Positions 1 to 64,000 of a stretch of 64,000 nt of DNA are shown one piece after another; positions within the stretch are counted from its first letter, which is position 1; each line of letters opens with the position of its first letter. Below the pieces are notes generated by a model. The model saw nothing but the letters and a program-made list of their open reading frames with translations, was not told the DNA's origin and did no database searches. The DNA comes from an uncultured Paracoccaceae bacterium (GTDB lineage: Bacteria; Pseudomonadota; Alphaproteobacteria; Rhodobacterales; Rhodobacteraceae). A program made the position numbers and the translations under genes. Location: NCBI GenBank assembly GCA_947495295.1, contig CANLYJ010000007.1:54989-118988 (forward strand). The letters are read 5' to 3'.

Positions 1-2499
1 ATTGGTGCAGGCGGCCTGCAACATATGCATGGTCTGTGCTTCCCATGCGTGTTTTTCGCCGCTGCGCCGGGCTTTGTAGAAACCACCGATGGGCAGGATA
101 TCGGTGCCTGTGGTCCAGCCATGGGCATGGACCTCTTCCAGCTTGGATTGGATGCCGCTGACACCGATGCCGGAAATCCGGGACGGCATGCCGGGGAAAT
201 ACTCGGCGACCATGGCACGCGACAGGCCGACGGCTTCAAAGTTCAGACCACCGCGATAGGATGACAGAACCGAAATCCCCATCTTGGACATGATTTTCAA
301 AAGACCCGCATCAATCGCCGCGCGATAGCGGCGCATCGCATCGGTCAGGTTACCGTCGATCAGCCCGCGACGCACACGGTCGGCAATGGAATCCTGCGCC
401 AGATAGGCGTTTACCGTGGTGGCACCACAGCCGATCAGCACGGCAAAGTAATGCGGATCAATACACTCTGCCGAACGGACATTGACCGAACAGAAGGTGC
501 GCAGACCCTGTGCTGTCAGCCCCGAATGCACGGCAGAGGTGGCCAGGATCATCGGCATCGCCACCTGATAGGGGGACTGATGTTCATCCGTAAGCACAAG
601 ATGGCCCGCACCGGACCGCACGGCGTCTTCCGCCTCTTCACGAATACGCTTCAGGCCCGCAGATAACGCACCGCGCCCCGGTTCAAACGTACAGTTGATA
701 AAGGCCACGCTGTCATCAAATACGCGGACCATTTCATCAAATTCTGCATTGCCCACAAAGGGGCTTTGCAGAACCAGAATTTCGGTCTGTGACGAATCCT
801 CGTCCAGCACGTTCTTGAGGTTACCAAACCGGGTTTTCAGCGACATCACCCGGCTTTCACGAAGTGAGTCAATCGGCGGGTTGGTGACCTGGCTGAAGTT
901 CTGGCGGAAGAAATGCGATAGCGGGCGGTATGTCTTGGACAAAACCGCCGACGGAGTGTCATCACCCATCGACGCGATCATTTCCTTGCCATCCTCGGCC
1001 ATGGGCGCCAGCACCTGTTCGAGCTCTTCGATCGAATAACCGGCCGCGATCTGGCGCTTGCGCAGGTCTTCACCTTCAAACAGCGGCACCTCGGGGATGT
1101 CGATCAACTGTTCATTCAGGTTCACAACCTTGCCAACCCATTCGCCAAAGGGCTGGGCGGCGGCCAGTTGATCCTTGATCTCGGTATCGTGGTATAGCTT
1201 GCCCTCGGTCATATCGACGGCGATCATCTGACCGGGGCCAAGCGCGCCCTTTTCAACGACGGTCGCCTCGTCCACCGGCACCATGCCCACCTCTGACCCG
1301 GCCACCAGCAATCCATCGCCGGTGACAACGTAACGCAAGGGGCGCAATCCGTTGCGGTCCAGCCCGCCACAAACCCAGCGGCCATCGGTCATCGCCAATG
1401 CGGCGGGGCCGTCCCACGGCTCCATCACGGCGTTGCAATAGCCATACATGTCCTGCCAGGCTTTGGGCATCTCAACAGCCTGTTGCGACCATGCTTCGGG
1501 GACCATCATGGTCTTGGCCATCGGGGCGTTGCGGCCAGCGCGGACCAACACCTCATAAACCGAATCCAACGCGCTGGAATCCGACGCGCCTGATGGGATG
1601 ATCGGCTTGATATCCTCGGCCATGTCACCAAAGGCACCGGATGCCATGCGGATTTCATGGCTTTTCATCCAGTTCACATTGCCCTTGAGCGTGTTGATCT
1701 CACCATTATGGGCCAGCATGCGGAACGGCTGCGCCAGCGACCATTGGGGAAACGTGTTGGTGGAATAACGCTGGTGATAAATCGCAAAAGCGGAAACAAA
1801 GCGTTCGTCCATCAGGTCGGGATAGAATTCGGCCACCTGTTCGGCCAGCATCATACCTTTGTAGATGATCGACCGGCAGGACAGGGAACACAGATACATG
1901 CCGACGATGCCAGCAGCAGTGGCAGCTTTTTCGATACGGCGGCGGATGATATACAATTCACGCTCGAACTGTTCCTCATCCATGTCCTTTTCGCAGCGGA
2001 TCAGGATTTGCTCGATCTCGGGACGGGTGGCGTTCGCTTTTTCACCCAGAACATCGTTATTCACCGGCACATGGCGCCAGCCATAGATGTAATGACCCAT
2101 ACGCAACACTTCGGTTTCGACAATCGTACGGCATTGTTCCTGCGCACCAAAATCGGTGCGGGGCAAAAACACCTGACCCACAGCAATCAATTCATCATCG
2201 CCGGGTTCATGACCGGTCCGGCGGATCTGATCCTCGAAAAAGGCAGTCGGGATCTGCACATGAATACCCGCGCCATCGCCCGTCTTGCCATCGGCATCCA
2301 CCGCACCCCGGTGCCAGACAGCTTTCAGGGCATTGATGCCCTTTTCAACCACGCCGCGGCTTTGTGAACCATCAATCGCCACAACCAGACCAACACCACA
2401 GGATGCATGTTCATCCTCCGCCTCATAAAGGCTGTTTTCAGCCATCCACTGACGCTTGGCTTCCTCGGCGGCGACCCAGGTCTCATCATATGTGGTCAT
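1..2499 (-). CDS. gltB: Glutamate synthase large subunit (GltB), 3' end cut off by the window
   Basis: Alpha subunit of NADPH-GOGAT: hydrolyses glutamine and channels ammonia to 2-oxoglutarate to make glutamate in the cytoplasm. The minus-strand frame is open from the ATG to base 1 (833 codons; the family is about 1,500 residues). It covers the class II glutamine amidotransferase domain, with the nucleophile Cys in ASCGVGLV about 34 residues in (a short leader is processed off in this family), and the central domain up to the approach to the FMN synthase domain. The ATG is preceded by AAAGGAACTGAC. It is absent from the ORF track because it has no stop inside the window. The other subunit, gltD, lies upstream on the same strand, separated by two small secreted-protein genes. 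Confidence 0.95.
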   Translation of the reverse strand, partial: MTTYDETWVAAEEAKRQWMAENSLYEAEDEHASCGVGLVVAIDGSQSRGVVEKGINALKAVWHRGAVDADGKTGDGAGIHVQIPTAFFEDQIRRTGHEPGDDELIAVGQVFLPRTDFGAQEQCRTIVETEVLRMGHYIYGWRHVPVNNDVLGEKANATRPEIEQILIRCEKDMDEEQFERELYIIRRRIEKAATAAGIVGMYLCSLSCRSIIYKGMMLAEQVAEFYPDLMDERFVSAFAIYHQRYSTNTFPQWSLAQPFRMLAHNGEINTLKGNVNWMKSHEIRMASGAFGDMAEDIKPIIPSGASDSSALDSVYEVLVRAGRNAPMAKTMMVPEAWSQQAVEMPKAWQDMYGYCNAVMEPWDGPAALAMTDGRWVCGGLDRNGLRPLRYVVTGDGLLVAGSEVGMVPVDEATVVEKGALGPGQMIAVDMTEGKLYHDTEIKDQLAAAQPFGEWVGKVVNLNEQLIDIPEVPLFEGEDLRKRQIAAGYSIEELEQVLAPMAEDGKEMIASMGDDTPSAVLSKTYRPLSHFFRQNFSQVTNPPIDSLRESRVMSLKTRFGNLKNVLDEDSSQTEILVLQSPFVGNAEFDEMVRVFDDSVAFINCTFEPGRGALSAGLKRIREEAEDAVRSGAGHLVLTDEHQSPYQVAMPMILATSAVHSGLTAQGLRTFCSVNVRSAECIDPHYFAVLIGCGATTVNAYLAQDSIADRVRRGLIDGNLTDAMRRYRAAIDAGLLKIMSKMGISVLSSYRGGLNFEAVGLSRAMVAEYFPGMPSRISGIGVSGIQSKLEEVHAHGWTTGTDILPIGGFYKARRSGEKHAWEAQTMHMLQAACTN

Positions 2500-2577
2500 G
2501 TCAGTTCCTTTCTAGGCGGGGCCACCCTTGGGGTGGGCTTTGTCCGTGTGATCCGCCGCAGCGGCATTGATCAAAAT

Positions 2578-3246
2578 CTATGAAATGGCGACGCCGCAGC
2601 CATGTTTGGGGCGGGCACTCAGGAAACCCGGTTCGCCGGGAAAGATGAATTCGACGGGGCGGTTATCGCGCTCGAACGTCTCACCATTGATGGTGGTCAC
2701 CCCGGTGCCGGCAATAAAGACGCGCCAGTTGCGATTGATGAACTCATTGCCCTTGGACCGCCACATCTCGTCACCATCGGCGTTATAGGCGGTAATGTCA
2801 TAAGTGGTTTCGTCCAAGGTGATGCCATCAATCACCACCTGACGACCTGTCAGTGTGTCCTGACCAACATAGCGGGTTGTGCCAATCTCTTCCGACAAGG
2901 TCTGGAAGTCATAATCATCGACGCCACTTGCGATCAGATCAGACAATGACGCGGGTTCGGCGGGGCTGGTTTCCAGCCGTTCAGCATGGCCGCTGAGGAT
3001 ATGAAAGCTTTCCAGCCACTGGGTCTCATTATCGATATGCCCGGCATAGGTCAGACCCTCTTCGTCCAGTGACACGCGGCGCTGATGGCCTTCGGGGTCA
3101 CCGTCACAGACAAAATGATGATCCACCTGACAGCTGGTGGATTGAACCGTCACAAAAGCCGCGCAACCGGAAGGCAGTTCAAACGTGGACTGCGCCACAG
3201 CCGGGGCTGGGGCCGCAAGGCAAATCAGGGCAAGCGCGTATCTCAC
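2578..3246 (-). CDS. Secreted hypothetical protein, paralogue B of a tandem pair
   Basis: About 222 residues with an N-terminal signal peptide (ALALICLAAPAPAVAQ) and a scatter of Cys residues. I do not recognise a named family. It is clearly paralogous to the gene immediately upstream: both have signal peptide, an early Cys, a WLES motif and a C-terminal EPGF.SA.PK...C block. The track ORF starts at 3276, but GTG at 3246 forms a GTGA overlap with the upstream stop, which suggests translational coupling and is the better start. It lies between gltD and gltB on the same strand, so it is probably co-transcribed with glutamate synthase; a role there is not evident. Confidence 0.75.
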   Translation of the reverse strand: MRYALALICLAAPAPAVAQSTFELPSGCAAFVTVQSTSCQVDHHFVCDGDPEGHQRRVSLDEEGLTYAGHIDNETQWLESFHILSGHAERLETSPAEPASLSDLIASGVDDYDFQTLSEEIGTTRYVGQDTLTGRQVVIDGITLDETTYDITAYNADGDEMWRSKGNEFINRNWRVFIAGTGVTTINGETFERDNRPVEFIFPGEPGFLSARPKHGCGVAIS

Positions 3247-3911
3247 GGACGGTAATCCACTTCGTTGACGTTGCATTCATACTTGGGGCTGGCGGAAAAG
3301 AAGCCCGGTTCGTCGGGATAGATGAACTCGACCGGGGACATGTCGATGATATTGTCCGGCGTGGCCTCGTCCCAGGCTTCCCCGAAAAAGAACAGGCGGT
3401 GGGTCTGGCTGACATATTGACGGCCGCTGCCGGTCTCGACCTCATTGCCGTCACCGTCCAGCGTGCGACCCTGAAATTCGGTATTCAGCAGCTCTTCACC
3501 ATCAATCACCGTGGTTTCGCCGGTCAGGCTGTCAAAGCCGACATTGCGTTCGATGCCTTCTTCGGTTTCGATCACGAAATCCCAGGTGTCGATCTGATTG
3601 GCGAAAAGCTCGGTCAGGGATGCGGGGTCATCGGCAGGCAGGCGCAGGCGTTCATCCCCTGTCACCTTATAGGATTCCAGCCACTGGAATTCATCATCAA
3701 CCTTCTGGATGCTGAACAGCCCGCCGCCGCCAATCAGGGCGATCCACTGATCGCCCGGATCATCCGCTTCGCAGGACCAGACATTGACCATCACGCAGCC
3801 CTTTTGCTGCACGGTCAGGACACCTTCGCAACCTTCCGGCGGGGCAAAATTCTGCTGGGCGAATGCTGGCGCGCCCGTTGCGATCAATCCAAGGATCGTC
3901 AGATGCTTCAT
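3243..3911 (-). CDS. Secreted hypothetical protein, paralogue A of a tandem pair
   Basis: About 222 residues starting MKHLTILGLI, a clear Sec signal peptide ending near AFAQQ. The ORF track starts 18 bases earlier at a TTG; the ATG at 3911 has GGAGGG upstream and fits the signal peptide better. It shares length, the WLES motif and the terminal DEPGFFSASPKYEC block with the next gene, so the two arose by tandem duplication. Conserved Cys near both ends could form a disulfide in the periplasm. Function unknown. The position between gltD and gltB suggests a shared operon. Confidence 0.75.
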   Translation of the reverse strand: MKHLTILGLIATGAPAFAQQNFAPPEGCEGVLTVQQKGCVMVNVWSCEADDPGDQWIALIGGGGLFSIQKVDDEFQWLESYKVTGDERLRLPADDPASLTELFANQIDTWDFVIETEEGIERNVGFDSLTGETTVIDGEELLNTEFQGRTLDGDGNEVETGSGRQYVSQTHRLFFFGEAWDEATPDNIIDMSPVEFIYPDEPGFFSASPKYECNVNEVDYRP

Positions 3912-4024
3912 CACTTCTTTACCCTCCAAGTCAGCATATCTGACTTATCTATATGTTGGGGTCCGACCAGTTGCCCGACGCAAGTCCGACGTCTGGCCGA
4001 CGCTTTGCCGACACGGTTTTTCGG

Positions 4025-5452
4025 CTATTCTGCGGCCACCGTAGCGGCCTGACCCAGATACTCAAGAATGGCAGTGGCAGCATCGCGCCCATCGCGGATC
4101 GCCCAGACAACCAATGATGCACCGCGCACAATATCACCGGCGGCATAAACGCCTTCCAGGCTGGTGGCACCAGTGCCGAAATCAGCCTTCACCGTACCCC
4201 AGCGGGTCACCTCAAGGCCATCAACGCCCCACAGTTTTGGCAGATCTTCAGGTTCGAACCCCAGCGCCTTGATCACCAGATCGGCGCCTTCAACATAATC
4301 GGCACCCTCAATCACCTCGGGCGATTGGCGGCCCGTGGCATCGGGCGCACCAAGGCGCATCTTTTGCACCTTCACACCTGTAGCCGGGTCACCCTCAAAA
4401 CCAGCGGGGGCAGACAGCCAGACAAATTCGACCCCCTCTTCCTCGGCGTTTTGCACTTCACGCTGCGATCCGGGCATATTGGCACGGTCGCGACGATACA
4501 GGCATTTGACGCTGTCAGCGCCTTGGCGGACGGCGGTACGCACGCAATCCATTGCGGTATCACCACCGCCGATCACGACGACGCGTTTGCCCACCGCGTT
4601 CAATTCACCATTGTCAAACTCCGGCACATCATCGCCGAATGATTTGCGGTTGCTGGCGGTCAGATAATCAATCGCGCTGACAATACCATCGGCAAAACTA
4701 TCGGGCAGGTCCCTTGTTTTATAGACGCCCGTGGCAATCAGGACGGCGTCATGTTTGCCGCGAATGGCATCAAATGACAGGTCCTCGCCAACCTCGCAGT
4801 TCAACACAAACTGCACGCCGCCGTCTTCCAGCTGGGTCATGCGTTGCATCACCACATCCTTTTCCAGCTTAAAGCCGGGGATGCCATAGGTCAGCAAACC
4901 GCCACCGCGATCATAGCGATCATAAACGGTGACCTGCACGCCCTGACGGCGCAGCATGTCTGCGGCGGCCAACCCACCGGGGCCGGCACCAATGATGCCC
5001 ACAGTTTCGCTGCGTTCGACATGAGGCTGGATCGGCTTGACCCAACCTTCAGCAAAGGCCGTATCGGTGATGTATTTTTCGACCGACCCGATTGTCACCG
5101 TGCCATGGCCGGATTGTTCAATCACGCAATTGCCTTCGCACAGGCGGTCCTGCGGGCAGATGCGGCCACAGATTTCCGGAAAGGTGTTCGTGGCCTGGCT
5201 GATCTCATAGGCTTCCTGCAACCGGCCTTCGGCTGTCAGGCGCAGCCAATCGGGGATGTTGTTGTGCAGCGGGCAATGGGTCTGGCAATAGGGCACACCA
5301 CATTGGGAACAGCGGCTTGCCTGCTCTGCCGCTTTGTCACGGGCGTACTGCGCGTAAATCTCGCCAAAATCTTCTTTGCGTAGATTGGGCGGGCGCTTTT
5401 CCGGCATATCACGCTCAACAGCCGTAAATTTCAGCATCTTCTGACCAGCCAT
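4025..5452 (-). CDS. gltD: Glutamate synthase small subunit (GltD)
   Basis: Beta subunit of NADPH-GOGAT (475 residues): an FAD- and NADPH-binding reductase that feeds electrons to GltB. Visible motifs are the N-terminal cysteine clusters (CSQCGVPYC, CGRICPQDRLC), a first Rossmann motif GAGPGGLAAAD, and a second nucleotide-binding motif IGGGDTAMDC. The ATG at MAGQKMLKF follows GGGAGAACGCCGC, so it is preferred over the TTG used by the track (5473). It is the first gene of the gltD - secreted pair - gltB block. Confidence 0.96.
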   Translation of the reverse strand: MAGQKMLKFTAVERDMPEKRPPNLRKEDFGEIYAQYARDKAAEQASRCSQCGVPYCQTHCPLHNNIPDWLRLTAEGRLQEAYEISQATNTFPEICGRICPQDRLCEGNCVIEQSGHGTVTIGSVEKYITDTAFAEGWVKPIQPHVERSETVGIIGAGPGGLAAADMLRRQGVQVTVYDRYDRGGGLLTYGIPGFKLEKDVVMQRMTQLEDGGVQFVLNCEVGEDLSFDAIRGKHDAVLIATGVYKTRDLPDSFADGIVSAIDYLTASNRKSFGDDVPEFDNGELNAVGKRVVVIGGGDTAMDCVRTAVRQGADSVKCLYRRDRANMPGSQREVQNAEEEGVEFVWLSAPAGFEGDPATGVKVQKMRLGAPDATGRQSPEVIEGADYVEGADLVIKALGFEPEDLPKLWGVDGLEVTRWGTVKADFGTGATSLEGVYAAGDIVRGASLVVWAIRDGRDAATAILEYLGQAATVAAE

Positions 5453-5671
5453 GCGGCGTTCTCCCAAATTCAAAGGCGAGCCGCCTTTTAGAACAGCTTG
5501 AAACAGATTAAAAGGCAGTATTACTGACCTTTAATGGGAAAATCTATATGCCCAAACGCACTTATGTGCAAATTCAATCGTTAAATAGGTCCGATATGTG
5601 ACCTATATCCGCTCTTTTCCCTGTTTCCGAACGGGTTAGTTTGACGAAACCGAATCAAGCAGCCAGAGCGG

Positions 5672-6475
5672 ATGACAACATTTAACCTGATCCTGATCGC
5701 GCTGATCCAAGGTGTAACCGAATTTCTGCCGGTCTCCTCCTCTGGTCATCTGATATTGCTGCCCTCGCTTAGCGGTCTGGCCGATCAAGGGCAGATCATT
5801 GATGTGGCCGCCCATGTCGGCACATTGTTGGCCGTAATCCTCTATTTCCGGGCCGACGTCCGGCTGGCGTTTTTTGGGACATTGCGACTGATACGGGGCA
5901 AGATCGACACCCAAGGGGCATTCCTCGCCCTTTGCCTTCTGATCGCCACGATCCCGGTGATCCTGGTCGGGCTGATCCTGAAACTCACCGGCCTCTCGGA
6001 CGCCATGCGCGGCATCGCCGTAATCGGCTGGGCGATGATCATCTTTGGGGTCTTCCTTTACTGGGCTGATCAGAACGGGCCCATTGAAAAGACTGCCGAA
6101 AAATGGAGCTTGAAGGACGCCCTGCAAATGGGCCTCTGGCAGGCGGTCGCCCTGATCCCCGGCACATCACGGTCCGGCATCACCATCACCGCGGGGCGGA
6201 TGCTGGGCTATACCAGAACCGATGCAGCGCGGCTCTCCATGTTGATGTCGATCCCCACCATCATCGCCTCTGCGGCCTTGCTGGGATTGGATGTTATCGG
6301 CACCGCTGACGCATCAGATCTGCGCGATATCGGGATCGTCGTGGCAATGTCATTCGGCGCGGCCTTGCTGGCGCTGACCCTGATGATGCGACTGCTCAAG
6401 GCCGTCAGTTACACACCCTACGTGATCTATCGGATCGCGCTGGGCATCGTCCTGCTATGGATCGCCTATACCTAA
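5672..6475 (+). CDS. uppP: Undecaprenyl-diphosphatase UppP (BacA)
   Basis: Integral membrane phosphatase (267 residues, about eight hydrophobic segments) that converts undecaprenyl diphosphate to the monophosphate, recycling the lipid carrier for peptidoglycan and other envelope polymers. Family signatures are both present: QGVTEFLPVSSSGHL near the N terminus and the PGTSRSG loop near residue 168. Length is normal. It converges on the next gene, overlapping it by four bases at the stop codons. About 220 bases separate it from divergent gltD, enough for both promoters. Confidence 0.95.
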   Translation: MTTFNLILIALIQGVTEFLPVSSSGHLILLPSLSGLADQGQIIDVAAHVGTLLAVILYFRADVRLAFFGTLRLIRGKIDTQGAFLALCLLIATIPVILVGLILKLTGLSDAMRGIAVIGWAMIIFGVFLYWADQNGPIEKTAEKWSLKDALQMGLWQAVALIPGTSRSGITITAGRMLGYTRTDAARLSMLMSIPTIIASAALLGLDVIGTADASDLRDIGIVVAMSFGAALLALTLMMRLLKAVSYTPYVIYRIALGIVLLWIAYT

Positions 6476-7452
6476 GCTTTCAGGTTCTTCGCGGATTCCT
6501 TGATCGCGTCATACTGACCAGAAGGCCGGAAGCGCCACAGATAATCGGGAAGTACAGCCTCCATCGCGGTGGGGGAAATCCCCAATGCATCAAGGCCCTT
6601 TGCGTCGTCTGCAACCACATTATCAACAGCGAGGTTCAACACCTGATCCTTGGTCACCGGTCCCTTGACAATGCCCAATGACAAGGCGCGCACAACGCCA
6701 AAGACCGCCGCCATGATCCGGGCAATCCAGAACGGCATATTCAGGATCAACCGCTTGCGGCGCACGATCTGCAACATCAGCTGCATCAGTGCGCGAAAGG
6801 TCATCACATCCGGCCCGCCCAATTCGTAAACACCAGCCTCAGCGTGGCCTTGCACGGCCTTGGCAGCAGCAGCGGCCACATCATCCACATAGACAGGCTG
6901 GAACCGGGTATCAGCGCCGACAACAGGCAAAACCGGGCCAAGCCGGGTCATCCCGGCAAAGCGGTTAAAGAACTGATCTTCCGGGCCAAAGATGATCGAA
7001 GGGCGCAGGATCACGGCATCAGGCATATGTTGCAGAACGCCTGCCTCGCCCGCCGCCTTGGTGCGGGCATATTCACTGGCCGCGTCCGGATCGGCACCAA
7101 TGGCAGAGATATGCACCATGCGAGGCACAGCCATGGATGCAGCGATCCGGGCGATCCGTTCAGCACCTTCGGCCTGAACCGCATCAAATGTGTTCTTGCC
7201 CACCTCGTCCAAAACACCAACACAGTTCACAACCGCATCAGCGCCATCCATGACAGCCGCAACGCTGGCATCATCGCGGATATTGCAGAAAACCGGCTCA
7301 ACCTGACCGACCACACCGTAGGGGCGGACAAACATCGCCTCGTTAACATTGCGGACCGCGACCCGGACGCGCCAGCCTTCCTTGGCCATGCGCCGCGCGA
7401 TATATCGCCCGACAAAACCGGATCCGCCAAAAATCGTGACAAGCTTGGACAT
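6472..7452 (-). CDS. NAD(P)-binding epimerase-like protein, complex I NDUFA9 family
   Basis: 326-residue atypical short-chain dehydrogenase/reductase. The N terminus carries the nucleotide-binding motif FGGSGFVGRYIA, followed by NCVGVL and ISAIGAD strands typical of the complex-I NDUFA9-like/NAD-epimerase group. In alphaproteobacteria this family is linked to respiratory complex I or quinone-related roles; the exact reaction is not established here. The classical catalytic YxxxK is weak (YARTKAAGE), as is usual for atypical members. It converges with uppP with a four-base overlap. Confidence 0.85.
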   Translation of the reverse strand: MSKLVTIFGGSGFVGRYIARRMAKEGWRVRVAVRNVNEAMFVRPYGVVGQVEPVFCNIRDDASVAAVMDGADAVVNCVGVLDEVGKNTFDAVQAEGAERIARIAASMAVPRMVHISAIGADPDAASEYARTKAAGEAGVLQHMPDAVILRPSIIFGPEDQFFNRFAGMTRLGPVLPVVGADTRFQPVYVDDVAAAAAKAVQGHAEAGVYELGGPDVMTFRALMQLMLQIVRRKRLILNMPFWIARIMAAVFGVVRALSLGIVKGPVTKDQVLNLAVDNVVADDAKGLDALGISPTAMEAVLPDYLWRFRPSGQYDAIKESAKNLKA

Positions 7453-7612
7453 AGGGCTAGCCTTTATTGCAACTCTGCGCCTCGGGTTTACCTACCCCGC
7501 ATGGGCCAGACAAGGCGCAATTGCGGCGGCGCGGGCAGAGTCTTTTCATTTCGTCACCGAATCCCGTTGACAGGGGGGCAAACCCCGCTTAAATCCCGCC
7601 CACACGACACCT

Positions 7613-7699
7613 GCCCAGGTGGCGGAATTGGTAGACGCGCCAGCTTCAGGTGCTGGTGTCTGTATGGACGTGGAGGTTCGAGTCCTCTCCTGGGCACCA
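7613..7699 (+). tRNA. tRNA-Leu(CAG)
   Basis: 87 bases including an encoded CCA. Acceptor stem GCCCAGG pairs with CCTGGGC, the D arm is GCGGAATTGGTAGACGC, and the anticodon stem CCAGC/GCTGG encloses loop TTCAGGT (anticodon CAG). A type II variable arm follows, then T arm GAGGTTCGAGTCCTC. This is a standard type II leucine tRNA. Confidence 0.96.
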
Positions 7700-7859
7700 A
7701 TTACCCCGAACATAGATGAACATATCGGCCTGTAAACACTGATGTTTTGGGCGCTTCCGTGTATCGTTTGACTATAGCAGAACATACGATACCCCAGAAA
7801 ACATGTTATGTAGGAGGATTATTGGGGGTGACCTGCGCCTCAAGTTTCCTACAGCTTTC

Positions 7860-7960
7860 TGCGGAGTCCTTGGGGGTAACTCTGTGACCCTATCCGAAAC
7901 TATTGTCATTGCTGCGCCGCGCGAGGCAATTGCCTTGTCCAACTCACGCACAGGCATCGA
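7860..7960 (-). pseudogene. Short remnant of an IS3-like transposase
   Basis: On the minus strand a short frame reads VRELDKAIASRGAAMTIVSD, followed by RVTEL. This resembles the (V)RELD..IA.RG....IVSDNGTEL segment around the second catalytic Asp of IS3-family OrfB, with the NG of DNG replaced. The frame is broken on both sides and no terminal repeats are visible. It sits in the roughly 500-base gene-free stretch between tRNA-Leu and ilvE (7700-8198), which otherwise shows only small unsupported ORFs. The tRNA-proximal position fits decay of an old insertion. Confidence 0.45.
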
Positions 7961-8198
7961 TCTTCACTTTTTGGATGCAGTCCCTGATCCAGCGATTGGC
8001 GGTAGCGATGCGGTCGATATCGACGCAAAAGCATGCATCGCTGCCGCGCCACCTGTCTTGACCCGCCGACGCTGTGCCGAAACCGGCTTGGGATCAGAAC
8101 CCTAAAGCCTGTCAAATATCCGCCCAGCCTATCAACCCGGCGGATGTTTGTTGTGATCTGGTTCAGGCAGAATAGTTAGCGGCCAACAGTCGCTGCCC

Positions 8199-9068
8199 TT
8201 AACTGCGCACCAGCTTTTCGTATTCCTCGGAGATGTCCCGCGTCATCGCGCCCACTTCGAAGTTATAGTCGCCGATCTGGCCCACCGGGGTAACCTCGGC
8301 CGCCGTGCCGGTGAGCCAGCATTGTTCGAACCCTTCCAGCTCTTCGGGCATGATGACCCGTTCGTGGACCTTGACCTGATGCTTTTCCAGCATCCCGATC
8401 ACCGTCTGCCGGGTCAGACCGTTCAGGAATGCATCGGGCTTGGGTGTGTGCACCTCGCCATCTTTGACAAAGAACATGTTCGCGCCCGTCGCCTCGGCCA
8501 CATAGCCGCGATAGTCGAACATCAGGGCATCCGAACATCCCTTTGCTTCGGCGGCGTGTTTGGACATGGTTGCAATCATGTAAAGGCCAGCAGCCTTGGC
8601 CTGTGACGGGGCGGTTTCGGGGCTGGGCCGTTTCCATTTGGCGATGTCGAGCCTGGCACCCTTCATCTTGGCATCACCATAATAATTGCCCCATTCCCAA
8701 ACGGCCACGGCCATGTGGACGGGGTTACGGGCCGATGCGACGCCCATATCTTCGCCCGCGCCACGCCAAGCGACGGCGCGCACGTAAGCGTCTGTCAGCC
8801 CATTGGCGTCGAGGGCAGCCCGTTTGGCAGCTTCGATTTCATCGACCGTGTAGGGGATGTCAAAATCGATCAGCTTACCCGATGTGATCAGCCGTTCGGA
8901 ATGCTCGCGGGACAGAAATATCTTGCCATCATAGCACCGCTCGCCTTCAAATACGGATGAGGCATAGTGCATGGCATGTGTCAGGATATGAACATTGGCG
9001 CTACGCCAATCGACCAACTGGCCGTCCATCCAGATTTTCCCATCCCTGTCATCATATCCGCCAGCCAT
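8199..9068 (-). CDS. ilvE: Branched-chain amino acid aminotransferase IlvE
   Basis: PLP-dependent class IV aminotransferase (289 residues) that interconverts leucine, isoleucine and valine with their 2-oxo acids. Visible features are the N-terminal KIWMDGQLVDW block, the HYASSVFEGERCY segment, and the class IV signature region EATGANMFFVKDG with LTRQTV. The start at MAGGYDDRDG has GGAGGCTCAG just upstream and matches family length. The track start at 9083 is a TTG 15 bases earlier. Confidence 0.95.
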   Translation of the reverse strand: MAGGYDDRDGKIWMDGQLVDWRSANVHILTHAMHYASSVFEGERCYDGKIFLSREHSERLITSGKLIDFDIPYTVDEIEAAKRAALDANGLTDAYVRAVAWRGAGEDMGVASARNPVHMAVAVWEWGNYYGDAKMKGARLDIAKWKRPSPETAPSQAKAAGLYMIATMSKHAAEAKGCSDALMFDYRGYVAEATGANMFFVKDGEVHTPKPDAFLNGLTRQTVIGMLEKHQVKVHERVIMPEELEGFEQCWLTGTAAEVTPVGQIGDYNFEVGAMTRDISEEYEKLVRS

Positions 9069-9215
9069 CTGAGCCTCCATCAAATTTGCATATGTTACGC
9101 GTATAGGTCCGTTTCGGACATAAAATTGCGCAATTTCTGCATTTCGCTAGCAGTTGATTCTTGGAATGTCAACAAAGCTGACGTATTGTGATCTGAAAGC
9201 AAGGGGAGAGGCCGT

Positions 9216-9722
9216 ATGCCGGAAGGATCATCGCCGCCGATGGGGCAAAGCCTGCTGTTTCTGACGGACGAACAGTTGCGCAAGGGCATCGAGGCGATGT
9301 TTTTCGCCTATCGTGGATTTACCGCCGACCCGGATCGTATTCTTGCCCAGAAATCCTATGGCCGCGCCCATCACCGGGCGATCCATTTCATCCATCGCAG
9401 CCCCGGCACGACCGTCAACAATCTGTTGTCGATACTTGGTGTGACAAAACAATCGCTTAATCGTGTGTTGCGTACCCTGATCGAAGACGGTTTGGTAGCA
9501 AGCACTGTTGGCACAAGGGACAAACGCGAACGCCATCTGCACTTGACGGAAACGGGTGCGGCGTTGGAACGTGAACTATCGGATGCCCAGCGCGACCGGA
9601 TGCGGGCTGCCTATCGGGCCGCCGGGCCTGCCGCTGTTGCTGGATTTCGGCAGGTGCTGGAGGCCATGATGGATGACGAAACCCGCCATCATTACGAGGC
9701 GATGAAGGAAAAGACCGAATGA
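9216..9722 (+). CDS. petP: MarR-family transcriptional regulator PetP
   Basis: 168-residue winged-helix protein. The HTH is visible around GTTVNNLLSILGVTKQSLNRVL, followed by the beta-wing with the DKRERHLHLT motif typical of MarR proteins. It overlaps the response regulator petR by an ATGA junction. This MarR plus OmpR-type pair matches the petP-petR operon of Rhodobacter. Its physiological signal is not known from sequence. It is divergent from ilvE with about 150 bases between. Confidence 0.88.
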   Translation: MPEGSSPPMGQSLLFLTDEQLRKGIEAMFFAYRGFTADPDRILAQKSYGRAHHRAIHFIHRSPGTTVNNLLSILGVTKQSLNRVLRTLIEDGLVASTVGTRDKRERHLHLTETGAALERELSDAQRDRMRAAYRAAGPAAVAGFRQVLEAMMDDETRHHYEAMKEKTE

Positions 9723-10420
9723 GCGTTGATGATGCCCACCTGTTGATTGTTGATGATGATGAACGTATCCGCGGATTGTTACAGAAGTTTCTGATGCGCA
9801 GCGGCTTTCTGGTCAGCACCGCCCGAGACGCCGCCCATGCCCGTCGCGTATTATCTGGTTTGGAATTCGATCTGATCGTGCTGGACGTAATGATGCCGGG
9901 CGAAGATGGCATGGCGCTTTGCCGTGATCTGCGCAAAACCATTACCACCCCAATCATGCTGCTGACCGCCAAGGGCGAAACCGATGACCGGATTACGGGT
10001 CTTGAGGCGGGGGCCGATGATTATCTGGCCAAACCATTTGAACCCAAGGAATTGTTGCTGCGCATCAACGCCATTCTGCGCCGCGTGCCATCGGCAGAAC
10101 CTGCCGTGGTCCTGCCCAAGGTCCTGAATATGGGCCCGGTCCGTTATGACATTGAGCGGGGCGAGATGTGGGAGGGCGAAAAGCTCGTCCGCCTGACCGC
10201 CACGGAAAGTCAGCTGATGCGCATCTTTTCCGGCTGCCCCGGCGAGGCCGTGACCCGCGCACGTCTGGTTGAAGAACTGAGCCGGTCCGGCGGCCAAACC
10301 CAGGAACGCGCCGTTGACGTGCAGATCACCCGGCTACGGCGCAAGATCGAGGTAGACCCCAAGCAACCGCGCTATCTTCAAACGGTGCGGGGCGCCGGGT
10401 ACATGCTGGCGCCAGAGTAG
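9719..10420 (+). CDS. petR: OmpR-family response regulator PetR
   Basis: 233-residue two-component response regulator. Receiver domain: acidic pocket VDDDER, phosphoacceptor Asp near residue 56 in VLDVMMPGEDG, the conserved Thr in LLTAKGE, and Lys in LAKPFEP. The C-terminal winged helix (about 130-233) ends with VDVQITRLRRKIE and RGAGYML. No histidine kinase gene is adjacent; its partner in this order is the MarR protein PetP, with which it is translationally coupled (ATGA). Confidence 0.93.
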   Translation: MSVDDAHLLIVDDDERIRGLLQKFLMRSGFLVSTARDAAHARRVLSGLEFDLIVLDVMMPGEDGMALCRDLRKTITTPIMLLTAKGETDDRITGLEAGADDYLAKPFEPKELLLRINAILRRVPSAEPAVVLPKVLNMGPVRYDIERGEMWEGEKLVRLTATESQLMRIFSGCPGEAVTRARLVEELSRSGGQTQERAVDVQITRLRRKIEVDPKQPRYLQTVRGAGYMLAPE

Positions 10421-10569
10421 GCAGTCCGTCATCTGGAACCACGCCTAACCCGTGACACGTTTGCAACGGCCTCATTGAACCTGCTTCAAACCCAAAAGCT
10501 GCCAAATTTCTGACTTGTTTCGTAATTAGCAACAATCACATCGGTTCATGATTGATTGGAGTGATTGCG

Positions 10570-11442
10570 TTGAGACGATTTGCCCGCCTTCCATCCCTCA
10601 TCGGCGCTTTGGCTGCATGTGCCTGTTTACTAGGCCCGCAAAGCGCCGTGGCCGAGGAAAAACCGATCTTTGATCAAGTGGTCGAGATTGTCGGGTCAGA
10701 GCGTGGTACCGTCCGTAAATGGATTTACGCACCCAAGGTGACTGTCATCCATGAGGGCGACCCACAACGCGATCAGATCAACAGCATTGTCGAAATGGTC
10801 AATGCCCGGATCCCCGACTTCCCGGGTGTTGGTGCCATCGAATTCTTTGATCTGTCCCAATATAATCGCCGCCTTGCAGGCAACACCCATTTCCGCATGC
10901 CTCGCGTCGAATTTGACGGGGTTGAAGGCAATATTGTCCGCGCCTTGTTCAAGGGCGAAGAAGAGGCGCAGAATATCGTGCTAACCGGCAGCATCTTCAT
11001 CTTTCTGACAGGTCTTGAGACGGGCATCACCCTTGGGGCACTGACGCAAAGCACCCAGTCGCTTAGCCGTCAGTTTGCCGAAGGTGCGCAGACGAAGTGT
11101 TATTTTCATCTGATGTCCAAGAATGACGAATTGCGCGCCGGGTTCATCTTTATCAACAACGAAGACGCGCATACGCCCATCGCTGAATGCCTATACGAGG
11201 AGTTCATGCAGACCCTTGGCCTGTTGAACGACTCGCGTGGGTCGTCGATCTTTACCTTTGACAATTCCGGCGACGTTCGTGCGGACCGCGCCCCTGATTT
11301 CCGCCTTTTGCAGGCGCTTTATGATCGTCAGGTCGCCGCTGGTGATGAGGCCGAAAAGGTCGCACAGCTTTATCTGGGGTTAGATGCCGCCTATCAACTT
11401 ACGGCTGCACCGTCAGATACTGCGGCGGCACCCGATCAGTAA
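10570..11442 (+). CDS. Secreted DUF2927-domain protein
   Basis: About 290 residues with a Sec signal peptide ending AVAEE. The body matches the DUF2927 family: paired Cys residues (TKCYFHLMS; AECLYEEFMQTLGLLND) and a conserved acidic segment resembling a metalloprotease-like fold. Function is uncharacterised; location is probably periplasmic. The start is ambiguous: TTG at 10570 has TTGGAGTGATTGCG upstream, whereas the track uses an earlier TTG (10552). Its 3' end overlaps convergent kptA by 44 bases. Confidence 0.8.
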   Translation: MRRFARLPSLIGALAACACLLGPQSAVAEEKPIFDQVVEIVGSERGTVRKWIYAPKVTVIHEGDPQRDQINSIVEMVNARIPDFPGVGAIEFFDLSQYNRRLAGNTHFRMPRVEFDGVEGNIVRALFKGEEEAQNIVLTGSIFIFLTGLETGITLGALTQSTQSLSRQFAEGAQTKCYFHLMSKNDELRAGFIFINNEDAHTPIAECLYEEFMQTLGLLNDSRGSSIFTFDNSGDVRADRAPDFRLLQALYDRQVAAGDEAEKVAQLYLGLDAAYQLTAAPSDTAAAPDQ

Positions 11443-11932
11443 GCCAGACACCGTTATCCGCCTGAAAGAACGCAAAACCGGCCTGGGACATGGTATGCGC
11501 ATCAACCTGCAATACCACAGGCTTGCCATGGCGCATCCCGACCTTGGTTGCGGTTGAGACATCCAATGACAGATGCACCTGTTGTCTGCGTCCCGGTTTC
11601 AGACCCTCATTCATGATTGCAGCGACGGATTTTTGCGCTGTGCCGTGAAACAGAGTTGCGGGTGGGTCTGCTGGGCTGAGCCCGAGGGCAATATCGACGG
11701 AATGTCCTTGCGCCGCCCTGATCCGGGTCTTGTCGTTGGACAGGGTGAACCGTTTCTTGTCTGAGGTGACAACGATCTGTTCCAATGTGGCCCGGTCGAT
11801 TTTCTGCCCGGCTTTGGCGCAGCCTGCCAACAGGTCGTCCACAGCCACCCAGCCTTGCGAATCCAGTGTTAGCCCCGCCTTTTCCGGTGCGTGTCTTAGG
11901 ACGAGGCTTAAAAACTTGCTTTGCTGTTTCAT
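11399..11932 (-). CDS. kptA: RNA 2'-phosphotransferase KptA/Tpt1
   Basis: 177-residue Tpt1 family enzyme, which transfers a 2'-phosphate from RNA to NAD+, giving ADP-ribose 1'',2''-cyclic phosphate. Characteristic motifs are in order: KFLSLVLRHAPEKAGL, QGWVAVDDLL, RIRAAQGHS, LFHGT and RQQVHLS, which hold the Arg-His-Arg-Arg active-site set. It follows rtcB by 18 bases with a good AAAAGGAACA site, so it is the last gene of the RNA-repair operon. Tpt1 normally cleans up yeast-type ligation junctions; RtcB leaves no 2'-phosphate, so its role here is unclear. rtcA is absent from the window. Confidence 0.93.
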   Translation of the reverse strand: MKQQSKFLSLVLRHAPEKAGLTLDSQGWVAVDDLLAGCAKAGQKIDRATLEQIVVTSDKKRFTLSNDKTRIRAAQGHSVDIALGLSPADPPATLFHGTAQKSVAAIMNEGLKPGRRQQVHLSLDVSTATKVGMRHGKPVVLQVDAHTMSQAGFAFFQADNGVWLTDRVPPQYLTVQP

Positions 11933-11950
11933 TGTTCCTTTTGGGGCGAC

Positions 11951-13363
11951 TTAGCGCCGCCCCTTCCTTTTCTTTTTGTCCATCCAGAATGGTGGAATGT
12001 CACCTGCCATCATGCAGCCATACGGATCGATGTAGTCTTCAATCTCGGCGAGGTTGAACTGGCCGATCTGGCGCACCACATTGGCCGCGTTTTTGTAGGA
12101 TGATGGCAACTCGGACGCATCGATCCCACCGGCGGGGAACCGGATATCAAGCCCCTTTGTCTCGGCCTCAAGCGCCTGTTGGGCTGTCATCTCGCCCAGC
12201 CGCCGCTTGTGTTCAGAGCGCGAGAAGTTGCGCCCCGCCCCATGTGGCGAGAAACCCAAGGCATGCTCTGCATCTTTCCCACGCACGACCAAAACGGGTT
12301 CGGACATGTTCAGCGGGATCAGTGTCAGACCCGTCGCATCAGCGGCATAATCACCCCAGGCCGGGGTCGCCCCCTTGCCGTGGTAATACAGATCGCCACG
12401 CCGGAAGACGAAGTTATGTTCATTCCAGAACCGGTCGCCCGGCTGCGCCTTTGACCCTTCAACGGTCGCCTGATGGATCGCGTTATGGTTCGCCTTCGTC
12501 CATTTACGGATAAGTTGCAGCGCCGCCCAATAGTCCTGACCGTCCTGCGTATCCGCCGGGATCCACGCGTTTTGCTTGAGCGTGTCTGGCGACAGCTTTC
12601 TGCGATGTCTTTCGGCTGCTTCCATGCCCAGCTTGTAAAGCACCGCCCCCGGCCCGCGAGAGCCGTGATGGGTGACAATCGCCGTCCGCCCGGTATTGCG
12701 GGACTTGCCCACAAACAGGAAATGGTTGCCGTCCCCCTGGGTGCCCAGATGCTCGACCGCCATGCGCAAAATCTTGGGATTGTTGAGGAACTTGTTTTCC
12801 CGGAACGCATCCATCAGATTTTGCGACATGGTGAACCGCTTGCCATTGGGCCGCCCGCCGGGGCCGAAATGCGTGACCTGTTCGGCAGCGTCCAACACCG
12901 CCTTTGGATCAGTCTCGCCCATATCGGTCATCATGACCGAACAACAGATATCCGCCGAATGCATGCCGGGATGGATCGCATTGCGGGCCGCAACAACACC
13001 GCCCACAGGGATGGTCCCCAACGGACCCGCCGGACAGGCATCGGGCATCACGGCCGCCGACACAACTGTCGGTGTGCGAATAACAGCCTTCATCGTCTCG
13101 CGCACATCGGCAAGGTTCTTGATCTCATCAGGATCGTCCGAGGCTTCGATATTGAAATGAAACGGCACATCGCCCGCCTTTTGCAACGGCAAAGTTGGCG
13201 GCGGTGGGGGTGGCTTCATACCCTCCAGCTTGGCCTTGATCTGGTCCATCTCATAGCCCGCAGCGGCAGCCGCCTGTGCGATTTCGAGGGCACGGCCAAA
13301 TTCCTTGCCGGGGGTATGGCCCCATTCCTTAAGCGTTTCACCGGTGATTTCTACTTGTGTCAT
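11951..13363 (-). CDS. rtcB: RNA-splicing ligase RtcB, divergent form
   Basis: 470-residue GTP/Mn-dependent ligase joining RNA 2',3'-cyclic-phosphate or 3'-phosphate ends to 5'-OH ends. Metal ligands equivalent to the canonical set are visible: Asp138/Cys141 in ADICCSV, His214 in GDGNHF, His233 in HHGSRG, His316 in EHNFV, and the guanylylated His374 in PHGAGRNFSR. Oddities: PDxHxGxG is replaced by PDACPAGPLG, the Glu of NHFxE is not kept (NHFLFV), and there is a proline run (PPPPPP) near residue 51. This marks a diverged branch. Its ATG lies three bases after the stop of the upstream small gene. It is co-oriented with rsr, the Y RNA array and kptA. Confidence 0.93.
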   Translation of the reverse strand: MTQVEITGETLKEWGHTPGKEFGRALEIAQAAAAAGYEMDQIKAKLEGMKPPPPPPTLPLQKAGDVPFHFNIEASDDPDEIKNLADVRETMKAVIRTPTVVSAAVMPDACPAGPLGTIPVGGVVAARNAIHPGMHSADICCSVMMTDMGETDPKAVLDAAEQVTHFGPGGRPNGKRFTMSQNLMDAFRENKFLNNPKILRMAVEHLGTQGDGNHFLFVGKSRNTGRTAIVTHHGSRGPGAVLYKLGMEAAERHRRKLSPDTLKQNAWIPADTQDGQDYWAALQLIRKWTKANHNAIHQATVEGSKAQPGDRFWNEHNFVFRRGDLYYHGKGATPAWGDYAADATGLTLIPLNMSEPVLVVRGKDAEHALGFSPHGAGRNFSRSEHKRRLGEMTAQQALEAETKGLDIRFPAGGIDASELPSSYKNAANVVRQIGQFNLAEIEDYIDPYGCMMAGDIPPFWMDKKKRKGRR

Positions 13364-13366
13364 TTT

Positions 13367-13783
13367 CTAGTCTTTCGTCACTTTCCAGTACGTCGCCTTC
13401 ATTACGGGCTCGAATAGGTGCCATTCATGGCAATCTGCGTGATGCCAACCGATATGTTTGCCGCAATGGCAGATACGATTGGGTTCACCACTGCCAGAAA
13501 TATCGCAACATCCGCTCAGCCGTTCCTGATGGGGTGTATAGCCGACCCAATCGCGCAGATCGTCCAAGTTGATCCACGCGTTGCTGCGCGGTTGCCAGCC
13601 TTTAGCGAAAGCCATGCGGATTTTTCGCACCTCACCTTCGATCAGCAAGTAACGACCTCGCGGTGTGACCGGTTTTTCAGGCGCAAAGACGCAGATTGCT
13701 TGCATTTCCGCCGCTGTTTTGATCGGAAAAATCGGAAAGGTCAGTTCTGTTTTACAGGTCGCGCATGTCAAAATCTGTTTCAT
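13367..13783 (-). CDS. Cys/His-rich small protein of the RNA-repair operon
   Basis: 138 residues, starting MKQILTCATCKTEL with GAGAGTGAATGAG upstream. An N-terminal CATC pair and a C-terminal ICHCGKHIGWHHADCHEW block suggest one or two zinc sites; no known family is recognised. The longer track ORF (to 13936) runs back into the structured RNA and is artefactual. The stop is three bases from the rtcB start, so the two are tightly coupled. It separates the Y RNA array from rtcB. A role in RNA binding or repair is inferred from position only. Confidence 0.72.
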   Translation of the reverse strand: MKQILTCATCKTELTFPIFPIKTAAEMQAICVFAPEKPVTPRGRYLLIEGEVRKIRMAFAKGWQPRSNAWINLDDLRDWVGYTPHQERLSGCCDISGSGEPNRICHCGKHIGWHHADCHEWHLFEPVMKATYWKVTKD

Positions 13784-13810
13784 CTCATTCACTCTCAAAT
13801 CTAACCAAGG

Positions 13811-13942
13811 CCGGAACAAGGTGTTTGCAGGATAATTTTCCGCCACCGGATTTCTCCGGGCTGGGGTCGAACCAGCACGGGCCTTTTGGCCCCGGCCCCC
13901 AGAGGGCCTGCGTCTACCTGTAATCCTGACAGGCATTTCCAG
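13811..13942 (-). ncRNA. Y RNA-like unit 8 with a permuted Leu/type II-like tRNA module
   Basis: Last unit of the array. The outer stem TCTGGAA pairs with TTCCGG(C), and the inner stem CAGGAT pairs with ATCCTG. Between them lie a long variable-arm-like hairpin (GGGGCC..AAAAGGCCC), a T arm GCTGGTTCGACCCCAGC, and an acceptor-like stem closed by a GNRA loop (CCGGA-GAAA-TCCGG). A D-arm-like start GTGGCGGAA follows. The order T arm, closed acceptor, D arm is a circular permutation of tRNA. It ends 27 bases before the small-protein start codon. Confidence 0.75.
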
Positions 13943-13950
13943 ATCATGGG

Positions 13951-14028
13951 TCCGGAGGACAAAGGTTTCGTGAGATGCCTTTCGGCGACCGTTTTAGAGC
14001 GATGTAATCCCACGGGCATTCCCCCGGA
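13951..14028 (-). ncRNA. Y RNA-like unit 7, no tRNA module
   Basis: Outer stem TCCGGGGGA pairs with TCCTCCGGA (one G-U), and inner stem GTGGGAT pairs with ATCTCAC (7 bp). The inner helix differs from the GGTGGAAC/GTTTCACC of most units on both strands, so pairing is preserved by compensating changes. The enclosed loop (about 30 bases) shows no T or D arm, making this a minimal unit. Confidence 0.7.
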
Positions 14029-14087
14029 TGTGTTTCCTTTCTGTCTTACAGAGGTTTGCAGGGCAGTGCCTGGACCTCAGGGTGGGT

Positions 14088-14151
14088 GCGAAGCGCCCTC
14101 CCCATGGGGGAGGTCCGGGCGCTGCCCGGCAATGCCGGGCGGGACATTCGC
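14088..14151 (-). ncRNA. Structured RNA between the tRNA-like gene and unit 7
   Basis: Minus-strand sequence folds as GCGAA..TTCGC enclosing a perfect hairpin GCCCGGC-ATT-GCCGGGC and a second arm GCGCCC..GGCGC capped by CTCCCC-CAT-GGGGAG, a probable three-way junction. It does not share the stem sequences of the Y units. The flanks (14029-14087 and 14152-14176) show nothing further. It could be a processing element, a terminator-like block or an independent RNA. Confidence 0.5.
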
Positions 14152-14176
14152 TCCACGCGCCACGCTCAAATTACCA

Positions 14177-14252
14177 TGGCTGGAAGAGCAGGGTTCGAAC
14201 CTGCGACCTGCGGTACCAAAAACCGTTGCTCTACCAGCTGAGCTACCTTCCA
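14177..14252 (-). tRNA. tRNA-Gln(UUG)-like gene inside the Y RNA array
   Basis: A normal-order, 76-base cloverleaf with encoded CCA. The acceptor TGGAAGG pairs with TCTTCCA (one G-U), with discriminator G. D arm is GCTC..GAGC; the anticodon arm ACGGT/ACCGC has one A-C mismatch at its base and loop TTTTGGT (anticodon TTG). T arm is GCAGGTTCGAACCCTGC. U1-A72, G73 and the anticodon are glutamine identity features, but the D/T body resembles other tRNAs. It begins five bases after unit 6. It may be a working accessory tRNA, a decoy or a precursor of the permuted modules. Confidence 0.75.
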
Positions 14253-14257
14253 ATGGC

Positions 14258-14319
14258 GGAGGACAAGGGTTCAGTGAGACGCTGACACTTTGGAGATGTA
14301 GTCCCACAGGCATTCCTCC
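14258..14319 (-). ncRNA. Y RNA-like unit 6, no tRNA module
   Basis: Minimal unit of 62 bases: outer stem GGAGGA pairs with TCCTCC and inner stem GTGGGAC pairs perfectly with GTCTCAC. The loop of about 20 bases (TACATCTCCAAAGTGTCAGC) has no tRNA arms. The inner stem deviates from other units on both strands while keeping complementarity. Directly followed by the tRNA-Gln-like gene. Confidence 0.7.
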
Positions 14320-14330
14320 TGCTTGATTTG

Positions 14331-14463
14331 CCCCGGCGACAAGTATCTGGCGAAACGTTACGCGCTCTATCCATCTGAGCTATCCCGTCATGGTAACGGG
14401 AGTGGGATTCGAACCCACGACCTCGACATTCGTAGTGTAGTTCCACCAAGGCATTCGCCAGGG
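14331..14463 (-). ncRNA. Y RNA-like unit 5 with permuted tRNA module
   Basis: Outer stem CCCTGGCGA/TCGCCGGGG (9 bp, one G-U) and inner stem GGTGGAAC/GTTTCGCC. Inside, in this order: TACG (pairs with CGTA at the far side, the anticodon-stem equivalent), T arm GTGGGTTCGAATCCCAC, acceptor-equivalent stem TCCCGT closed by TACCATG to ACGGGA, then D arm TAGCTCAGATGGATAGAGC. The acceptor ends are therefore fused into a hairpin and the molecule's ends leave at the anticodon side. This is the clearest permuted tRNA of the array. Confidence 0.82.
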
Positions 14464-14475
14464 CTGTTATTCGGG

Positions 14476-14595
14476 TCCGGCAACAAAGTGGGGCGAAACA
14501 TGTATACTGCTCTACCAACTGAGCTACCCGGTGAAGTGACCTCCGGGGCGGGGCTCGAACCCGCGACCAATGTAGTTCCACCAGCATTTGCCGGA
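14476..14595 (-). ncRNA. Y RNA-like unit 4 with permuted tRNA module
   Basis: Outer stem TCCGGCAA/TTGCCGGA (8 bp) and inner stem GGTGGAAC/GTTTCGCC. The enclosed module has T arm GCGGGTTCGAGCCCCGC, an acceptor-equivalent stem CCCGG/CCGGG closed by AGGTCACTTCA, and D arm TAGCTCAGTTGGTAGAGCA, in permuted order. Same architecture as unit 5 with different stem sequences. Confidence 0.8.
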
Positions 14596-14604
14596 ATGTT
14601 CGGG

Positions 14605-14751
14605 TCTGGCGACAAAGGGAAAGAAACGTTTTGGGGCCCCGCCCCCATTTCCGCAGAAATGGTTTTCCGTCTGGGCGTCTTCGCTAGAGGGGAGTTGAAC
14701 CCTCGGGTGATCCCGGTTTGGTGCGATGTAGTTCCTTTGGCATTCGCCAGA
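14605..14751 (-). ncRNA. Y RNA-like unit 3 with a degenerate module
   Basis: Outer stem TCTGGCGA/TCGCCAGA (8 bp) and inner stem AAAGGAAC/GTTTCTTT. The AAA/TTT change occurs on both strands and is the strongest single covariation in the array. Inside are a T-arm-like hairpin GAGGGTTCAACTCCCCTC, a short closed stem GCG-AAGA-CGC, and an extra hairpin CCATTTC-TGCG-GAAATGG instead of a recognisable D arm. Probably a decayed or repurposed tRNA module. Confidence 0.72.
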
Positions 14752-14760
14752 ATATCTGGT

Positions 14761-14898
14761 CTTGGCAACAAGGTTTTGATGAAACATTGGGGAGGTGCTC
14801 TTCCAACTGAGCTACATCGCTCCGGTTGTCCCGGCTGTGATGGCGGGGTTCGAACCCGCGACATCATCCGTGATGTAGTTCCACCGGCATTTGCCAAG
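14761..14898 (-). ncRNA. Y RNA-like unit 2 with permuted tRNA module
   Basis: Outer stem CTTGGCAA/TTGCCAAG (8 bp) and inner stem GGTGGAAC/GTTTCATC. The module runs GGATG (anticodon-stem 3' strand, pairs with CCTCC except one base), T arm GCGGGTTCGAACCCCGC, and acceptor-equivalent CATCAC..GCGATG extended by CCGG-GACAA-CCGG. D arm TAGCTCAGTTGGAAGAGCA and the CCTCC strand follow. The anticodon stem resembles valine-type tRNAs, but no anticodon is reconstituted. Confidence 0.8.
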
Positions 14899-14914
14899 GT
14901 GTTTGTTTGTCGGT

Positions 14915-15010
14915 CCCGGCGACAATCGGGGGTGAAACATCAACATGCGCGTATTCTGCCAGCAAAACCGCCATCACGTTCCCTATGTAGTTCCACCAGC
15001 ATTCGCCGGG
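14915..15010 (-). ncRNA. Y RNA-like unit 1, divergent module
   Basis: Outer stem CCCGGCGA/TCGCCGGG (8 bp perfect) and inner stem GGTGGAAC/GTTTCACC (8 bp, one G-U). The roughly 50-base insert (GATGGCGG..GCTGGCAGAATACGCGC) looks like a type II tRNA D-arm half without a T arm. It may be a partial module. It is the first full unit after rsr. Confidence 0.7.
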
Positions 15011-15120
15011 TTTCATTCCTTTCATTTCAATCGGCGTCCTACGATCATTTGGACGACAAAGCCGTTTCGCCAAGGCGTGACGTGACCCACGCATTTCCGA
15101 GAGTTACAATTCTTTTGTGT
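15011..15120 (-). ncRNA. Leader of the Y RNA array, possible vestigial unit
   Basis: About 110 bases between the rsr 3' hairpin and unit 1. It holds small hairpins GCGTG-GGTCACGT-CACGC and CGTCC-AAATGATCGTA-GGACG. It also has fragments resembling the repeating spacer (CGAAACGGCTTTGTCG; compare GTTTCGCC..TTTGTCGCC). No complete outer/inner stem pair was found, so it could be a decayed unit or a leader. Confidence 0.35.
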
Positions 15121-15144
15121 GGGTCAGGCGTTGCCGCCTGACCC
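15121..15144 (-). terminator. Strong hairpin immediately after rsr
   Basis: GGGTCAGGCG-GCAA-CGCCTGACCC: a perfect 10 bp stem with a GCAA tetraloop, four bases after the rsr stop. There is no T run on the minus strand (ACACAAAAG follows), so it is more likely an attenuator, processing or 3'-end-stabilising hairpin separating the rsr mRNA from the Y RNA array than a classic terminator. Confidence 0.6.
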
Positions 15145-15148
15145 GTTC

Positions 15149-16705
15149 TTAAATGTCGGTTGCCTCGATTTGGCCGACCCAGTGATCTGGTCCCATCTCG
15201 CCTGCCGCGAAGGCTGCGATCTGGTCAAAGACCGTGTCCGAGAACCCGCCAATGTTCAGAACATCGTCGCGTTCTTTCGCCTGGGTCGTCCCGTATGGGG
15301 CGATGTCGATGCAGACCAGTTTGGCCTTTGGGTTCCGCCTTTTCAGCTTCTCCCACGCTTGCATCATAACCGTCCCGGCGTTGCCGTACTGGTTATGCGC
15401 CCAGGACTGGTTGTCCGAGACGATGATCACCAGATCCGGGGCACGCCCCTTGGCCAGCAACCAATCCAGCGGTGCCGCGCAATTGGTCCCGCCGCCCCAC
15501 TGATCCGCCAAACGTGCTGCGTTTGTCAGGATCGTGTCGCGTGGTTCCAGCCGCACATCGCGCACCTTCACCTCGAACGGCAGGACCGTCGCGGATGGGT
15601 TACGCCGCAGCACAGCCGCAGAGACAAGCCCCGCCACATCCACGAACCGCGTCGCTGTGGTGGCCCCCTTACGGTAGCCTGTTACAGCGCCGGACATGGA
15701 CCCGGATACATCCGGGGCAACCACAACCTGACCGCGCAGCTTTGGCACGTTGCGCACCGAAAGCTCCATCGCGTCATGCAATGCGTCCCTGATCTCGGCC
15801 GGCATGTCCGAAGACATGGCCTGATAGGCCGTCATCAGCTGATACGGGAACACCCGTGCCTTTGCGATCAGCGCCGGATCACGCAAACGATCCGCAATCA
15901 TGCACCGCATTTTCGGCAGGGCCAGAACCCCGTGCCGCAGGAACGTGTTCAGGTTCATACGGGTCATCTGCCAAGATGCGTTCTCAGCAATCTTTGCCCA
16001 CTGTTTCGTAGACAATTCAAGCTGCGTCAGCATCTGGAACGGAACGTTTGGCACGCGGCCACGGCCCGTTTTCTTGAACCGCAGGAAATCCTGCACATTA
16101 TCCGGCAGCAATGCGACGTCACATGGCTTCCTGATGATCCACGCAAACAGCGCGTCTCGCGCCTTCGAGGAAGGCTTCGGGTGGACCATCTTGATCACAT
16201 CCGCCAGCGACGGGTCGTTACCCACATTCGCCTGCAGGATCGCCCGGTCGGACGCCTCATTCAGCCAATTGGCAACCAGCCGCTTTGGCGCAGAGCCAAG
16301 CGATTTCCGCCCCGTCTGCCCCGACCGCATGATCTGCACAAAGGTGCGCAGCATCTTGCCGTTATCCACAACACGCCCAACGACGCGCTGGAACAGGATC
16401 GGGTCACGGGCCGACAGAACCGCCAGCAACAGGGCGGGCATATCTTTCATATGGCCCTCTTGCCGGGTGTAGACCGCCGCCTTTGCAAGAAAGGACGGAT
16501 CAACCTTTTGCGCCAATTCCAGCGTGCGGGACAGTTCCTGCATCGGGTCCTGGTAGAATGTCTGCCCAAACGTGCCGGTCATCGCCAGCTGCGCCAAGGC
16601 ATGCGCATCGGAATAGGTATAGGCCGGTGCCCCCGCCAGATTCGTAGCAGAAGCTGCCGGAAGCAACCGGCCTTTCATCGATGCAAACACAGATTTGTTT
16701 GCCAT
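15149..16705 (-). CDS. rsr: Rsr, bacterial Ro60 orthologue (TROVE domain protein)
   Basis: 518-residue ring-shaped RNA-binding protein. The HEAT-like TROVE domain covers roughly residues 15-320. A von Willebrand A domain follows, with the MIDAS motif DVSGSMSG near 332 and a later IIVSDNQSW strand. Ro60/Rsr proteins bind Y RNAs on their outer surface and RNA ends in the central hole; in Deinococcus a Y RNA tethers Rsr to PNPase. The start ATG has AAGGACGAGAGTGAA upstream. It is the first gene of the RNA-repair operon and lies directly before the Y RNA array, its expected ligand. Confidence 0.95.
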   Translation of the reverse strand: MANKSVFASMKGRLLPAASATNLAGAPAYTYSDAHALAQLAMTGTFGQTFYQDPMQELSRTLELAQKVDPSFLAKAAVYTRQEGHMKDMPALLLAVLSARDPILFQRVVGRVVDNGKMLRTFVQIMRSGQTGRKSLGSAPKRLVANWLNEASDRAILQANVGNDPSLADVIKMVHPKPSSKARDALFAWIIRKPCDVALLPDNVQDFLRFKKTGRGRVPNVPFQMLTQLELSTKQWAKIAENASWQMTRMNLNTFLRHGVLALPKMRCMIADRLRDPALIAKARVFPYQLMTAYQAMSSDMPAEIRDALHDAMELSVRNVPKLRGQVVVAPDVSGSMSGAVTGYRKGATTATRFVDVAGLVSAAVLRRNPSATVLPFEVKVRDVRLEPRDTILTNAARLADQWGGGTNCAAPLDWLLAKGRAPDLVIIVSDNQSWAHNQYGNAGTVMMQAWEKLKRRNPKAKLVCIDIAPYGTTQAKERDDVLNIGGFSDTVFDQIAAFAAGEMGPDHWVGQIEATDI

Positions 16706-16850
16706 TTCACTCTCGTCCTTCTTCGTTTCAGTGATGCTGTTTTCGTGGATTTTGAGGGTTGGACGAAGAAAAATCGCATTCGCTTTAAGTCGCTGTTTTT
16801 ATTAGAGTATTTTTGGCAAAACGATAATGACTACAGAATTTACGATTTAC

Positions 16851-16870
16851 ACGGATATTACTTTATCCGT
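16851..16870. promoter_or_regulatory. Inverted repeat in the rsr-rtcR intergenic region
   Basis: ACGGATA-TTACTT-TATCCGT is a perfect 7 bp inverted repeat with a 6-base spacer, ending just upstream of rtcR in the 177-base divergent region. It is a candidate operator for RtcR or another regulator. I found no GG-N10-GC (-24/-12) sigma-54 element on the rsr side. Confidence 0.5.
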
Positions 16871-16882
16871 ATGGATAATCTT

Positions 16883-18472
16883 ATGAAGAAGAATGTTGTC
16901 ATCGGCTTTCTGGGGACGAATCTGGACGCGGGCAAGCGCCGCCGCTGGCGTCCCTCTGTGCAGATCAATGATCATCCTGATTTTCCTATTACGCGACTGG
17001 AATTGCTGCATGATCGGCGCTGGACGGGGCTTGCCACGAAAATCAAAGGCGAGGTTGAACGCGCCCATCCCGAAACCGAGGTCCTGCTGCACGAGGTCAA
17101 CGTCCACGACCCGTGGGATTTTGAGGAGATGTATGGCGCGATGTTCGATTTCGCCCGTGATTATGGTTTTGATGATGAGCGGGAGGAATACCACGTTCAT
17201 CTGACCACCGGCACACATGTTGCGCAAATCTGCTGGTTCCTGCTAACCGAGGCGCGCCATATCCCGGCCAAACTGGTTCAGACCGGCCCGCCGCGCGGTG
17301 AGGATACCGGCCCCGGCACCTTGCAGATCGTTGATCTTGATCTGTCGCGCTACAATGCCCTGCAACAACGGTTTGATCTGGTTTCCAAGGAATATAACGC
17401 CCTGTTGAAGGGCGGGATCGACACCAAGAACGCAGCCTTTAACGCGATGATTGACCGGATGGAGGTCGTGACCTCCAATTCAGACGCGCCGCTGTTGTTG
17501 ATAGGGCCGACCGGGACGGGGAAATCGGATCTTGCCGCGCGCTTGTATGAATTGAAGCTGCAACGCCGTCGCATCAAGGGCCGTTTGGTCCATGTGAATT
17601 GTTCGACGCTGAAGGGCGAGCGGGCCATGTCGACCCTATTTGGCCACCGCAGACAATCTATCCGTGGCGCAGGGTCCGACCGGCGCGGCCTGCTGCAAGA
17701 GGCTGATGGCGGTGTCCTGTTTCTGGACGAGATTGACGAGCTGGGTCTGGATGAACAGGCGATGATCCTGCACGCGGTTGAGACGGGCAAATACCTGCCA
17801 CTTGGGTCGGATTACGAGGTGACCAGCCGGTTTCATCTGATCGCGGGGGCGGGGCGTGATCTGGCGGCTTTGGTGGCCAAGGGCCAGTTTCGCGCCGACC
17901 TGTTTGCCCGGCTGAACCTATGGACATTCCACCTACCCGCTTTGCGTGACCGACCCGAGGATATCGACCCGAATATCGCCTATGAACTGGCACGGGTAGA
18001 AAAACTGTTGGGGCAACGGCTCAGCTTTAATGCCGATGCATTCACCCGCTATCAACGTTTTGCCACAGATCCGGGCACTGATTGGTCAGGCAATTTTCGT
18101 GACCTGTCCGCATCTGTCCAACGCATGTGTACCCTTGCCCCGCGGGGACGGATTACATTGGCTATGGTCGAGGATGAAATTGCCACGTTGCGCAGCACAT
18201 GGCGCGACGCGACCCGCGACCCGGATTTGCAGCTATTGCAGGCGCATCTGGGTGCGGCTGCACAGGACATCGACATCTTTGATCGGGTCCAATTGGCCGC
18301 TGTTATTCGGATTTGCCAGAAAAGCGCGAGCCTGAGCGCTGCGGGTCGGACGTTATTCGCGGCTTCGCGCGCGGCCAGGGCCAGCCGGAACGATGCCGAC
18401 CGGCTGCGCAAGTATCTGGATAAATTCGGTCTTGATTGGGCGCAATGTCAGGCAGATGCCGCTTCAGGGTAG
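16883..18472 (+). CDS. rtcR: RtcR-type CARF-AAA+ regulator lacking the GAFTGA motif
   Basis: About 529 residues from MKKNVVIGFLGT, aligning with the RtcR N terminus; the track ORF (15119) is a run-through across rsr. The CARF domain (about 1-175, HLTTGTHVAQICWFL) senses RNA, reported as tRNA halves or cyclic-phosphate ends in Salmonella. The AAA+ domain has Walker A GPTGTGKS (208-215) and Walker B GVLFLDEI. The C-terminal domain keeps SLSAAGR and NDADRLRKYL. Odd: where E. coli has LFGHVKGAFTGA this protein reads LFGHRRQSIRGA, so the sigma-54 contact loop is lost. ATG 16871 is an alternative start. Divergent from rsr. Confidence 0.9.
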   Translation: MKKNVVIGFLGTNLDAGKRRRWRPSVQINDHPDFPITRLELLHDRRWTGLATKIKGEVERAHPETEVLLHEVNVHDPWDFEEMYGAMFDFARDYGFDDEREEYHVHLTTGTHVAQICWFLLTEARHIPAKLVQTGPPRGEDTGPGTLQIVDLDLSRYNALQQRFDLVSKEYNALLKGGIDTKNAAFNAMIDRMEVVTSNSDAPLLLIGPTGTGKSDLAARLYELKLQRRRIKGRLVHVNCSTLKGERAMSTLFGHRRQSIRGAGSDRRGLLQEADGGVLFLDEIDELGLDEQAMILHAVETGKYLPLGSDYEVTSRFHLIAGAGRDLAALVAKGQFRADLFARLNLWTFHLPALRDRPEDIDPNIAYELARVEKLLGQRLSFNADAFTRYQRFATDPGTDWSGNFRDLSASVQRMCTLAPRGRITLAMVEDEIATLRSTWRDATRDPDLQLLQAHLGAAAQDIDIFDRVQLAAVIRICQKSASLSAAGRTLFAASRAARASRNDADRLRKYLDKFGLDWAQCQADAASG

Positions 18473-19230
18473 TCGCGCAGGAACACCCATTTGTCCCCCT
18501 CGGACAGATCGGCGTCAAAGCGGTAGCCACCGCTGTTAAAGCCTTTGATCTCATCAGCGTCCGTAAGCCGGTTTTCGATGATGTAGCGCGCCATGGCCCC
18601 ACGGGCTCGTTTGGCAAAGAAGCTGACGATGCGTGGCTTATCGTCTTTCAACTCCATAAAACTCGGCGTGATCACCCGCAACGTCAGCGCCTTGCGATCA
18701 GCGGCCCCGAAATACTCCTGACTGGCGCAGTTGATCAGCGTGTCGGTGCCTTGCGCCGCGCCCTGCCTGTTCAACGCCTTGGCAATCGTGTCGCCCCAAT
18801 AGTCATAAAGCGATTTGCCCCGCCGGGTTTTCAGGCGGCTGCCCATTTCCAGCCGGTAAGGCTGAATGGCATCCAAAGGTCGCAACACCCCGTAAAGGCC
18901 GGACAGGATGCAAAGGTGGTCCTGCGCCCAATCCAGATCATCCTTGGTCAGTGTTCGCGCCTCTAGCCCCTGATAGGTGTCGCCGTTGAAGGCGAGCGCG
19001 GCGGGCTTTGTCGCCTCTGGCGCCGGTTCATCAGCAAAGGTTTTGAAACGATCCCGGTTCAACCGGGCCAGATCATCAGAGATACCCATCAACCCCTTAA
19101 GGTCTTTCAACGTCAGATTGCGTGCAGTTCTGGCGAGGCTGATCGCCTCTTTGGTAAAAACGGGTTGCGTCGCTGTAACGGCAACCGGGTCCATATCAAG
19201 TGATTTTGCAGGTGATATCGTGACGAGCAT
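18448..19230 (-). CDS. yaaA: Peroxide stress protein YaaA
   Basis: 260-residue YaaA/DUF328 protein starting MLVTISPAKSLD, with the family motifs FNGDTYQGL, LSGLYGVLRPLD and FFAKRARG. In E. coli YaaA limits free iron and oxidative DNA damage during peroxide stress and binds DNA. Its 3' end overlaps rtcR by 25 bases (convergent), so it is not part of the RNA-repair operon. Confidence 0.93.
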   Translation of the reverse strand: MLVTISPAKSLDMDPVAVTATQPVFTKEAISLARTARNLTLKDLKGLMGISDDLARLNRDRFKTFADEPAPEATKPAALAFNGDTYQGLEARTLTKDDLDWAQDHLCILSGLYGVLRPLDAIQPYRLEMGSRLKTRRGKSLYDYWGDTIAKALNRQGAAQGTDTLINCASQEYFGAADRKALTLRVITPSFMELKDDKPRIVSFFAKRARGAMARYIIENRLTDADEIKGFNSGGYRFDADLSEGDKWVFLRDYPEAASA

Positions 19231-19276
19231 GACTGTCTTCCTTTTGGTCTTGCGGAAGACTTAACACGCAACTGGG

Positions 19277-19603
19277 TTAGTTCAACTGGACCTGTAACGG
19301 ATATTGCCCATCTTCAAACGGCCCGAACAAATCATCAAGATCGGGGTGATCCACGGGTTCGCCAGAATAATCGGCAATCAGGTTCTGCTCCGAGACATAG
19401 GCGACATAAAAGCTCTGCTCATTCTCGGCCAGAAGATGATAAAACGGCTGGTCTTTTTTGGGCCGGCTATCTTCGGGGATGGCGTTGTACCATGCATCCG
19501 TGTTCGAAAACATCGCATCCACGTCAAAGACAACACCCCGGAACGGATGTTTCCGGTGGCGGACGATCTGACCCAGATGATATTTCGCACGTGTCGTAAA
19601 CAT
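19277..19603 (-). CDS. hspQ: HspQ, heat-shock/hemimethylated-DNA-binding-like protein
   Basis: About 108 residues, starting MFTTRAKYHLGQIVRHRK, with HPFRGVVFDVDAMF and the FYHLLAENE motif of the HspQ/YccV family. In enterobacteria it is a specificity-enhancing factor for Lon and affects DnaA. The track start (19621) adds six residues absent from the family; ATG 19603 is preferred although its ribosome site is weak (GGGGTATTGTTATA). Confidence 0.9.
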   Translation of the reverse strand: MFTTRAKYHLGQIVRHRKHPFRGVVFDVDAMFSNTDAWYNAIPEDSRPKKDQPFYHLLAENEQSFYVAYVSEQNLIADYSGEPVDHPDLDDLFGPFEDGQYPLQVQLN

Positions 19604-19686
19604 TATAACAATACCCCACATTCCGGTATATGCCCCGAAAAGCGGCGCTGTCTAGGTTTTGACCCTTAAAATTAAGGAAACAGTTT

Positions 19687-20568
19687 GTGAGCATTGTCCT
19701 GACAGTGGTCAATATTACGGCCCCGGTTTTCCTGTTGGCCACCGTCGGCTTTGTCTGGGTCAAGCTGGGATTTGAATACCGGGTGGAGTTCGTCACCCGC
19801 ATGGCCATGACGCTTGCCGTGCCTTGCCTGATCTTTGTAGCCTTGATGCAGACCCAGATCGCGCCAGAGGCGCTGGCCGCCCTGTCGCTGGCATCGCTTG
19901 CCGCCTATAGTCTTGTGATTGCTGCTTTTTTTGTTGCTGTGAAGGCTTTGCGCCTGGACGTACCGACATATCTGGCACCATTGTCGTTTGGCAATACCGG
20001 CAATCTGGGCCTGCCACTTGCGCTGTTTGCCTTTGGCGATGTTGGGCTGGGCTATGCCGTTGTTGTTTTCGCCGTGATGGCGGTCTTGTCATTCACGATT
20101 GGCGTCTGGATCGTGTCGGGTGGTGGATCAATCAAGCGGGTCGTTCAGGAACCCATGGTTGCCGCCACGTTATTGGGCGCGCTTTTCTTGTGGCAGGGGT
20201 GGGAAACCCCCGCATTTCTGACAAATGCGCTGGATTTGATTGGACAAATGGCCATCCCGATGATGCTGATCACGCTTGGCGTTGCCGTGGCGCGGTTGAA
20301 TGGGCGGATGATGCGGCAGGCCGCCGCACTGTCCATTCTGAAGGTGATCCTATGCGTTGCCGCAGCAGCCGCGGCCGCATCACTATTCACCCTGGACCCG
20401 GTCGCGACCGCCGTTCTGGTTGTGCAAGTTGCCACGCCGGTCGCAGTCACATCCTACCTTTTGGCGGAAAAATATGGGGCTGATGCGCAACCGGTGGCCG
20501 GGCTGGTTGTCGCCTCAACCCTGTTATCGGTTGTCGCTTTACCGCTTATCCTTGCATTTGTGATCTGA
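19687..20568 (+). CDS. AEC-family transporter
   Basis: 293 residues with about nine or ten hydrophobic helices, starting GTG after AAGGAAACAGTTT. The GNTGNLGLPLALFAFG segment and the C-terminal VATPVAVTSYLLAEKYGAD block are typical of auxin-efflux-carrier/malonate-type permeases. Substrate unknown. It starts about 80 bases from divergent hspQ. Confidence 0.88.
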   Translation: MSIVLTVVNITAPVFLLATVGFVWVKLGFEYRVEFVTRMAMTLAVPCLIFVALMQTQIAPEALAALSLASLAAYSLVIAAFFVAVKALRLDVPTYLAPLSFGNTGNLGLPLALFAFGDVGLGYAVVVFAVMAVLSFTIGVWIVSGGGSIKRVVQEPMVAATLLGALFLWQGWETPAFLTNALDLIGQMAIPMMLITLGVAVARLNGRMMRQAAALSILKVILCVAAAAAAASLFTLDPVATAVLVVQVATPVAVTSYLLAEKYGADAQPVAGLVVASTLLSVVALPLILAFVI

Positions 20569-20643
20569 CGGACGCTCTTTGGGATTCACAGGACCAGTTT
20601 GATCAGTTAGGATCAAAGAAAAACAAATATAAGCGAGAGGCAG

Positions 20644-21237
20644 ATGAGCAGTTTCTTTCGCGCAATGATCGCGGTGCTTGTGTTGGGCAGTTGCAGCGGC
20701 GGTGGATCCGGATACGGGTCAGCGCCACGCAATCTGGATGACGCTTGCAGCATCGTGTCGCAGCGCCCTGAATACCTTCGCGCGTTCAAGCAGGTCGAAC
20801 GCAAATACGGTGTCCCTGTGCCATCGCTGATGGCGATGATCTATCAGGAAAGCAAATTCATCAGCGATAACCGCACCCCCCATCAGTATGCGTTAGGCGT
20901 TATTCCTGTTGGCCGCCAGTCATCCGCCTTTGGCTATAGCCAGGCGCTGGATGGGACCTGGAAGGAGTATCAGGATGAGGTTGCGGGTCGCCGTGCCCGT
21001 CGTGACGACATTTACGCCGCCACCGATTTCATGGGCTGGTACATGGTCCAGACGGTGGAGGAAACAGGTGTGCCGATCGACGATACGCGCAACCAATACC
21101 TTGCCTATCACGATGGCCGTACCGGGTTTAAACGGGGCACTTGGAAATCAAAAAGCTGGCTGGTCCGTATCTCGGGTGAGGTTGAGGCGCGCGCAGTGTT
21201 GTATGACACCCAATTGCGCAGTTGTGGGAAACGCTAG
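20644..21237 (+). CDS. Lytic-transglycosylase-like (SLT) lipoprotein
   Basis: 197 residues with a lipoprotein signal (lipobox VLGSC), so probably membrane-anchored in the periplasm. The body has the SLT catalytic-Glu context MAMIYQESKFISD and later AFGYSQALDGTWKEY and YLAYHDGR blocks of the transglycosylase fold. It likely cleaves or binds peptidoglycan. The 3' end overlaps convergent arsR by four bases. Confidence 0.85.
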   Translation: MSSFFRAMIAVLVLGSCSGGGSGYGSAPRNLDDACSIVSQRPEYLRAFKQVERKYGVPVPSLMAMIYQESKFISDNRTPHQYALGVIPVGRQSSAFGYSQALDGTWKEYQDEVAGRRARRDDIYAATDFMGWYMVQTVEETGVPIDDTRNQYLAYHDGRTGFKRGTWKSKSWLVRISGEVEARAVLYDTQLRSCGKR

Positions 21238-21542
21238 CAGCAGGTCGTCACGCGCGGGTCGCTTTTGCAGCAATCCCTGACCAGATATCCGATCATTGCG
21301 CCCATCGCGTCAAAGTCCACGCGGTAGATGATGCTGCGTGATGCCCTTGTGGCGTTGATCAACCCGGCATCCGCCAGCGTGGACAAATGAAACGATGTCC
21401 GCGACGCAGACGCGCCCACCTTTTTGCTGATGTCACCAGCCGCTGCACCTGCTGGTCCCATGGTCACCAGATACCGCAGGATGCGCAGTCGCGTTGCCTG
21501 CGCCAAGGCGCCAAGTGCCTGGATAACTGCCTGTTCTTCCAT
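21234..21542 (-). CDS. ArsR-family winged-helix regulator
   Basis: 102 residues, ALAQATRLRILRYL followed by the HTH VGASASRTSFHLSTLADAGLI. The metal-box ELCVCDL is absent, but a C-terminal CCKSDPRVTTCC provides four Cys, so thiol or metalloid sensing is plausible. It is divergent from the DUF6428 gene, with two matching inverted repeats between them, suggesting autoregulation and control of that gene. Confidence 0.88.
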   Translation of the reverse strand: MEEQAVIQALGALAQATRLRILRYLVTMGPAGAAAGDISKKVGASASRTSFHLSTLADAGLINATRASRSIIYRVDFDAMGAMIGYLVRDCCKSDPRVTTCC

Positions 21543-21562
21543 ATTTCAATCTTTCTTGAAAT
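21543..21562. promoter_or_regulatory. Probable ArsR operator 1
   Basis: ATTTCAA-TCTTTC-TTGAAAT, a perfect 7 bp inverted repeat starting one base upstream of the arsR start codon. It shares the ATTTCAA half-site with the second operator. Confidence 0.65.
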
Positions 21563-21581
21563 GTTTTGGGTTTTCGATCAT

Positions 21582-21601
21582 ATTTCAACAAAAGTTGAAA
21601 T
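21582..21601. promoter_or_regulatory. Probable ArsR operator 2
   Basis: ATTTCAAC-AAAA-GTTGAAAT, a perfect 8 bp inverted repeat, 12 bases upstream of the DUF6428 start. Two sites with the same half-site, one beside each divergent gene, fit a single dimeric repressor. Confidence 0.65.
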
Positions 21602-21613
21602 AGGAGATACCCA

Positions 21614-22120
21614 ATGCCAGCGACCGATACAACACTCCAAGCGCTAACCACCGAACTGGATCAGGCGGCGCCTGATCAACCGCTGATCTTTGTGACAGAT
21701 GATGGCGATATCGGCCCTGGCTATCATGTGACCGAGCTTAAGCATCTTGCCGTTCACAGTATTGATTGCGGTGGTCGACGTTCCAGCTGGGATGAGGCGC
21801 AGTTGCAACTGCTTGACGGGCGCAATGGCACGCATATGTCCGTTGGAAAGTTCGTCACAATTGCCCGACGCAGCATGGCAGCGGTGGACGGTTTGGGTGA
21901 TGTGCCACTTTCGGTGGAATATGCCCCGCAAAATCAAGGCCTTCACCGGTATCACATCGGGACTGCAATAGCCGGTTCAGACGGTTTGCGGCTATCGCTG
22001 GTCCCGGATGCAGCATTGTGCAAGCCTACGTCGAAATGGGGACTTGGCCCACCATTCCAGGCAAAAAACAGGGCAGGCCGAAAGGCCCGCCCTGCATCTG
22101 ACTGTTGTGCGCCGCGTTAG
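21614..22120 (+). CDS. DUF6428-family protein
   Basis: 168 residues; conserved features include IGPGYHVTELKH, the single Cys of SIDCGG, and a C-terminal DCCAPR tail. Such proteins occur beside ArsR regulators in Rhodobacteraceae; biochemical function is unknown. The last codons overlap the lolA terminator hairpin and the lolA stop (4 bases). Family assignment is from memory and moderately sure. Confidence 0.7.
   Translation: MPATDTTLQALTTELDQAAPDQPLIFVTDDGDIGPGYHVTELKHLAVHSIDCGGRRSSWDEAQLQLLDGRNGTHMSVGKFVTIARRSMAAVDGLGDVPLSVEYAPQNQGLHRYHIGTAIAGSDGLRLSLVPDAALCKPTSKWGLGPPFQAKNRAGRKARPASDCCAPR
22063..22094 (-). terminator. Rho-independent terminator of lolA
   Basis: Minus strand: CAGGGC-G-GGCC-TTTC-GGCC-T-GCCCTG then TTTTTT, starting 22 bases after the lolA stop. 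The stem is about 10 bp with one mismatch and is followed by six T. It lies inside the 3' coding end of the convergent DUF6428 gene. Confidence 0.85.
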
Positions 22121-22722
22121 GGGTTCCAGTTGCTGGTGGCGGCGACGATGTTGAACTTCCGTTCGCTGATGCTGCCGCCTGAAACCAAATCGTTCAGGAT
22201 CACCGTTGTCTGGCTGCCCACATCATCGGTCACGATCCATTGACGCAGCTCAACCGGACTGCCTGTGAACACCATCTGAATGTTCCCGTATTGCGGGTTG
22301 TCGGGGTCTTGCGCGGTGACCGTCGTGCTTGTTCCGTCAAAGGTTTGGTTGGTCACCATCCGCGCCCGGCCCAGATCAACATTGCGTTGCAGGATAATGC
22401 CCAGCGGTGTCTGGTTCAGGGGATAAGTCTCTGGTCCCGTGTTCGAGCGCGGGTCAAAGATCGCCAATTGGCCACCCTGCCCGATCACCAAGGATTTCTC
22501 GGGCGGGTTATACTCGAACCGGATGCGTCCGGGCCGTTTGATGTAAATGGTACCCGTTGACAGTGTGCCGTCGGCGTTGATCTGAGTGAACCCACCTTGT
22601 GCTGTCTGCAACTGGTTGAGGTATTGCGATATCTGCCCGAGGCTCAGCTGTTGTGCAGATGCGGCGCCTGCAAAAACCGCAAGGATCATTGCAAAGGCGA
22701 GTGTGAAGAAACGTTTGGTCAT
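22117..22722 (-). CDS. lolA: LolA-family outer-membrane lipoprotein carrier
   Basis: 201 residues with a Sec signal peptide (AGAASAQQ). The fold-defining segments GTIYIKRPGRIRFEYNPPE and the FDGTSTTVTAQDP/MVFTG strands match LolA, the periplasmic chaperone that moves lipoproteins from LolCDE to the outer membrane. It ends at a strong terminator and has its own upstream region, so it is probably monocistronic. Confidence 0.9.
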   Translation of the reverse strand: MTKRFFTLAFAMILAVFAGAASAQQLSLGQISQYLNQLQTAQGGFTQINADGTLSTGTIYIKRPGRIRFEYNPPEKSLVIGQGGQLAIFDPRSNTGPETYPLNQTPLGIILQRNVDLGRARMVTNQTFDGTSTTVTAQDPDNPQYGNIQMVFTGSPVELRQWIVTDDVGSQTTVILNDLVSGGSISERKFNIVAATSNWNP

Positions 22723-22906
22723 AAACCTTACCTATATCTGAAGGTGCCTGTTTGCACCCGTTATGCAGACATCACAACAGCACGGCCCGGCCCGTTAGGC
22801 GATATCACGCCGGATGATTTCAGATATCCGGACGGCTTTGCACCTTATTTTACTGATGTTCGGGCCTGATCGATCAGCTTTTCGTGATCTGCCACATGAT
22901 CACAGG

Positions 22907-24526
22907 TCAGCGCACCCAGATTTCAACGCGGCTATGTGTGTTGCCCGCCACTTGACCCTTATAGCAGGCAACCGGGGCCACTGGGCCAAAACCGTAGGAG
23001 GATAATTGCAGGTTATTGCTGGCGATCACGTCTGCTGCAAAAATGCTGAAGGCCGCTTCAACGCCTGATGCAACCTTTTCAGACACATCAATAGCCGTTT
23101 GATCGCCTTCACTGCTTTCTGCAAGGCCGACGAAGAAGATATTGCGACCAGCATAGGCATCATCGGCAAGCGTCTCTGCAAGCGTCTTGAACATCGCACG
23201 GTTCCATCCGCTTTCCGGTCCGCTGGTCGCCCCGCCGATCAAGGTGGGTGACAACCGTTCGGCATCAAATAGCCGCTCAAACATAGTCGCTGCGGCCGGT
23301 TTGGCGGCATCGCTCAGCTCTGCGCTCATGATGGCAGAAAGGCGTGTGTTATTCTTGGCCGGGTCCAACTGCACGGCGCTGTAGTTCAAGAACCCGTCTT
23401 CCTGCAGAACGGTCTGCACGGCATCGCTGCTGGCAAAATCCAGCAGGGCGGGTGTCAAACCGTTTGAAGGCAAAGTATTGTAGCGCGCCATAATCGGGCG
23501 GATCAACGGATACTCCCCCGAGATCATGTTGAAGACGTCAGGCGCAACCGCGCGCCCACAGCTTCCTGCCACATCCAGCAACTCATTCTCGCCAGTATTG
23601 TCCAGACTGACAACGCTGATACTGCCCGGAAACTGACCGACAGAGGCGGCGATACCGGCCTCATCCGCCATGGTCAGCACGTTGCCCGCGATCGTCTTTC
23701 CGGCTGGTTCCATCACCGTGGCAATGAACTCTGCCCGTAAATCTGTGTTTTCCGGCAGTTGCAGCGGCAGGATACGCTTGTCAGCACCACCAAGGGCAGA
23801 CCAATTGCTGATCTCGCCTGCGTAAATCGCCGCGATGTCCTCTAGCGACACAGACGTGACGCCGGAATCGGGCGCGGCGATGACGGCAAATGCCGTCAAA
23901 CCGACCATCTGGTGGGTCAAGGGCCCGGTCAGCGCCCAGCCAGTCACATCAGGAAAATCGGCCTCTGCACTGCCGGTGAGAGATGTGATTGCGATATTGA
24001 TATCGCCTGCCGTTCCCACGCCAACCGGGCGAAGCGTTGCTTCTTCGCCTGTCGCGCCCCGCGACAACACGACAAGCCCCTGATCAGTTTCGCGAACATC
24101 AACGTCGGTTCCCTGCTCTGACAGATAGGTTCCCGCCACGACACCGAACAGATCTTCAAAGTTCCTACGCCCGAAGCTCACTGACAAATCGGCCGAAACG
24201 TTGGAAGAGCCAGAAGATGTCGCCGTAGCCACTTGGGTGTCTTCCTTACTTGCACCCGTCACAACTTCAACAAAGGCGGCTGCATCCAGACCAAAATCAT
24301 TATTGGCCAGAACATCCTGGCAACCGGTCCCGTAACATCCAACCTCTGACGCAGGCACGCTGACCACGCCAACAGAGGTACTTACGGATAGCATTGTGCC
24401 ATCATAGTTGACGATTTCCCCGGCAACGCTGATGAACCCATCCAGTGACCGCAGCTCAACCTCTTGAGCGAACAGGGCAGCAGGCGCGGCTGCACAAAGT
24501 AATGTGACGATGGTTCTTTTCAGCAT
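22907..24526 (-). CDS. PstS-like substrate-binding protein with OmpA-like C terminus
   Basis: 539 residues from MLKRTIVTLL with signal peptide ending LFAQE. The track ORF begins 38 codons upstream without support. The central part (about 190-430) has phosphate-binding-protein features (IAAIYAGEISNWSALGG, QEDGFLNYS). The C-terminal 120 residues (IFFVGLAESSEGD, SRVEIWVR) look like an OmpA peptidoglycan-associating domain. Such fusions may hold the binding protein at the cell wall. No ABC permease genes are adjacent. The ligand is inferred, not shown. The 288 bases upstream (24527-24814) show no further feature. Confidence 0.8.
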   Translation of the reverse strand: MLKRTIVTLLCAAAPAALFAQEVELRSLDGFISVAGEIVNYDGTMLSVSTSVGVVSVPASEVGCYGTGCQDVLANNDFGLDAAAFVEVVTGASKEDTQVATATSSGSSNVSADLSVSFGRRNFEDLFGVVAGTYLSEQGTDVDVRETDQGLVVLSRGATGEEATLRPVGVGTAGDINIAITSLTGSAEADFPDVTGWALTGPLTHQMVGLTAFAVIAAPDSGVTSVSLEDIAAIYAGEISNWSALGGADKRILPLQLPENTDLRAEFIATVMEPAGKTIAGNVLTMADEAGIAASVGQFPGSISVVSLDNTGENELLDVAGSCGRAVAPDVFNMISGEYPLIRPIMARYNTLPSNGLTPALLDFASSDAVQTVLQEDGFLNYSAVQLDPAKNNTRLSAIMSAELSDAAKPAAATMFERLFDAERLSPTLIGGATSGPESGWNRAMFKTLAETLADDAYAGRNIFFVGLAESSEGDQTAIDVSEKVASGVEAAFSIFAADVIASNNLQLSSYGFGPVAPVACYKGQVAGNTHSRVEIWVR

Positions 24527-24814
24527 TTGCTTTCGTAGCTCCGACGATAATGTACCTGCACGCTCGCGCGCACTGCGTGTGACACTCACCAACCAAACAA
24601 AGCAACAAACCAACACGACTATTTGCAGATTGGTTAACACTTAACCCTATTGTTGTCACCGGTCAGTCGGTGGTCCGTTTTTTGTTTGTTTTCTTGTTGC
24701 TAACCCACATCGCGCATTGGCCTTACACAACAATGGGTCAGGCGTTGCGCGTTATCTTACGTAAATCAGCAGTTTCCCCAAGGGCATTTTTCAAAGTCGG
24801 ATGCCCGTCAGCCG

Positions 24815-25480
24815 TCAACCTGGCGCCTTTGCATAGCGCAGATGCCCTGACTTGATCCAAAGCCTGGCCCCGTCAGTGCCGGCCTTAGCCACCAGCGCCG
24901 TACCGTCAGGCAAACGTAGCCAGGTGTGTTTGTCCAGCGTTTCACCCTGTTCAGTCACGCTGCCATCAAGCACCAGCATTTCGATCCCGCCGGGTTCATT
25001 CATCGAAAGCGATGCGCCCGCATCAAGTGCGTGATATGTCACCACCTCTTGGGCATCGCGGTGCAGTTCAGCACTGGCCAGCCCATTCTCTACCGCACCC
25101 AGTTCGTCTGCCATGGTTTTACGAAACTGGTTGCGATCATCCATGTCGAATTGCCAGAGTTTGACAAAGATGGTGCAACCCGGTTCTGATCCCGGCGTAT
25201 GCGCCGTCGTTGGTGGATTGCGTACATAGGTTCCCATGGGGTAGTCGCCGTGTTCGTCCTGAAAAACCCCGTCCAACACGATGAATTCCTCACCACCGGT
25301 ATGGGTATGCGCCGAAAAATGGCTGCCAGGGGCGTAGCGCACAATTGTGGTGGCGCGGGCCACTTCATCGCCAATCCGGTCAAGCATCCGCCGGTCCACG
25401 CCCGGCATGGGCGACGCCTGCCAAGGGCGTTGCTCTGAGTGGACGACCACACGGGTCGTGAAATCGGCGTTCAGTTCCAT
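24815..25480 (-). CDS. Cupin protein (ChrR-like double cupin)
   Basis: About 221 residues from [13 protein letters not shown], preceded by AAAAGGACACC. The first cupin carries the metal-type motif [18 protein letters not shown] and the [10 protein letters not shown] strand seen in ChrR-type anti-sigma C-terminal domains; a second, weaker cupin follows ([14 protein letters not shown]). It lacks the N-terminal zinc anti-sigma domain of ChrR, so it is probably a stand-alone sensor or enzyme for a small oxidised molecule. Function not established. Confidence 0.75.
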
Positions 25481-25635
25481 TTCGGTGTCCTTTTCCATGG
25501 CTGGGCATACCATGCCTGACACAAGGTCATGCCCGCCTGCCACCCCTTTTGCCCGTCACGACACATCTATTTGAAACATTGCAATATTGTTTTGGTCTAT
25601 GGCTGGACGACACATATCGGCCAAGGGAACACTTC

Positions 25636-26103
25636 ATGCGTGGCATCATTATCGGCATCCTTCTTTTTCTGGGCACGCAGGTCGCTGCCCAATCGGTCAC
25701 AGATCGCGATGGCTGGGTTGTTATGCAAACTGACAAGGGTTTTGATACCTTGTTGGATGACCTCAAAACGGCCGTGCGCAACAACAAGTTTGGCGTTGTT
25801 ACGCAGGCGGGCCCAACCGGTGCCGCCCGCAATCGCGGCATCACCATCCCCAATAACCGGGTCGTGGGCGTTTTTAACAATGTCTACGCCGTCCGCATTC
25901 TGGAAGCATCCGTACCCGCCATGATCGAAGCCCCAATCCGATTTTATCTGACCGAGGATGAAAGCGGCGCAGCGACACTTTCCTATAAAACGCCCAGCCA
26001 TGTGTTTGCGCCCTATGCACTGGACGCCAGCGCTGACCTGATGGTAGCTGCCGGTGAGCTTGACGCGGTCTTTTTGACGATCGCCACTGCCGCAGCCCGC
26101 TAA
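25636..26103 (+). CDS. Secreted DUF302-domain protein
   Basis: 155 residues from MRGIIIGILLFLG (the track begins 29 codons earlier without support), with signal peptide ending VAAQS. The DUF302 fold is visible in FDTLLDDLKTAVRNNKFGVV and the late PYALDASADLMV segment. Function unknown; many members are periplasmic. It precedes the ThDP enzyme by 16 bases, so possibly co-transcribed. Confidence 0.78.
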   Translation: MRGIIIGILLFLGTQVAAQSVTDRDGWVVMQTDKGFDTLLDDLKTAVRNNKFGVVTQAGPTGAARNRGITIPNNRVVGVFNNVYAVRILEASVPAMIEAPIRFYLTEDESGAATLSYKTPSHVFAPYALDASADLMVAAGELDAVFLTIATAAAR

Positions 26104-26119
26104 AGATAAGGACAAACCC

Positions 26120-27733
26120 ATGCAAGATACGATCCGCGCCGCCGACGTTCTGGCGCGCCGCCTTTATGCAGCAGGTTGCCGTTATGCTTTTGGGATGCCG
26201 GGCGGTGAGGTCCTGACCCTGATCGACGCGCTGGAACAGGCGGGCATTCAGTTCATCCTGACGAAACATGAAAATGCGGCAGGTTTCATGGCAGAAGGCG
26301 TGCATCATGTGGATGGTGCCCCTGCCATTATGGTCGCGACCGTCGGACCGGGTGCCATGAACGGCGTCAACGTGGTCGCCAATGCCGAACAGGACCGGGT
26401 ACCGCTGATCGTACTGACGGGCTGCGTTGATGCGGCAGAGGCGCAGACCTACACCCATCAGGTTCTGGATCATCGCAAGGTGTTTGATCCTATCACCAAG
26501 GCGACCTTTACCCTTGATCCCGCTGCTGCAGGCGTGATCGCAGACAAGGCGGTGGGCATCGCCACCGAAGCTCGCGCCGGGCCGGTGCATATTGATGTCC
26601 CGATTGCCGTCGCTGACGCAGCCGCGCATCCCTTGCAGGTTGGCCGCGCAAATGCCGCAACCGTGGTGCCGCATGGTGCGGATCTGGACCTTGCCCGCGA
26701 TTGGTTGGCCGGGGCCAAGCGCCCCGTGATCGTTGCTGGGCTGGATGTGCTGAAGGATGGCTCTGCTGATACGCTGGCGGCATTTGCGGCAGATTTTCAG
26801 GTGCCGGTGATCACGACTTATAAGGCAAAAGGTGTATTGCCAGAGGATCACCCGCTGTCCTTGGGCGGTGCCGGCCTGTCTCCGTTAGCTGACAAACATC
26901 TCCTGCCTTTTCTGGACGCCGCCGACCTGATCCTGCTTGTTGGCTATGACCCAATCGAGATGCGAACAGGCTGGCGCGATGTATGGAATCCGCAGACCAA
27001 ACGGGTCATCGATATCCACGCGGCCCCCAACCATCACTACATGCATCAGGCGAGCCTTAGCTTTGTCGCTGATACCGGCGCGACACTACGGGCCATCTCG
27101 ACCGGGTTGGAACCTAATGCCACGTGGGTGGATAGGGAAATACCAACCTTGAAAACGGCGCTGGCCAATGCCTTTCCCAAGGATGAGCCATGGGGGCCAG
27201 CGGCGGTGATCGATACGTGCCGCACGGTCCTGCCCGATGATACGATCGCCACGGTCGATAGCGGCGCGCATCGCATCCTTTTGTCGCAGATGTGGACTTG
27301 CACCAGCCCGCGGACACTGCTGCAATCATCTGGGCTTTGCACCATGGGCTGCGCCGTGCCACTTGCCATGGGCGCGAAAATCGCCGCCCCGGACCGACCA
27401 GTGGTCAGTTTTTCCGGCGATGCAGGTCTGCTGATGGTGGCGGGTGAACTTTCGACGGCGGCAGAACTGGGACAGAACACAATTTTTGTGGTCTTTGTCG
27501 ATGCCTCGCTGGCGTTGATCGAGCTGAAACAAAGACAACGCCAGATGGTCAACAAGGGTGTGGATTTTGGGCTGCATGACTTTGCCGCTATCGCGCGGGC
27601 CTTTGGCGGGAATGGCGTGACAGTGCGCGACCGTGATGGGCTGACGACAGCCTTGACCGATGCACTGGCTGCAGACAAGTTCACCCTGATCGCGGCAGAA
27701 ATTGACAGGCAAGCCTATGACGGACGCATCTAA
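26120..27733 (+). CDS. ThDP-dependent enzyme, acetolactate synthase-like
   Basis: 537 residues with the three ThDP domains. The N-terminal pyrimidine domain has the activating Glu (LTKHENAAGFMAEG) and GPGAMNGVNVVANAEQD. A central domain follows (IVAGLDVLKDGS). The PP domain has GDAGLLMVAGELSTA, then FVDASLALIELKQ, where the usual Asn metal ligand is Asp. It is like catabolic or uncharacterised ALS-family enzymes rather than biosynthetic IlvB, since no small subunit is adjacent. It overlaps the next gene, a family III CoA-transferase, by 17 bases, which hints at a decarboxylase/CoA-transferase pathway. Confidence 0.82.
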   Translation: MQDTIRAADVLARRLYAAGCRYAFGMPGGEVLTLIDALEQAGIQFILTKHENAAGFMAEGVHHVDGAPAIMVATVGPGAMNGVNVVANAEQDRVPLIVLTGCVDAAEAQTYTHQVLDHRKVFDPITKATFTLDPAAAGVIADKAVGIATEARAGPVHIDVPIAVADAAAHPLQVGRANAATVVPHGADLDLARDWLAGAKRPVIVAGLDVLKDGSADTLAAFAADFQVPVITTYKAKGVLPEDHPLSLGGAGLSPLADKHLLPFLDAADLILLVGYDPIEMRTGWRDVWNPQTKRVIDIHAAPNHHYMHQASLSFVADTGATLRAISTGLEPNATWVDREIPTLKTALANAFPKDEPWGPAAVIDTCRTVLPDDTIATVDSGAHRILLSQMWTCTSPRTLLQSSGLCTMGCAVPLAMGAKIAAPDRPVVSFSGDAGLLMVAGELSTAAELGQNTIFVVFVDASLALIELKQRQRQMVNKGVDFGLHDFAAIARAFGGNGVTVRDRDGLTTALTDALAADKFTLIAAEIDRQAYDGRI

Positions 27734-28916
27734 TACCGGCCCTTTAAAAGGTATCCGGGTGCTGGACCTGAGCCGTATTCTGGCCGGGCCAACCTGTACC
27801 CAATTGCTGGGTGATCTGGGCGCTGAGGTGATCAAGATCGAAAACCCCAAGGGCGGCGATGACACACGCAGCTGGGGACCGCCATTTGTAACCGGCGCAG
27901 ACGGGGCACCGACCGACAGATCGTCCTATTTCCTATGTGCCAATCGTAACAAGTATTCGGTTGCCGTCGACATCTCGACCAGCGAAGGGCAAGACACGAT
28001 CCGCGCCATTGCCGCACAATCCGACATCGTGATCGAGAACTTCAAACCCGGTGGCCTGCAGAAATACGGGCTGGATGCCGCAACACTTTGCGCGGGCGAC
28101 CCGGCGCTGATCTATTGCTCAATCTCTGGCTACGGGCAGACCGGGCCAAATGCGCATAAGCCCGGCTATGACCTGATGGCGCAAGGCTATGGCGGGATCA
28201 TGTCACTGACCGGTGCGGCAGATGGCGAGCCAATGAAAGTCGGCGTCGGGATCGCTGATGTGATGTGCGGTATGTATGCCAGCGTTGGTATTCTGGCTGC
28301 GTTGCGGCATCGCGATCAGACGGGTGAGGGGCAACATATTGATCTGTCATTGGTCGACAGCCAGGTGGCATGGCTGATCAATGAGGGCACAGGCTATTTG
28401 ACCACTGGCGAACGCCCGATCAGACGCGGCAATGGCCATCCCAATATTGCGCCATATCAGGTTTTTGCCACATCCGATGGTCACGTGATCATCGCGGTGG
28501 GTAATGACGGGCAGTTCGGGCGGTTCTGCGGGTTTCTTGGGCTGGATGACCTGCCCGGCGACCCACGCTTTGTCACCAATTCCGCCCGGCTGAATAACCG
28601 GGGCGCGTTGGTTGCAGTACTTGAACCAGCGCTTGCGGTTCGGACAACCCCAGACGTCATTGAAGGGTTGGAAGCATGCGGTGTGCCCGTGGGACCGGTA
28701 CAGACACTGGATCAGGTCTTTGCCTCTGATCAGGTGGCCGCAAGGGACATGGCGATCACCATGGATTGCCCCGATGCTGCAACCAAAGATGTGCGTTTAA
28801 TCGGCAATCCGTTGAAATTTTCAGCAACACCGGTGTCATATCGCAAGGCGCCGCCAAAGCTTGGGCAGGATACAGCCGATATTCTACAGTGGCTGAATTC
28901 AGAGCTTGAACGCTAA
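27717..28916 (+). CDS. Family III CoA-transferase (CaiB/BaiF)
   Basis: About 399 residues from MTDASNTGPLKGIRVLDLSR, with the start inside the upstream ThDP gene (coupled). Family III marks: LAGPTCTQLLGDLGAEVIKIE, the catalytic Asp in HKPGYDLMAQG, GGIMSLTG, and the RGNGHPNIAPYQVF block. It transfers CoA between carboxylates; the substrate is not evident. The track TTG start (27702) is less likely. Confidence 0.9.
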   Translation: MTDASNTGPLKGIRVLDLSRILAGPTCTQLLGDLGAEVIKIENPKGGDDTRSWGPPFVTGADGAPTDRSSYFLCANRNKYSVAVDISTSEGQDTIRAIAAQSDIVIENFKPGGLQKYGLDAATLCAGDPALIYCSISGYGQTGPNAHKPGYDLMAQGYGGIMSLTGAADGEPMKVGVGIADVMCGMYASVGILAALRHRDQTGEGQHIDLSLVDSQVAWLINEGTGYLTTGERPIRRGNGHPNIAPYQVFATSDGHVIIAVGNDGQFGRFCGFLGLDDLPGDPRFVTNSARLNNRGALVAVLEPALAVRTTPDVIEGLEACGVPVGPVQTLDQVFASDQVAARDMAITMDCPDAATKDVRLIGNPLKFSATPVSYRKAPPKLGQDTADILQWLNSELER

Positions 28917-29043
28917 ATAACTGAAATCCATGTACTAAACTGCATTGAAACACTTATGACAGGTTCGTCATTCACGGGTCTGTGTGATGTGCAATCTACG
29001 CGGGGCTGCTACCCCATAGGACAGACCAAGGAGCGTTCAGCAC

Positions 29044-30414
29044 ATGATGCAAGATATTTTCGGCCAAGATACAACACTGGCGACCCCGGCAGCGTTGGAA
29101 CAGTGGAACAAAACACAGCTTGCATTTCTGGCGCATGGGGCGGCGACGCCGACACATCTGGGTGCGGCATTGGAGGCCGAGCCGCAATTTGCACTCGGAC
29201 ATATCACAAAGGCGATGTTCTATATTCTTTTGGGACGTCGCGAATTGCTGGCCACAGCAGAGGCTGCCTATCACGCCGCTGAGGCCGCCAATCGCACCCA
29301 GCCGATCAGCAAGCGCGAGTTGCATTTTCTTGAGGCGCTGCGCGACTGGATGAAAGGCCATCCCAAAATGGCGCTGCGCCATTTTGAGGCGGCATTGGCC
29401 CAGAACCCAACCGATACGCTTGCCATGAAGCTGGACCATGCGTTGCGTTTTGTGCTGGGCGACCATCATGGCATGCGCCGCATGGTCGAAGATGTGATGC
29501 CCGCCTATGATAATAAACACCCCGGATACGGTTATCTGCTGGGATGTCATGCGTTTACGTTGGAGGAAACCGGCGAATACAAACGTGCCCAGATTGCCGG
29601 GCGCGAGGCGCTTTTGCTGGCCCCCGATGACGCATGGGGCCTGCATGCTGTGGCCCATGTCCATGATATGACCGCCGATGCAGCGGGCGGGATCAAATGG
29701 CTGACCGGCCGCGAGGAGGCCTGGGCTCATTGCAACAATTTCCGCTACCACGTCTGGTGGCACAAGGCCCTGATGCATCTTGATCTGGGCGAACGTGAGG
29801 TCGTGCTGGACCTATATGACCAGCAGATCCGGCAGGATAAGACCGATGACTACCGCGATATCTCAAACGCGACTTCACTGCTGTCGCGGCTGGAACTGGA
29901 CGGTGTTGATGTTGGTGACCGCTGGGACGAATTGGCTGACCTTTCTGCCACCCGGACAGAGGATGGCTGCCTGATCTTTGCCGATCTGCATTACCTGCTG
30001 GCCCTTGTTGGCGGGCGGCGTGACGATGCAGTGGCGCAGATGATGGGTCGTTTGCACCGCGATGCCAAGGAAGGTCGCACCGACATGCAAAAGGCGATGG
30101 CATCGCCCGGATTGGCCACAGCTGCCGGGTTGGAAGCCTTTGGCGAAGCGAATTTTGAGGTGGCCTTCATAAATCTGGCCAAGGCCAACCAGCATCTGCA
30201 GCTGGCCGGGGGTAGCCACGCCCAGCGTGATGTTTTTGAACGTCTCACTATCGATAGCGGCATTCGGGCCGGAATGCTTGACGAAGCAGAGGCGATTCTT
30301 GCCAAGCGAACAGCCCAGCGCAACGGACGTATTGACGGCTACGCTGCGGCGCGGCAAAAGCTGATTGCAGATGGCCGTGGTGCGGCTGGCAACGCGGCCC
30401 ATGTTGTTGCTTAG
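29044..30414 (+). CDS. TTC38-like tetratricopeptide repeat protein
   Basis: 456-residue soluble helical repeat protein. Segments such as REALLLAPDDAWGLHAVAHV, HVHDMTADAAGGIKWL and NFRYHVWWHKALMHLDLGE are characteristic of the TTC38 group found in bacteria and eukaryotes. No signal peptide or catalytic motif seen; function unknown. AAGGAGCGTTCAGCAC precedes the start. It stands just upstream of opgC but with its own leader. Confidence 0.85.
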   Translation: MMQDIFGQDTTLATPAALEQWNKTQLAFLAHGAATPTHLGAALEAEPQFALGHITKAMFYILLGRRELLATAEAAYHAAEAANRTQPISKRELHFLEALRDWMKGHPKMALRHFEAALAQNPTDTLAMKLDHALRFVLGDHHGMRRMVEDVMPAYDNKHPGYGYLLGCHAFTLEETGEYKRAQIAGREALLLAPDDAWGLHAVAHVHDMTADAAGGIKWLTGREEAWAHCNNFRYHVWWHKALMHLDLGEREVVLDLYDQQIRQDKTDDYRDISNATSLLSRLELDGVDVGDRWDELADLSATRTEDGCLIFADLHYLLALVGGRRDDAVAQMMGRLHRDAKEGRTDMQKAMASPGLATAAGLEAFGEANFEVAFINLAKANQHLQLAGGSHAQRDVFERLTIDSGIRAGMLDEAEAILAKRTAQRNGRIDGYAAARQKLIADGRGAAGNAAHVVA

Positions 30415-30437
30415 CTTCACGGGCGCCCGATAGTTAG

Positions 30438-31658
30438 ATGAATATGACGTCCACGATGACAACTTCCGGTGCCATGGCAGCGCCGAAGACGATCCGTGAT
30501 CCACGGCTCGACTTTTATCGTGGTATGGCGATGTTTATCATCCTGATGGCCCACACCTCCGGCAATTGGTGGAACCAATGGATCCCAGCCCGGTTCGGCC
30601 TGTCTGATGCCGCAGAGATCTTTGTTTTCTGTTCCGGTATGGCCTCTGCTGTGGCTTTTGGCCGAACCTATGAACGGCGCGGTTGGGCGCTTGGCACAGC
30701 GCGCATCGGGTTTCGGGTCTGGCAGATTTACTGGGCGCATATTGCAACCTTCCTGCTGACCGTTGCCCTTCTGGCGGCCTTTGACACTTATGGCGATTTT
30801 GAAAAAAGTTATATCGGGGGCCTTAATCTGGGTCGCTTCGTCAATGATACGGCACCGCAGATTGTAGGTCTGTTCACCCTGACCTACGTTCCGAACTTCT
30901 TCGATATTCTGCCGATGTATATGGTGATCGTGATGATGGTGCCGATCGTGATGGCCCTGTCGCAGGTCAACCTGTGGCTGGTCGCCGCATTCATTGGCAT
31001 CACCTGGTTTCTGGGCCAAGGCGGTCTGCTGGATTGGCTTGGTATTGGTTGGTTGCAAATCAGCCTACCTGCGGAGCCATGGTCAGAGCGCGAATGGTTC
31101 TTCAACCCTTTCACCTGGCAGCTTGTGTTTTTCACTGGCTTTGCGCTGATGATCGGTTGGCTACCCGCCCCCCCAATCAATCGCTATATGATCGCGCTGG
31201 TGGGTGCCGCCCTGATTGGTGGGTTTCTTGTATCCATCGTGGCCGCCCGCGAATTGGGCTGGGGTTGGGTGAACCCGTGGAAGGCCGAAAACAGAATGTG
31301 GATTTCCAAGACCGATACCGGCATCCTGCGCTACCTCCACTTTCTTGCGGTCGCATATCTGGGCTGGGCGATTGCCGGGCAGCATGGGCGCAATATCGTG
31401 GCCACGGGTACATCCATCCTCGCCAACATTTGGCGCGGCATTGTTCGCCTGATCACGAAGGTTGGTCAGCAATCGCTGGCTGTGTTCCTGACAACGGTTG
31501 TCCTGTCCCGCATCCTTGGCTTTGCAATTGATCAATTCGGCAATGGCGCACTGCCGATTGCAGTAATCAATATCGCCGGTTTCGCGATCATCCTTGGCGT
31601 TGCCTATGGCGTTGCCTGGATCAAGGGCCAACCGTGGAGAGGGGTGGCCAAACCATGA
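30438..31658 (+). CDS. opgC: OpgC, membrane acyltransferase for periplasmic glucans
   Basis: 406 residues with about ten transmembrane helices. The acyltransferase-3/OpgC signature LDFYRGMAMFIILMAHTSGNW starts the protein, followed by FVFCSGMASAVAFGR. OpgC succinylates osmoregulated periplasmic glucans in Rhodobacter. It overlaps opgG by ATGA, so opgC-opgG-opgH form one operon. Confidence 0.9.
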   Translation: MNMTSTMTTSGAMAAPKTIRDPRLDFYRGMAMFIILMAHTSGNWWNQWIPARFGLSDAAEIFVFCSGMASAVAFGRTYERRGWALGTARIGFRVWQIYWAHIATFLLTVALLAAFDTYGDFEKSYIGGLNLGRFVNDTAPQIVGLFTLTYVPNFFDILPMYMVIVMMVPIVMALSQVNLWLVAAFIGITWFLGQGGLLDWLGIGWLQISLPAEPWSEREWFFNPFTWQLVFFTGFALMIGWLPAPPINRYMIALVGAALIGGFLVSIVAARELGWGWVNPWKAENRMWISKTDTGILRYLHFLAVAYLGWAIAGQHGRNIVATGTSILANIWRGIVRLITKVGQQSLAVFLTTVVLSRILGFAIDQFGNGALPIAVINIAGFAIILGVAYGVAWIKGQPWRGVAKP

Positions 31659-33151
31659 TGGATCGCCGCACATTCATGGCCCTGATCGCCGCCGCAGCCG
31701 CAAGCCCTGCCGCCGCGCAGGCGACACAACCGTTTTCGCGCGATTGGTTGATAAATCTGGCGTTGCAGAAATCCAAGGCCGACTACACCGCCCGCCCGCT
31801 GATCCCAGAAGCGTGGCGCAAGATCAGTTATGATGATTTCCAGCATATCTGGTTCAATGAGAAAAAGGCCGTCTGGAATGATACCGACCGGCCACTGAAA
31901 CTGGACCTGTTTACAGCAGGTCTATACGTCGAACGCCCTACCACGATCCATCTGGTTGAGGACGGTCAGGCGCGCACGCTGGCATATGACATTTCGCTCT
32001 TCGACCGGACGGGCGACTTCCCTGACCTGCCTGTTGACGACACCATGGGGTATGCGGGGCTGCGCATGCGGGCCGAACTGAACGCGCCCGGCATTTTTGA
32101 AGAATTTACCGTCTTTCAAGGGGCCAGCTATTTCCGGGCCATCGGTAATGGGCAGACCTATGGGTTGTCGGCACGTGGACTGGCCCTGCGGACCGGCGAT
32201 CCCGATGGCGAAGAGTTCCCCGATTTCACAGATTTCTGGGTCGAGGCTCCGGCCCCCGGTGCAGACAGTTTTGTCGTACACGCCTTGCTAGACAGCCCGT
32301 CCGTCACCGGGGCCTATCAGTTCACCATCAGCCATGGCGAAACAACCGACATAGCCGTGACCGCAACGCTGTTTCCTCGGGTGGATCTGACCCATGTGGG
32401 GCTTGGTGCGTTGACATCCATGTTCCTATTCGACGAAACAAACCGCCACCGGTTTGATGATTTCCGCCCCGCCGTGCATGACAGTGAAGGGTTGCTGATC
32501 CTCAACGGCAATGGCGAACGTATCTGGCGACCGCTTGCCAACCCCAAAAAGGTTGAGATCAGCGCCTTTGTCGATGATGGCCCACAAGGGTTCGGCCTGA
32601 TGCAACGCGACCGCGACCCCGAAAGCTTTGCCGATCTGGAGGCGCATTACGAAGCACGGCCATCGCTATGGATTACGCCGGATAGCGACTGGGGAAAGGG
32701 CGTTGTCGAACTGATCGAAATCCCCGCGGACAAGGAAATCTACGACAATATCGTCGCGTTCTGGCGTCCGCGCGAGGTAATGAAAAGCGGCGCGCGGCAG
32801 GATTTCAGCTATCACATGGCATGGGGGAATGATCCAACCGGTCTGCCTGACCTTGCCCCGGTGATTAACACGCGCATCGGCAAGGGTTTTGATCAGATCA
32901 AGACCGTGATCGCCATCGACTTTGCCACACATCCCGCGCTGGAAGGGTCGTTGGATGACCTGACAATTGTCCTGCGCGGATCACATGGTGAGGTGTCGCC
33001 AGCCATCGTTCAACGTAACCCCGGCACAGGCGGCGTGCGGATGAGCTTCAGCATTCTGCCGGGTGATGCACAAATGGTGGAACTGCGCGCGCAACTGCGT
33101 CGTGATGGAACCCCCCTGACCGAAGTTTGGCTTTATCGATGGACGGCATGA
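31655..33151 (+). CDS. opgG: OpgG, periplasmic glucan biosynthesis protein
   Basis: 498 residues from MMDRRTFMALIAAA, a Tat-like signal (DRRTFM) followed by AAAQA. The MdoG domain is evident in LQKSKADYTARPL, GYAGLRMRAELN and FQGASYFRAIGNGQTYGLSARGLAL. Required for the backbone structure of periplasmic glucans. The start overlaps the opgC stop (ATGA); the track start at 31634 is seven codons too long. Confidence 0.94.
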   Translation: MMDRRTFMALIAAAAASPAAAQATQPFSRDWLINLALQKSKADYTARPLIPEAWRKISYDDFQHIWFNEKKAVWNDTDRPLKLDLFTAGLYVERPTTIHLVEDGQARTLAYDISLFDRTGDFPDLPVDDTMGYAGLRMRAELNAPGIFEEFTVFQGASYFRAIGNGQTYGLSARGLALRTGDPDGEEFPDFTDFWVEAPAPGADSFVVHALLDSPSVTGAYQFTISHGETTDIAVTATLFPRVDLTHVGLGALTSMFLFDETNRHRFDDFRPAVHDSEGLLILNGNGERIWRPLANPKKVEISAFVDDGPQGFGLMQRDRDPESFADLEAHYEARPSLWITPDSDWGKGVVELIEIPADKEIYDNIVAFWRPREVMKSGARQDFSYHMAWGNDPTGLPDLAPVINTRIGKGFDQIKTVIAIDFATHPALEGSLDDLTIVLRGSHGEVSPAIVQRNPGTGGVRMSFSILPGDAQMVELRAQLRRDGTPLTEVWLYRWTA

Positions 33152-35016
33152 TCGCACCCTATCTGATGCCGCCCGAGGCCCCGTTGGAGCGGCCTATTCA
33201 GGTATTGAACCGGCCGCACCGGGACCAGTCCGCGCCAGGCACGGCTGATCAGTCCACGACGCGCTGGTGGCGGCTCTTTGCCTTTGCGCCTGCGATTGTA
33301 ATCACCGCATTTGTGATTGGCATGATCATCGACTGGTTTGCCATGTCCGGCCTGTACCCGCTGGAATATGCGATCATCGGCCTGATCACGGTCACGTTTT
33401 TCTGGATTGCCCTGTCACTATCCACCACAATTGTGGGGATCAGCAGCATGTTTCTGAACCATGCGCGCCTCGACAGGCCGTCATCACTTACGCCGCAAAA
33501 CGTGGCTTTGCTGGTCCCCGTTTACAACGAATTCCCTGCTGACGTGTTCGGCAATGCCGCGGCCATGATGATGGCCCTTCGCGATCAGCACAGCGGCCAT
33601 AATTTTTCCCTGTTCATCCTGTCAGACACGCGTGGCGAAGAAGCCGCAGCGCTGGAACTGCGGGCGTTTTACAACCTGCGCACCCGATTGCCCGAAGGGT
33701 GTCAGGTCTACTATCGTCGGCGCCACGACAATATCGACCGCAAGGTGGGCAATCTGGCCGATTGGGTGGAACGCTGGGGTGGTGGCTACGACGCCATGCT
33801 GGTGCTGGACGCCGACAGTCTGATGAGCGGTGACGCCATCACCGCCTTGACCGATGCGCTTGCCGCTGAACCTGCCGCTGGTCTGATCCAATCGTTCCCA
33901 ACAATCTTTGGGGCGCGCACAGTCTTTGCCCGGGTACAGCAGTTTTCTAACAGAGTATACGGCGCGCCGCTGGCCGAAGGCCTCAGTCGCTGGACCGATC
34001 AAGAGGGCAACTATTGGGGTCATAACGCGATTATCCGCACGCGTGCCTTTGCTTCTTGCGCCGGCCTGCCACGGATGCGCAATGGCAAAGGTGATTTGAT
34101 CCTGAGCCATGATTTTGTCGAGGCTGGTTTGCTGCGCCGGGCCGGTTGGGCCGTGCGTTTTCTGCCGCGCGTGCAGGGCAGCTACGAAGAGGTGCCAGCA
34201 ACCCTGATCGACTACATCCTGCGCGACCGGCGTTGGTGTCAGGGTAACCTGCAGCACCTGAGTCTGCTGTCCTCACGCGGCTTTCATGCGATGTCGCGGT
34301 TCCATCTGATCAGCGGGGCCATGGGATATCTGATGTCGCCCGCATGGTTCACGCTGCTGATCATCTGGGCGCTTGTGGGGAATGGCGAACAGGACAATGT
34401 CGTCAAATATTTCAGTGGTTTTGATGCACAGGTAAACTGGCCCACGATGACGACAGGCAACAGTATGGCGATCCTCGCCTTCATGTACGCGATGCTGCTC
34501 GCCCCCAAGGTGCTGGGGGCTGGGGTGATCCACAAGACAGGCTTACGGCTGCGCGATATGGGCGGCATTCGGCAGTTCATGACCTCGCTTTCGCTAGAGA
34601 TCCTGCTCTCCATCGCCTACGCGCCTGTACTGATGGTGCAACAAACACGGGCAGTGGCGCAAAAGCTGATGGGGCACCGCGAAAGTTGGGTGCCACAGAA
34701 CCGAAGCGGTGGGCATTACCCCTTGCTTACCATGATCAAGTTCCACGCGTTTGAGACGATTCTGGGATTGTGTGCGCTTTGGGGCATGGCCCACGAGTTG
34801 GTGACATTGTGGTTGCTACCCATCGCTATCAGCCTCGCGCTTGCGATCCCGCTATCAGCGCTTAGCGGCGTCGATCTCTCGGCGCGGCGCTGGTCGGCAC
34901 GACATATGGGGACACCCGAAGTGATCAATGCGCCCCCGATCATCAGACGAGCCATGGCAGAGCGTCGGCTTGCCGCACGAGCATTGGAAGACACCGCCCG
35001 GATTGCTGCAGAATAG
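33148..35016 (+). CDS. opgH: OpgH, membrane glucosyltransferase for periplasmic glucans
   Basis: About 622 residues with N-terminal transmembrane helices, a GT2 catalytic domain and C-terminal helices. Motifs: VALLVPVYNEFP, the DxD-type LVLDADSLMSG, LSHDFVEAGLLRRAGW, and the RRWCQGNLQHL (Q/RxxRW-like). It uses UDP-glucose to polymerise the glucan backbone. ATG 33148 forms an ATGA overlap with opgG; ATG 33139 is an alternative. Confidence 0.93.
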   Translation: MIAPYLMPPEAPLERPIQVLNRPHRDQSAPGTADQSTTRWWRLFAFAPAIVITAFVIGMIIDWFAMSGLYPLEYAIIGLITVTFFWIALSLSTTIVGISSMFLNHARLDRPSSLTPQNVALLVPVYNEFPADVFGNAAAMMMALRDQHSGHNFSLFILSDTRGEEAAALELRAFYNLRTRLPEGCQVYYRRRHDNIDRKVGNLADWVERWGGGYDAMLVLDADSLMSGDAITALTDALAAEPAAGLIQSFPTIFGARTVFARVQQFSNRVYGAPLAEGLSRWTDQEGNYWGHNAIIRTRAFASCAGLPRMRNGKGDLILSHDFVEAGLLRRAGWAVRFLPRVQGSYEEVPATLIDYILRDRRWCQGNLQHLSLLSSRGFHAMSRFHLISGAMGYLMSPAWFTLLIIWALVGNGEQDNVVKYFSGFDAQVNWPTMTTGNSMAILAFMYAMLLAPKVLGAGVIHKTGLRLRDMGGIRQFMTSLSLEILLSIAYAPVLMVQQTRAVAQKLMGHRESWVPQNRSGGHYPLLTMIKFHAFETILGLCALWGMAHELVTLWLLPIAISLALAIPLSALSGVDLSARRWSARHMGTPEVINAPPIIRRAMAERRLAARALEDTARIAAE

Positions 35017-35028
35017 GCCGACTGGCGC

Positions 35029-35051
35029 AAAAATCTGTGCAACAGATTTTT
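35029..35051. terminator. Hairpin A of an inverted terminator pair
   Basis: AAAAATCTGT-GCA-ACAGATTTTT, a 10 bp palindromic stem ending in five T, 13 bases after the opgH stop. It can end transcription in either direction. The second copy 48 bases downstream is its exact reverse complement. Confidence 0.75.
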
Positions 35052-35098
35052 GTCATCGCACAGCGGATCATTCGGATGCGCGGCTATCGTGTTGCCCG

Positions 35099-35121
35099 AA
35101 AAATCTGTTGCACAGATTTTT
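35099..35121. terminator. Hairpin B of an inverted terminator pair
   Basis: AAAAATCTGT-TGC-ACAGATTTTT, the exact reverse complement of hairpin A over 23 bases, 12 bases beyond the stop of the minus-strand rhodanese gene. Each copy serves the convergent transcript nearest to it. Confidence 0.75.
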
Positions 35122-35133
35122 CTGCCCTGGCGC

Positions 35134-35610
35134 TCAACTATCTGACGGCGCGTCCTTGTTGAGCGGCAATCCACGCGCAATCCAACCAGGACCCGCAGCC
35201 GATCCCAGCATACCTTCGGGCACATCAATAATGTTGGTGAAACCGGCCGCGATCAGCCGGTTTGCAACGCGGGCCGATCTGACACCGCGCGCGCAGATCA
35301 GGGCAACCGGCACTGACCTTTCGCCGCCGGTAATCTCCAGCAGCGCATCCACAAAATCATCGCGGCGCAAATCCAGTCGATGCGCCCCTTCACCACTGCC
35401 GGTCCGCGCCCATTCGTCCGGACGGCGGATATCGATCAATGTAATCTGACCACCAATTGCGGCTTCATGCGCCTCAGGCGCGGTCAAGACAGCGCCATCA
35501 ACCTCTTCCGTGATGAGCGTGTAAAACAGATTAGGATTGGCAAGGGCCGTCAGCCCCCCGGCACCAGCCAGAACAGCCACCAGGACAAGAATGCGCGCGC
35601 GGGGTTTCAT
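35134..35610 (-). CDS. Membrane-anchored/secreted rhodanese-like protein
   Basis: 158 residues with an N-terminal hydrophobic signal or anchor and one rhodanese domain: LIDIRRPDEWARTG and the active-site Cys in ICARGVRSA. Probably a periplasmic sulfurtransferase or persulfide carrier. Last gene of a tight four-gene operon, two bases after the SCO gene. Confidence 0.88.
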   Translation of the reverse strand: MKPRARILVLVAVLAGAGGLTALANPNLFYTLITEEVDGAVLTAPEAHEAAIGGQITLIDIRRPDEWARTGSGEGAHRLDLRRDDFVDALLEITGGERSVPVALICARGVRSARVANRLIAAGFTNIIDVPEGMLGSAAGPGWIARGLPLNKDAPSDS

Positions 35611-35612
35611 CG

Positions 35613-36167
35613 CTAACCTGTCGTCTCAAGATATGGCGTAATGATCTTCACCGCCTCATCGACATCCATGACAGGCGGCACCAGAGTCAACACATCGCCC
35701 GCGCCATCAAGCAGGTAGATAAAGCTGCCATGCGCAAAAATCTCTCCTCCCGCCGGATCGGTGAACAACACCTCGCGATCCACCGAAAAGGCATCGTAAG
35801 CGACTTGCAGATCGTCCTCTGGCCCGGTCAGACCGACAAAGTCAGGGTGATACTGCTCTAACGGTGCGCCGATCTGGTCAACCGTGTCACGTTTTGGATC
35901 TACCGTGATCATGACCGGGCGCAAGGTGGCCGCAGCCGCCAAGTCATCAACGATATCGGCCATCATCGGCAAGGTCGCCGAACAGATTTGTTCGCAATTG
36001 GCGTAACCAAAAAACAGCAACTGGAAATGCCCGTCCGGGTCCGCCTGTGTGCGGGCGACCCCGCGCTGATCAGTCAGTGCAAAGTCGCCGCCGATGTTGA
36101 ACGGGAACGTATCAGATACCGCTGGTGTCGCCCCCAGTACCACGATGATCGTCAGAACCCGCATCAT
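35613..36167 (-). CDS. SCO1/SenC-family copper/thiol protein
   Basis: 184 residues with a signal peptide and thioredoxin fold. The SCO CxxxC copper/redox motif is in YANCEQICSATLP; the later conserved His appears in IFAHGSFIYLLD. SCO proteins deliver copper to CuA of cytochrome oxidases or act as thiol reductants. The ATG overlaps the upstream stop by four bases. No oxidase genes are nearby, so its client is elsewhere. Confidence 0.9.
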   Translation of the reverse strand: MMRVLTIIVVLGATPAVSDTFPFNIGGDFALTDQRGVARTQADPDGHFQLLFFGYANCEQICSATLPMMADIVDDLAAAATLRPVMITVDPKRDTVDQIGAPLEQYHPDFVGLTGPEDDLQVAYDAFSVDREVLFTDPAGGEIFAHGSFIYLLDGAGDVLTLVPPVMDVDEAVKIITPYLETTG

Positions 36168-36736
36168 TCGAACAGGAAATCCTTGATCTCTTCATCCTGT
36201 TCCAGCCCAAGACCAAAATAGCCTTCACGCGCGATTTCGGCCAGAACACGCGGATCGCGGCGGAACCAAGGCCCTTTGCCCGCAGCCTCAGGATTGTTTT
36301 CAGCCCAACGCTTGGTCCAGCTATTGGCCTTTACCCAGTCTTCACTACCCAAGGCCCGAATGCGTTGCACCAAATAGATATTCTTGGCCCCGACATAGTC
36401 GTCTTCCAACAGCAACCCATCCACCTCAACTTCTTGCGCGCAATAGGGCAGCAACTCCTGAACGGCGCCGGTAAAGGCGGGCTGGCTGTTTTTATTGGGA
36501 AAGACCAGAACATCATCAACGGTTCGGACAAGTCCAAGCTGGCGGCTGCCATCGCCGCAATTGTCGGGGCAATCGCCTGTCAGTTCACACAGGATATCCA
36601 CCACTGTCGCCTCGAACCGGGCAGGTTGTTCGGCGTAAAGGTTCCAGGTTTTCGCCTCGGACCCTTCTTCAAAATCCTGCGCAATGGCCGGTGACGCGGC
36701 AAAGGCAATTGCTGCAATCAGGTTCAGATGTTTCAT
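36164..36736 (-). CDS. Secreted Cys-containing hypothetical protein
   Basis: 190 residues, signal peptide ending AIAQD. Notable segment VDILCELTGDCPDNCGDGSRQLG with three clustered Cys, and a later PYCAQEVEVDGLLLEDD; the last part is Trp-rich. No known family is recognised. The Cys cluster and linkage to SCO and rhodanese genes suggest a periplasmic metal or sulfur role (inference). Overlaps both neighbours by four bases. Confidence 0.72.
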   Translation of the reverse strand: MKHLNLIAAIAFAASPAIAQDFEEGSEAKTWNLYAEQPARFEATVVDILCELTGDCPDNCGDGSRQLGLVRTVDDVLVFPNKNSQPAFTGAVQELLPYCAQEVEVDGLLLEDDYVGAKNIYLVQRIRALGSEDWVKANSWTKRWAENNPEAAGKGPWFRRDPRVLAEIAREGYFGLGLEQDEEIKDFLFE

Positions 36737-37188
36737 TGGTCTTTCTCCGGCACGGCGAATGGCGGAACAGGGCCGTAGCTGTCATGACTCAGCACCTCGA
36801 TATCAAGGTCATTCACGACTTCTTCGACCACCAGATATTTTAGACCATCGCGTTCATATAGCAGCCCATCCGCCTCAATCACATGGCTCGCCAGACGCAG
36901 CTGCGTGTCACCACTGGCGCTATCGGCGCTGCCTTCGATCTTGAGTACCATATAAACGGTCCCGTCCTCGGCCAGCAGGCCAACCGGAATACCGCCCGCC
37001 GAACACCAAAGCGCACATGTATGATGTGCTGTTCCGACCACGGCATCCGGGCCACCCATCACACCCGAGAAGTAGCACCAGGTGTCGATGATTTCGCCCT
37101 TGACGCTGATCCGCTCACCGCCAGCCGCGAATGCAGGACCGGCCAGTGACGCAAATGCGGCAATGATTGCAGGTAGAATTGGTTTCAT
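36733..37188 (-). CDS. Secreted Cys-rich hypothetical protein
   Basis: About 151 residues from MKPILPAIIAAFA (GGGGGCGCAT upstream), with signal peptide. Core motif IIDTWCYFSGVMG then AHHTCALWCSAGGIPVGLL: three Cys and two His, which suggest metal binding. No named family is recognised. It shares a 'pathway to a DGLL.E.D' segment with the next gene. First gene of the four-gene operon; the track start at 37221 is not supported. Confidence 0.72.
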   Translation of the reverse strand: MKPILPAIIAAFASLAGPAFAAGGERISVKGEIIDTWCYFSGVMGGPDAVVGTAHHTCALWCSAGGIPVGLLAEDGTVYMVLKIEGSADSASGDTQLRLASHVIEADGLLYERDGLKYLVVEEVVNDLDIEVLSHDSYGPVPPFAVPEKDQ

Positions 37189-37262
37189 ATGCGCCCCCTG
37201 TTGGTGCAACAAGATGACCACAGGTCAACATGCCGCGCAACACACGTTCGCTTGATGGGGCG

Positions 37263-38408
37263 TCAGATAACCTGCAGTAACAGCGCCTTGGTGTTCACCT
37301 CGGTCATCTCGATCGGATTGCCGCCAGTGCTCGGGTCGATCAACGCCCCTGCCACGATCCGGTCGATATCGGGGGTTTCAATGCCCAACCCGGCCAGCGT
37401 TTTGGGAATGGCGAAAGAGGCGTTGAAATCATCCACAAAGGCACAGAACCCGTCAAACCCGCCATCAATCCCCAGATAGGCGGCGGCCGCATCAAACCTG
37501 TCAGCAATCGCCGATTTGTTGAATTGCAGGACGGCGGGCATGAACACCGCATTCGTTGTGCCGTGGTGGGTGTGATAGATCGCCCCGACCGGGTGGGACA
37601 GCGCATGAATGGCACCAAGCCCCTTTTGGAAGGCCGTTGCCCCCATCGCCGCCGCCGACATCATATGCGCGCGCGCTTCGATATCCGCGCCATCTGCATA
37701 GGCGCGCGGCAGGTATTCCTTGACCAGTCGCATCCCTTCCAGCGCCATGCCCTGGCTCATCGGGTGATAATGCGGAGAACTGTACGCCTCTACACAATGG
37801 GCAAAAGCATCCAGCCCCGTGCCTGCCGTGATAAACTTGGGCATCCCGACTGTCAGTTCGGGATCACAGATGACCACGGATGGCAGAAATTTGGGGTGAA
37901 AGATGATCTTTTTCTCAGCCGTTTCCGAATTGGTGATAACAGAGGCGCGACCCACTTCTGACCCCGTACCCGCGGTCGTTGGCACAGCCACGATGGGTGC
38001 GATGGCATCCGCGTCCGCCCGCGTCCACCAATCGCCAATATCCTCAAAATCCCAAAGCGGGCGCGTCTGACCCGCCAGAAACGCTACCAGCTTGCCCAAA
38101 TCCAACCCGGAACCGCCGCCAAAGGCGACAACCCCATCATGCCCACCATCGTTAAAGGCCTGCACACCGGCTGCCGCGTTCTTTTCATTGGGATTTGGGT
38201 CCACATCAGCAAAGATGGCCCGGCCCAGGCCTGCAGCCTCCAACAGATCCAAACTGCGCGTCGTGATCTCCATATCCGCGAGGCCACGATCCGTGATCAG
38301 CAATGGCTTCTTGATCCCGGCGGCGGCACAAGCATCAGCAATCTCTGCAATGCGTCCTGCGCCAAAGCGGATTGATGTGGGATAAGACCAGTTAGCGGTA
38401 AGCGACAT
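37263..38408 (-). CDS. Iron-containing (type III) alcohol dehydrogenase
   Basis: 381 residues. NAD-binding GGGSGLDLGK and the metal-binding region DAFAHCVEAYSSP and HALSHPVGAIYHTHHGTTNAV are clear. Oxidises an alcohol to aldehyde (or the reverse); substrate unknown. It follows the aldehyde dehydrogenase by three bases, so the two act in one pathway. Confidence 0.92.
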   Translation of the reverse strand: MSLTANWSYPTSIRFGAGRIAEIADACAAAGIKKPLLITDRGLADMEITTRSLDLLEAAGLGRAIFADVDPNPNEKNAAAGVQAFNDGGHDGVVAFGGGSGLDLGKLVAFLAGQTRPLWDFEDIGDWWTRADADAIAPIVAVPTTAGTGSEVGRASVITNSETAEKKIIFHPKFLPSVVICDPELTVGMPKFITAGTGLDAFAHCVEAYSSPHYHPMSQGMALEGMRLVKEYLPRAYADGADIEARAHMMSAAAMGATAFQKGLGAIHALSHPVGAIYHTHHGTTNAVFMPAVLQFNKSAIADRFDAAAAYLGIDGGFDGFCAFVDDFNASFAIPKTLAGLGIETPDIDRIVAGALIDPSTGGNPIEMTEVNTKALLLQVI

Positions 38409-38411
38409 GAT

Positions 38412-39779
38412 TTACGCCTTTTTCAAGTGGTAGGATTTGGGTCGGGTCAGGTTGTGATAGCCGATGATCGACAGGCCACCGCCACGCCCGGTGTCTTTGC
38501 AACCGGTCCAGCACAATCCAGGATCAAGGTAATCGGCCCGGTTCATAAACACAGTGCCCGTTTCGATCTGGTCAGCGATTGCTTCTGCCCGGGCCGCGTT
38601 TTTCGTCCAGACAGATGCGGTCAGCCCGAACTGGCTGTCATTCATCAACCGGATCGCCTCTGCGTCATCTTTGACCGACATGATGCCAACAACAGGACCA
38701 AAGCTTTCTTCGCGCATCACCCGCATGTCATGGGTCACATTCGTCAGGATTTGCGGGGTCAGATAGGCGCCGCCATCATCCTCTGCAAAGGTCGCGATAT
38801 GCGCGGTTGCGCCATCTGCGACCGCCTCTGCCGTTTGCGCGCGGACTTCGGCGGCAAAGCGTTTATGCGCCATCGGCCCCAGTGTGGTTTCTGGGTTCAG
38901 TGGATTGCCCAGCTTGTAGCCGTTCACAATGGCGACGGCCTTTTCCACGAACGCATCAAAATGCTGCTCGGCCACGTAAATCCGTTCAATCCCACAGCAA
39001 CACTGACCCGAGTTGAACATCGCCCCATCGATCAGCGTATCAACGGCGGCGTCAATATCGGCATCATCGCAGACATAGCCCGGATCCTTGCCGCCAAGTT
39101 CCAACCCGATGCCGGTAAACGTGCCAGCCGCCGCGCGTTCAATCGCCTGCCCACCACTGACAGAGCCAGTGAAATTCACAAAGCCAAAGGATTTCGTGGC
39201 GATCAGGTCAGATGTTGTCTGATGATCCAGAAACACGTTCTGGAACACATCTGTTGGTACACCCGCCGCATGAAACGCCGCCGCCATGCGTTCACCCACC
39301 AGCGGTGTCTGGCTTGCATGTTTCAGCATCACCGCATTGCCCGCGATCAAGGCCGGGGCGACGGTGTTAATCGCGGTCATATAAGGATAGTTCCAAGGGG
39401 CCACGACCAGCACAACGCCGTGCGGCACCCGCTTGATAACCCGGCGAAACGCATCACCATCCTCAATCACGATATCGGCCAGCGCGTCTTGCGCGATCTC
39501 GGCCATATAGCTGGCCCGTTCGTTGAAACCACCAAATTCACCACCATAGCGGATCGGCCGACCCATTTGGTGGGCCAGTTCGGGTACGATCTCGTCGTTC
39601 ATTTCGCCAACTTTGGCGACACCCGCCTGTACCAGTGCTATGCGTTCATCCAGCGGGCGGGCGGCCCATGCGGATTGGGCGGCCTTGGCGCGGGAAACGG
39701 CCATTTGTGCGTCAGTCGCGCCCAGCGCCGGACGCTCGGCATAAACCGATCCGTCGATAGGAGAAATACATGTGATCAT
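38412..39779 (-). CDS. Aldehyde dehydrogenase, NAD(P)-dependent
   Basis: 455 residues. The catalytic Cys is in MFNSGQCCCGIERIY and the general-base Glu in GLELGGKDPGYV; cofactor-binding VVAPWNYPY and GSVSGG are also present. Of succinate-semialdehyde/aldehyde dehydrogenase type. Sits between the glutamine-synthetase-like ligase and the iron ADH with three-base spacers, indicating one operon. Confidence 0.93.
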   Translation of the reverse strand: MITCISPIDGSVYAERPALGATDAQMAVSRAKAAQSAWAARPLDERIALVQAGVAKVGEMNDEIVPELAHQMGRPIRYGGEFGGFNERASYMAEIAQDALADIVIEDGDAFRRVIKRVPHGVVLVVAPWNYPYMTAINTVAPALIAGNAVMLKHASQTPLVGERMAAAFHAAGVPTDVFQNVFLDHQTTSDLIATKSFGFVNFTGSVSGGQAIERAAAGTFTGIGLELGGKDPGYVCDDADIDAAVDTLIDGAMFNSGQCCCGIERIYVAEQHFDAFVEKAVAIVNGYKLGNPLNPETTLGPMAHKRFAAEVRAQTAEAVADGATAHIATFAEDDGGAYLTPQILTNVTHDMRVMREESFGPVVGIMSVKDDAEAIRLMNDSQFGLTASVWTKNAARAEAIADQIETGTVFMNRADYLDPGLCWTGCKDTGRGGGLSIIGYHNLTRPKSYHLKKA

Positions 39780-39782
39780 CGG

Positions 39783-41147
39783 TCAGGCCCTTTCAAATCC
39801 ACGTGCGATTTCCCAGTCGGTGACGACGCGGTCAAACTCTTCCTGCTCCCATTCGGCGCATCTGATGTAATGGTCAATCACATCGTCGCCCATGGCCTCG
39901 CGCAGGAATGTCGAGTTGCGCAGGGCCTTGGTCGCGGCGCGCAGGGTTTGGGGAATATCCGCCGCCTTTGCGTCCTCATAGACGTCGCCACGGGTGGGTG
40001 GGGCAAGTTCCATCTTGTCCTTGATCCCCTTGATGCCTGCCGCCAGCATCGCCGCCTGCGCCAGATATGGGTTCAGATCGGAGCCGCCGATGCGGCATTC
40101 GACGCGGACCCCTTTGGTGCCGTCACCACACAGGCGAAAACCGGCAGTGCGGTTATCAACGGACCAGACTGTTTTGGTTGGTGCAAACGTGCCTTTGGAA
40201 AAGCGTTTGTAGCTGTTGATATAGGGGGCAAGAAAGAACGTGTAGTCAGGCGCATAGGCGATCAGCCCAGCCATATAATGTTTCATCAGATCGGACATGC
40301 CCAGATCGGCATCCGCGTCATAAAACGCCGGGTCGCCATCTTTCCAAAGTGACTGATGGACGTGGGACGAACTGCCAACCTTGTCATGATGCCATTTCGG
40401 CAGGAAGGTCGCGGCGCGGCCATAGGCCCAGGCGATTTCCTTGATTGCATGTTTGGCAATCGAATGGTGATCAGCGCAATCCAGGGCGTGGGCGTAACGA
40501 ATGTTCAGCTCTTCCTGACCCGTCTCGGCCTCACCCTTTGAATTTTCAATCGGCAGACCGGCGGCAAACAGATGGTTGCGGATCGGGCGCATCACCGCTT
40601 CTTCCTTGGTGGTCTGCAGGATGTGATAGTCTTCGTTATAGCCACTGATCGGGGCCAGATCGCGGAAGCCACCCTTGCGGATTTCGTCAAAGCTTTTCTC
40701 GAACAGAAAGAACTCCAACTCGGTGGCCATCATCGCATCTAGGCCCAATACCTCTAGCCGGGCAATCTGCTTTTTCAGCATGGCGCGGGGGTCATGCGGG
40801 ACGGGCGCATGGGTGTGGTGGTCAAGGATATCGCACAGCACCATGGCGGTGCCTTCCAGCCATGGGGTGAGACGGATCGTGCTGAGGTCCGGTGCCATGA
40901 CGTAATCGCCATAACCCTTTTCCCAACTGGTCGCGGCATAGCCATCCGGCGTCGCCATCTCCAAGTCAGTCGCAAGCAGGTAGTTGCAGCAATGCGTTTC
41001 CCTGAAAGATGATTGGATGAAGTTCACGGCTTGAAACCGTTTGCCCATCAAGCGGCCCTGCATGTCCACGAAACAGGTCAGGACAGTGTCGATTGATCCA
41101 TCTTCAACGTGGGATTTGAGGTCATCGAAGGTCAAATTGCCGGGCAT
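39783..41147 (-). CDS. Glutamine synthetase-like gamma-glutamyl ligase
   Basis: 454 residues of the GS type III-like/PuuA branch. Motifs include LATDLEMATPDGYAATSWEKG, ATELEFFLF, and HDKVGSSSHVHQSLWKDG with FAPTKTVWSVDNRTAGFRLCG. Members of this branch attach glutamate to amines (polyamines, ethanolamine) or use other acids, rather than assimilating ammonia. With ADH and ALDH downstream, a gamma-glutamylated amine or alcohol route is plausible, but the substrate is not shown. Confidence 0.88.
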   Translation of the reverse strand: MPGNLTFDDLKSHVEDGSIDTVLTCFVDMQGRLMGKRFQAVNFIQSSFRETHCCNYLLATDLEMATPDGYAATSWEKGYGDYVMAPDLSTIRLTPWLEGTAMVLCDILDHHTHAPVPHDPRAMLKKQIARLEVLGLDAMMATELEFFLFEKSFDEIRKGGFRDLAPISGYNEDYHILQTTKEEAVMRPIRNHLFAAGLPIENSKGEAETGQEELNIRYAHALDCADHHSIAKHAIKEIAWAYGRAATFLPKWHHDKVGSSSHVHQSLWKDGDPAFYDADADLGMSDLMKHYMAGLIAYAPDYTFFLAPYINSYKRFSKGTFAPTKTVWSVDNRTAGFRLCGDGTKGVRVECRIGGSDLNPYLAQAAMLAAGIKGIKDKMELAPPTRGDVYEDAKAADIPQTLRAATKALRNSTFLREAMGDDVIDHYIRCAEWEQEEFDRVVTDWEIARGFERA

Positions 41148-41172
41148 GAAACGATCCTTTGTCGCAAAAGGT

Positions 41173-41193
41173 GCCCCGGGCTTGACCCGGGGC
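41173..41193. repeat. Palindromic intergenic repeat, copy 1
   Basis: GCCCCGGGCTTGACCCGGGGC, an imperfect palindrome of the CCGGGCTTGACCCGG type that is common between genes in alphaproteobacteria. Here it is part of a facing pair between the GS-like gene and dctP. Confidence 0.75.
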
Positions 41194-41215
41194 CTCCACG
41201 TTGGTTCTGGTTGAG

Positions 41216-41236
41216 GTCCCGGGTCAAGCCCGGGAC
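41216..41236. repeat. Palindromic intergenic repeat, copy 2
   Basis: GTCCCGGGTCAAGCCCGGGAC, the inverted counterpart of copy 1, four bases before the dctP stop. Together they can form a long hairpin that may attenuate transcription from dctP into the ligase-ALDH-ADH genes. Confidence 0.75.
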
Positions 41237-41240
41237 AGGT

Positions 41241-42272
41241 TCACGTGTAACGGTAAGGCCGTCCGGCCTTTTCCATATCCGCGTTATATTGTTTGAAGAT
41301 ATCAACGACCTTGCGCTTGATATCTGACTCCGCGGCAATTTCTTCCCAGAATTCGCGCCCGGCCGCCTCGACGGTCGCCCATTCTTCATCGGGAATGCTG
41401 GTCAGTTCCATCTTTGTGCCGTTGACACGCAGGTTCGCTTCCCCGCCCCAGTACCAGTGCTGGCGATAGTAATGTGACTGTTCGCAGCATACCTGGAACA
41501 GGGTTTGCAAGTCTTCGGGCAGTTCATTCCAGCGGTCCATATTCGCAAAGAAATGACCGATCCAGGCACCAGAGATATTGTTGGTCAGGAAGTAATTGGT
41601 CACGTCGGCCCAGCCGACGGTGTAGTCTTCGGTGATGCCCGACCATGCGATCCCGTCCAGTTCGCCGGTTTGGACGGCGACCTCGATATCCTCCCATGGC
41701 AGGTTTACCGGCACCACGCCGAACTGGCTCAGGAACCGGCCAGCGGTGGGGAAGGTAAAGATGCGCTTGCCTTTCAAATCCTCAAGGCTGCGGATCGGGT
41801 CCTTGGTCGCGAAATGGCATGGGTCCCAGGCCCCTGCGCTGACATGTTTGACGCCAACAGCGGCATATTCCTCTGCCCAGATTTCATTCAGGCCGTATTG
41901 ATTGAACAGCACCGGCACGTCGAGCGAATAGCGCGACCCAAACGGGAAATAGCCGCCAAACACAGTCACCTCGGTGGGTGAGGCCATACTATCATCATCC
42001 GACTGCACGGCGTCGATCGTACCGCGTTGCAGCGCCTGAAACAGTTCTCCGGTTGGGACGATCTGATCGGCATAGAACAGTTCAATCTGCATCCGGTCGC
42101 CCGCGATTTGGTTGAACATCTTGATCGCCGGGTCAATCACCTCGGCCGCCAATGCAGCACCTGCATAGGTCTGCATTCGCCACTGGATTGTTCCCTGCGC
42201 AAGGGCAGGTGCGGCTAGTGTCGCCGGGGCAGCCACAGCGGCCCCCTGAATAAACTTACGTCTTGTCGTCAT
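41241..42272 (-). CDS. dctP: TRAP transporter substrate-binding protein DctP
   Basis: 343 residues from MTTRRKFIQGAAVAAP, a twin-arginine signal, with CAAGGAGAAGACGTT upstream; the track start (42323) lacks both. The DctP fold is clear (QWRMQTYAG, QALQRGTIDAVQSDDDS, DLKGKRIFTFPTAGRF). It belongs to the mannitol/2-keto-acid-type TAXI-unrelated DctP branch; the ligand is not known. Partner of dctM and dctQ directly upstream. Confidence 0.92.
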   Translation of the reverse strand: MTTRRKFIQGAAVAAPATLAAPALAQGTIQWRMQTYAGAALAAEVIDPAIKMFNQIAGDRMQIELFYADQIVPTGELFQALQRGTIDAVQSDDDSMASPTEVTVFGGYFPFGSRYSLDVPVLFNQYGLNEIWAEEYAAVGVKHVSAGAWDPCHFATKDPIRSLEDLKGKRIFTFPTAGRFLSQFGVVPVNLPWEDIEVAVQTGELDGIAWSGITEDYTVGWADVTNYFLTNNISGAWIGHFFANMDRWNELPEDLQTLFQVCCEQSHYYRQHWYWGGEANLRVNGTKMELTSIPDEEWATVEAAGREFWEEIAAESDIKRKVVDIFKQYNADMEKAGRPYRYT

Positions 42273-42319
42273 AACGTCTTCTCCTTGTTGGGTTATGCCG
42301 GTTACCCCGGTCTCATTTT

Positions 42320-43645
42320 TCATTTTGCGTAAACGTAATCAGGCAGCCAGGTGGCCAACCCCGGAAAGATCATCACCAGGCTCAGCGCCAGCACCATCAC
42401 CAGCACAAAGGGCGTGATAGAGGCATAGATGTCGCGCAGCCCAATCCCTGGCGGGGCCATGGCGCGCATCAGGAACAGGTTGTAGCCAAAAGGCGGTGTC
42501 ATATAGGCGATCTGGGTCGTGATCGTATAAAGGATACCGTACCAGATCAGATCGAAACCCAGCGCACCGACAAGCGGCACATAAAGCGGGGCAACGATGA
42601 CCAGCATGGCTGTGTCATCCAGAAACGTACCCATCAGGATAAAGCTGAGCTGCATCAGAATCAGGATCATCCAGGGCGACAGGTTCAACTGGTCCGTAAA
42701 CAGGCTTTCAATCGCCTTGACCGCGCCCAGCCCATCGAACACGGCACCAAACGCCAAGGCGGCAAGGATGATCCACATGAACATGCAGGTGATGCCCAGC
42801 GTGTTGCGGACGGAGTTTTCAAACACGTCGCGGGTCATCCGACCTTTCAGGATGGCCGCAAGCAGTGCCGCCAGCGCGCCAATGGCAGAGCTTTCAACCA
42901 GCGATGTCCAACCATTCACGAAAGGGACCATCATGACGGCAAAGATGATGATCGGCAGCAATCCAGCCCGCAGCAACCGCAGCTTTTCGGCGCGGGGCAT
43001 GGCGCGGTCCTCTTCGCTTAGCACCGGACCCAAACCTGGGTTCAACCGGCAGCGGATGGCGATATAGGCGACAAACATCGCGGCCATCATCAGCCCCGGA
43101 ACAACCCCCGCCAGCCAAAGCTGACCGACAGGCTGACGCGCAATCATCGCGTAAAGGACAAGGACGACAGATGGCGGCACCAGAATACCCAAGGATGATC
43201 CGGCCTGAATGACCCCCGTCACCATCCGTTTGTCATAGCCGCGCTTTAACAGTTCGGGCAGCGCAATCGTCGCGCCAATGGCCATACCAGCCACGCTCAA
43301 CCCGTTCATCGCGGAAATCAGCACCATCAGCCCAATCGTACCAATGGCCAGTCCACCGCGCAGCCCGCCCATCCAGACATGGAACATACGATAGAGATCA
43401 TCGGCGATTTTGCTTTCCGACAGCACATAACCCATGAAAATAAACATCGGCAGGGTCAGCAGCGGATACCACTTCATCAACTTCATTGCGGCGGCAAAGC
43501 CGATATCATACCCACCCTTGTCGCCCCAAAGCAGCAAGGCCGCGACCACCGCGACAAACCCGATAGCACCGAATACACGCTGACCCGTCAGCAGCATCAG
43601 CATCATGGAGGAAAACATCAGGGTCGCGATCACTTCATAGGGCAT
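42320..43645 (-). CDS. dctM: TRAP transporter large permease DctM
   Basis: 441 residues with about 12 transmembrane helices. Conserved SILVPPSVVLVLYA-like segment (SSLGILVPPSVVLVLYAM) and PPFGYNLFLMR near the C terminus. Uses an ion gradient to import the DctP-bound ligand. Overlaps dctQ by one base. Confidence 0.94.
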   Translation of the reverse strand: MPYEVIATLMFSSMMLMLLTGQRVFGAIGFVAVVAALLLWGDKGGYDIGFAAAMKLMKWYPLLTLPMFIFMGYVLSESKIADDLYRMFHVWMGGLRGGLAIGTIGLMVLISAMNGLSVAGMAIGATIALPELLKRGYDKRMVTGVIQAGSSLGILVPPSVVLVLYAMIARQPVGQLWLAGVVPGLMMAAMFVAYIAIRCRLNPGLGPVLSEEDRAMPRAEKLRLLRAGLLPIIIFAVMMVPFVNGWTSLVESSAIGALAALLAAILKGRMTRDVFENSVRNTLGITCMFMWIILAALAFGAVFDGLGAVKAIESLFTDQLNLSPWMILILMQLSFILMGTFLDDTAMLVIVAPLYVPLVGALGFDLIWYGILYTITTQIAYMTPPFGYNLFLMRAMAPPGIGLRDIYASITPFVLVMVLALSLVMIFPGLATWLPDYVYAK

Positions 43646-44214
43646 CAGATGGTTTCACCCTTCAGGCGCAGCACGTCTTTGAACAACTCTGACAAGCATT
43701 GCAGGATCATCAGAAAGAACCCGACGATCATGACGACCTTGATCGGCCACATGTAAGGACGCCAGGCCGAGGAAGAACGTTCCATACGCCCGATCTCTTC
43801 GCTGCCAGTCAGCAGACCCGCGAAAAACGAAAATGGTTCGGTCTTCCAATATCCCAGTGAATATGCGGTCGACCCGACAGCACCGTAAAGCAGGACGCAA
43901 AGATAAAAGATCAAGAACAGTACCGTGATCAGATCAAACCACGCTTTGCGGCGCACAGACCAACCACCATAAAGCAGATCCATACGCACGTTTGATCCCA
44001 TCTGGATCGCATAAGGCCCGCCTAGAATGTAATAGGCGACCATGGCAAACTGAGCCATCTCAAGCGTCCAAAGCGAGGGCAGAAAAAACGTCTTACTGAT
44101 CGATGACCAAAGCAGAATGCCCATCAGGACAAAAATACTGTACATCATGATCCGTCCGACCCGATAGTTCACGGCATCGACCCCACGAATGTAGCCGTGC
44201 ATCAGGCCACGCAT
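43645..44214 (-). CDS. dctQ: TRAP transporter small permease DctQ
   Basis: 189 residues with four transmembrane helices. The family's GGPYAIQMGSNVRMDLLYG motif around the second helix is present. Its 5' end overlaps the upstream amidohydrolase gene by 13 bases, so the transporter and enzyme are one transcript. Confidence 0.92.
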   Translation of the reverse strand: MRGLMHGYIRGVDAVNYRVGRIMMYSIFVLMGILLWSSISKTFFLPSLWTLEMAQFAMVAYYILGGPYAIQMGSNVRMDLLYGGWSVRRKAWFDLITVLFLIFYLCVLLYGAVGSTAYSLGYWKTEPFSFFAGLLTGSEEIGRMERSSSAWRPYMWPIKVVMIVGFFLMILQCLSELFKDVLRLKGETI

Positions 44215-44981
44215 GCGACCGACCCCGCTGCATTCGTTCTGCTGAACGCATCAGCAATCCAGCCCGCCAGCATATCGGCCATCACCGATTGCTCTGGCGC
44301 AGTGCTGATCAGGTCATTGCGGATTTCCAGCATGACGTTCAGATGCCCGTCCGGCAGGGCGTGTTCCTTAAGCGTATGGGTCACGCCATGCGTCGGCCCG
44401 TAAGGCTGGTTGCGATCTATCACAGCACTGCTGTGGTCGGCGGCGCAATCCAGCATCGCGTCGGCCAGCCGCGCATCGTCATCATGCACAACACCGATTT
44501 CGACGGTCCGGGCATTGCCGTGATAGGTTGGGGTAAAGCTGTGCAAGGTCACAATGACCGGATCTGACGTCTGACCGATCACCTCGGACAGGCGGCTTTT
44601 GAATGGTTCGTAATAGGCCGCGATCCGGGCAGCCTTTTCTGCCTGCGAAAGATGCTGATTACCGGGGACGGCGTAAATCTCGCTCTTTTCCGGCATTGCG
44701 TCTGGCGCATCGGGCGGTCGGTTGCAGTCATAGACCAACCGCGACACGACGCCAGCGACCAATGTTGCATCCAGCTTGCGAGACAGGTTTTCAGCAACGG
44801 CCATCGCCCCCGGATCCCAGGCGATGTGGCTTCTTTTGGCCTCATCTGAAAGACCAAGATCAGAAAAAGACGATGGAATATAATGGGTTGCATGTTCGCA
44901 TACCAGAATGATCGAGGATGCCCCATCCGGGTTGATTGGCACAACCCGGTTCGCATTCTGATCTGTGACATCGTGATTCAT
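44202..44981 (-). CDS. N-formylglutamate amidohydrolase family protein
   Basis: 259 residues from MNHDVTDQN with GAGGGGGGCACC upstream. Motifs ILVCEHATHYIP, YDCNRPPDAPDAMP, VTLHSFTP and NVMLEIRNDL define the HutG/N-formylglutamate amidohydrolase-like zinc hydrolase family. With a GS-like gamma-glutamyl ligase downstream, it may cleave a gamma-glutamyl or N-acyl-glutamate intermediate; this is inference. First gene of the minus-strand catabolic operon. Confidence 0.88.
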   Translation of the reverse strand: MNHDVTDQNANRVVPINPDGASSIILVCEHATHYIPSSFSDLGLSDEAKRSHIAWDPGAMAVAENLSRKLDATLVAGVVSRLVYDCNRPPDAPDAMPEKSEIYAVPGNQHLSQAEKAARIAAYYEPFKSRLSEVIGQTSDPVIVTLHSFTPTYHGNARTVEIGVVHDDDARLADAMLDCAADHSSAVIDRNQPYGPTHGVTHTLKEHALPDGHLNVMLEIRNDLISTAPEQSVMADMLAGWIADAFSRTNAAGSVACVA

Positions 44982-45032
44982 GGTGCCCCCCTCGCACAAA
45001 CTGCTTGCGTTCAGCGGTTTTTGTCAACAGAA

Positions 45033-45052
45033 TTGTGAAAAATTTATCACAA
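45033..45052. promoter_or_regulatory. Probable RpiR-type operator
   Basis: TTGTGA-AAAATTTA-TCACAA, a perfect 6 bp inverted repeat in the 113-base divergent region between the amidohydrolase and the RpiR regulator, positioned to control both. Confidence 0.55.
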
Positions 45053-45094
45053 ACGAACAGGCCTGGTAATTTTTCGATCAAATGAAAGGCGATC

Positions 45095-45967
45095 ATGTCC
45101 GACGCAGCGCTGACAATCTCTGACCGTATCCAGCGAAAGCTGGATGATCTCACCCGGGCAGAGCGGCAATTGGCGCATTCGATCCTTGAAAACTATCCCG
45201 CATCAGGCCTTGGCCCGTTATCGGCGCTGGCCCGGGACGCGAATGTCTCTGTCCCCACAGTGGCGCGGATGGTTCAAAAACTCGGCTTCAAGGGTTACCC
45301 TGAATTTCAGGCCGAGCTGCGCGAAGAACTGCGCGCCAAGGTCAAAAACCCCATCGCCAAACACGACACCTGGGCTGACGGCGCGCCCTCAGGTCATATG
45401 CTGAACAGGTTCACCGATGCGGTGATTGACAATATCCGGCACACGCTGGGCCAGATCGACCCCGATGCGTTTGATGCCGCTTGCGCGCTTGTTGCTGACC
45501 AAGAACGCAGGCTTTGCATCGTTGGTGGGCGCATCACTCATGTTTTAGCCGAATATCTGTTTCTGCACATGCAGGTGATCCGGCCAAACGTGACGCATAT
45601 TCAGTCCACATCCAACGCATGGCCGCACTACCTGCTGGATACCAAGGACAGTGATGTTTTCGTCATCTTCGACATGCGGCGCTATGAAAACAATACGCTG
45701 AAACTGGCGCAGATGGCGCAGGAACAAGGGGCAAAGATTGTCCTGTTCACAGACCAATGGCGGTCGCCCGTGCATCAGATTGCCGATATCAGCTTCAGCG
45801 GACGGATCGTCGTACCATCGGCATGGGATTCGCTGGGCACAACGCTGTTGTTGGTCGAAACCATGATCTCCTCCGTTCAGAACCTGAACTGGCATGACAC
45901 CAAGGCCCGGATGGAAGAGCTTGAAGGTATGTTCGACCAAACCAAGCTCTTCCGGAAATTCACCTAG
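45095..45967 (+). CDS. MurR/RpiR-family transcriptional regulator
   Basis: 290 residues: N-terminal HTH (LSALARDANVSVPTVARMVQKLGFKGY) and C-terminal SIS sugar-phosphate-type domain (LCIVGGRITHVLAEYL, VFVIFDMRRYENNTL). Likely repressor or activator of the divergent catabolic operon, responding to a phosphorylated or related metabolite. The 3' end overlaps the S8 peptidase by four bases. Confidence 0.92.
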   Translation: MSDAALTISDRIQRKLDDLTRAERQLAHSILENYPASGLGPLSALARDANVSVPTVARMVQKLGFKGYPEFQAELREELRAKVKNPIAKHDTWADGAPSGHMLNRFTDAVIDNIRHTLGQIDPDAFDAACALVADQERRLCIVGGRITHVLAEYLFLHMQVIRPNVTHIQSTSNAWPHYLLDTKDSDVFVIFDMRRYENNTLKLAQMAQEQGAKIVLFTDQWRSPVHQIADISFSGRIVVPSAWDSLGTTLLLVETMISSVQNLNWHDTKARMEELEGMFDQTKLFRKFT

Positions 45968-47760
45968 AACTTCCTGTTGATCTTCGTGTTCTGCGGACCG
46001 GCGGTGCGCGCAACCGCGGTGCCGCGCAAGATCGCATCAATATTTGCCGGGGTCACAGGCGGGATGGGATCACCGCTGGCGAACCTTCGGGCCAACGCCC
46101 GTGTGACCTGCGGGGCCGACATGCTGGTACCCGACACAGCCTGACGGCTGCCCGATAAGGACCCCATGGTCACAACACCCGGCCTGATCCGGCCACGGTC
46201 CGCCGGGGCGGTTGTGTCACCGGTCATGGGACGCGCAAGGCCAGCAGCACCCAGACCCGAATAGACGACAATCTCTCTCTCATCTTCGTCCAGATCATCA
46301 TCCTCATCGCCATAAGTACCACCAACCCGAAGCTGAAGCCCGCCACAGGCAAAGGCATTGACAGTCCCTTCGCGGCGGATAACGGATCCAGAGCCCGATG
46401 GATCAAGGGCAAGGATGTCACCATCGGGGCCATGGCTTTGATAAAGCATGTCACGAAATTTGGACTGGCGCCCGCCCGATCGGAACCGACGAATGGAATC
46501 GTCGCGTTGGATATAGGCATCCACCACGGCATCCTCCCCCAACGACACGGACATCTGGAAATGGCCCGGCTGAATATAGGGGTCACCAGATTGCGCAGGC
46601 ACGGTCGGATACATGGCAAGGGTGATCACCTCACGACCACCAGTTCCAATTTCGCGATATTGCAGATAGGCACGACCGACCGGGGCATCGCCGTTCTGCA
46701 ATTCCTCGAATGCGCCATGAGCGGCAAAGCCGGTGGTTGCCGGCGCATCTGGCCGCCGGGAAATCGACAACTGCATGCATTGCGCAGGCGGGTTCGTATC
46801 ATCACGCCAAGGCCCCCAGAATTCCAGAAAACTGGGGGTTCTATCATCCGGTTTTGCTTCCCAAGTCACCTGATCATCAGTGGCGGTATCAAGAACCGCA
46901 TGAGTTTGCGACTGTCGGTGATTGCCCATCGGCAGGACAAAATGCACCGGCCCGATATCGGTGATCCCGGCTTGCGTAACCGCATCCTGAAAACGTTCAA
47001 CCAGACTGCTGCCATCCTTGGCACCGGCCAAAATCCCGTAACTGATGTTAATGATCAAAGGCAGACGGACAGGCACCCCGTCACCGCGGACCTTTTCGAT
47101 CCAGCGACATAAACGGCGGGTGCGCCGCACCAGATACAAGATCGCTGTCAGGATGTAGAACGGGGCAAAGGTGCCCAACGTATCGCGCGTCACCTCTGGC
47201 GGCAGGCTGACAGCCATGACCGGAAAGTTGCGTGCATCAGGATCAGACGGGGCAAAGCCCGCTGCAAGATCCGTCACTGCCGCCCCATGATTGCCAAAGA
47301 ACGCACCACTTTGAACGGATCCGCGCGAAAAATCAATCACGCCCGCCTTGCGATATATCGCTTCTTCATCCGCCAGATCACCGGCAGCCAAATCGGCCAG
47401 CATGCTGGAAATCTGTGCGCCGCGCAGCTCTGTCCCATGGGGTAGATCGGCACCAATGCGTGGATCAACCGCATCAGCGACAACCCCGTCCTGCATCCAG
47501 ATCGCAGCCATGCGGCTATCAAGATTGTTAACCGTAAGCCGTTGATTGGCAAAGGGAACGGTATCGTCAATCACCCCGATCACCGCCGCCCGCGCCGGAT
47601 CAGGCGGCAAGGCGCCTGGCGACAGAAACTGCAAGTCGGGATCATCCTCCAGGGATTCATCGTATGGTTCTATGTTCAGCCGGATGGTATCCGCCTGCGC
47701 AAATTCATCTAAGTTCTGTAGAAGACCGGAAAAGGCACTGAGGGTTTCAAGAGCAATCAT
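45964..47760 (-). CDS. S8 (subtilisin-like) serine peptidase, cytoplasmic
   Basis: 598 residues. The catalytic triad is visible: Asp about 65 in VIGVIDDTVPFAN, His about 108 in DLPHGTELRGAQ, and Ser in SGTSMSAPQVTRALAR near the C terminus. There is no signal peptide or pro-domain, so it probably acts inside the cell. An acidic DEDDDLDEDERE stretch lies between. It overlaps the small upstream gene by four bases and belongs to the block facing the SARP-TPR regulator. Confidence 0.88.
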   Translation of the reverse strand: MIALETLSAFSGLLQNLDEFAQADTIRLNIEPYDESLEDDPDLQFLSPGALPPDPARAAVIGVIDDTVPFANQRLTVNNLDSRMAAIWMQDGVVADAVDPRIGADLPHGTELRGAQISSMLADLAAGDLADEEAIYRKAGVIDFSRGSVQSGAFFGNHGAAVTDLAAGFAPSDPDARNFPVMAVSLPPEVTRDTLGTFAPFYILTAILYLVRRTRRLCRWIEKVRGDGVPVRLPLIINISYGILAGAKDGSSLVERFQDAVTQAGITDIGPVHFVLPMGNHRQSQTHAVLDTATDDQVTWEAKPDDRTPSFLEFWGPWRDDTNPPAQCMQLSISRRPDAPATTGFAAHGAFEELQNGDAPVGRAYLQYREIGTGGREVITLAMYPTVPAQSGDPYIQPGHFQMSVSLGEDAVVDAYIQRDDSIRRFRSGGRQSKFRDMLYQSHGPDGDILALDPSGSGSVIRREGTVNAFACGGLQLRVGGTYGDEDDDLDEDEREIVVYSGLGAAGLARPMTGDTTAPADRGRIRPGVVTMGSLSGSRQAVSGTSMSAPQVTRALARRFASGDPIPPVTPANIDAILRGTAVARTAGPQNTKINRKF

Positions 47761-47948
47761 TTTTCAAACGCCCTCTGAATAAGGTCCTCAACGCTGACAT
47801 TCACCGATTTGGCTACCTCGACCACGCTGCGCTTTTTGACGTCATCAACCAGTTCGCGCTGATCAAGCCAGAAATGCGCGTAAGGCGATGAATCGTTTTC
47901 AAATGTGGCGGCTTCGGGCTGGTTGGGTTTTGTCCATTTCAGCTCCAT
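47757..47948 (-). CDS. Small helical hypothetical protein
   Basis: 63 residues from MELKWTKPNQPEAATFEND; the ATG lies inside the 3' end of the PAP2 gene (10-base overlap) and the stop overlaps the peptidase start. The C-terminal half (RSVVEVAKSVNVSVEDLIQRAFEK) looks helical and charged. No family recognised; it could be an adaptor, inhibitor or chaperone of the peptidase. Confidence 0.65.
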   Translation of the reverse strand: MELKWTKPNQPEAATFENDSSPYAHFWLDQRELVDDVKKRSVVEVAKSVNVSVEDLIQRAFEK

Positions 47949-49084
47949 CTCAGACCCCACTCTGTTTCGGCCTGCTGCCACAACCAACCCAACAAAGGGG
48001 CAGGTTGCACAGCAACCGTATCGCCGGTCGTCATTGCAAGATCTTCGGCGGGCAGCGCAGGGGCTGGGTCAAGCAGCTTGTTCAACTCCTCGAAATGGAA
48101 GTCACGCGCATCGCCATTTTCGTGATAGCGATCACCGTGGAACGTGCGGGAAGTCGCGGTTTGCGCCCCGGCACGGGCCCGCGCCACCAGATACTGGCCC
48201 AGCGTGATCCCCAAAATTGCACCAGCCGCACTGTCCGACGGGAAATGAACACCCGCAACAGTGCGGTTAATCGCAATACGTGACGCCATGCGGTAAAGCT
48301 GGCTCTCTGGCTTGACGGCCGCGCCACCCGGACCAGCGATCAACTCGCTCAGCATCGTTGCCACCATAAAGGCCTGTGTGGCGTGGCCGCTGGGGAACGT
48401 ACCGTGATCCGGGGTCTGGATCATGGGCTGCAACTGCTGGGCAAACGCGATAGGACGCGGACAGCCAAGCGCCAGCTTCATCTGCTGCGACACGACCGTG
48501 GCCAGATCCAGCCCTGTATTCAGCAAGGTGAGCAACCATTTCGTCCGCTGCGGCTGCAGATAGACGATGGACCCAAAGAACGACAGAACGTCGGTCAGTT
48601 GGGTATGCACCTCGGCCAATCGGTCACCACGCAAATCGGCGTAATTGGCGACCAGCGACAGGTCCCGTTCAAAGTCAGTGTCGGATGGCCGGTTCAGGGT
48701 GACCAGTGGGGCGAATGTCGTCTGTAAATTATCCCCTGCGGCTGCGACTGCGGACCGGGCGAAGACTGTCGTGCTTGCCGGTACGGTCTCGGCCGGGGAA
48801 TAGGCCAGATCGCTCAACAGTTCCAAGCTGATGGCGGCCGCACGATGCGATGGGGAAAGACGAGAAAAGCGCTCGGCAGGATCAAGTGGCGCGACCACAC
48901 CTAACTGGCCAGTCACAACCTCGGCGCCGACAATACTATCGCGAGCACGGGCCAAAGCCGTCGACAAAAGCGGCGACGCGCGGCCACCGGCATGCGCGCC
49001 ACCACGACGTTCCGCATTCTCCGCGTTCTCGGCGTTTTCCGCATTCTCAGCGTTTTCTGCGTTTTCGGCATTTAAAAAAGACAA
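47939..49084 (-). CDS. PAP2/vanadium-haloperoxidase-like phosphatase with NAE repeats
   Basis: About 381 residues starting at TTG 49084, well placed after GAGGAGAACACA. PAP2 active-site motifs: KLALGCPRP, PSGHATQAF and NRTVAGVHFPSD, as in vanadium haloperoxidase-like enzymes and acid phosphatases. No clear signal peptide. The N terminus carries seven Asn-Ala-Glu repeats written with varied codons. First gene of the minus-strand block with the small protein and the S8 peptidase, divergent from the SARP-TPR regulator. Confidence 0.82.
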   Translation of the reverse strand: MSFLNAENAENAENAENAENAENAERRGGAHAGGRASPLLSTALARARDSIVGAEVVTGQLGVVAPLDPAERFSRLSPSHRAAAISLELLSDLAYSPAETVPASTTVFARSAVAAAGDNLQTTFAPLVTLNRPSDTDFERDLSLVANYADLRGDRLAEVHTQLTDVLSFFGSIVYLQPQRTKWLLTLLNTGLDLATVVSQQMKLALGCPRPIAFAQQLQPMIQTPDHGTFPSGHATQAFMVATMLSELIAGPGGAAVKPESQLYRMASRIAINRTVAGVHFPSDSAAGAILGITLGQYLVARARAGAQTATSRTFHGDRYHENGDARDFHFEELNKLLDPAPALPAEDLAMTTGDTVAVQPAPLLGWLWQQAETEWGLRWS

Positions 49085-49228
49085 ATGTGTTCTCCTCAAA
49101 TAGACTTATTGTAAAATCAAAACCGGACAAATGACGTCCAATATGAAAGAAGTGTAGGTTCGGTGTGTCTGTTGATGCAAATGTTTATTCCCACGGGGTA
49201 ACAGGCAAGCAGCAGCATCTAGAATGCC

Positions 49229-50797
49229 ATGAAGAGAATTACACTCCATCTCGCCGGTCCTGTTACTGTCGCCGGACCCAGCCTGCAGGACCTAACCCCG
49301 GCCAGCATGAAAAGTCGGGGGGTGCTGGCGCTATTGGGCACGTCGCATCACCTGCGGGCAAGTCGAGCCAAACTCCAAGACAAACTCTGGAGCCAAAGGG
49401 GCGCTGATCAGGGTGCTGCCAGCCTCAGGCAGGCATTAACCGAAATCCGGCGCAGTTTTGGCAATTACCGCAATGCTGTTTTGTCGGGTTCGGGTTGGGC
49501 AGCACTTGACCCCGAGCAAGTTGGAGTCGCGCTCAGTCCGGATCCGGCGCGCGTGAACCCAGATCTGGTTGAGTTCGCCGAAGACCTGGACATTCGCGAT
49601 CCCGAATTCGAGGATTGGATACGCGAACAGCGCCAGTATTTTGCAGCGAAATGGCGCAAGCAGGGAGCACCTGCAACGCTACACGCTCAACCGACGCATC
49701 TTGCGCTGATCATCGTAAAAACGCTGCCGAGCGATTCTCATATATCGGCCTTGGCCGATATGATATTGCGTGACGGTGCAGAACGCGCAGCGTCTTTTGT
49801 GCCGGCACATATCTTTGAAGACAATGCCGCTTTCGATGATCACCCGCACGCCCTGAAATTATCCTGTCAGGCGGTCGGCAGTCGGCAACATGCCAGCCTT
49901 CAGTTCACCGTGACCCGCAGCGGTACACAACAACAAATCTGGAACCGCTCAGTTACCGGATCGCTGGATTCGCTGACACCTCAATTTGACACCCTTTCCG
50001 GCGCATTGACACTTGCGATATTAAACGCGGGTTGGGGCACACCCGCGGATGACCCATATGATAACATCCTGTCTTTGCGCGATGTTTTCAGTTTTTCTCA
50101 TGATCGACTGCTCAAGGCGGAATTCCTGCTGGACCGCAATGACAGCGACAAAGACGAAGCAATCAGGCTCGCGTTGCGGGCCTATATTCGCAATACCATG
50201 CTGCTTGAACGGTTTGCGGACGACCCGTTTGAGATGCTGGCCGAAGCGACCGAATTTGCAACACGCGCGATGGAACTGGACCCGCAGAATGCGGTCGCGC
50301 TCTCAGTTGCCTCAATGATTGCTTGTCGCAATCGTAACGTCGATCTCGCACTTGATCTGGCCCAGCAGGCGGAGCAGGCCGACGCAAACAACCCGCTATC
50401 GCGCTATAGTCTTTCATCGGCGTTGACCGAGGCCGGCGATGATGAGCGCGCATTTCAAGAAGCGATCAAAGCCCGGGCCGGACCCATCACTGCGCTCAGC
50501 CCGGCAACCTGGCTGATGCGCTGTGCGGTGACTGCAGTGCGCGCGCACCGGTTGGACGAAGCTTTGCGGTTTTCGAATATGGCACATGGGTATTCACCCA
50601 ATTACCGTCCCGCTTTGCGATTCATCGCAGCATTGGAATTTCGGCGAGGGAACGAACCCGCGACAGCCGATGCATTGCAGCGACTGCAACTGCTGGAACC
50701 TGATTTCTCGCTCAAGCTGATGGCCAGCGATACCTATCCAGTGGCCACATTGCGCACATCGGGCCTTCTGGAAGTAACGAAATCTGGCCTTTTTTAG
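49229..50797 (+). CDS. SARP-like winged-helix regulator with TPR domain
   Basis: 522 residues. The N-terminal 90 residues have the SARP/OmpR-C pattern (LKDKLW-like SRAKLQDKLWSQRG, SLRQALTEIRRSFG) followed by a mid-region and C-terminal TPR-like helices (FATRAMELDPQNAVALSVAS, LALDLAQQAEQADANNPLSR). It resembles SARP/adenylate-cyclase-associated TPR regulators of alphaproteobacteria. The target is likely the divergent PAP2-small protein-peptidase block across the 144-base gap. Effector unknown. Confidence 0.78.
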   Translation: MKRITLHLAGPVTVAGPSLQDLTPASMKSRGVLALLGTSHHLRASRAKLQDKLWSQRGADQGAASLRQALTEIRRSFGNYRNAVLSGSGWAALDPEQVGVALSPDPARVNPDLVEFAEDLDIRDPEFEDWIREQRQYFAAKWRKQGAPATLHAQPTHLALIIVKTLPSDSHISALADMILRDGAERAASFVPAHIFEDNAAFDDHPHALKLSCQAVGSRQHASLQFTVTRSGTQQQIWNRSVTGSLDSLTPQFDTLSGALTLAILNAGWGTPADDPYDNILSLRDVFSFSHDRLLKAEFLLDRNDSDKDEAIRLALRAYIRNTMLLERFADDPFEMLAEATEFATRAMELDPQNAVALSVASMIACRNRNVDLALDLAQQAEQADANNPLSRYSLSSALTEAGDDERAFQEAIKARAGPITALSPATWLMRCAVTAVRAHRLDEALRFSNMAHGYSPNYRPALRFIAALEFRRGNEPATADALQRLQLLEPDFSLKLMASDTYPVATLRTSGLLEVTKSGLF

Positions 50798-51010
50798 CAG
50801 AAATTGTGAAATTCATATTTTTTTAACGTTTCCTTAGGGTCAATTTTCACGCTGCTTTCACAGCCGGGGTGCACAAAAGGGCACCAACGTTGGTTGGTAA
50901 GTCAACGGCGCCTTTCAGGAGCAACACCTGAACAGAGTCCCTTTTTTATAGCTGGTTATTTTTCCCCGGCGTCGTTGGCTTCTCAACTTTCAGACGACCC
51001 TTCCAAAACA

Positions 51011-51043
51011 ACTGCGCGTGGCACCATTTGTGGCACGCGCAGT
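51011..51043. repeat. Long inverted repeat in a gene-free stretch
   Basis: ACTGCGCGTG..CACGCGCAGT, a perfect 10 bp inverted repeat with a 13-base loop and no T run. It lies in the 351-base gap 50798-51148, which otherwise holds only AT-rich sequence after the SARP gene and small unsupported ORFs. May be a factor-dependent terminator. Confidence 0.5.
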
Positions 51044-51148
51044 CGTTGACACCCCTGCAATAAACTATGCCATCCCGACCCGTTGACCCGTTCCATCATT
51101 GATGGGTCTTCCGTCGTTGATAGCTGAAGGGCCTGATCGCCCCGAAGG

Positions 51149-51496
51149 TCAGCTTTCCAAAAGCCCCGCAGGCACAAAATCCGGGCGCACAAAATCAGCC
51201 GCCGGCCTGTCGGCGACCGCCGTCAACCATTTGAATTCAAAGACACGTTCATCATCTTCATCAACGGATGACACGACAAGGCACTGATACAAATGCTTGG
51301 GGCCATCATAGATATCAACATGTCCACGAAGCCGCTCTGACCCTTCCAGATCAAGGGCGAAACCATCGTCCCATAGCCGCCTGATCCGATGAACCTTCTC
51401 ACCGTCATGGACACATAAGCGGTCCTTGCGCTGCAGCGCGGCCTTGCGCGCCTCGTGTAACCCCTGACGCACAGCCTCAGGTAAAAACGTATACAT
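51149..51496 (-). CDS. Conserved hypothetical protein
   Basis: 115 residues, MYTFLPEAVRQGLHEARKAA, with RLWDDGFALDLEGSERLRGHVDIYDG and a C-terminal FEFKWLTAV segment. It resembles a small conserved protein of Rhodobacteraceae lacking a known function. No signal peptide or membrane segment. Lies between the SARP region and the cobalamin operon. Confidence 0.72.
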   Translation of the reverse strand: MYTFLPEAVRQGLHEARKAALQRKDRLCVHDGEKVHRIRRLWDDGFALDLEGSERLRGHVDIYDGPKHLYQCLVVSSVDEDDERVFEFKWLTAVADRPAADFVRPDFVPAGLLES

Positions 51497-51557
51497 ACCA
51501 GTCCCCTCCAGACATACGTGAGGATGACCACACCAAGGTAAATATCAAGTAACAAAA

Positions 51558-51573
51558 TCCGCCGCAGCGCGGA
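51558..51573 (-). terminator. Likely terminator of the cobalamin operon
   Basis: Minus strand TCCGC-GCTGCG-GCGGA followed by TTTTG, 13 bases past the cobM stop. The stem is short (5 bp), so it is a modest terminator. Confidence 0.5.
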
Positions 51574-51585
51574 AAAACCTTCGTT

Positions 51586-52353
51586 TTAAGCCTTCACGCG
51601 TGGTCGCAACACATGCGGACGGGCTGCATCATAAAGCGCCGAATCAGGAAATCCGTGCGAATCAGCCAAGGCAGGCCCGACAAGAATCAGCGCGGTTCGG
51701 GTAATTTTGGCCGCCCTGACCTTCTCGCGGATATCCGTCAACGTGCCACGAATGATCAATTGATCAGGCCAACCCACGCGATAGATCACGGCCAACGGGC
51801 AGTCAGCTCCATAAAATGGCGCTAATTGGCGCTCAATCTCACGCAGGGCACGAATACCCAGGTGGATGGCCAATGTGGCCCCAGTACGGGCAAAATTCTC
51901 CAGCGTCTCGCCCTCCGGCATCCCGGTCGATTTCATCGACATCCGGGTTAGGATGATCGATTGCGCAACTTCCGGCACAGTCAATTCCGTCCCCAAGGCC
52001 GCTGCTGCTGCGGCATAAGCAGGCACACCAGGTATAATCTGATAGTCGATTCCATCCGCCTTCAACCGGCGAATCTGTTCCGCAATCGCACCATAAAGCG
52101 ATGGATCACCCGAATGGACCCGGGCGACGTCCTGCCCCTTGGCATGGGCGTCCAACATCACGCCATGTGTTTCATCCAGGGTCATCGGGGCGGTATCCAT
52201 CACCAACGAACCTTGTGGCGCACAGGCCACAACCTCAGCAGGCACCAAAGAACCCGCGTATAGACACACCGGACAAGCGCCAATTACCCGCGCTGCCTTC
52301 AAGGTCAGCAACTCCGGATCACCGGGACCCGCACCAATAAAGTAAACAGTCAT
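51586..52353 (-). CDS. cobM: Precorrin-4 C11-methyltransferase CobM
   Basis: 255-residue SAM-dependent tetrapyrrole methylase: MTVYFIGAGPGDPELLTLKA, the GDPSLYGAIAEQ loop, the RMSMKSTGMPEGE segment and VIYRVGWPDQ. Methylates C11 of precorrin-4 in the aerobic cobalamin route. Last gene of the cob operon. Confidence 0.94.
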   Translation of the reverse strand: MTVYFIGAGPGDPELLTLKAARVIGACPVCLYAGSLVPAEVVACAPQGSLVMDTAPMTLDETHGVMLDAHAKGQDVARVHSGDPSLYGAIAEQIRRLKADGIDYQIIPGVPAYAAAAAALGTELTVPEVAQSIILTRMSMKSTGMPEGETLENFARTGATLAIHLGIRALREIERQLAPFYGADCPLAVIYRVGWPDQLIIRGTLTDIREKVRAAKITRTALILVGPALADSHGFPDSALYDAARPHVLRPRVKA

Positions 52354-52406
52354 CTAAGCTCCTCCGGGATGGCGGGTGGGGCGCATTTCGCGAAAGCGAA
52401 ACAGCG

Positions 52407-54227
52407 TCACCCCGCCAGATCCCCATCAATTTTGCGGGCATAACCACGCGGCGTATACATGCGCGGACCTTCACCCAGTTGGGCCAACTGCGAATGGGAC
52501 GACCCCACCAACACGACGGTCAGCATATCCACTTCATCCACTTCCAATTCATCCAGGCGGCGATATCGCACATGCTCCTCTTGTCGTCCCAAGGACGAGG
52601 CCAGCATCACTGGCGTCGCCCCCGGACGATGCTGCAGCAAGATATCCCGTGCCTCCGCCAACAAGGTCCGTCGCCGCATCGACACCGGGTTATAAAACGC
52701 GATCACAAAATCGCCCTCTGCCGCCGCCCGCAACCGCTTGAGAATATCCTCGCGCGGCGTCAGCAAATCCGACAGCGAAATCGCACAAAAATCATGCCCC
52801 AGCGGCGCGCCAGCCCGGGCTGCGGCTCCTTGCAATGCACTCACGCCGGGCGAACAAATCACCTCCACGCGGCGGGCTGCATCAGACACGCCCATCTGAT
52901 CTGGCCCGCGATCCAGCAGTTCAAAGACAAGTGCACCCATCGCGTAAATCCCGGCATCGCCCGAACAAACCAAGGCAACATTCATGCCCTTCCCCGCCTG
53001 CTCCAACGCATAACGACAGCGATCCTCCTCGCCGCCTAGGGGAAAATCGGACCGGGTCTTGCCCACGGCCAAAGGCCCCAACAGATCAATATAAAGACCA
53101 TAGCCGACCAGCTCATCTGCTTCAGCCACCAGCCGCGACACCTCAGGCGTGCGCCATGCCGCCTGCCCGGGGCCAATACCAACAACCGACAAACGTCCAC
53201 GGGCACGGCCCGCAAGGGCCATCAATGGGGTATCCGCACCGGCAATAGCACAGGTGGCATTCGCGGTTTTGCGCTTGGGCACACGCAAGGTCGCGCCCTC
53301 CCCCGCTTGCGCCAAAGCCGCCGCCTCGGAAACGCCATGCGTACCGACCTCGGTAAACACGACATCAGACGGATGGGCCAAGCGGGGGGTCTGGGCATCC
53401 AGCACAGGCGCTTCAAACACCCGCATCGGCAGACCCAGCTTTGCAGCAAGCGCGATAACTGCAGGCTCATCCGCCTTCAACGTCAAGGTATTCACCGAAT
53501 GGAGTGACGCAGCGCACAAACCAGCTTCAGCCAAGGCCTCATCGACGAGGACGGCCAACTCATCCACAGCACAGTCGCGCGCACAGCCAACGCCCAATGC
53601 GTAGCATTGCGGCGCAAACTGTATGTGATCAGGGCCAAGATCGGGCACCGGCGCAGCCGAACAGGTGATGCGCAAACCATCACCCTGGGGCAAACGATGC
53701 AACCAGTCTGCCGCCACCGCATCGGGACCCTGAACAGTAGCACCCGCACCAGATAACAGAATCGCCATTGCCTCTTTCGCGTCCCCGGGGTTCACCAATT
53801 GCCAACCTTCGGGCGGCGCATCCAAAGCCACGCCCAATGCCACGTCCCCCGCCGTCGTGACAGCTGCCACAGCGCCCAGCGCGTCTGAAATCTGTGCGGC
53901 CAACCGATTGGCACCCCGATGCCCACCCAACAGCGGCACCACCACCGCTCCGTCATCCGACACCGAAACCACAGAGGGTTCGGCAGTCTTGTCGGCCAAC
54001 AATGGGGCAACAGCGCGAATCAAGATGCCAGAGGCACAAACCCCAACAACCGGCACACCCGCAGCAAACAAATCACGCACGTGATCCAGTGCATTGGCAA
54101 AAAACGCATCGGCCTGGTCCACACGGCCCTCACGACCATGGACAAGGCACCCCAAAACGGCGGCCACGCGATGCGCCACGGGCTCACCAGATCGGGACAA
54201 TGCCAGAACAACAGGTTTCAAAGCCAT
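52407..54227 (-). CDS. cobJ: CbiG/CobE-CobJ fusion (precorrin-3B C17-methyltransferase)
   Basis: 606 residues in two parts. The N-terminal half (about 1-330) is CbiG/CobE-like: VVGVCASGILIRAVAPLL, VVPLLGGHRGANRLA and the YALGVGCARDCAVDEL block. The C-terminal half is CobJ: LSVVGIGPGQAAWRTPE, CSGDAGIYAMGALVFEL and FYNPVSMRRR. It performs ring-contraction methylation at C17. The fusion explains its size, about twice a single CobJ. Starts inside the end of cobI (10-base overlap). Confidence 0.92.
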   Translation of the reverse strand: MALKPVVLALSRSGEPVAHRVAAVLGCLVHGREGRVDQADAFFANALDHVRDLFAAGVPVVGVCASGILIRAVAPLLADKTAEPSVVSVSDDGAVVVPLLGGHRGANRLAAQISDALGAVAAVTTAGDVALGVALDAPPEGWQLVNPGDAKEAMAILLSGAGATVQGPDAVAADWLHRLPQGDGLRITCSAAPVPDLGPDHIQFAPQCYALGVGCARDCAVDELAVLVDEALAEAGLCAASLHSVNTLTLKADEPAVIALAAKLGLPMRVFEAPVLDAQTPRLAHPSDVVFTEVGTHGVSEAAALAQAGEGATLRVPKRKTANATCAIAGADTPLMALAGRARGRLSVVGIGPGQAAWRTPEVSRLVAEADELVGYGLYIDLLGPLAVGKTRSDFPLGGEEDRCRYALEQAGKGMNVALVCSGDAGIYAMGALVFELLDRGPDQMGVSDAARRVEVICSPGVSALQGAAARAGAPLGHDFCAISLSDLLTPREDILKRLRAAAEGDFVIAFYNPVSMRRRTLLAEARDILLQHRPGATPVMLASSLGRQEEHVRYRRLDELEVDEVDMLTVVLVGSSHSQLAQLGEGPRMYTPRGYARKIDGDLAG

Positions 54228-54964
54228 GGATCGGCCCCTTTAGTCAGTAAAATCATCGAAAAATACGGGGCACCGACAGGTGCCTCCGACAACGGCAACA
54301 CAAGTTCCTCCGCGAGTGTCGCCCGCTCCACATAAACAGCTTGATCCGTCAGGCCCAAACCATCAATCACCATGCGGATCTTCGGCAAATGCCGCCCCAC
54401 CTTCATGATGACAACGCTTTCCGCACCATCAATCCGGGCACGCAGCTCATCCTCTGGCAAGGGCCCCGGCAACACCGTCAAACGCTCATTACGGGCGGCG
54501 AGCGGCATACCGGCCCGGGCAGCGCAAGCAGTGACCGAGGTCACACCCGGAACAACCTCGACACGGTAGCGATCCGACAGGCGGGCAAAAAGATACATGA
54601 ACGAACCGTAGAAAAACGGATCGCCCTCGCACAAACACACCACATCGCGGCCCTGATCCAGCACCATAGCGATCCGCACAGCACCATCATCATAGGCCGC
54701 TTGCGCCGGCGCACGGGCGACTGACATTGGCACATCCATGACAATCTCTTCCGCCTCCGGCGCAATCAGATCGGCGGCAATCGCCCGGGCAAAACTCTCG
54801 GCCCCTGCCAATGTCGGGTAGGCGACAACCGCAGCGCCTTCAATCAACCGCGCCGCGCGCAAGGTGATCAAATCCGGCGCGCCGGGGCCAAGGCCAACCC
54901 CATAGAGCACCCCCTGGGATGGTGGGTGTGGCGCATTGGCACCGCCAACAGCGTCACCCATCAT
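54218..54964 (-). CDS. cobI: Precorrin-2 C20-methyltransferase CobI
   Basis: About 248 residues from MMGDAVGGANAPHPP (ATGA overlap with the cobL stop). SAM methylase motifs LYGVGLGPGAPDLITLRAAR, CEGDPFFYGSFMYLF and VIMKVGRHLPKIR. Methylates C20 of precorrin-2, the committing step toward corrin. The track start (55009) runs into cobL. Confidence 0.93.
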   Translation of the reverse strand: MMGDAVGGANAPHPPSQGVLYGVGLGPGAPDLITLRAARLIEGAAVVAYPTLAGAESFARAIAADLIAPEAEEIVMDVPMSVARAPAQAAYDDGAVRIAMVLDQGRDVVCLCEGDPFFYGSFMYLFARLSDRYRVEVVPGVTSVTACAARAGMPLAARNERLTVLPGPLPEDELRARIDGAESVVIMKVGRHLPKIRMVIDGLGLTDQAVYVERATLAEELVLPLSEAPVGAPYFSMILLTKGADPWL

Positions 54965-56163
54965 CGCTTCACCAAACTCCACTGGGTCACCGGCATCAGC
55001 GGGCGCCAACCGTTCAACCGACCCACAGGTTCCGCACGATGCACCGACAATTTCACCAGATCACCACCGTATTTCTTATGGAGCGCAATCAGCTCCGCTT
55101 CGCTTTCCAATGTCACCGCATTGGCCACCATCCGGCCCAAAGGGCGCAGCGCGGCCCAGGCCGCCTCAAACGTCTCACGACTCAGACCGCCGCCAATGAA
55201 AATCGCATCCGGGGCATCCAGTCCCACAAGCGCATCAGGCACCTCACCATCAATCAATGCCAGCTTTGGCACGCCCAGCGCCAGCGCATTCGCCGCCGCC
55301 ATGGCGCGCCTGTCAGCACGCGGTTCAATCCCAACCGCGCGGGCATATCGCGCCGCCCGCATCCATTCGATCGCCACCGATCCACAACCACAGCCAATAT
55401 CCCACAACAACGCGCCACGCATGGGCATCAACTTGGCGACGGTGGCGGCACGCACCTCCTGCTTGGTCATGGTGCCATCGGACTGAAACAGATCATCGGC
55501 TAATCCGGGCACACGCGGCAGCAACGCGGCATCAGGGGCGGCAACACATTCAACAGCTAAAGTATTAAACGCAGGCACCACATGGTCCCAGCTGTCTGCG
55601 ATACCATCAAAACGGGCCTCATCCTTGCCACCCATGGCGGCCAGCACGGTCATCCGCGATCCACCAAATCCACGCTCTGTCAGGAAACGGGCAATCTGTG
55701 CAGGCGTCTCTTCGCCCGTCGTCAAGACCAGCAAACGCACATCCGGCTGGATAAAAGCTATCATCTGCTCAACCGGTCGACCATGTACGGTCAGGGTTTC
55801 CACATCCGGCAGGGACCAGCCCATCCGGGCCGATGCCAGCTGAAACGCAGATAACTGCGGGTGATAGGTGATCTCGGCAGGGTCAATCGCCCGGCCAATC
55901 TTGGCCCCGACCGAGTACCAAAGCGGATCACCAGTGGCGAGCACGACAACACGCCGCCCGCGCAAACCGTCTATCGTTGTAATCAATGCATCAAACGGAT
56001 GCGGCCAGGCCATACGCTCTGCGGTCAGATTGTCCGCCAGGTTATGGTGACGCTCACCCCCGATGATGATCTCGGCCGCCTCAACCACAGCACGGGTCGC
56101 AGGCAACAACCCGTCCATGCCGTCTTCGCCGATACCGACAATATGCAGCCAGGGATCAGACAT
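54961..56163 (-). CDS. cobL: Precorrin-6B methyltransferase CobL
   Basis: 400 residues from MSDPWLHIVGIG: an N-terminal CbiE-like methylase (IGGERHHNL, ATGDPLWYSVGAKI) and a C-terminal CbiT-like methylase/decarboxylase (LLWDIGCGCGSVAIEWMRA). Methylates C5 and C15 and decarboxylates. It overlaps cobH by eight bases and cobI by four. The track start (56319) extends into cobH. Confidence 0.94.
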   Translation of the reverse strand: MSDPWLHIVGIGEDGMDGLLPATRAVVEAAEIIIGGERHHNLADNLTAERMAWPHPFDALITTIDGLRGRRVVVLATGDPLWYSVGAKIGRAIDPAEITYHPQLSAFQLASARMGWSLPDVETLTVHGRPVEQMIAFIQPDVRLLVLTTGEETPAQIARFLTERGFGGSRMTVLAAMGGKDEARFDGIADSWDHVVPAFNTLAVECVAAPDAALLPRVPGLADDLFQSDGTMTKQEVRAATVAKLMPMRGALLWDIGCGCGSVAIEWMRAARYARAVGIEPRADRRAMAAANALALGVPKLALIDGEVPDALVGLDAPDAIFIGGGLSRETFEAAWAALRPLGRMVANAVTLESEAELIALHKKYGGDLVKLSVHRAEPVGRLNGWRPLMPVTQWSLVKR

Positions 56164-56791
56164 CTTCGGGCAACCCCGCAGCCAAGGCATTGACCGCAGC
56201 CGAGGCCATGGCCGACCCACCGCGCCGCCCGCGCAAGGCCACGTATTCGCAGCCACGCGGATCACGGGCCAGTTCAGCTTTGCTTTCAGCAGCACCCACA
56301 AACCCCACCGGAAAGCCAAGGATCACTGCAGGTTTCGGCCAACCCTGCTCTAACAATTCCAACAGGTGGAACAATGCGGTCGGCGCGTTGCCAACAGCCA
56401 CAACAGCACCTGCCAGACGGTCACGCCACAACTCCACTGCCGCCGCTGACCGGGTATTACCGATCTTCGCAGCCAATGCGGGGACCGTGGGATCATTCAA
56501 TGTCACGACGACCTCATTCTTTGCAGGCAAGTAACGGCGGATGATCCCCGCACCAACCATTTCGCAATCACATAGGATGGGCGCGCCCGCTTGCAGCGCT
56601 GCATGACCTGCGGCAGCAGCATTGGTTGAGATTGATAACCGATCTGCAATCTCAACCATTCCACAAGCATGAATGAGGCGGGTGATCAGAGGATGCATAT
56701 CGGGCGGGAACCGGTCCAGCCGCGCCTCATCGCGCACAGTTGCAAAGCTCTGTGCATAGATCGCTCGAGGGTTCTTTTCATATGGTCGCAC
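56156..56791 (-). CDS. cobH: Precorrin-8X methylmutase CobH
   Basis: 211 residues beginning GTG, read MRPYEKNPRAIYAQSF, with AAGGATAATTA upstream. The active-site HACGMVEIADRL and NAPTALFHLLEL, GFPVGFVGAAESK motifs are clear. Moves the C11 methyl to C12 forming hydrogenobyrinate. Confidence 0.95.
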   Translation of the reverse strand: MRPYEKNPRAIYAQSFATVRDEARLDRFPPDMHPLITRLIHACGMVEIADRLSISTNAAAAGHAALQAGAPILCDCEMVGAGIIRRYLPAKNEVVVTLNDPTVPALAAKIGNTRSAAAVELWRDRLAGAVVAVGNAPTALFHLLELLEQGWPKPAVILGFPVGFVGAAESKAELARDPRGCEYVALRGRRGGSAMASAAVNALAAGLPEDV

Positions 56792-56871
56792 TAATTATCC
56801 TTCGGCGCCATCTGGCGTCCAATTTTTCACAGAAAAATTGCCAGCAAACTTTCCGCGAAAGTTTGGCATCC

Positions 56872-58101
56872 TCACACCTTACCCTTGCGCGCGCTTTCCG
56901 GCCCATGCGGGTGATTGGCATGGGGATAGACCGCGTGGTGATGATGGTGATGATGGTGATGATGGTGATGATGGTGATGATCATGGTCGTGTTCATGGCC
57001 ATGGCCATGGTGGTGGTGGTCGTGATCATGCAAAGCCTCAAGGCGGCAGACACCCGTACAGAATGTATCGCAAAGCGTACAATCGGCCACGTTTGACCCC
57101 GGCGCATTGGCACCTTGCCCCTCGACATGGTGGTGATGGCTTTCCTGTACCGCCCCAACCTCGGCTTCAAAACCAACAACCTGCACCCGATACTTGCACA
57201 GTACACATGTCGGCGGCGGGACCGCGCCGAAGGCCGGATGCGCACGATCCTCGACACTGATATGATGATGACCGCCATCCTCCAGCGCCAGAACCTGACT
57301 ACGATATCCGCAAATCCCGCAATTAGGGGGGGGCGTATCGCTCACCTGTTCCATGATACGTTCGGCAAAGGTTTCCAAAACCTTGGGGTGATCCCCCAGA
57401 TAGCCCGCCTTCACGAATTGCATGTCGGGATGTTCGGCGGCCACCTGATCGGTAAAGCCATAAATCCGGTCAATCAAAATGCCCGAGAATAGAAAATACG
57501 GGAAGACGATGACGCGCTTGTAGGGCAGCATCGCCACATGTTGCAGACACGGTTCCACCAATGGGAAGGTCACGCCGGAATAGCCGACCTCGCACCAGCC
57601 AAAACCCAGGCCCTCCTGCAGCATTCGGGCAATTTTTGACACGTTGCCATTTGCATCGGGGTCAGAAGCACCACGGCCAATCACAACCAGACAAGTCTCA
57701 ACCAAGGGCACATCGCCCAGCTCCGCATTGGCCCGGTCAACTGCCTCCTGCACCCGGCCCGCAGCGGCGGCGATCATCTTGGGATCAACACCCAACTCGC
57801 GGCCATACGACACCTGCATGCCGTGCTTGGCAGCATAGGTGTTCAACACTGTCGGAATATCATTCTTGGCATGCATCGCCGCAAACAACATGCCGGGCAC
57901 GGCCAAAATCCGTTCGCACCCTGCCTCGCGCAACTTATCCAAACCGTCACGGATCACCGGATTGGCGAACTCAAGATACCCGTAATCGGTCATCCAGTCA
58001 TCTGGCAGATAGGCTGGCAGCTTTTCAGCCAAAACAGCAAACTCATCCACTGCCGATTGACTACGCGAGCCGTGCCCGCAGATCATTACGCCTGTTTTCA
58101 T
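56872..58101 (-). CDS. cbiX: Sirohydrochlorin cobaltochelatase CbiX with Cys motifs and a His-rich tail
   Basis: 409 residues from MKTGVMICGHGSRSQSAV (GAGGAAGCGGC upstream). Two CbiX repeats with the metal-binding HGS start and VIVFPYFLFSGIL. The C-terminal third holds three CxxC sites (NCGICGYR, TCVLCKYR, DCTLCDTFC) that may carry an Fe-S cluster. A histidine tail includes 15 consecutive His. Inserts cobalt into sirohydrochlorin; the tail probably stores metal. Starts in an ATGA overlap with the small membrane gene. Confidence 0.93.
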   Translation of the reverse strand: MKTGVMICGHGSRSQSAVDEFAVLAEKLPAYLPDDWMTDYGYLEFANPVIRDGLDKLREAGCERILAVPGMLFAAMHAKNDIPTVLNTYAAKHGMQVSYGRELGVDPKMIAAAAGRVQEAVDRANAELGDVPLVETCLVVIGRGASDPDANGNVSKIARMLQEGLGFGWCEVGYSGVTFPLVEPCLQHVAMLPYKRVIVFPYFLFSGILIDRIYGFTDQVAAEHPDMQFVKAGYLGDHPKVLETFAERIMEQVSDTPPPNCGICGYRSQVLALEDGGHHHISVEDRAHPAFGAVPPPTCVLCKYRVQVVGFEAEVGAVQESHHHHVEGQGANAPGSNVADCTLCDTFCTGVCRLEALHDHDHHHHGHGHEHDHDHHHHHHHHHHHHHHHAVYPHANHPHGPESARKGKV

Positions 58102-58310
58102 GCCGCTTCCTCTTCGGGTTCTTCCTCTGGTTCGGCGTCTTCCCTGGCCTTCTTGCCCTTTAAGGCACCCCAAATCGCCGCCAGCCCAGCCAGACCAATC
58201 GCAGCCCCCGCGACCCAATGATCATGACCTGCTAGATCACCCCAATGGCCAGGATGGGCCACCGCAGCTGAGCATGTAAAAACCAGTATCAGGAAAAGCA
58301 AAATACGCAT
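58098..58310 (-). CDS. Small His-containing membrane protein of the cob operon
   Basis: 70 residues: a signal peptide or first helix, HPGHWGDLAGHDHW, a second hydrophobic segment and an acidic tail (EPEEEPEEEAA). Resembles small DUF6732/CbtB-like proteins in cobalamin loci, possibly assisting cobalt uptake. First gene after the riboswitch candidate. Confidence 0.75.
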   Translation of the reverse strand: MRILLFLILVFTCSAAVAHPGHWGDLAGHDHWVAGAAIGLAGLAAIWGALKGKKAREDAEPEEEPEEEAA

Positions 58311-58424
58311 CGGGTCCTCCGTTTCAAATCACGACCAGAGACCCGGCACCCCGAGTTTCGACGACGTGGCGCTTTGGTCCCCGTTTTGGGTCAACCGCTG
58401 CACCTCCAACCGTTCTGGCCACAA

Positions 58425-58570
58425 GGGCTTCGTCTGCTGAGTCGTATAAAGTGCGGCGGCAGTCGGGGCAAACCGATAAGCGACCGTTCAGAGGAAACAG
58501 GCGGCACATCCCGTGTCACTGGTCACGGGGCCGGCATCCCGCCCACCAACCTGCTGACCGCGACCCCTGC
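58425..58570 (-). promoter_or_regulatory. Cobalamin riboswitch candidate upstream of the cob operon
   Basis: The minus strand reads GGTCGCGGTCAGCAGGTTGG..GGGCGGGATGCCGG, and further CGGTTTGCCCCGACTGCCGCC, ending CGACTCAGCAGACGAAGCC, a B12-box-like element (compare GAGTCAGGAGACCTGCC). The order CGGTT, CCGA.TGCC.CC and terminal box matches the shorter class II-type cobalamin riboswitch core rather than the classic form; canonical GCCACTG is absent. The rest of the 650-base gene-free stretch: 58311-58424 is the leader with a hairpin-rich expression platform, and 58571-58960 is AT-rich with no identified RNA, probably the nrdJ promoter. Confidence 0.65.
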
Positions 58571-58960
58571 GTCATAGCAATCCCAGAAACGAAAACTGCA
58601 TTGGTAAAAGAAGGAATAATCTGAAAGCAGGAAATACAATTATGAAGTGTATTTTAATTACTGGAATGGCGGTCACCAAATTGCGAACTCTTGGATCAGA
58701 ACACGTTGCGCCATCTAACACGAAGGCCGACTTGTCTGCCCGTTACTTAATGTTTTGTTAATATTCATTAAAGGTTAACAAATAGATATGGCCCCTAGGC
58801 GGCTACATCAGCGACATATCTGATCCCAAAGGTAAAAACTCTATACTCCGCGCATATTGCCAACCTATTCTTCCTTAAGTTGATTAAAATTTAAGAAAAT
58901 TTTTCAACTCTGGAACAAACCCGTGAACGAGGTCGTTTGCACTAATAGCGAGGATAAGAA

Positions 58961-60691
58961 ATGCCCCAAAAACTAGAACAACAAAAGATTGCAAGTCAAT
59001 TTGATCAAGCGATTTCTGAATTCATCTGGCAGGAAAAATACCAGTACCGGGTCAATGGAAATGCCGTTGACGCAACCATCGAAGATACCTGGCGGCGCGT
59101 GGCAGATGGTTTGGCCAGCGCCGAACGGCCCGGGGCCCGGAGGCGCATCTCTGATCAGTTTTTGTCCGCGATGACCGACCACAAACTGCTTCCCGCCGGT
59201 CGTATTCTGGCTGGCTGCGGGACGGCGCGGAACATCACGCTGTCAAATACGTTCGTGATGCAGACCATCCCTGATTCCGTTGCTGGGATCATGGACACTG
59301 CCAAACACGCCGCACTGACCATGCAGATGGGCGGTGGGCTTGGATATGATTTTTCAACAATCCGACCTGCCGGAACTTATGTCAAAGGGCTTGATTGCGG
59401 CGCTGCCGGACCAATCGCGGCAATGGAAATTTTCGACGCCGTCTGCAACATGGTCGTCAAGGGGATGGGACGCGGCGCCATGATGGCCACGATGCGGAGT
59501 GATCACCCCGACATCATTGACTTTGTGAATGCCAAAACCGACCGGCTGAAACTGCGGAACTTTAACCTGTCCGTCATGTTAACCGACGACTTCATGGACG
59601 CCGTCAGGAATGACGACGAGTGGGATCTGATCTGGGACGGAAAAATCGTCAAGACGATCAAGGCTCGCAGCCTGTGGCAGACAATTATGAAACGCACTTA
59701 TGCGGCAGCGGAACCAGGTGTTCTGTTTATCGACCGGATCAACGCGATGAACCCGCTCAACTATCTTGAGAAGATTTGCGCAACAAATTCCTGCGCCGAA
59801 CAACCGCTGCCCCCCAACGGCACCTGCCCGCTGGCATCGATCAATCTGGCACAGCTGATCCGCGCACCGTTTGAGGCGAAAGCGACACTTGATCTGGACG
59901 AATTGAAGCGTTTGACAGGCGTCGCGGTTCGGATGCTGGACAATGCAATTGATGTGTCACAATTCGCCAATGAGGCGCAGCGACAGGAGGCCGTGACGAA
60001 GCGGCGGATCGGCATCGGTGTGACCGCCGTGGCGGATGCGTTGATCATGCTGGGTATCCCATATGGCACGCCCGAAGCGGCGCGCATGCTGGGCAGTTGG
60101 ATGCGCGCCCTGCAAAACGCAGCCTATGCCGCATCTGCAGAACTGGCCAGGGAACGCGGCGCGTTCCCGGCTTACATCCCCCAGCAACACCAAGACCACC
60201 CTATGGTCAGACGACTTGAACCAGAGGTACGGCAGTTGATCCTGCGTCATGGGCTGCGCAATGCCGCCTTGACCTCCATCGCGCCGACAGGGACGATTTC
60301 GATGCTTGCGGGTAATGTCTCGTCCGGGATCGAGCCGATTTTCTCTTTGGCATATCATCGGATCGTCAACACATCGCGCGGCACGCAGCGGCAGGAAAAG
60401 GTCGAAGACTACGCCGTCTGGCTCTATCGCAGGATGTTTGGCGCACAGGCCGCTTTGCCCAAGGCATTTGTGACCGCCGGAAATTTAGAACCAGCGGCGC
60501 ATATCACCATGCAAGCCGCCGCACAGCATTGGGTCGACGGCGGGATTTCCAAGACCGTGAACTGCCCCGAGGCGATCACCTTTGATGCGTTCAAGGATGT
60601 CTATCAGCAGGCCTATGACACGGGCTGCAAAGGCTGCACCACATTCCGCCCCAACAGTATCACGGGCAGCGTTTTGCAGGAGGCGGAGTAA
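58961..60691 (+). CDS. nrdJ: Adenosylcobalamin-dependent ribonucleotide reductase, short class II
   Basis: 576 residues, GAGGATAAGAA upstream. Class II features: LPAGRILAGCGT, GLGYDFSTIRPAG, NSCAEQPLPPNGTCPLASINL carrying the active-site Cys-Glu context, and PTGTISMLAG. The C-terminal TGCKGCTTFRPN supplies the redox Cys pair. It converts ribonucleotides to deoxyribonucleotides using adenosylcobalamin, so it consumes the product of the adjacent cob operon. Much shorter than the roughly 1,200-residue NrdJ typical of this group. Confidence 0.9.
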   Translation: MPQKLEQQKIASQFDQAISEFIWQEKYQYRVNGNAVDATIEDTWRRVADGLASAERPGARRRISDQFLSAMTDHKLLPAGRILAGCGTARNITLSNTFVMQTIPDSVAGIMDTAKHAALTMQMGGGLGYDFSTIRPAGTYVKGLDCGAAGPIAAMEIFDAVCNMVVKGMGRGAMMATMRSDHPDIIDFVNAKTDRLKLRNFNLSVMLTDDFMDAVRNDDEWDLIWDGKIVKTIKARSLWQTIMKRTYAAAEPGVLFIDRINAMNPLNYLEKICATNSCAEQPLPPNGTCPLASINLAQLIRAPFEAKATLDLDELKRLTGVAVRMLDNAIDVSQFANEAQRQEAVTKRRIGIGVTAVADALIMLGIPYGTPEAARMLGSWMRALQNAAYAASAELARERGAFPAYIPQQHQDHPMVRRLEPEVRQLILRHGLRNAALTSIAPTGTISMLAGNVSSGIEPIFSLAYHRIVNTSRGTQRQEKVEDYAVWLYRRMFGAQAALPKAFVTAGNLEPAAHITMQAAAQHWVDGGISKTVNCPEAITFDAFKDVYQQAYDTGCKGCTTFRPNSITGSVLQEAE

Positions 60692-60696
60692 TTATC

Positions 60697-60924
60697 ATGG
60701 CTGAAACTTACGGACTACCGGATCGACGGGATCAATGGCGCGCAACCCATCAGCACAAAAAAGGCGGGCTGTACCGGGTCATCGCCGAAGGATTGGTCGA
60801 GGCTGATCGCAGCGACGTCGTCATCTATGATGACGCGCAAGGGCAGGTCTGGGTCCGGCCCGCCGCAGAATTTTGGGATGGCCGGTTCACGGCCATCTCT
60901 GGCAAAACCCCCGCCCGGGATTAA
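60697..60924 (+). CDS. Small protein linked to nrdJ (DUF1653-like)
   Basis: 75 residues: KKGGLYRVIAEGLVEADRSDVVIYDDAQGQVWVRPAAEFWDGRF, a pattern similar to the DUF1653 family. It starts five bases after the nrdJ stop and so is co-transcribed. Function unknown. Confidence 0.75.
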   Translation: MAETYGLPDRRDQWRATHQHKKGGLYRVIAEGLVEADRSDVVIYDDAQGQVWVRPAAEFWDGRFTAISGKTPARD

Positions 60925-61589
60925 TGCCCGGCAATCGCGGAATACAGCCCGAACGCGCCGACAGCGACCAGGCTGAGCGCCCAGAGGATATCAAGATTGA
61001 ACCAGGTCTTTGACAGAAACCGAAGGCCCAGCCAAAGATAGATCACCAATGCGATGATACCGCCGGCAACGGTCATTGATAGCGTGTGCGCCGCAGCGAC
61101 CAGAAATGCGGTCGTCACGTTGTTGCTCATCAAGGTTTGCGCGGCAAGGTGACCGGTTTCATCCGCGCCAATGGCACAGATACCAAGGTAGATAGGAACA
61201 AGCATCAAACCGGCCCCATGCGCCATCGCGGCCAGAAATGACCATAGCGCCAATCGGGCCGGATGGACGCGGGCCAGAAACTTCGGATGCCTGCGATTGA
61301 TCAGCAGATAGATCCCCATCGCAATCACCAATAGCCCGGCCGCGACGCGGATCTGGACCTCCCATTCAACAAGGACGATCATCAGCGAAAATGGCAGCAG
61401 GATGCCGATCATTGCCAGAAAATGCCCAGCGGCCAGCATCGCCAGTGCTTTGGGCATCGCGCTATGCTTGCGCTCCATCAATGCAGCCGACACGGCCAAG
61501 GGCCAGCCCATGCCCGGATTGATCCCATGATAGAGGCCAGAAAAAATGACAGCCCACCAAAGGGCTGCCATGGATGTCACATCAGCCAT
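60921..61589 (-). CDS. Integral membrane protein of unknown function
   Basis: 222 residues with about six hydrophobic helices; features GLYHGINPGMGWPLAVSAAL and a His-containing AHGAGLMLVPIYLGICA segment. The arrangement resembles NicO/UreH-like metal or sulfur exporters, but I cannot assign it. Lies three bases downstream of the methanethiol oxidase gene, hence one transcript. Confidence 0.72.
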   Translation of the reverse strand: MADVTSMAALWWAVIFSGLYHGINPGMGWPLAVSAALMERKHSAMPKALAMLAAGHFLAMIGILLPFSLMIVLVEWEVQIRVAAGLLVIAMGIYLLINRRHPKFLARVHPARLALWSFLAAMAHGAGLMLVPIYLGICAIGADETGHLAAQTLMSNNVTTAFLVAAAHTLSMTVAGGIIALVIYLWLGLRFLSKTWFNLDILWALSLVAVGAFGLYSAIAGH

Positions 61590-61592
61590 GCC

Positions 61593-62993
61593 CTAGACGG
61601 ACGGATAGCAGAAGCTGTCGGTCGAACAATCGCCGCCTTCCAGCCTGATCTGGTGCGATCGCAGGCCTTTGGGGAAATCAACATAGAAGTCGTTGTTCAG
61701 GGTCAAACCACCATTTTCGCCCACATCAGCCATCACCATCTGGCCGCCTTCGTCATCAGGATAGAACTGGTCATCCCATGTAGAGTATAGCGAGTTCGTC
61801 CAATAAACCCGCTTACCATCACGGCTGATCTCGACCATCTGCGGACCATAGGCAAAATCCTTGCCATTGGTATGTTTGGTACCCCGCGCGATGCCGCCCA
61901 GTTCAACCTTGCCAGCCAGCACAGGGTTCATCGGGTCGGTGACATCATATTGATGCATCTCACCCAAGCCCCAGCAGGCAACGTAAAGGTATTTGTCATC
62001 CAGGCTCAAGTCGATATCGGTGACCAGCGGGGGAACCGCCTCAAACCCTTGCAACAGCGGTGGCAGGTTCTCCGGCTTCTCCGGGCGCGGATCAATGGTG
62101 ATCGTCTTCTTGGACTGCCAAACACCATCATCATCCCGCCACCAGGTAAAGATCGCGCCTTGCAGATTTGTCGTATCCACGACAACACCGCAGAAACCGT
62201 AGGATTTGGTTGGGTCATGGGCGGGGCGAATCTCCAGCGCCATCTGGTAATTGTCGCCAAAATCCATGGTCTGGATATTCTTGCGCGCACGCAAGTCCCA
62301 GAAATGGATCGAATGACCGTATTTGTTAGACAGCAGGTCTTCCGGGACAACACCGTTTTCGAACTGCGGCGGCAGACCCCATTCAGAGCTGACCATGTAA
62401 TCCTGCGGCAGGTTCCACCAGAAATCGTAATGCTTGTCCTGCTTGCCGCGGTCCATCTCGTACTGGCCGATGATCTCAAACGTTTCGCAATCCATGATGA
62501 AAATACCCGGAGGGCCGTCGGTGCCATCCTCGCCCCCGCCACCAAGGCAGGACACATAGATCCCTTCAGGACCACAATGGATAGTGTGCGGGCGGGAATA
62601 CCCTGTCTTGGCAAACAGCTCTTCCGGCTCAATCGTCTTGTGAATATGGGCCTTCAGCGGGTCCTTGACGTCAATCACATAGATGCGGGACGACCGGATA
62701 CCCGGCACGATCAGATAGCGGCGCTCAAGAAAGGCGTGGCCCGTCAATGGCGACAGCGATGACGAACAGGCATTCCAGCCGAAATGGTGAAATTCGTCAC
62801 CCTTATTCGGCACAATAACCTGATGCACGATCTGGCCATAGGTATCGGACCCGGCCTTCAGGTCGATCACCGCAATGCCATCCGACTGCGACCCGTCCGG
62901 GCTCAGCATCACGGTAAAGGCGTAGTTTTCCACCGGGGCCTGCATCGCAAGCTTGGGTGAGGCATGAAATGTTGGATCTGGTCTTAGGTTCAT
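61593..62993 (-). CDS. mtoX: Selenium-binding protein 56 family; probable methanethiol oxidase
   Basis: 466 residues from MNLRPDPTFHASPKLAM (GAGAGGAACAAA upstream; the track start 63110 is not supported). Beta-propeller motifs HHFGWNACSSSLSP, SRPHTIHCGPEGIYVSCLGG and HYDFWWNLPQDYMVSSEWG contain the putative copper-binding His and active Cys. SBP56 proteins include MtoX, which oxidises methanethiol to formaldehyde, H2S and H2O2. No signal peptide is seen, unlike periplasmic MtoX. The formaldehyde dehydrogenase start just beyond the divergent regulator supports the assignment. Confidence 0.82.
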   Translation of the reverse strand: MNLRPDPTFHASPKLAMQAPVENYAFTVMLSPDGSQSDGIAVIDLKAGSDTYGQIVHQVIVPNKGDEFHHFGWNACSSSLSPLTGHAFLERRYLIVPGIRSSRIYVIDVKDPLKAHIHKTIEPEELFAKTGYSRPHTIHCGPEGIYVSCLGGGGEDGTDGPPGIFIMDCETFEIIGQYEMDRGKQDKHYDFWWNLPQDYMVSSEWGLPPQFENGVVPEDLLSNKYGHSIHFWDLRARKNIQTMDFGDNYQMALEIRPAHDPTKSYGFCGVVVDTTNLQGAIFTWWRDDDGVWQSKKTITIDPRPEKPENLPPLLQGFEAVPPLVTDIDLSLDDKYLYVACWGLGEMHQYDVTDPMNPVLAGKVELGGIARGTKHTNGKDFAYGPQMVEISRDGKRVYWTNSLYSTWDDQFYPDDEGGQMVMADVGENGGLTLNNDFYVDFPKGLRSHQIRLEGGDCSTDSFCYPSV

Positions 62994-63088
62994 TTTTGTT
63001 CCTCTCTGTAAAATTGTAAGGCCCATTTTTGGGCTGCTTTTTGTTGGCCCCACATCCTCCTCCGGGGCAGGTTGTCCATTCGCGCAGG

Positions 63089-63871
63089 TTAAACCTCCGC
63101 CACATTGCATAGCTGGATGGCACCGCTGACTTTCTGCGCCAATGCGATCAACTTTTCGCCAATCTCCATCCGATAATCTGTACCAAACCGACGGATCGGT
63201 CCCACCGCACCAACACTGAAGGTCGCCCCGATATTACCAATGGAAACCGGTGCGGCGACACTTGCGATGCCGATATCAATCTCCTGGTCACAATCGGCAA
63301 AGCCACGCGCGACGATCGTTTCAAATTCCCGGCGCAATTCGGCTTCGGATGTTTTGGTGTGTTCGGTGTATTCCTTCAGCCCGCCGGTCACGATCACCTC
63401 GCGAAACTCCGGCTCGGCAAAGGCGGCAATCGCCTTTGAACACGAACAGGCATGCATCGGGCGCACACCAAGGCCCGGATGAATAAATGCACGTGCCGGA
63501 TCATCCGGTGTTTCGATATGGATGATCTCGACCTTGCTGTCACGAAAGCGCGCCAGAAAAACGGTCTCGTTGAAGTTAGACGCCGCCATCCGCATCAGCG
63601 GTGCGGCGCAACGGCGCACATCAACGTCGGATTTGCCCAATAACGCGATACGGATCAGACGTTCACCAATCACATATCGGCCGTCCTCTGACGGCTCATC
63701 GATCAGCTTTTGTTCGACCAGCGATTGGATCAGACGATAGCAGGTCGGCTTTGGCAGATCCGTCGCGCGTTGCACCTCTGCCACCGAAACCGGTCGGCCA
63801 GCGACGGCAATAATTTCAAGCAGATTGATCAGTCGCTCAAGATGCATATTGACGGACAACTCTCGTTTCAT
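63089..63871 (-). CDS. IclR-family transcriptional regulator
   Basis: 260 residues: N-terminal winged helix (VSVAEVQRATDLPKPTCYRLIQSLVEQ) and effector domain with the ACSCSKAIAAFAEPEF and RGFADCDQEIDIGIASVAAPV motifs. The start is uncertain between 63871 and MHLERL at 63847. Lies between mtoX (same strand, 95 bases) and divergent frmA; probably controls both. Confidence 0.93.
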   Translation of the reverse strand: MKRELSVNMHLERLINLLEIIAVAGRPVSVAEVQRATDLPKPTCYRLIQSLVEQKLIDEPSEDGRYVIGERLIRIALLGKSDVDVRRCAAPLMRMAASNFNETVFLARFRDSKVEIIHIETPDDPARAFIHPGLGVRPMHACSCSKAIAAFAEPEFREVIVTGGLKEYTEHTKTSEAELRREFETIVARGFADCDQEIDIGIASVAAPVSIGNIGATFSVGAVGPIRRFGTDYRMEIGEKLIALAQKVSGAIQLCNVAEV

Positions 63872-63884
63872 GAGACTATGTCTC
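63872..63884. promoter_or_regulatory. Inverted repeat beside the IclR start
   Basis: GAGAC-TAT-GTCTC, a perfect 5 bp repeat adjoining the iclR start codon in the 65-base divergent region. Candidate half of an IclR operator. Confidence 0.45.
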
Positions 63885-63893
63885 GAATGAAAA

Positions 63894-63907
63894 GACTCTT
63901 TTGAGTC
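63894..63907. promoter_or_regulatory. Inverted repeat in the IclR-frmA region
   Basis: GACTC-TTTT-GAGTC, a perfect 5 bp repeat 29 bases upstream of frmA. With the neighbouring repeat it could form an IclR binding region. Confidence 0.45.
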
Positions 63908-63936
63908 GAAGCAAGACTTATTTGGGAGGAATTGAA

Positions 63937-64000
63937 ATGCGGACGCGTGCGGCGGTGGCGTTGGAGGCGGGTAAGCCTCTTGAGGTGATGGAAGTGAACC
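63937..64000 (+). CDS. frmA: S-(hydroxymethyl)glutathione dehydrogenase, 5' end only
   Basis: The first 21 codons, MRTRAAVALEAGKPLEVMEVN, match the class III alcohol dehydrogenase/glutathione-dependent formaldehyde dehydrogenase N terminus. The strong site GGGAGGAATTGAA precedes ATG. The rest lies outside the window. It would oxidise formaldehyde released by the methanethiol oxidase. Confidence 0.85.
   Translation, partial: MRTRAAVALEAGKPLEVMEVN

Follow-up and report, generated by a model that had tools for sequence, protein, structure and literature searches.

The window analyzed here, a 64,000-nucleotide stretch of DNA from an uncultured Paracoccaceae bacterium, contains an RNA repair operon of the RtcR-Rsr-RtcB kind in a genuine variant form that is new, built on a Salmonella-type core. 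The slot held by rtcA in other alphaproteobacteria is, as the best explanation, occupied here by kptA, together with a small Cys/His-rich protein in some species. On the minus strand the locus runs from rsr through an array of Y RNAs with a tRNA-Gln(UUG) to the Cys/His open reading frame (ORF), rtcB, and kptA, with rtcR divergent (Table 1). The leading reading, to which we assign a probability of roughly 45%, is that KptA heals 2'-phosphates within an RtcR-controlled repair operon. The initial annotation had described a three-gene RNA repair unit consisting of the Cys/His ORF, rtcB, and kptA and lacking rtcA, and coordinates, profile matches, and a genome search bear this out. Those genes form the tail of a larger rtcR/rsr/Y RNA/tRNA locus, however, and the Y RNA array, the tRNA, and the divergent rtcR had gone undescribed.

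Table 1. Features of the RNA repair locus, in window coordinates
Feature	Coordinates	Strand	Evidence
rtcR, CARF-AAA+ regulator	16883..18472	+	PF06956 E=8.6e-72; NF038308; PADLOC RtcR--CARF_AAA_HTH; motif alignment
Palindrome TTATCCATACGGATAA, putative RtcR operator	16863..16878	-	adjoins rtcR start
rsr (Ro60/TROVE-vWA protein)	15149..16705	-	PF25045 E=3e-16; PF05731 E=1e-7
Y RNA 1	14914..15009	-	RF02553 38.0 bits; Y motif and stem fold
Y RNA 2, tRNA-like T-arm and D-arm module	14760..14897	-	RF02553 55.9 bits; motif, fold
Y RNA 3	14607..14749	-	Y 5' motif at 14727-14743; RF02553 just 18.1 bits, E=0.81
Y RNA 4, tRNA-like module	14474..14594	-	RF02553 84.1 bits, above gathering score 69
Y RNA 5, tRNA-like module	14330..14461	-	RF02553 66.9 bits; fold z-score -2.2
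Y RNA 6 (short)	14255..14321	-	RF02553 25.4 bits, E=0.069; motif
tRNA-Gln(UUG), CCA encoded	14177..14252	-	ARAGORN; RF00005 61.6 bits
Y RNA 7 (short)	13950..14027	-	motif, stem fold, same element in congeners; no Rfam match
Y RNA 8 (divergent)	13811..13945	-	motif; fold z-score -1.9; no Rfam match
Cys/His-rich 138-aa protein, probably zinc binding	13367..13783	-	conserved upstream of rtcB in 4 genus operons
rtcB, divergent-subfamily RNA ligase	11951..13363	-	PF01139; active-site residues kept
kptA/tpt1, RNA 2'-phosphotransferase	11399..11932	-	PF01885; NF002014; solved relative 7kw8

The divergent rtcR and the order rsr, Y RNAs, rtcB are shared with the rsr-yrlBA-rtcBA operon of Salmonella (PMC7790460), and this rtcR-rsr-Y RNA-rtcB layout is conserved within the family. 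In contrast to the Salmonella operon, the window's locus has no rtcA, adds kptA and the Cys/His protein, carries eight Y RNAs with a tRNA in the array, and encodes a divergent RtcB and an RtcR without the GAFTGA motif, with no sigma-54 promoter consensus in the rsr-rtcR gap. Because rtcA and a sigma-54-type RtcR are both absent, the locus is a variant of this operon and not a plain member.

The RtcB protein of 470 amino acids (aa) matches PF01139 (E=1.9e-34) and retains the metal- and GMP-binding residues C141, H214, H232, H316, and H374. It is divergent, scoring 79 bits against a 407-bit equivalog cutoff, shares about 27% identity with canonical RtcB from neighboring families, and carries additional N- and C-terminal sequence. 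A search with PF01137 found no rtcA beside rtcB or anywhere in the window's genome (G000, 4.27 Mb), and none of the 20 Rhodobacteraceae genomes with rtcR that were tested has RtcA. In alphaproteobacteria outside the Rhodobacteraceae, rtcA follows directly after rtcB in loci L081 to L087, as called by Pfam in two and read from the RtcA signature in the others. Das and Shuman 2013, a reference of PMC7790460, indicate in their title that RtcA can also cyclize 2'-phosphate ends. The same slot holds hen1 in G116 (rtcB-hen1) and G440 (rtcB-rtcA-hen1-pnkp); Hen1-Pnkp repair uses a chemistry other than that of KptA and is not found in the window's operon. The same divergent RtcB accompanies rsr and Y RNAs on Rhizobium plasmids, where neither rtcA nor kptA is annotated close by. 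With rtcA or hen1 in the slot elsewhere, kptA is one among several possible partners for end processing, and it occurs in a lineage that lacks RtcA.

The KptA protein (177 aa) matches PF01885 (E=1e-50), exceeds the NCBIfam equivalog cutoff of NF002014, and aligns over its full length with solved Tpt1 enzymes (7kw8, E=5.6e-53). The Tpt1 Arg-His-Arg-Arg tetrad, described in PMC6333775, and the HGT motif are kept (R13, H14, R61, R115 or R116, H96). Family membership and catalytic tetrad are thus common to this protein and characterized bacterial Tpt1/KptA proteins (7kw8, 6e3a; PMC6333775); the difference is that the window's kptA sits within an RtcR repair operon.

The initial annotation would have counted a lack of any kptA linkage to rsr/rtcB elsewhere against its reading. 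A survey of gene neighborhoods instead found kptA adjoining rtcB in six of the eight rtcR operons of the genus, downstream of it in G000, G239, G244, G245, and G247 and upstream in G246, and a remnant in another Rhodobacteraceae genus, with a broken kptA immediately upstream of rtcB (G171). The other two genus operons lack an intact linked kptA, as do all 12 operons that were examined in further genera of the Rhodobacteraceae; in the rest of the family operons, kptA is missing or located elsewhere in the genome. Within the genus, KptA occurs in seven of eight genomes with rtcR versus 4 of 48 without (one-sided Fisher test, 1e-5, a value that takes no account of species relatedness and is indicative only).

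These data bear on whether KptA is simply a mobile passenger that came to lie next to rtcB and is carried without any functional link. Indeed, kptA is scattered through the genus at unrelated loci (L103 to L108), is carried on plasmids and in jumbo phages, varies in its position within the operon among species, and has decayed in G171. Against this, its neighbor and strand are constant in the six linked operons, with gaps of a few tens of nucleotides or shorter (18 nt between rtcB and kptA in the window, where 3 nt separate the Cys/His ORF from rtcB). KptA also co-occurs with RtcR, as counted above, and is under purifying selection, its dN being well below its dS. Moreover, the operon KptAs group on the tree, with 2 label changes versus 5.7 when labels are shuffled, a grouping that may or may not reflect a single origin. 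We regard a chance passenger as unlikely but not negligible. The kptA-rtcB linkage is not accidental, and kptA is a genus-level accessory. In G245, the closest relative, the HGT motif has become RGT, and KptA may be dispensable there.

The initial annotation reasoned that RtcB ligation leaves no 2'-phosphate, which agrees with the literature on canonical RtcB chemistry, and that KptA must consequently serve another end chemistry. The second step is reasonable, since no substrate has been established for bacterial KptA, the E. coli protein included, and why bacteria keep the enzyme is a longstanding conundrum (PMC6333775); "must," however, is too strong. A recurrent place for kptA in a tRNA-damage-induced repair operon of an RtcA-free lineage makes the purpose of bacterial KptA testable. 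Other possibilities are internal 2'-phosphates, on which Tpt1 is known to act, ADP-ribosylation of 5'-phosphates, and an unusual product of the divergent RtcB.

For terminal 2'-phosphates, it has been proposed that a 2H phosphoesterase opens 2',3'-cyclic phosphates to 2'-phosphates, which KptA then removes (PMC9503650). ThpR, the known 2',3'-cyclic phosphodiesterase whose products end in a 2'-phosphate, was considered as the source of such a substrate and rejected, as neither the window's genome nor any other KptA-operon genome has it, ThpR being the one 2H family searched; it is present in five Rhodobacteraceae operon genomes without kptA. Its absence from all KptA-operon genomes weakens the 2H phosphoesterase proposal, and the source of 2'-phosphates in those genomes would be something other than ThpR, the best-known one.

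The lack of a 2'-phosphate maker in the ThpR search of KptA-operon genomes would suit a KptA that ADP-ribosylates RNA at 5'-phosphates or other phosphate ends, so that fragments are marked or capped and no 2'-phosphate is removed, and in vitro Tpt1/KptA enzymes do modify RNA carrying a 5'-phosphate (PMC11833690 and work cited there). We consider such capping improbable, as damage of the type mended by RtcB yields 5'-OH rather than 5'-phosphate ends, the 2'-phosphotransferase tetrad is retained complete, and the Pfam content of the operon genes includes no ADP-ribosylhydrolase. The divergent RtcB might alternatively leave or tolerate a 2'-phosphate, with KptA then clearing it from the ligated RNA, as happens when fungi splice tRNAs. 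The low identity and added terminal stretches of this RtcB are compatible with that idea, and each linked kptA adjoins this RtcB subfamily, but its metal- and GMP-binding residues are those of canonical RtcB and kptA is not nearby in most operons with the same RtcB, so we give a finishing step of this kind little credence. Healing of 2'-phosphates by KptA is the reading carried forward below.

The window's RtcR scores 707 bits against the NF038308 cutoff of 650 and has both CARF and AAA+ domains; RtcR proteins above this cutoff turned up in 13 genomes of a family-wide sample of 198 and in 8 of 56 genus genomes. The activating ligands of RtcR are tRNA fragments with a terminal 2',3'-cyclic phosphate (PMC7790460). 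Walker A and Walker B are kept in the window's protein, and RRQSIRGA stands in the GAFTGA position. GAFTGA is absent from all aligned Rhodobacteraceae RtcRs and from two of other families (L081, L085); it is kept in the RtcRs of L082 to L084 and L086 to L090. The rsr-rtcR gap (16706-16882) contains no -24/-12 promoter of the form TGGCAC-N5-TTGC, with up to 2 mismatches allowed. With neither GAFTGA nor a -24/-12 consensus, we infer that activation by RtcR is sigma-54 independent, which would mean that an identical damage signal acts here through another form of RNA polymerase. Scans for sigma-70 promoters and terminators gave nothing beyond chance. A palindrome of the type TATC-N6-GATA lies beside the rtcR start, at the same place in nearly all of 20 aligned rtcR-rsr intergenic regions, and is a putative RtcR operator.

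The Rsr protein scores under its NF041674 cutoff. Between its gene and the Cys/His gene, eight tandem Y RNAs span positions 13811 to 15009, and the conserved Ro-binding stem and Rfam match of bacterial Y RNA (YrlA, RF02553) are both found in the array. One Y RNA scores above the Rfam gathering score, one just below it, and three match more weakly; the remaining three were identified from their motif, folding, and location. Within about 1.1 kb, the operon strand holds eight copies of the Y RNA 5' motif, versus 0.08 expected in 64 kb. Y RNA 3 folds most weakly of the eight (z-score of -0.55).

The tRNA-Gln(UUG) gene lies between Y RNA 6 and Y RNA 7. It is not the sole tRNA-Gln(UUG) gene of the genome, a second and different one being present at G000:C1:148540. 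Of 18 Rhodobacteraceae Rsr operons, 13 carry one or more tRNA genes in the interval from rsr to rtcB, always on the operon strand. They total 21 genes, for Gln(UUG) (8), Asn(GUU) (6), Pro(UGG or CGG) (6), and Lys(UUU) (1), where about 0.2 would be expected from tRNA density. Eight Rsr operons from outside the Rhodobacteraceae showed no clear tRNA, with one doubtful 70-nt Ala call (L084), and the two Rhodobacteraceae operons without Rsr have no Y RNAs and no tRNAs. In alignments, the operon tRNAs are closer to one another across genera than to the housekeeping isoacceptors of the window's genome, and position 37 is A in operon Pro tRNAs versus G in housekeeping ones. They look like an old operon-specific set rather than recent copies, and they may replace damaged tRNAs; tRNA genes inside a repair operon would tie repair to replacement. 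The nearest published parallel that we found is the TrcR regulon of Anabaena (PMC10272220), which likewise places extra tRNA genes, in a trn operon of 26, and rtcB under shared stress control. It differs in having another regulator and in keeping tRNAs and rtcB at separate loci, and no Rsr or Y RNA is mentioned. Full-text literature searches found no report that operons of this kind contain kptA or tRNA genes, although an earlier mention is still possible.

The gene content and order found here, their conservation, the absence of RtcA, the recurrent kptA linkage, and the tRNA/Y RNA array can be combined with what the literature provides on the RtcR ligand, RtcB chemistry, the Rsr-PNPase link, and the end requirement of PNPase; the roles of KptA, the Cys/His protein, and the tRNA are our suggestions. 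RtcB would rejoin halves with cyclic-phosphate and 5'-OH ends. KptA, consuming NAD+, would strip terminal or internal 2'-phosphates from RNAs that are unsuitable for both RtcB and exonucleases. RNA that cannot be mended would be passed by Rsr and Y RNAs to PNPase, which requires a 3'-OH; some enzyme must convert phosphate ends to 3'-OH before PNPase degradation (PMC7790460). The array tRNA would then provide a fresh copy of a species lost by cleavage. More tentatively, the whole operon might mend, clear, and replace, with a single RtcR-triggered transcript supplying a ligase, KptA as an end healer in place of RtcA, Rsr with Y RNAs as adaptors or tRNA decoys, and spare tRNAs of the attacked isoacceptors (Gln, Asn, Pro, Lys), and with RtcR working on a non-sigma-54 form of polymerase.

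The Cys/His ORF (138 aa) starts with the ATG at 13783. Its product gave no Pfam, NCBIfam, or PDB match, and a class-wide profile search returned the window's genome as the only match. Matches in Bacteroidetes (L072, L073) proved to be AtpB with a chance ADCHEWHLF stretch, and weak relatives on Priestia and Mesobacillus plasmids (25 to 31% identity) lie away from RNA repair genes. The protein occurs solely in four operons of the genus, each time directly upstream of rtcB, with orthologues in three congeners at 91% and 42 to 43% identity. The orthologues in the same place, the residues invariant among them (C7, C10, C31, C92, C93, C105, C107, C118, H110, and H122), and a dN/dS of about 0.19 against the closest orthologue show that the ORF is a real gene. 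The protein probably binds zinc. The G244 orthologue has a weak match (E=1e-5) to phrog_24064, a family of unknown function.

The Y RNA arrays of the window and of the loci tabulated below hold operon-specific tRNA paralogues (Gln, Asn, Pro, Lys). At position 37, the operon Pro tRNAs carry an A, whereas the housekeeping Pro tRNAs carry a G.

The sigma-54-contacting GAFTGA motif is gone from RtcR in all Rhodobacteraceae examined (the window and loci L059 to L080), and the window protein retains its ATPase motifs despite this loss. The RtcR of this family may possibly have switched to a different sigma factor.

Features of the RNA-repair loci
Feature	Locus	Coordinates
tRNA-Gln(UUG)	window	14177-14252 (-)
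Operon tRNA paralogues	L059, L062, L063, L065, L066, L069, L070, L074, L076-L078, L080	
rtcR	window	16883-18472 (+)
kptA	L075 (G245)	5786-6316

The kptA product of G245, a near relative, has RGT in place of the NAD-contacting HGT motif; its locus also lacks the Cys/His gene and an array tRNA.

In the Rhodobacteraceae rsr operon of L068 (genome G116), hen1 comes directly after rtcB. Outside the family, L082 (G440) combines two RNA-repair systems within a single operon, with rtcR, rsr, Y RNAs, a divergent rtcB, rtcA, hen1 and pnkp at the one locus.

On a Shinella sp. HZN7 plasmid (L099), a second rtcB and then prfH directly follow the rsr-rtcB operon. The kptA of an Acidovorax plasmid (L096), adjoined by ADP-ribosylglycohydrolase, NUDIX and HAD genes, lies in a different, ADP-ribose-type context.

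Follow-up and report, generated by a model that had tools for sequence, protein, structure and literature searches.

The window, a stretch of 64,000 nucleotides from an uncultured Paracoccaceae bacterium, contains an rtcR gene and, divergently oriented on the minus strand, an RNA repair operon consisting of rsr, a Y RNA-like array and the RNA ligase gene rtcB (Table 1). The rtcR reading frame has an alternative upstream ATG at 16871 but we annotate the start used in Table 1 (MKKN...), which is the one kept in relatives. The encoded protein combines a CARF-type RtcR domain with an AAA+ domain and reaches 707 bits against the curated NCBI RtcR equivalog model NF038308, for which the cut-off is 650. 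Thus, both the domain content by which RtcR proteins are recognised and the divergent rtcB operon that characterises RtcR orthologues are present.

Table 1 Features of rtcR, its intergenic region and the divergent operon in the window.
Feature	Position	Strand	Evidence or remark
rtcR coding sequence	16883..18472	+	PF06956 8.8e-72, PF00158 2e-38, NF038308 above cut-off
CARF-type sensor domain PF06956	16886..17416	+	residues 6-182, frame from 16871
AAA+ domain PF00158 (Sigma54_activat)	17426..17926	+	residues 186-352, frame from 16871
Walker A GPTGTGKS	17504..17527	+	K and S/T kept in 101/101 RtcR
L1 loop hexamer QSIRGA, replacing GAFTGA	17654..17671	+	read from translation
Walker B VLFLDEI, catalytic glutamate present	17714..17734	+	read from translation
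C-terminal region, presumed helix-turn-helix	18278..18445 (approximate)	+	conserved in both groups
RtcR operator (upstream activating sequence)	16838..16878	-	consensus common to both groups
Operator palindrome TTATCCATACGGATAA	16863-16878	-	sole exact copy in genome
IHF-like site AAAAACAGCGACTTA	16786..16800	-	weak match to WATCAANNNNTTR, conserved position
T-block GATTTTTCTTCGTCC, upstream part of presumed replacement core promoter	16761..16775	-	conserved
Block CGAAAACAGCATCAC, downstream part of presumed replacement core promoter	16731..16745	-	conserved
rsr (Ro60-like), first gene of divergent operon	15149..16705	-	vWA_Ro60 3e-16, TROVE 1e-7; NF041674 below its cut-off
Y RNA (YrlA)-like array, about eight genes	13800..15009	-	Rfam YrlA matches (one above gathering score), 5' box repeats
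tRNA-Gln within Y RNA-like array	14177-14252	-	tRNA search
rtcB RNA ligase gene	11951..13363	-	PF01139 1.9e-34

Some of the Y RNA-like genes between rsr and rtcB have a tRNA-like part and others do not, and a simple pattern count found up to eight 5' boxes in relatives (L034, L043, L054). Between the array and rtcB, a small open reading frame (13370-13936, minus strand) matched nothing in Pfam or NCBIfam. Because a Y RNA-like copy overlaps its 5' part, its true start probably lies near 13804 or downstream. Genes for tRNA-Gln(UUG), often tRNA-Asn(GUU), and tRNA-Pro recur inside the operon across the clade described below (L032-L034, L037, L040-L043, L054 and L073). The tRNA-Gln of the window operon is 74% identical to a second, ordinary host tRNA-Gln (G000:C1:148537-148611), and the operon tRNAs may be spares that are made when cellular tRNAs are cut.

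The original prediction held that this RtcR has lost the sigma-54 contact loop while Walker A, Walker B and the CARF domain are intact, and the translation agrees on each point. The position of GAFTGA is occupied by QSIRGA, which lies within the L1 loop LFGHRRQSIRGAGSDR (translated stretch LFGHRRQSIRGA). Both Walker motifs and the CARF domain are present, as are both arginine fingers, the sensor II arginine and the C-terminal region, which we take, from what is general among bEBPs, to be a DNA-binding helix-turn-helix. A sequencing error was ruled out as the source of QSIRGA: the hexamer recurs in an RtcR of 98% identity from a second genome, and related loops occur in the clade. The solved structures nearest to the AAA+ domain in a sequence search were NtrC1, FleQ and PspF. 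The window protein therefore lacks the L1 motif of sigma-54-dependent bEBPs and matches the R. capsulatus NtrC type, an AAA+ protein with intact nucleotide-binding motifs and no GAFTGA. Judging from characterised RtcR proteins, its signal is likely to be RNA damage (PMC7790460, PMC9650030).

The host assembly comprises 21 contigs totalling 4.27 Mb and is rated 100% complete. It also lacks the sigma factor expected of a sigma-54-dependent bEBP: it gave no match to the rpoN domains Sigma54_DBD or Sigma54_CBD (PF04552, PF04963), while four control genomes matched. Among the other bEBP-like host proteins, those that were read (L085, L086, L088 and L089/L090) are likewise GAFTGA-less, mostly with the loop deleted. 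By type they were described as NtrX-like, two as DctD-like by appearance and one as NtrC-like (L089), the NtrX-like label also having been given to L085, L086 and L088 as a set. For a further 426-aa frame, behind L091/L092, the profile match skips the loop region. The genome encodes an IHF-beta-like protein and has three more HU/IHF family matches.

We collected RtcR proteins from 394 genomes of the family, 385 of the class, 398 of the phylum and named GTDB contigs; removal of duplicates and of two distant RtcR-like proteins left 101. GAFTGA-type loops are found in 42 of these (41 GAFTGA, one GAYTGA). The orthologue alignment suggested with the original prediction shows that GAFTGA-less loops recur, in Rhodobacterales and elsewhere: the remaining 59 homologues carry 40 different hexamers or deletions. 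In a tree of all 101 proteins, calculated with the loop columns left out, a single branch separates the 59 from all the others (SH-aLRT 99), and the same branch was recovered on a 64-row subset (UFBoot/SH-aLRT 100/99). The GAFTGA-less proteins are all alphaproteobacterial and come from Rhodobacterales, Roseibium/Labrenzia, Hoeflea, Cohaesibacter, Methyloligella, Maricaulis and two more alphaproteobacterial families. Every non-alphaproteobacterial RtcR in the tree keeps the motif, as do several within the Alphaproteobacteria. Since GAFTGA is general among sigma-54 activators (PMC3162934), its loss in RtcR is the derived state. One genome from the same family as the host (L004, G367) has a GAFTGA-type RtcR together with rpoN; the placement of this RtcR among other GAFTGA-type proteins points to horizontal transfer.

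The promoter has changed along with the loop. We scanned the operons of all 101 RtcR proteins with a hand-made -24/-12 matrix, using as threshold a score of 12.2, the 99th percentile of shuffles. All 42 GAFTGA-type loci have their highest-scoring operon-strand site at a distance of 149-210 nt from the rtcR N-terminus; the median score is 15.5, and 36 of the 42 reach the threshold. At this fixed place none of the 59 GAFTGA-less operons has a -24/-12 site; their best sites are scattered, with a median of 5.4 and a maximum of 10.9 (Mann-Whitney p = 3e-17 between the groups, a description rather than a test because the sequences are related and not independent). The absence of a GG-N10-GC promoter upstream of rsr, noted in the original prediction, holds for the window, where no site on the operon strand exceeds 8.6 in the approximately 8 kb from 9001 to 16940. 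The possibility that the window operon has a sigma-54 promoter at some other place was rejected on the same scan, which showed nothing strong; the flanks of other named loci contain scattered single matches. Chance is excluded as an explanation because the altered loop, the absent promoter and a kept operator recur together across the 59 homologues.

The distribution of rpoN bears on the order of these losses. Of the 42 GAFTGA-type genomes, 41 have the gene and one, a metagenome bin of 2.6 Mb, does not; the 59 GAFTGA-less genomes divide into 26 with rpoN and 33 without it (some genomes are incomplete). Genomes on deep GAFTGA-less branches (Maricaulis, G483, G730) retain rpoN, and so do those of the Roseibium-Hoeflea group. 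The change of promoter and loop thus preceded the loss of rpoN, which many Rhodobacteraceae underwent, and rpoN loss is ruled out as the cause of loop loss. Some lineages have loops near the consensus (GAMTGA, GAITGA, GAFAGA, GAFSGA) and promoters that are already replaced, suggesting that the promoter had switched before the loop decayed. These near-consensus loops and the 26 rpoN-containing genomes could also be taken to mean that the altered loop still serves sigma-54 where rpoN is present, at a degenerate -24/-12 promoter missed by the matrix. However, the loci with near-consensus loops are among the 59 that have no GG-N10-GC at the expected place, alteration of the motif's central F and T mostly abolishes activity (PMC3162934), and the explanation does not apply to the rpoN-less genome of the window; we give it very little credence.

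Elements upstream of the core promoter have been kept. The operator adjoins the rtcR start, just upstream of the start codon, and its consensus, TATCCa....GATAA followed by a second half-site pair, is identical in GAFTGA-type and GAFTGA-less loci. A search of the host genome for exact TTATCCNNNNGGATAA returned only the window palindrome, and RtcR therefore seems to serve this locus alone. When one mismatch to the IHF-like WATCAANNNNTTR is allowed, 34 of 42 GAFTGA-type operons have such a site (15% of shuffles), as do 36 of 59 GAFTGA-less operons (23% of shuffles). Its spacing is near-constant, and in the GAFTGA-less operons it sits mostly at 105-110 nt. A T-block (TTTTTCTTCGG-like) common to the GAFTGA-less operons occupies the former place of the -24/-12 site. 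In most members it lies 22-23 nt past the CA of the IHF-like site, and approximately 17 nt farther on, just ahead of the rsr ribosome site, a block resembling CAAAACATCCTCAC follows. These blocks were obtained from anchored alignments, EM motif discovery having locked onto the conserved rsr start region. From their position and conservation, the two blocks may constitute the replacement core promoter. They resemble neither a -24/-12 element nor a good TTGACA/TATAAT pair, and a sigma-70 consensus scan gave one near-chance match. Both groups keep the operator and the IHF-like site, and the core promoter alone differs.

The protein itself remains under constraint outside the loop. Mean entropy of the L1 hexamer is 0.03 bits in the GAFTGA-type group versus 2.12 bits in the GAFTGA-less group, while that of the AAA+ domain is 0.95 in both, and the CARF domain and C-terminal region are less variable in the GAFTGA-less group than in the GAFTGA-type group. 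The arginine fingers and sensor II are invariant, and the GAFTGA-less reading frames are full-length throughout. The catalytic glutamate of Walker B, kept in the window protein, is replaced in 9 of 59 GAFTGA-less and 0 of 42 GAFTGA-type proteins (seven D, one Q and one G; L014, L015, L016, L017, L018, L026, L007, L020, L071). ATP hydrolysis may therefore be weak or dispensable in some GAFTGA-less lineages, which would be in keeping with R. capsulatus NtrC, for which ATP binding, and not its hydrolysis, is reported to be required (PMC10274813). Free drift of the L1 sequences and the lost glutamates would also be expected if RtcR were a decaying remnant after rpoN loss, with the operon expressed without it. 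This we consider extremely improbable: the frames are intact, the CARF, AAA+ and C-terminal regions are conserved as well as in the GAFTGA-type group or better, the operator is kept, and on the tree the loop was lost earlier than rpoN.

A GAFTGA-less RtcR could instead have turned into a repressor or anti-repressor that shapes both divergent units from the operator without remodelling polymerase, comparable to TyrR at some promoters. The position of the operator just upstream of the rtcR start codon makes autoregulation likely, GAFTGA loss is known among repressing bEBPs such as TyrR (PMC3162934), and the nine lost Walker B glutamates would be compatible with such a role. Against this stand the invariant arginine fingers and sensor II, which a simple repressor would not need, and the preserved order and spacing of operator, IHF-like site and promoter, in which the operator stands approximately 100 bp from the presumed rsr core promoter. 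We regard this explanation as unlikely.

We favor, with fair confidence, a reading in which the window protein is a genuine RtcR orthologue from a clade where a single rewiring event moved the output from sigma-54 to another holoenzyme, most likely of the sigma-70 type, and in which it activates the operon from a distance through the operator and IHF. With loop and promoter lost and the sensor, the ATP-binding parts and the operator kept, the same operon must be driven differently, and distant activation is favored because the spacing is constant and the order of operator, IHF-like site and promoter is preserved. Control independent of sigma-54, as originally predicted, is supported by the rpoN-less host, by the clade-wide joint loss of -24/-12 promoter and GAFTGA, and by the operator and IHF-like site that stand beside a replaced core promoter. 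In the proposed mechanism the CARF sensor would still gate the ATP-binding AAA+ ring, the ring would bind its dedicated operator next to the rtcR start codon, and the DNA from there to the promoter would be bent by IHF. The ring would then contact the holoenzyme on the replacement promoter, with no link between GAFTGA and sigma-54 involved, and the rsr - Y RNA - rtcB operon would be activated from a distance in the manner of R. capsulatus NtrC. We infer both the role of RtcR as activator rather than repressor and the use of IHF at the rsr promoter; by analogy with NtrC, the holoenzyme is probably of the sigma-70 type. A more specific version, in which the altered L1 loop itself, with ATP, drives a non-sigma-54 holoenzyme at an unusual core promoter (T5CTTCGG-like, approximately 17 nt, CAAAACA-like), is speculative and rather doubtful; if true, a swap of the output elements alone would have re-established enhancer-dependent activation at a new promoter.

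RtcR has been treated as a typical sigma-54 activator, and in one clade its output has been exchanged entirely: the promoter, the loop and, in many members, the sigma factor gene are lost, while the sensor, the operator and a probable DNA bend remain. The clade offers a testable case of an enhancer-dependent circuit escaping sigma-54 with intermediate forms still alive. Induction of RNA repair in marine roseobacters cannot be deduced from E. coli, and the annotation 'sigma-54-dependent' would be wrong for the entire GAFTGA-less clade.

GAFTGA loss in bEBPs is already known. We found no report of it in RtcR, or of a joint loss of promoter and loop, in the literature searched, from which most subscription papers were missing. 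The RtcR proteins of E. coli and Salmonella have the same CARF sensor, AAA+ ring, C-terminal DNA-binding region and divergent rtcB operon as the window, and the Salmonella operon likewise contains rsr and Y RNA genes; these proteins are sigma-54-dependent, whereas GAFTGA, the -24/-12 promoter and rpoN are all absent here (PMC9650030, PMC7790460, PMC9879122). Among bEBP homologues, HupR, TyrR, DhaR and VpsR have likewise lost GAFTGA and their dependence on sigma-54 (PMC3162934, PMC10274813), but they have other sensors and regulons and represent unrelated loss events; HupR, TyrR and VpsR, together with NtrC, serve as precedents for the mechanism proposed here. A parallel is provided by NtrC of R. 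capsulatus and Caulobacter, bEBPs that also lack GAFTGA and are reported to act at sigma-70 promoters in a manner that needs ATP binding (PMC10274813 and works cited there). Those proteins are nitrogen response regulators in which the loop is deleted, whereas RtcR keeps the length of the loop but not its sequence and, unlike them, combines a CARF sensor with a dedicated operon.
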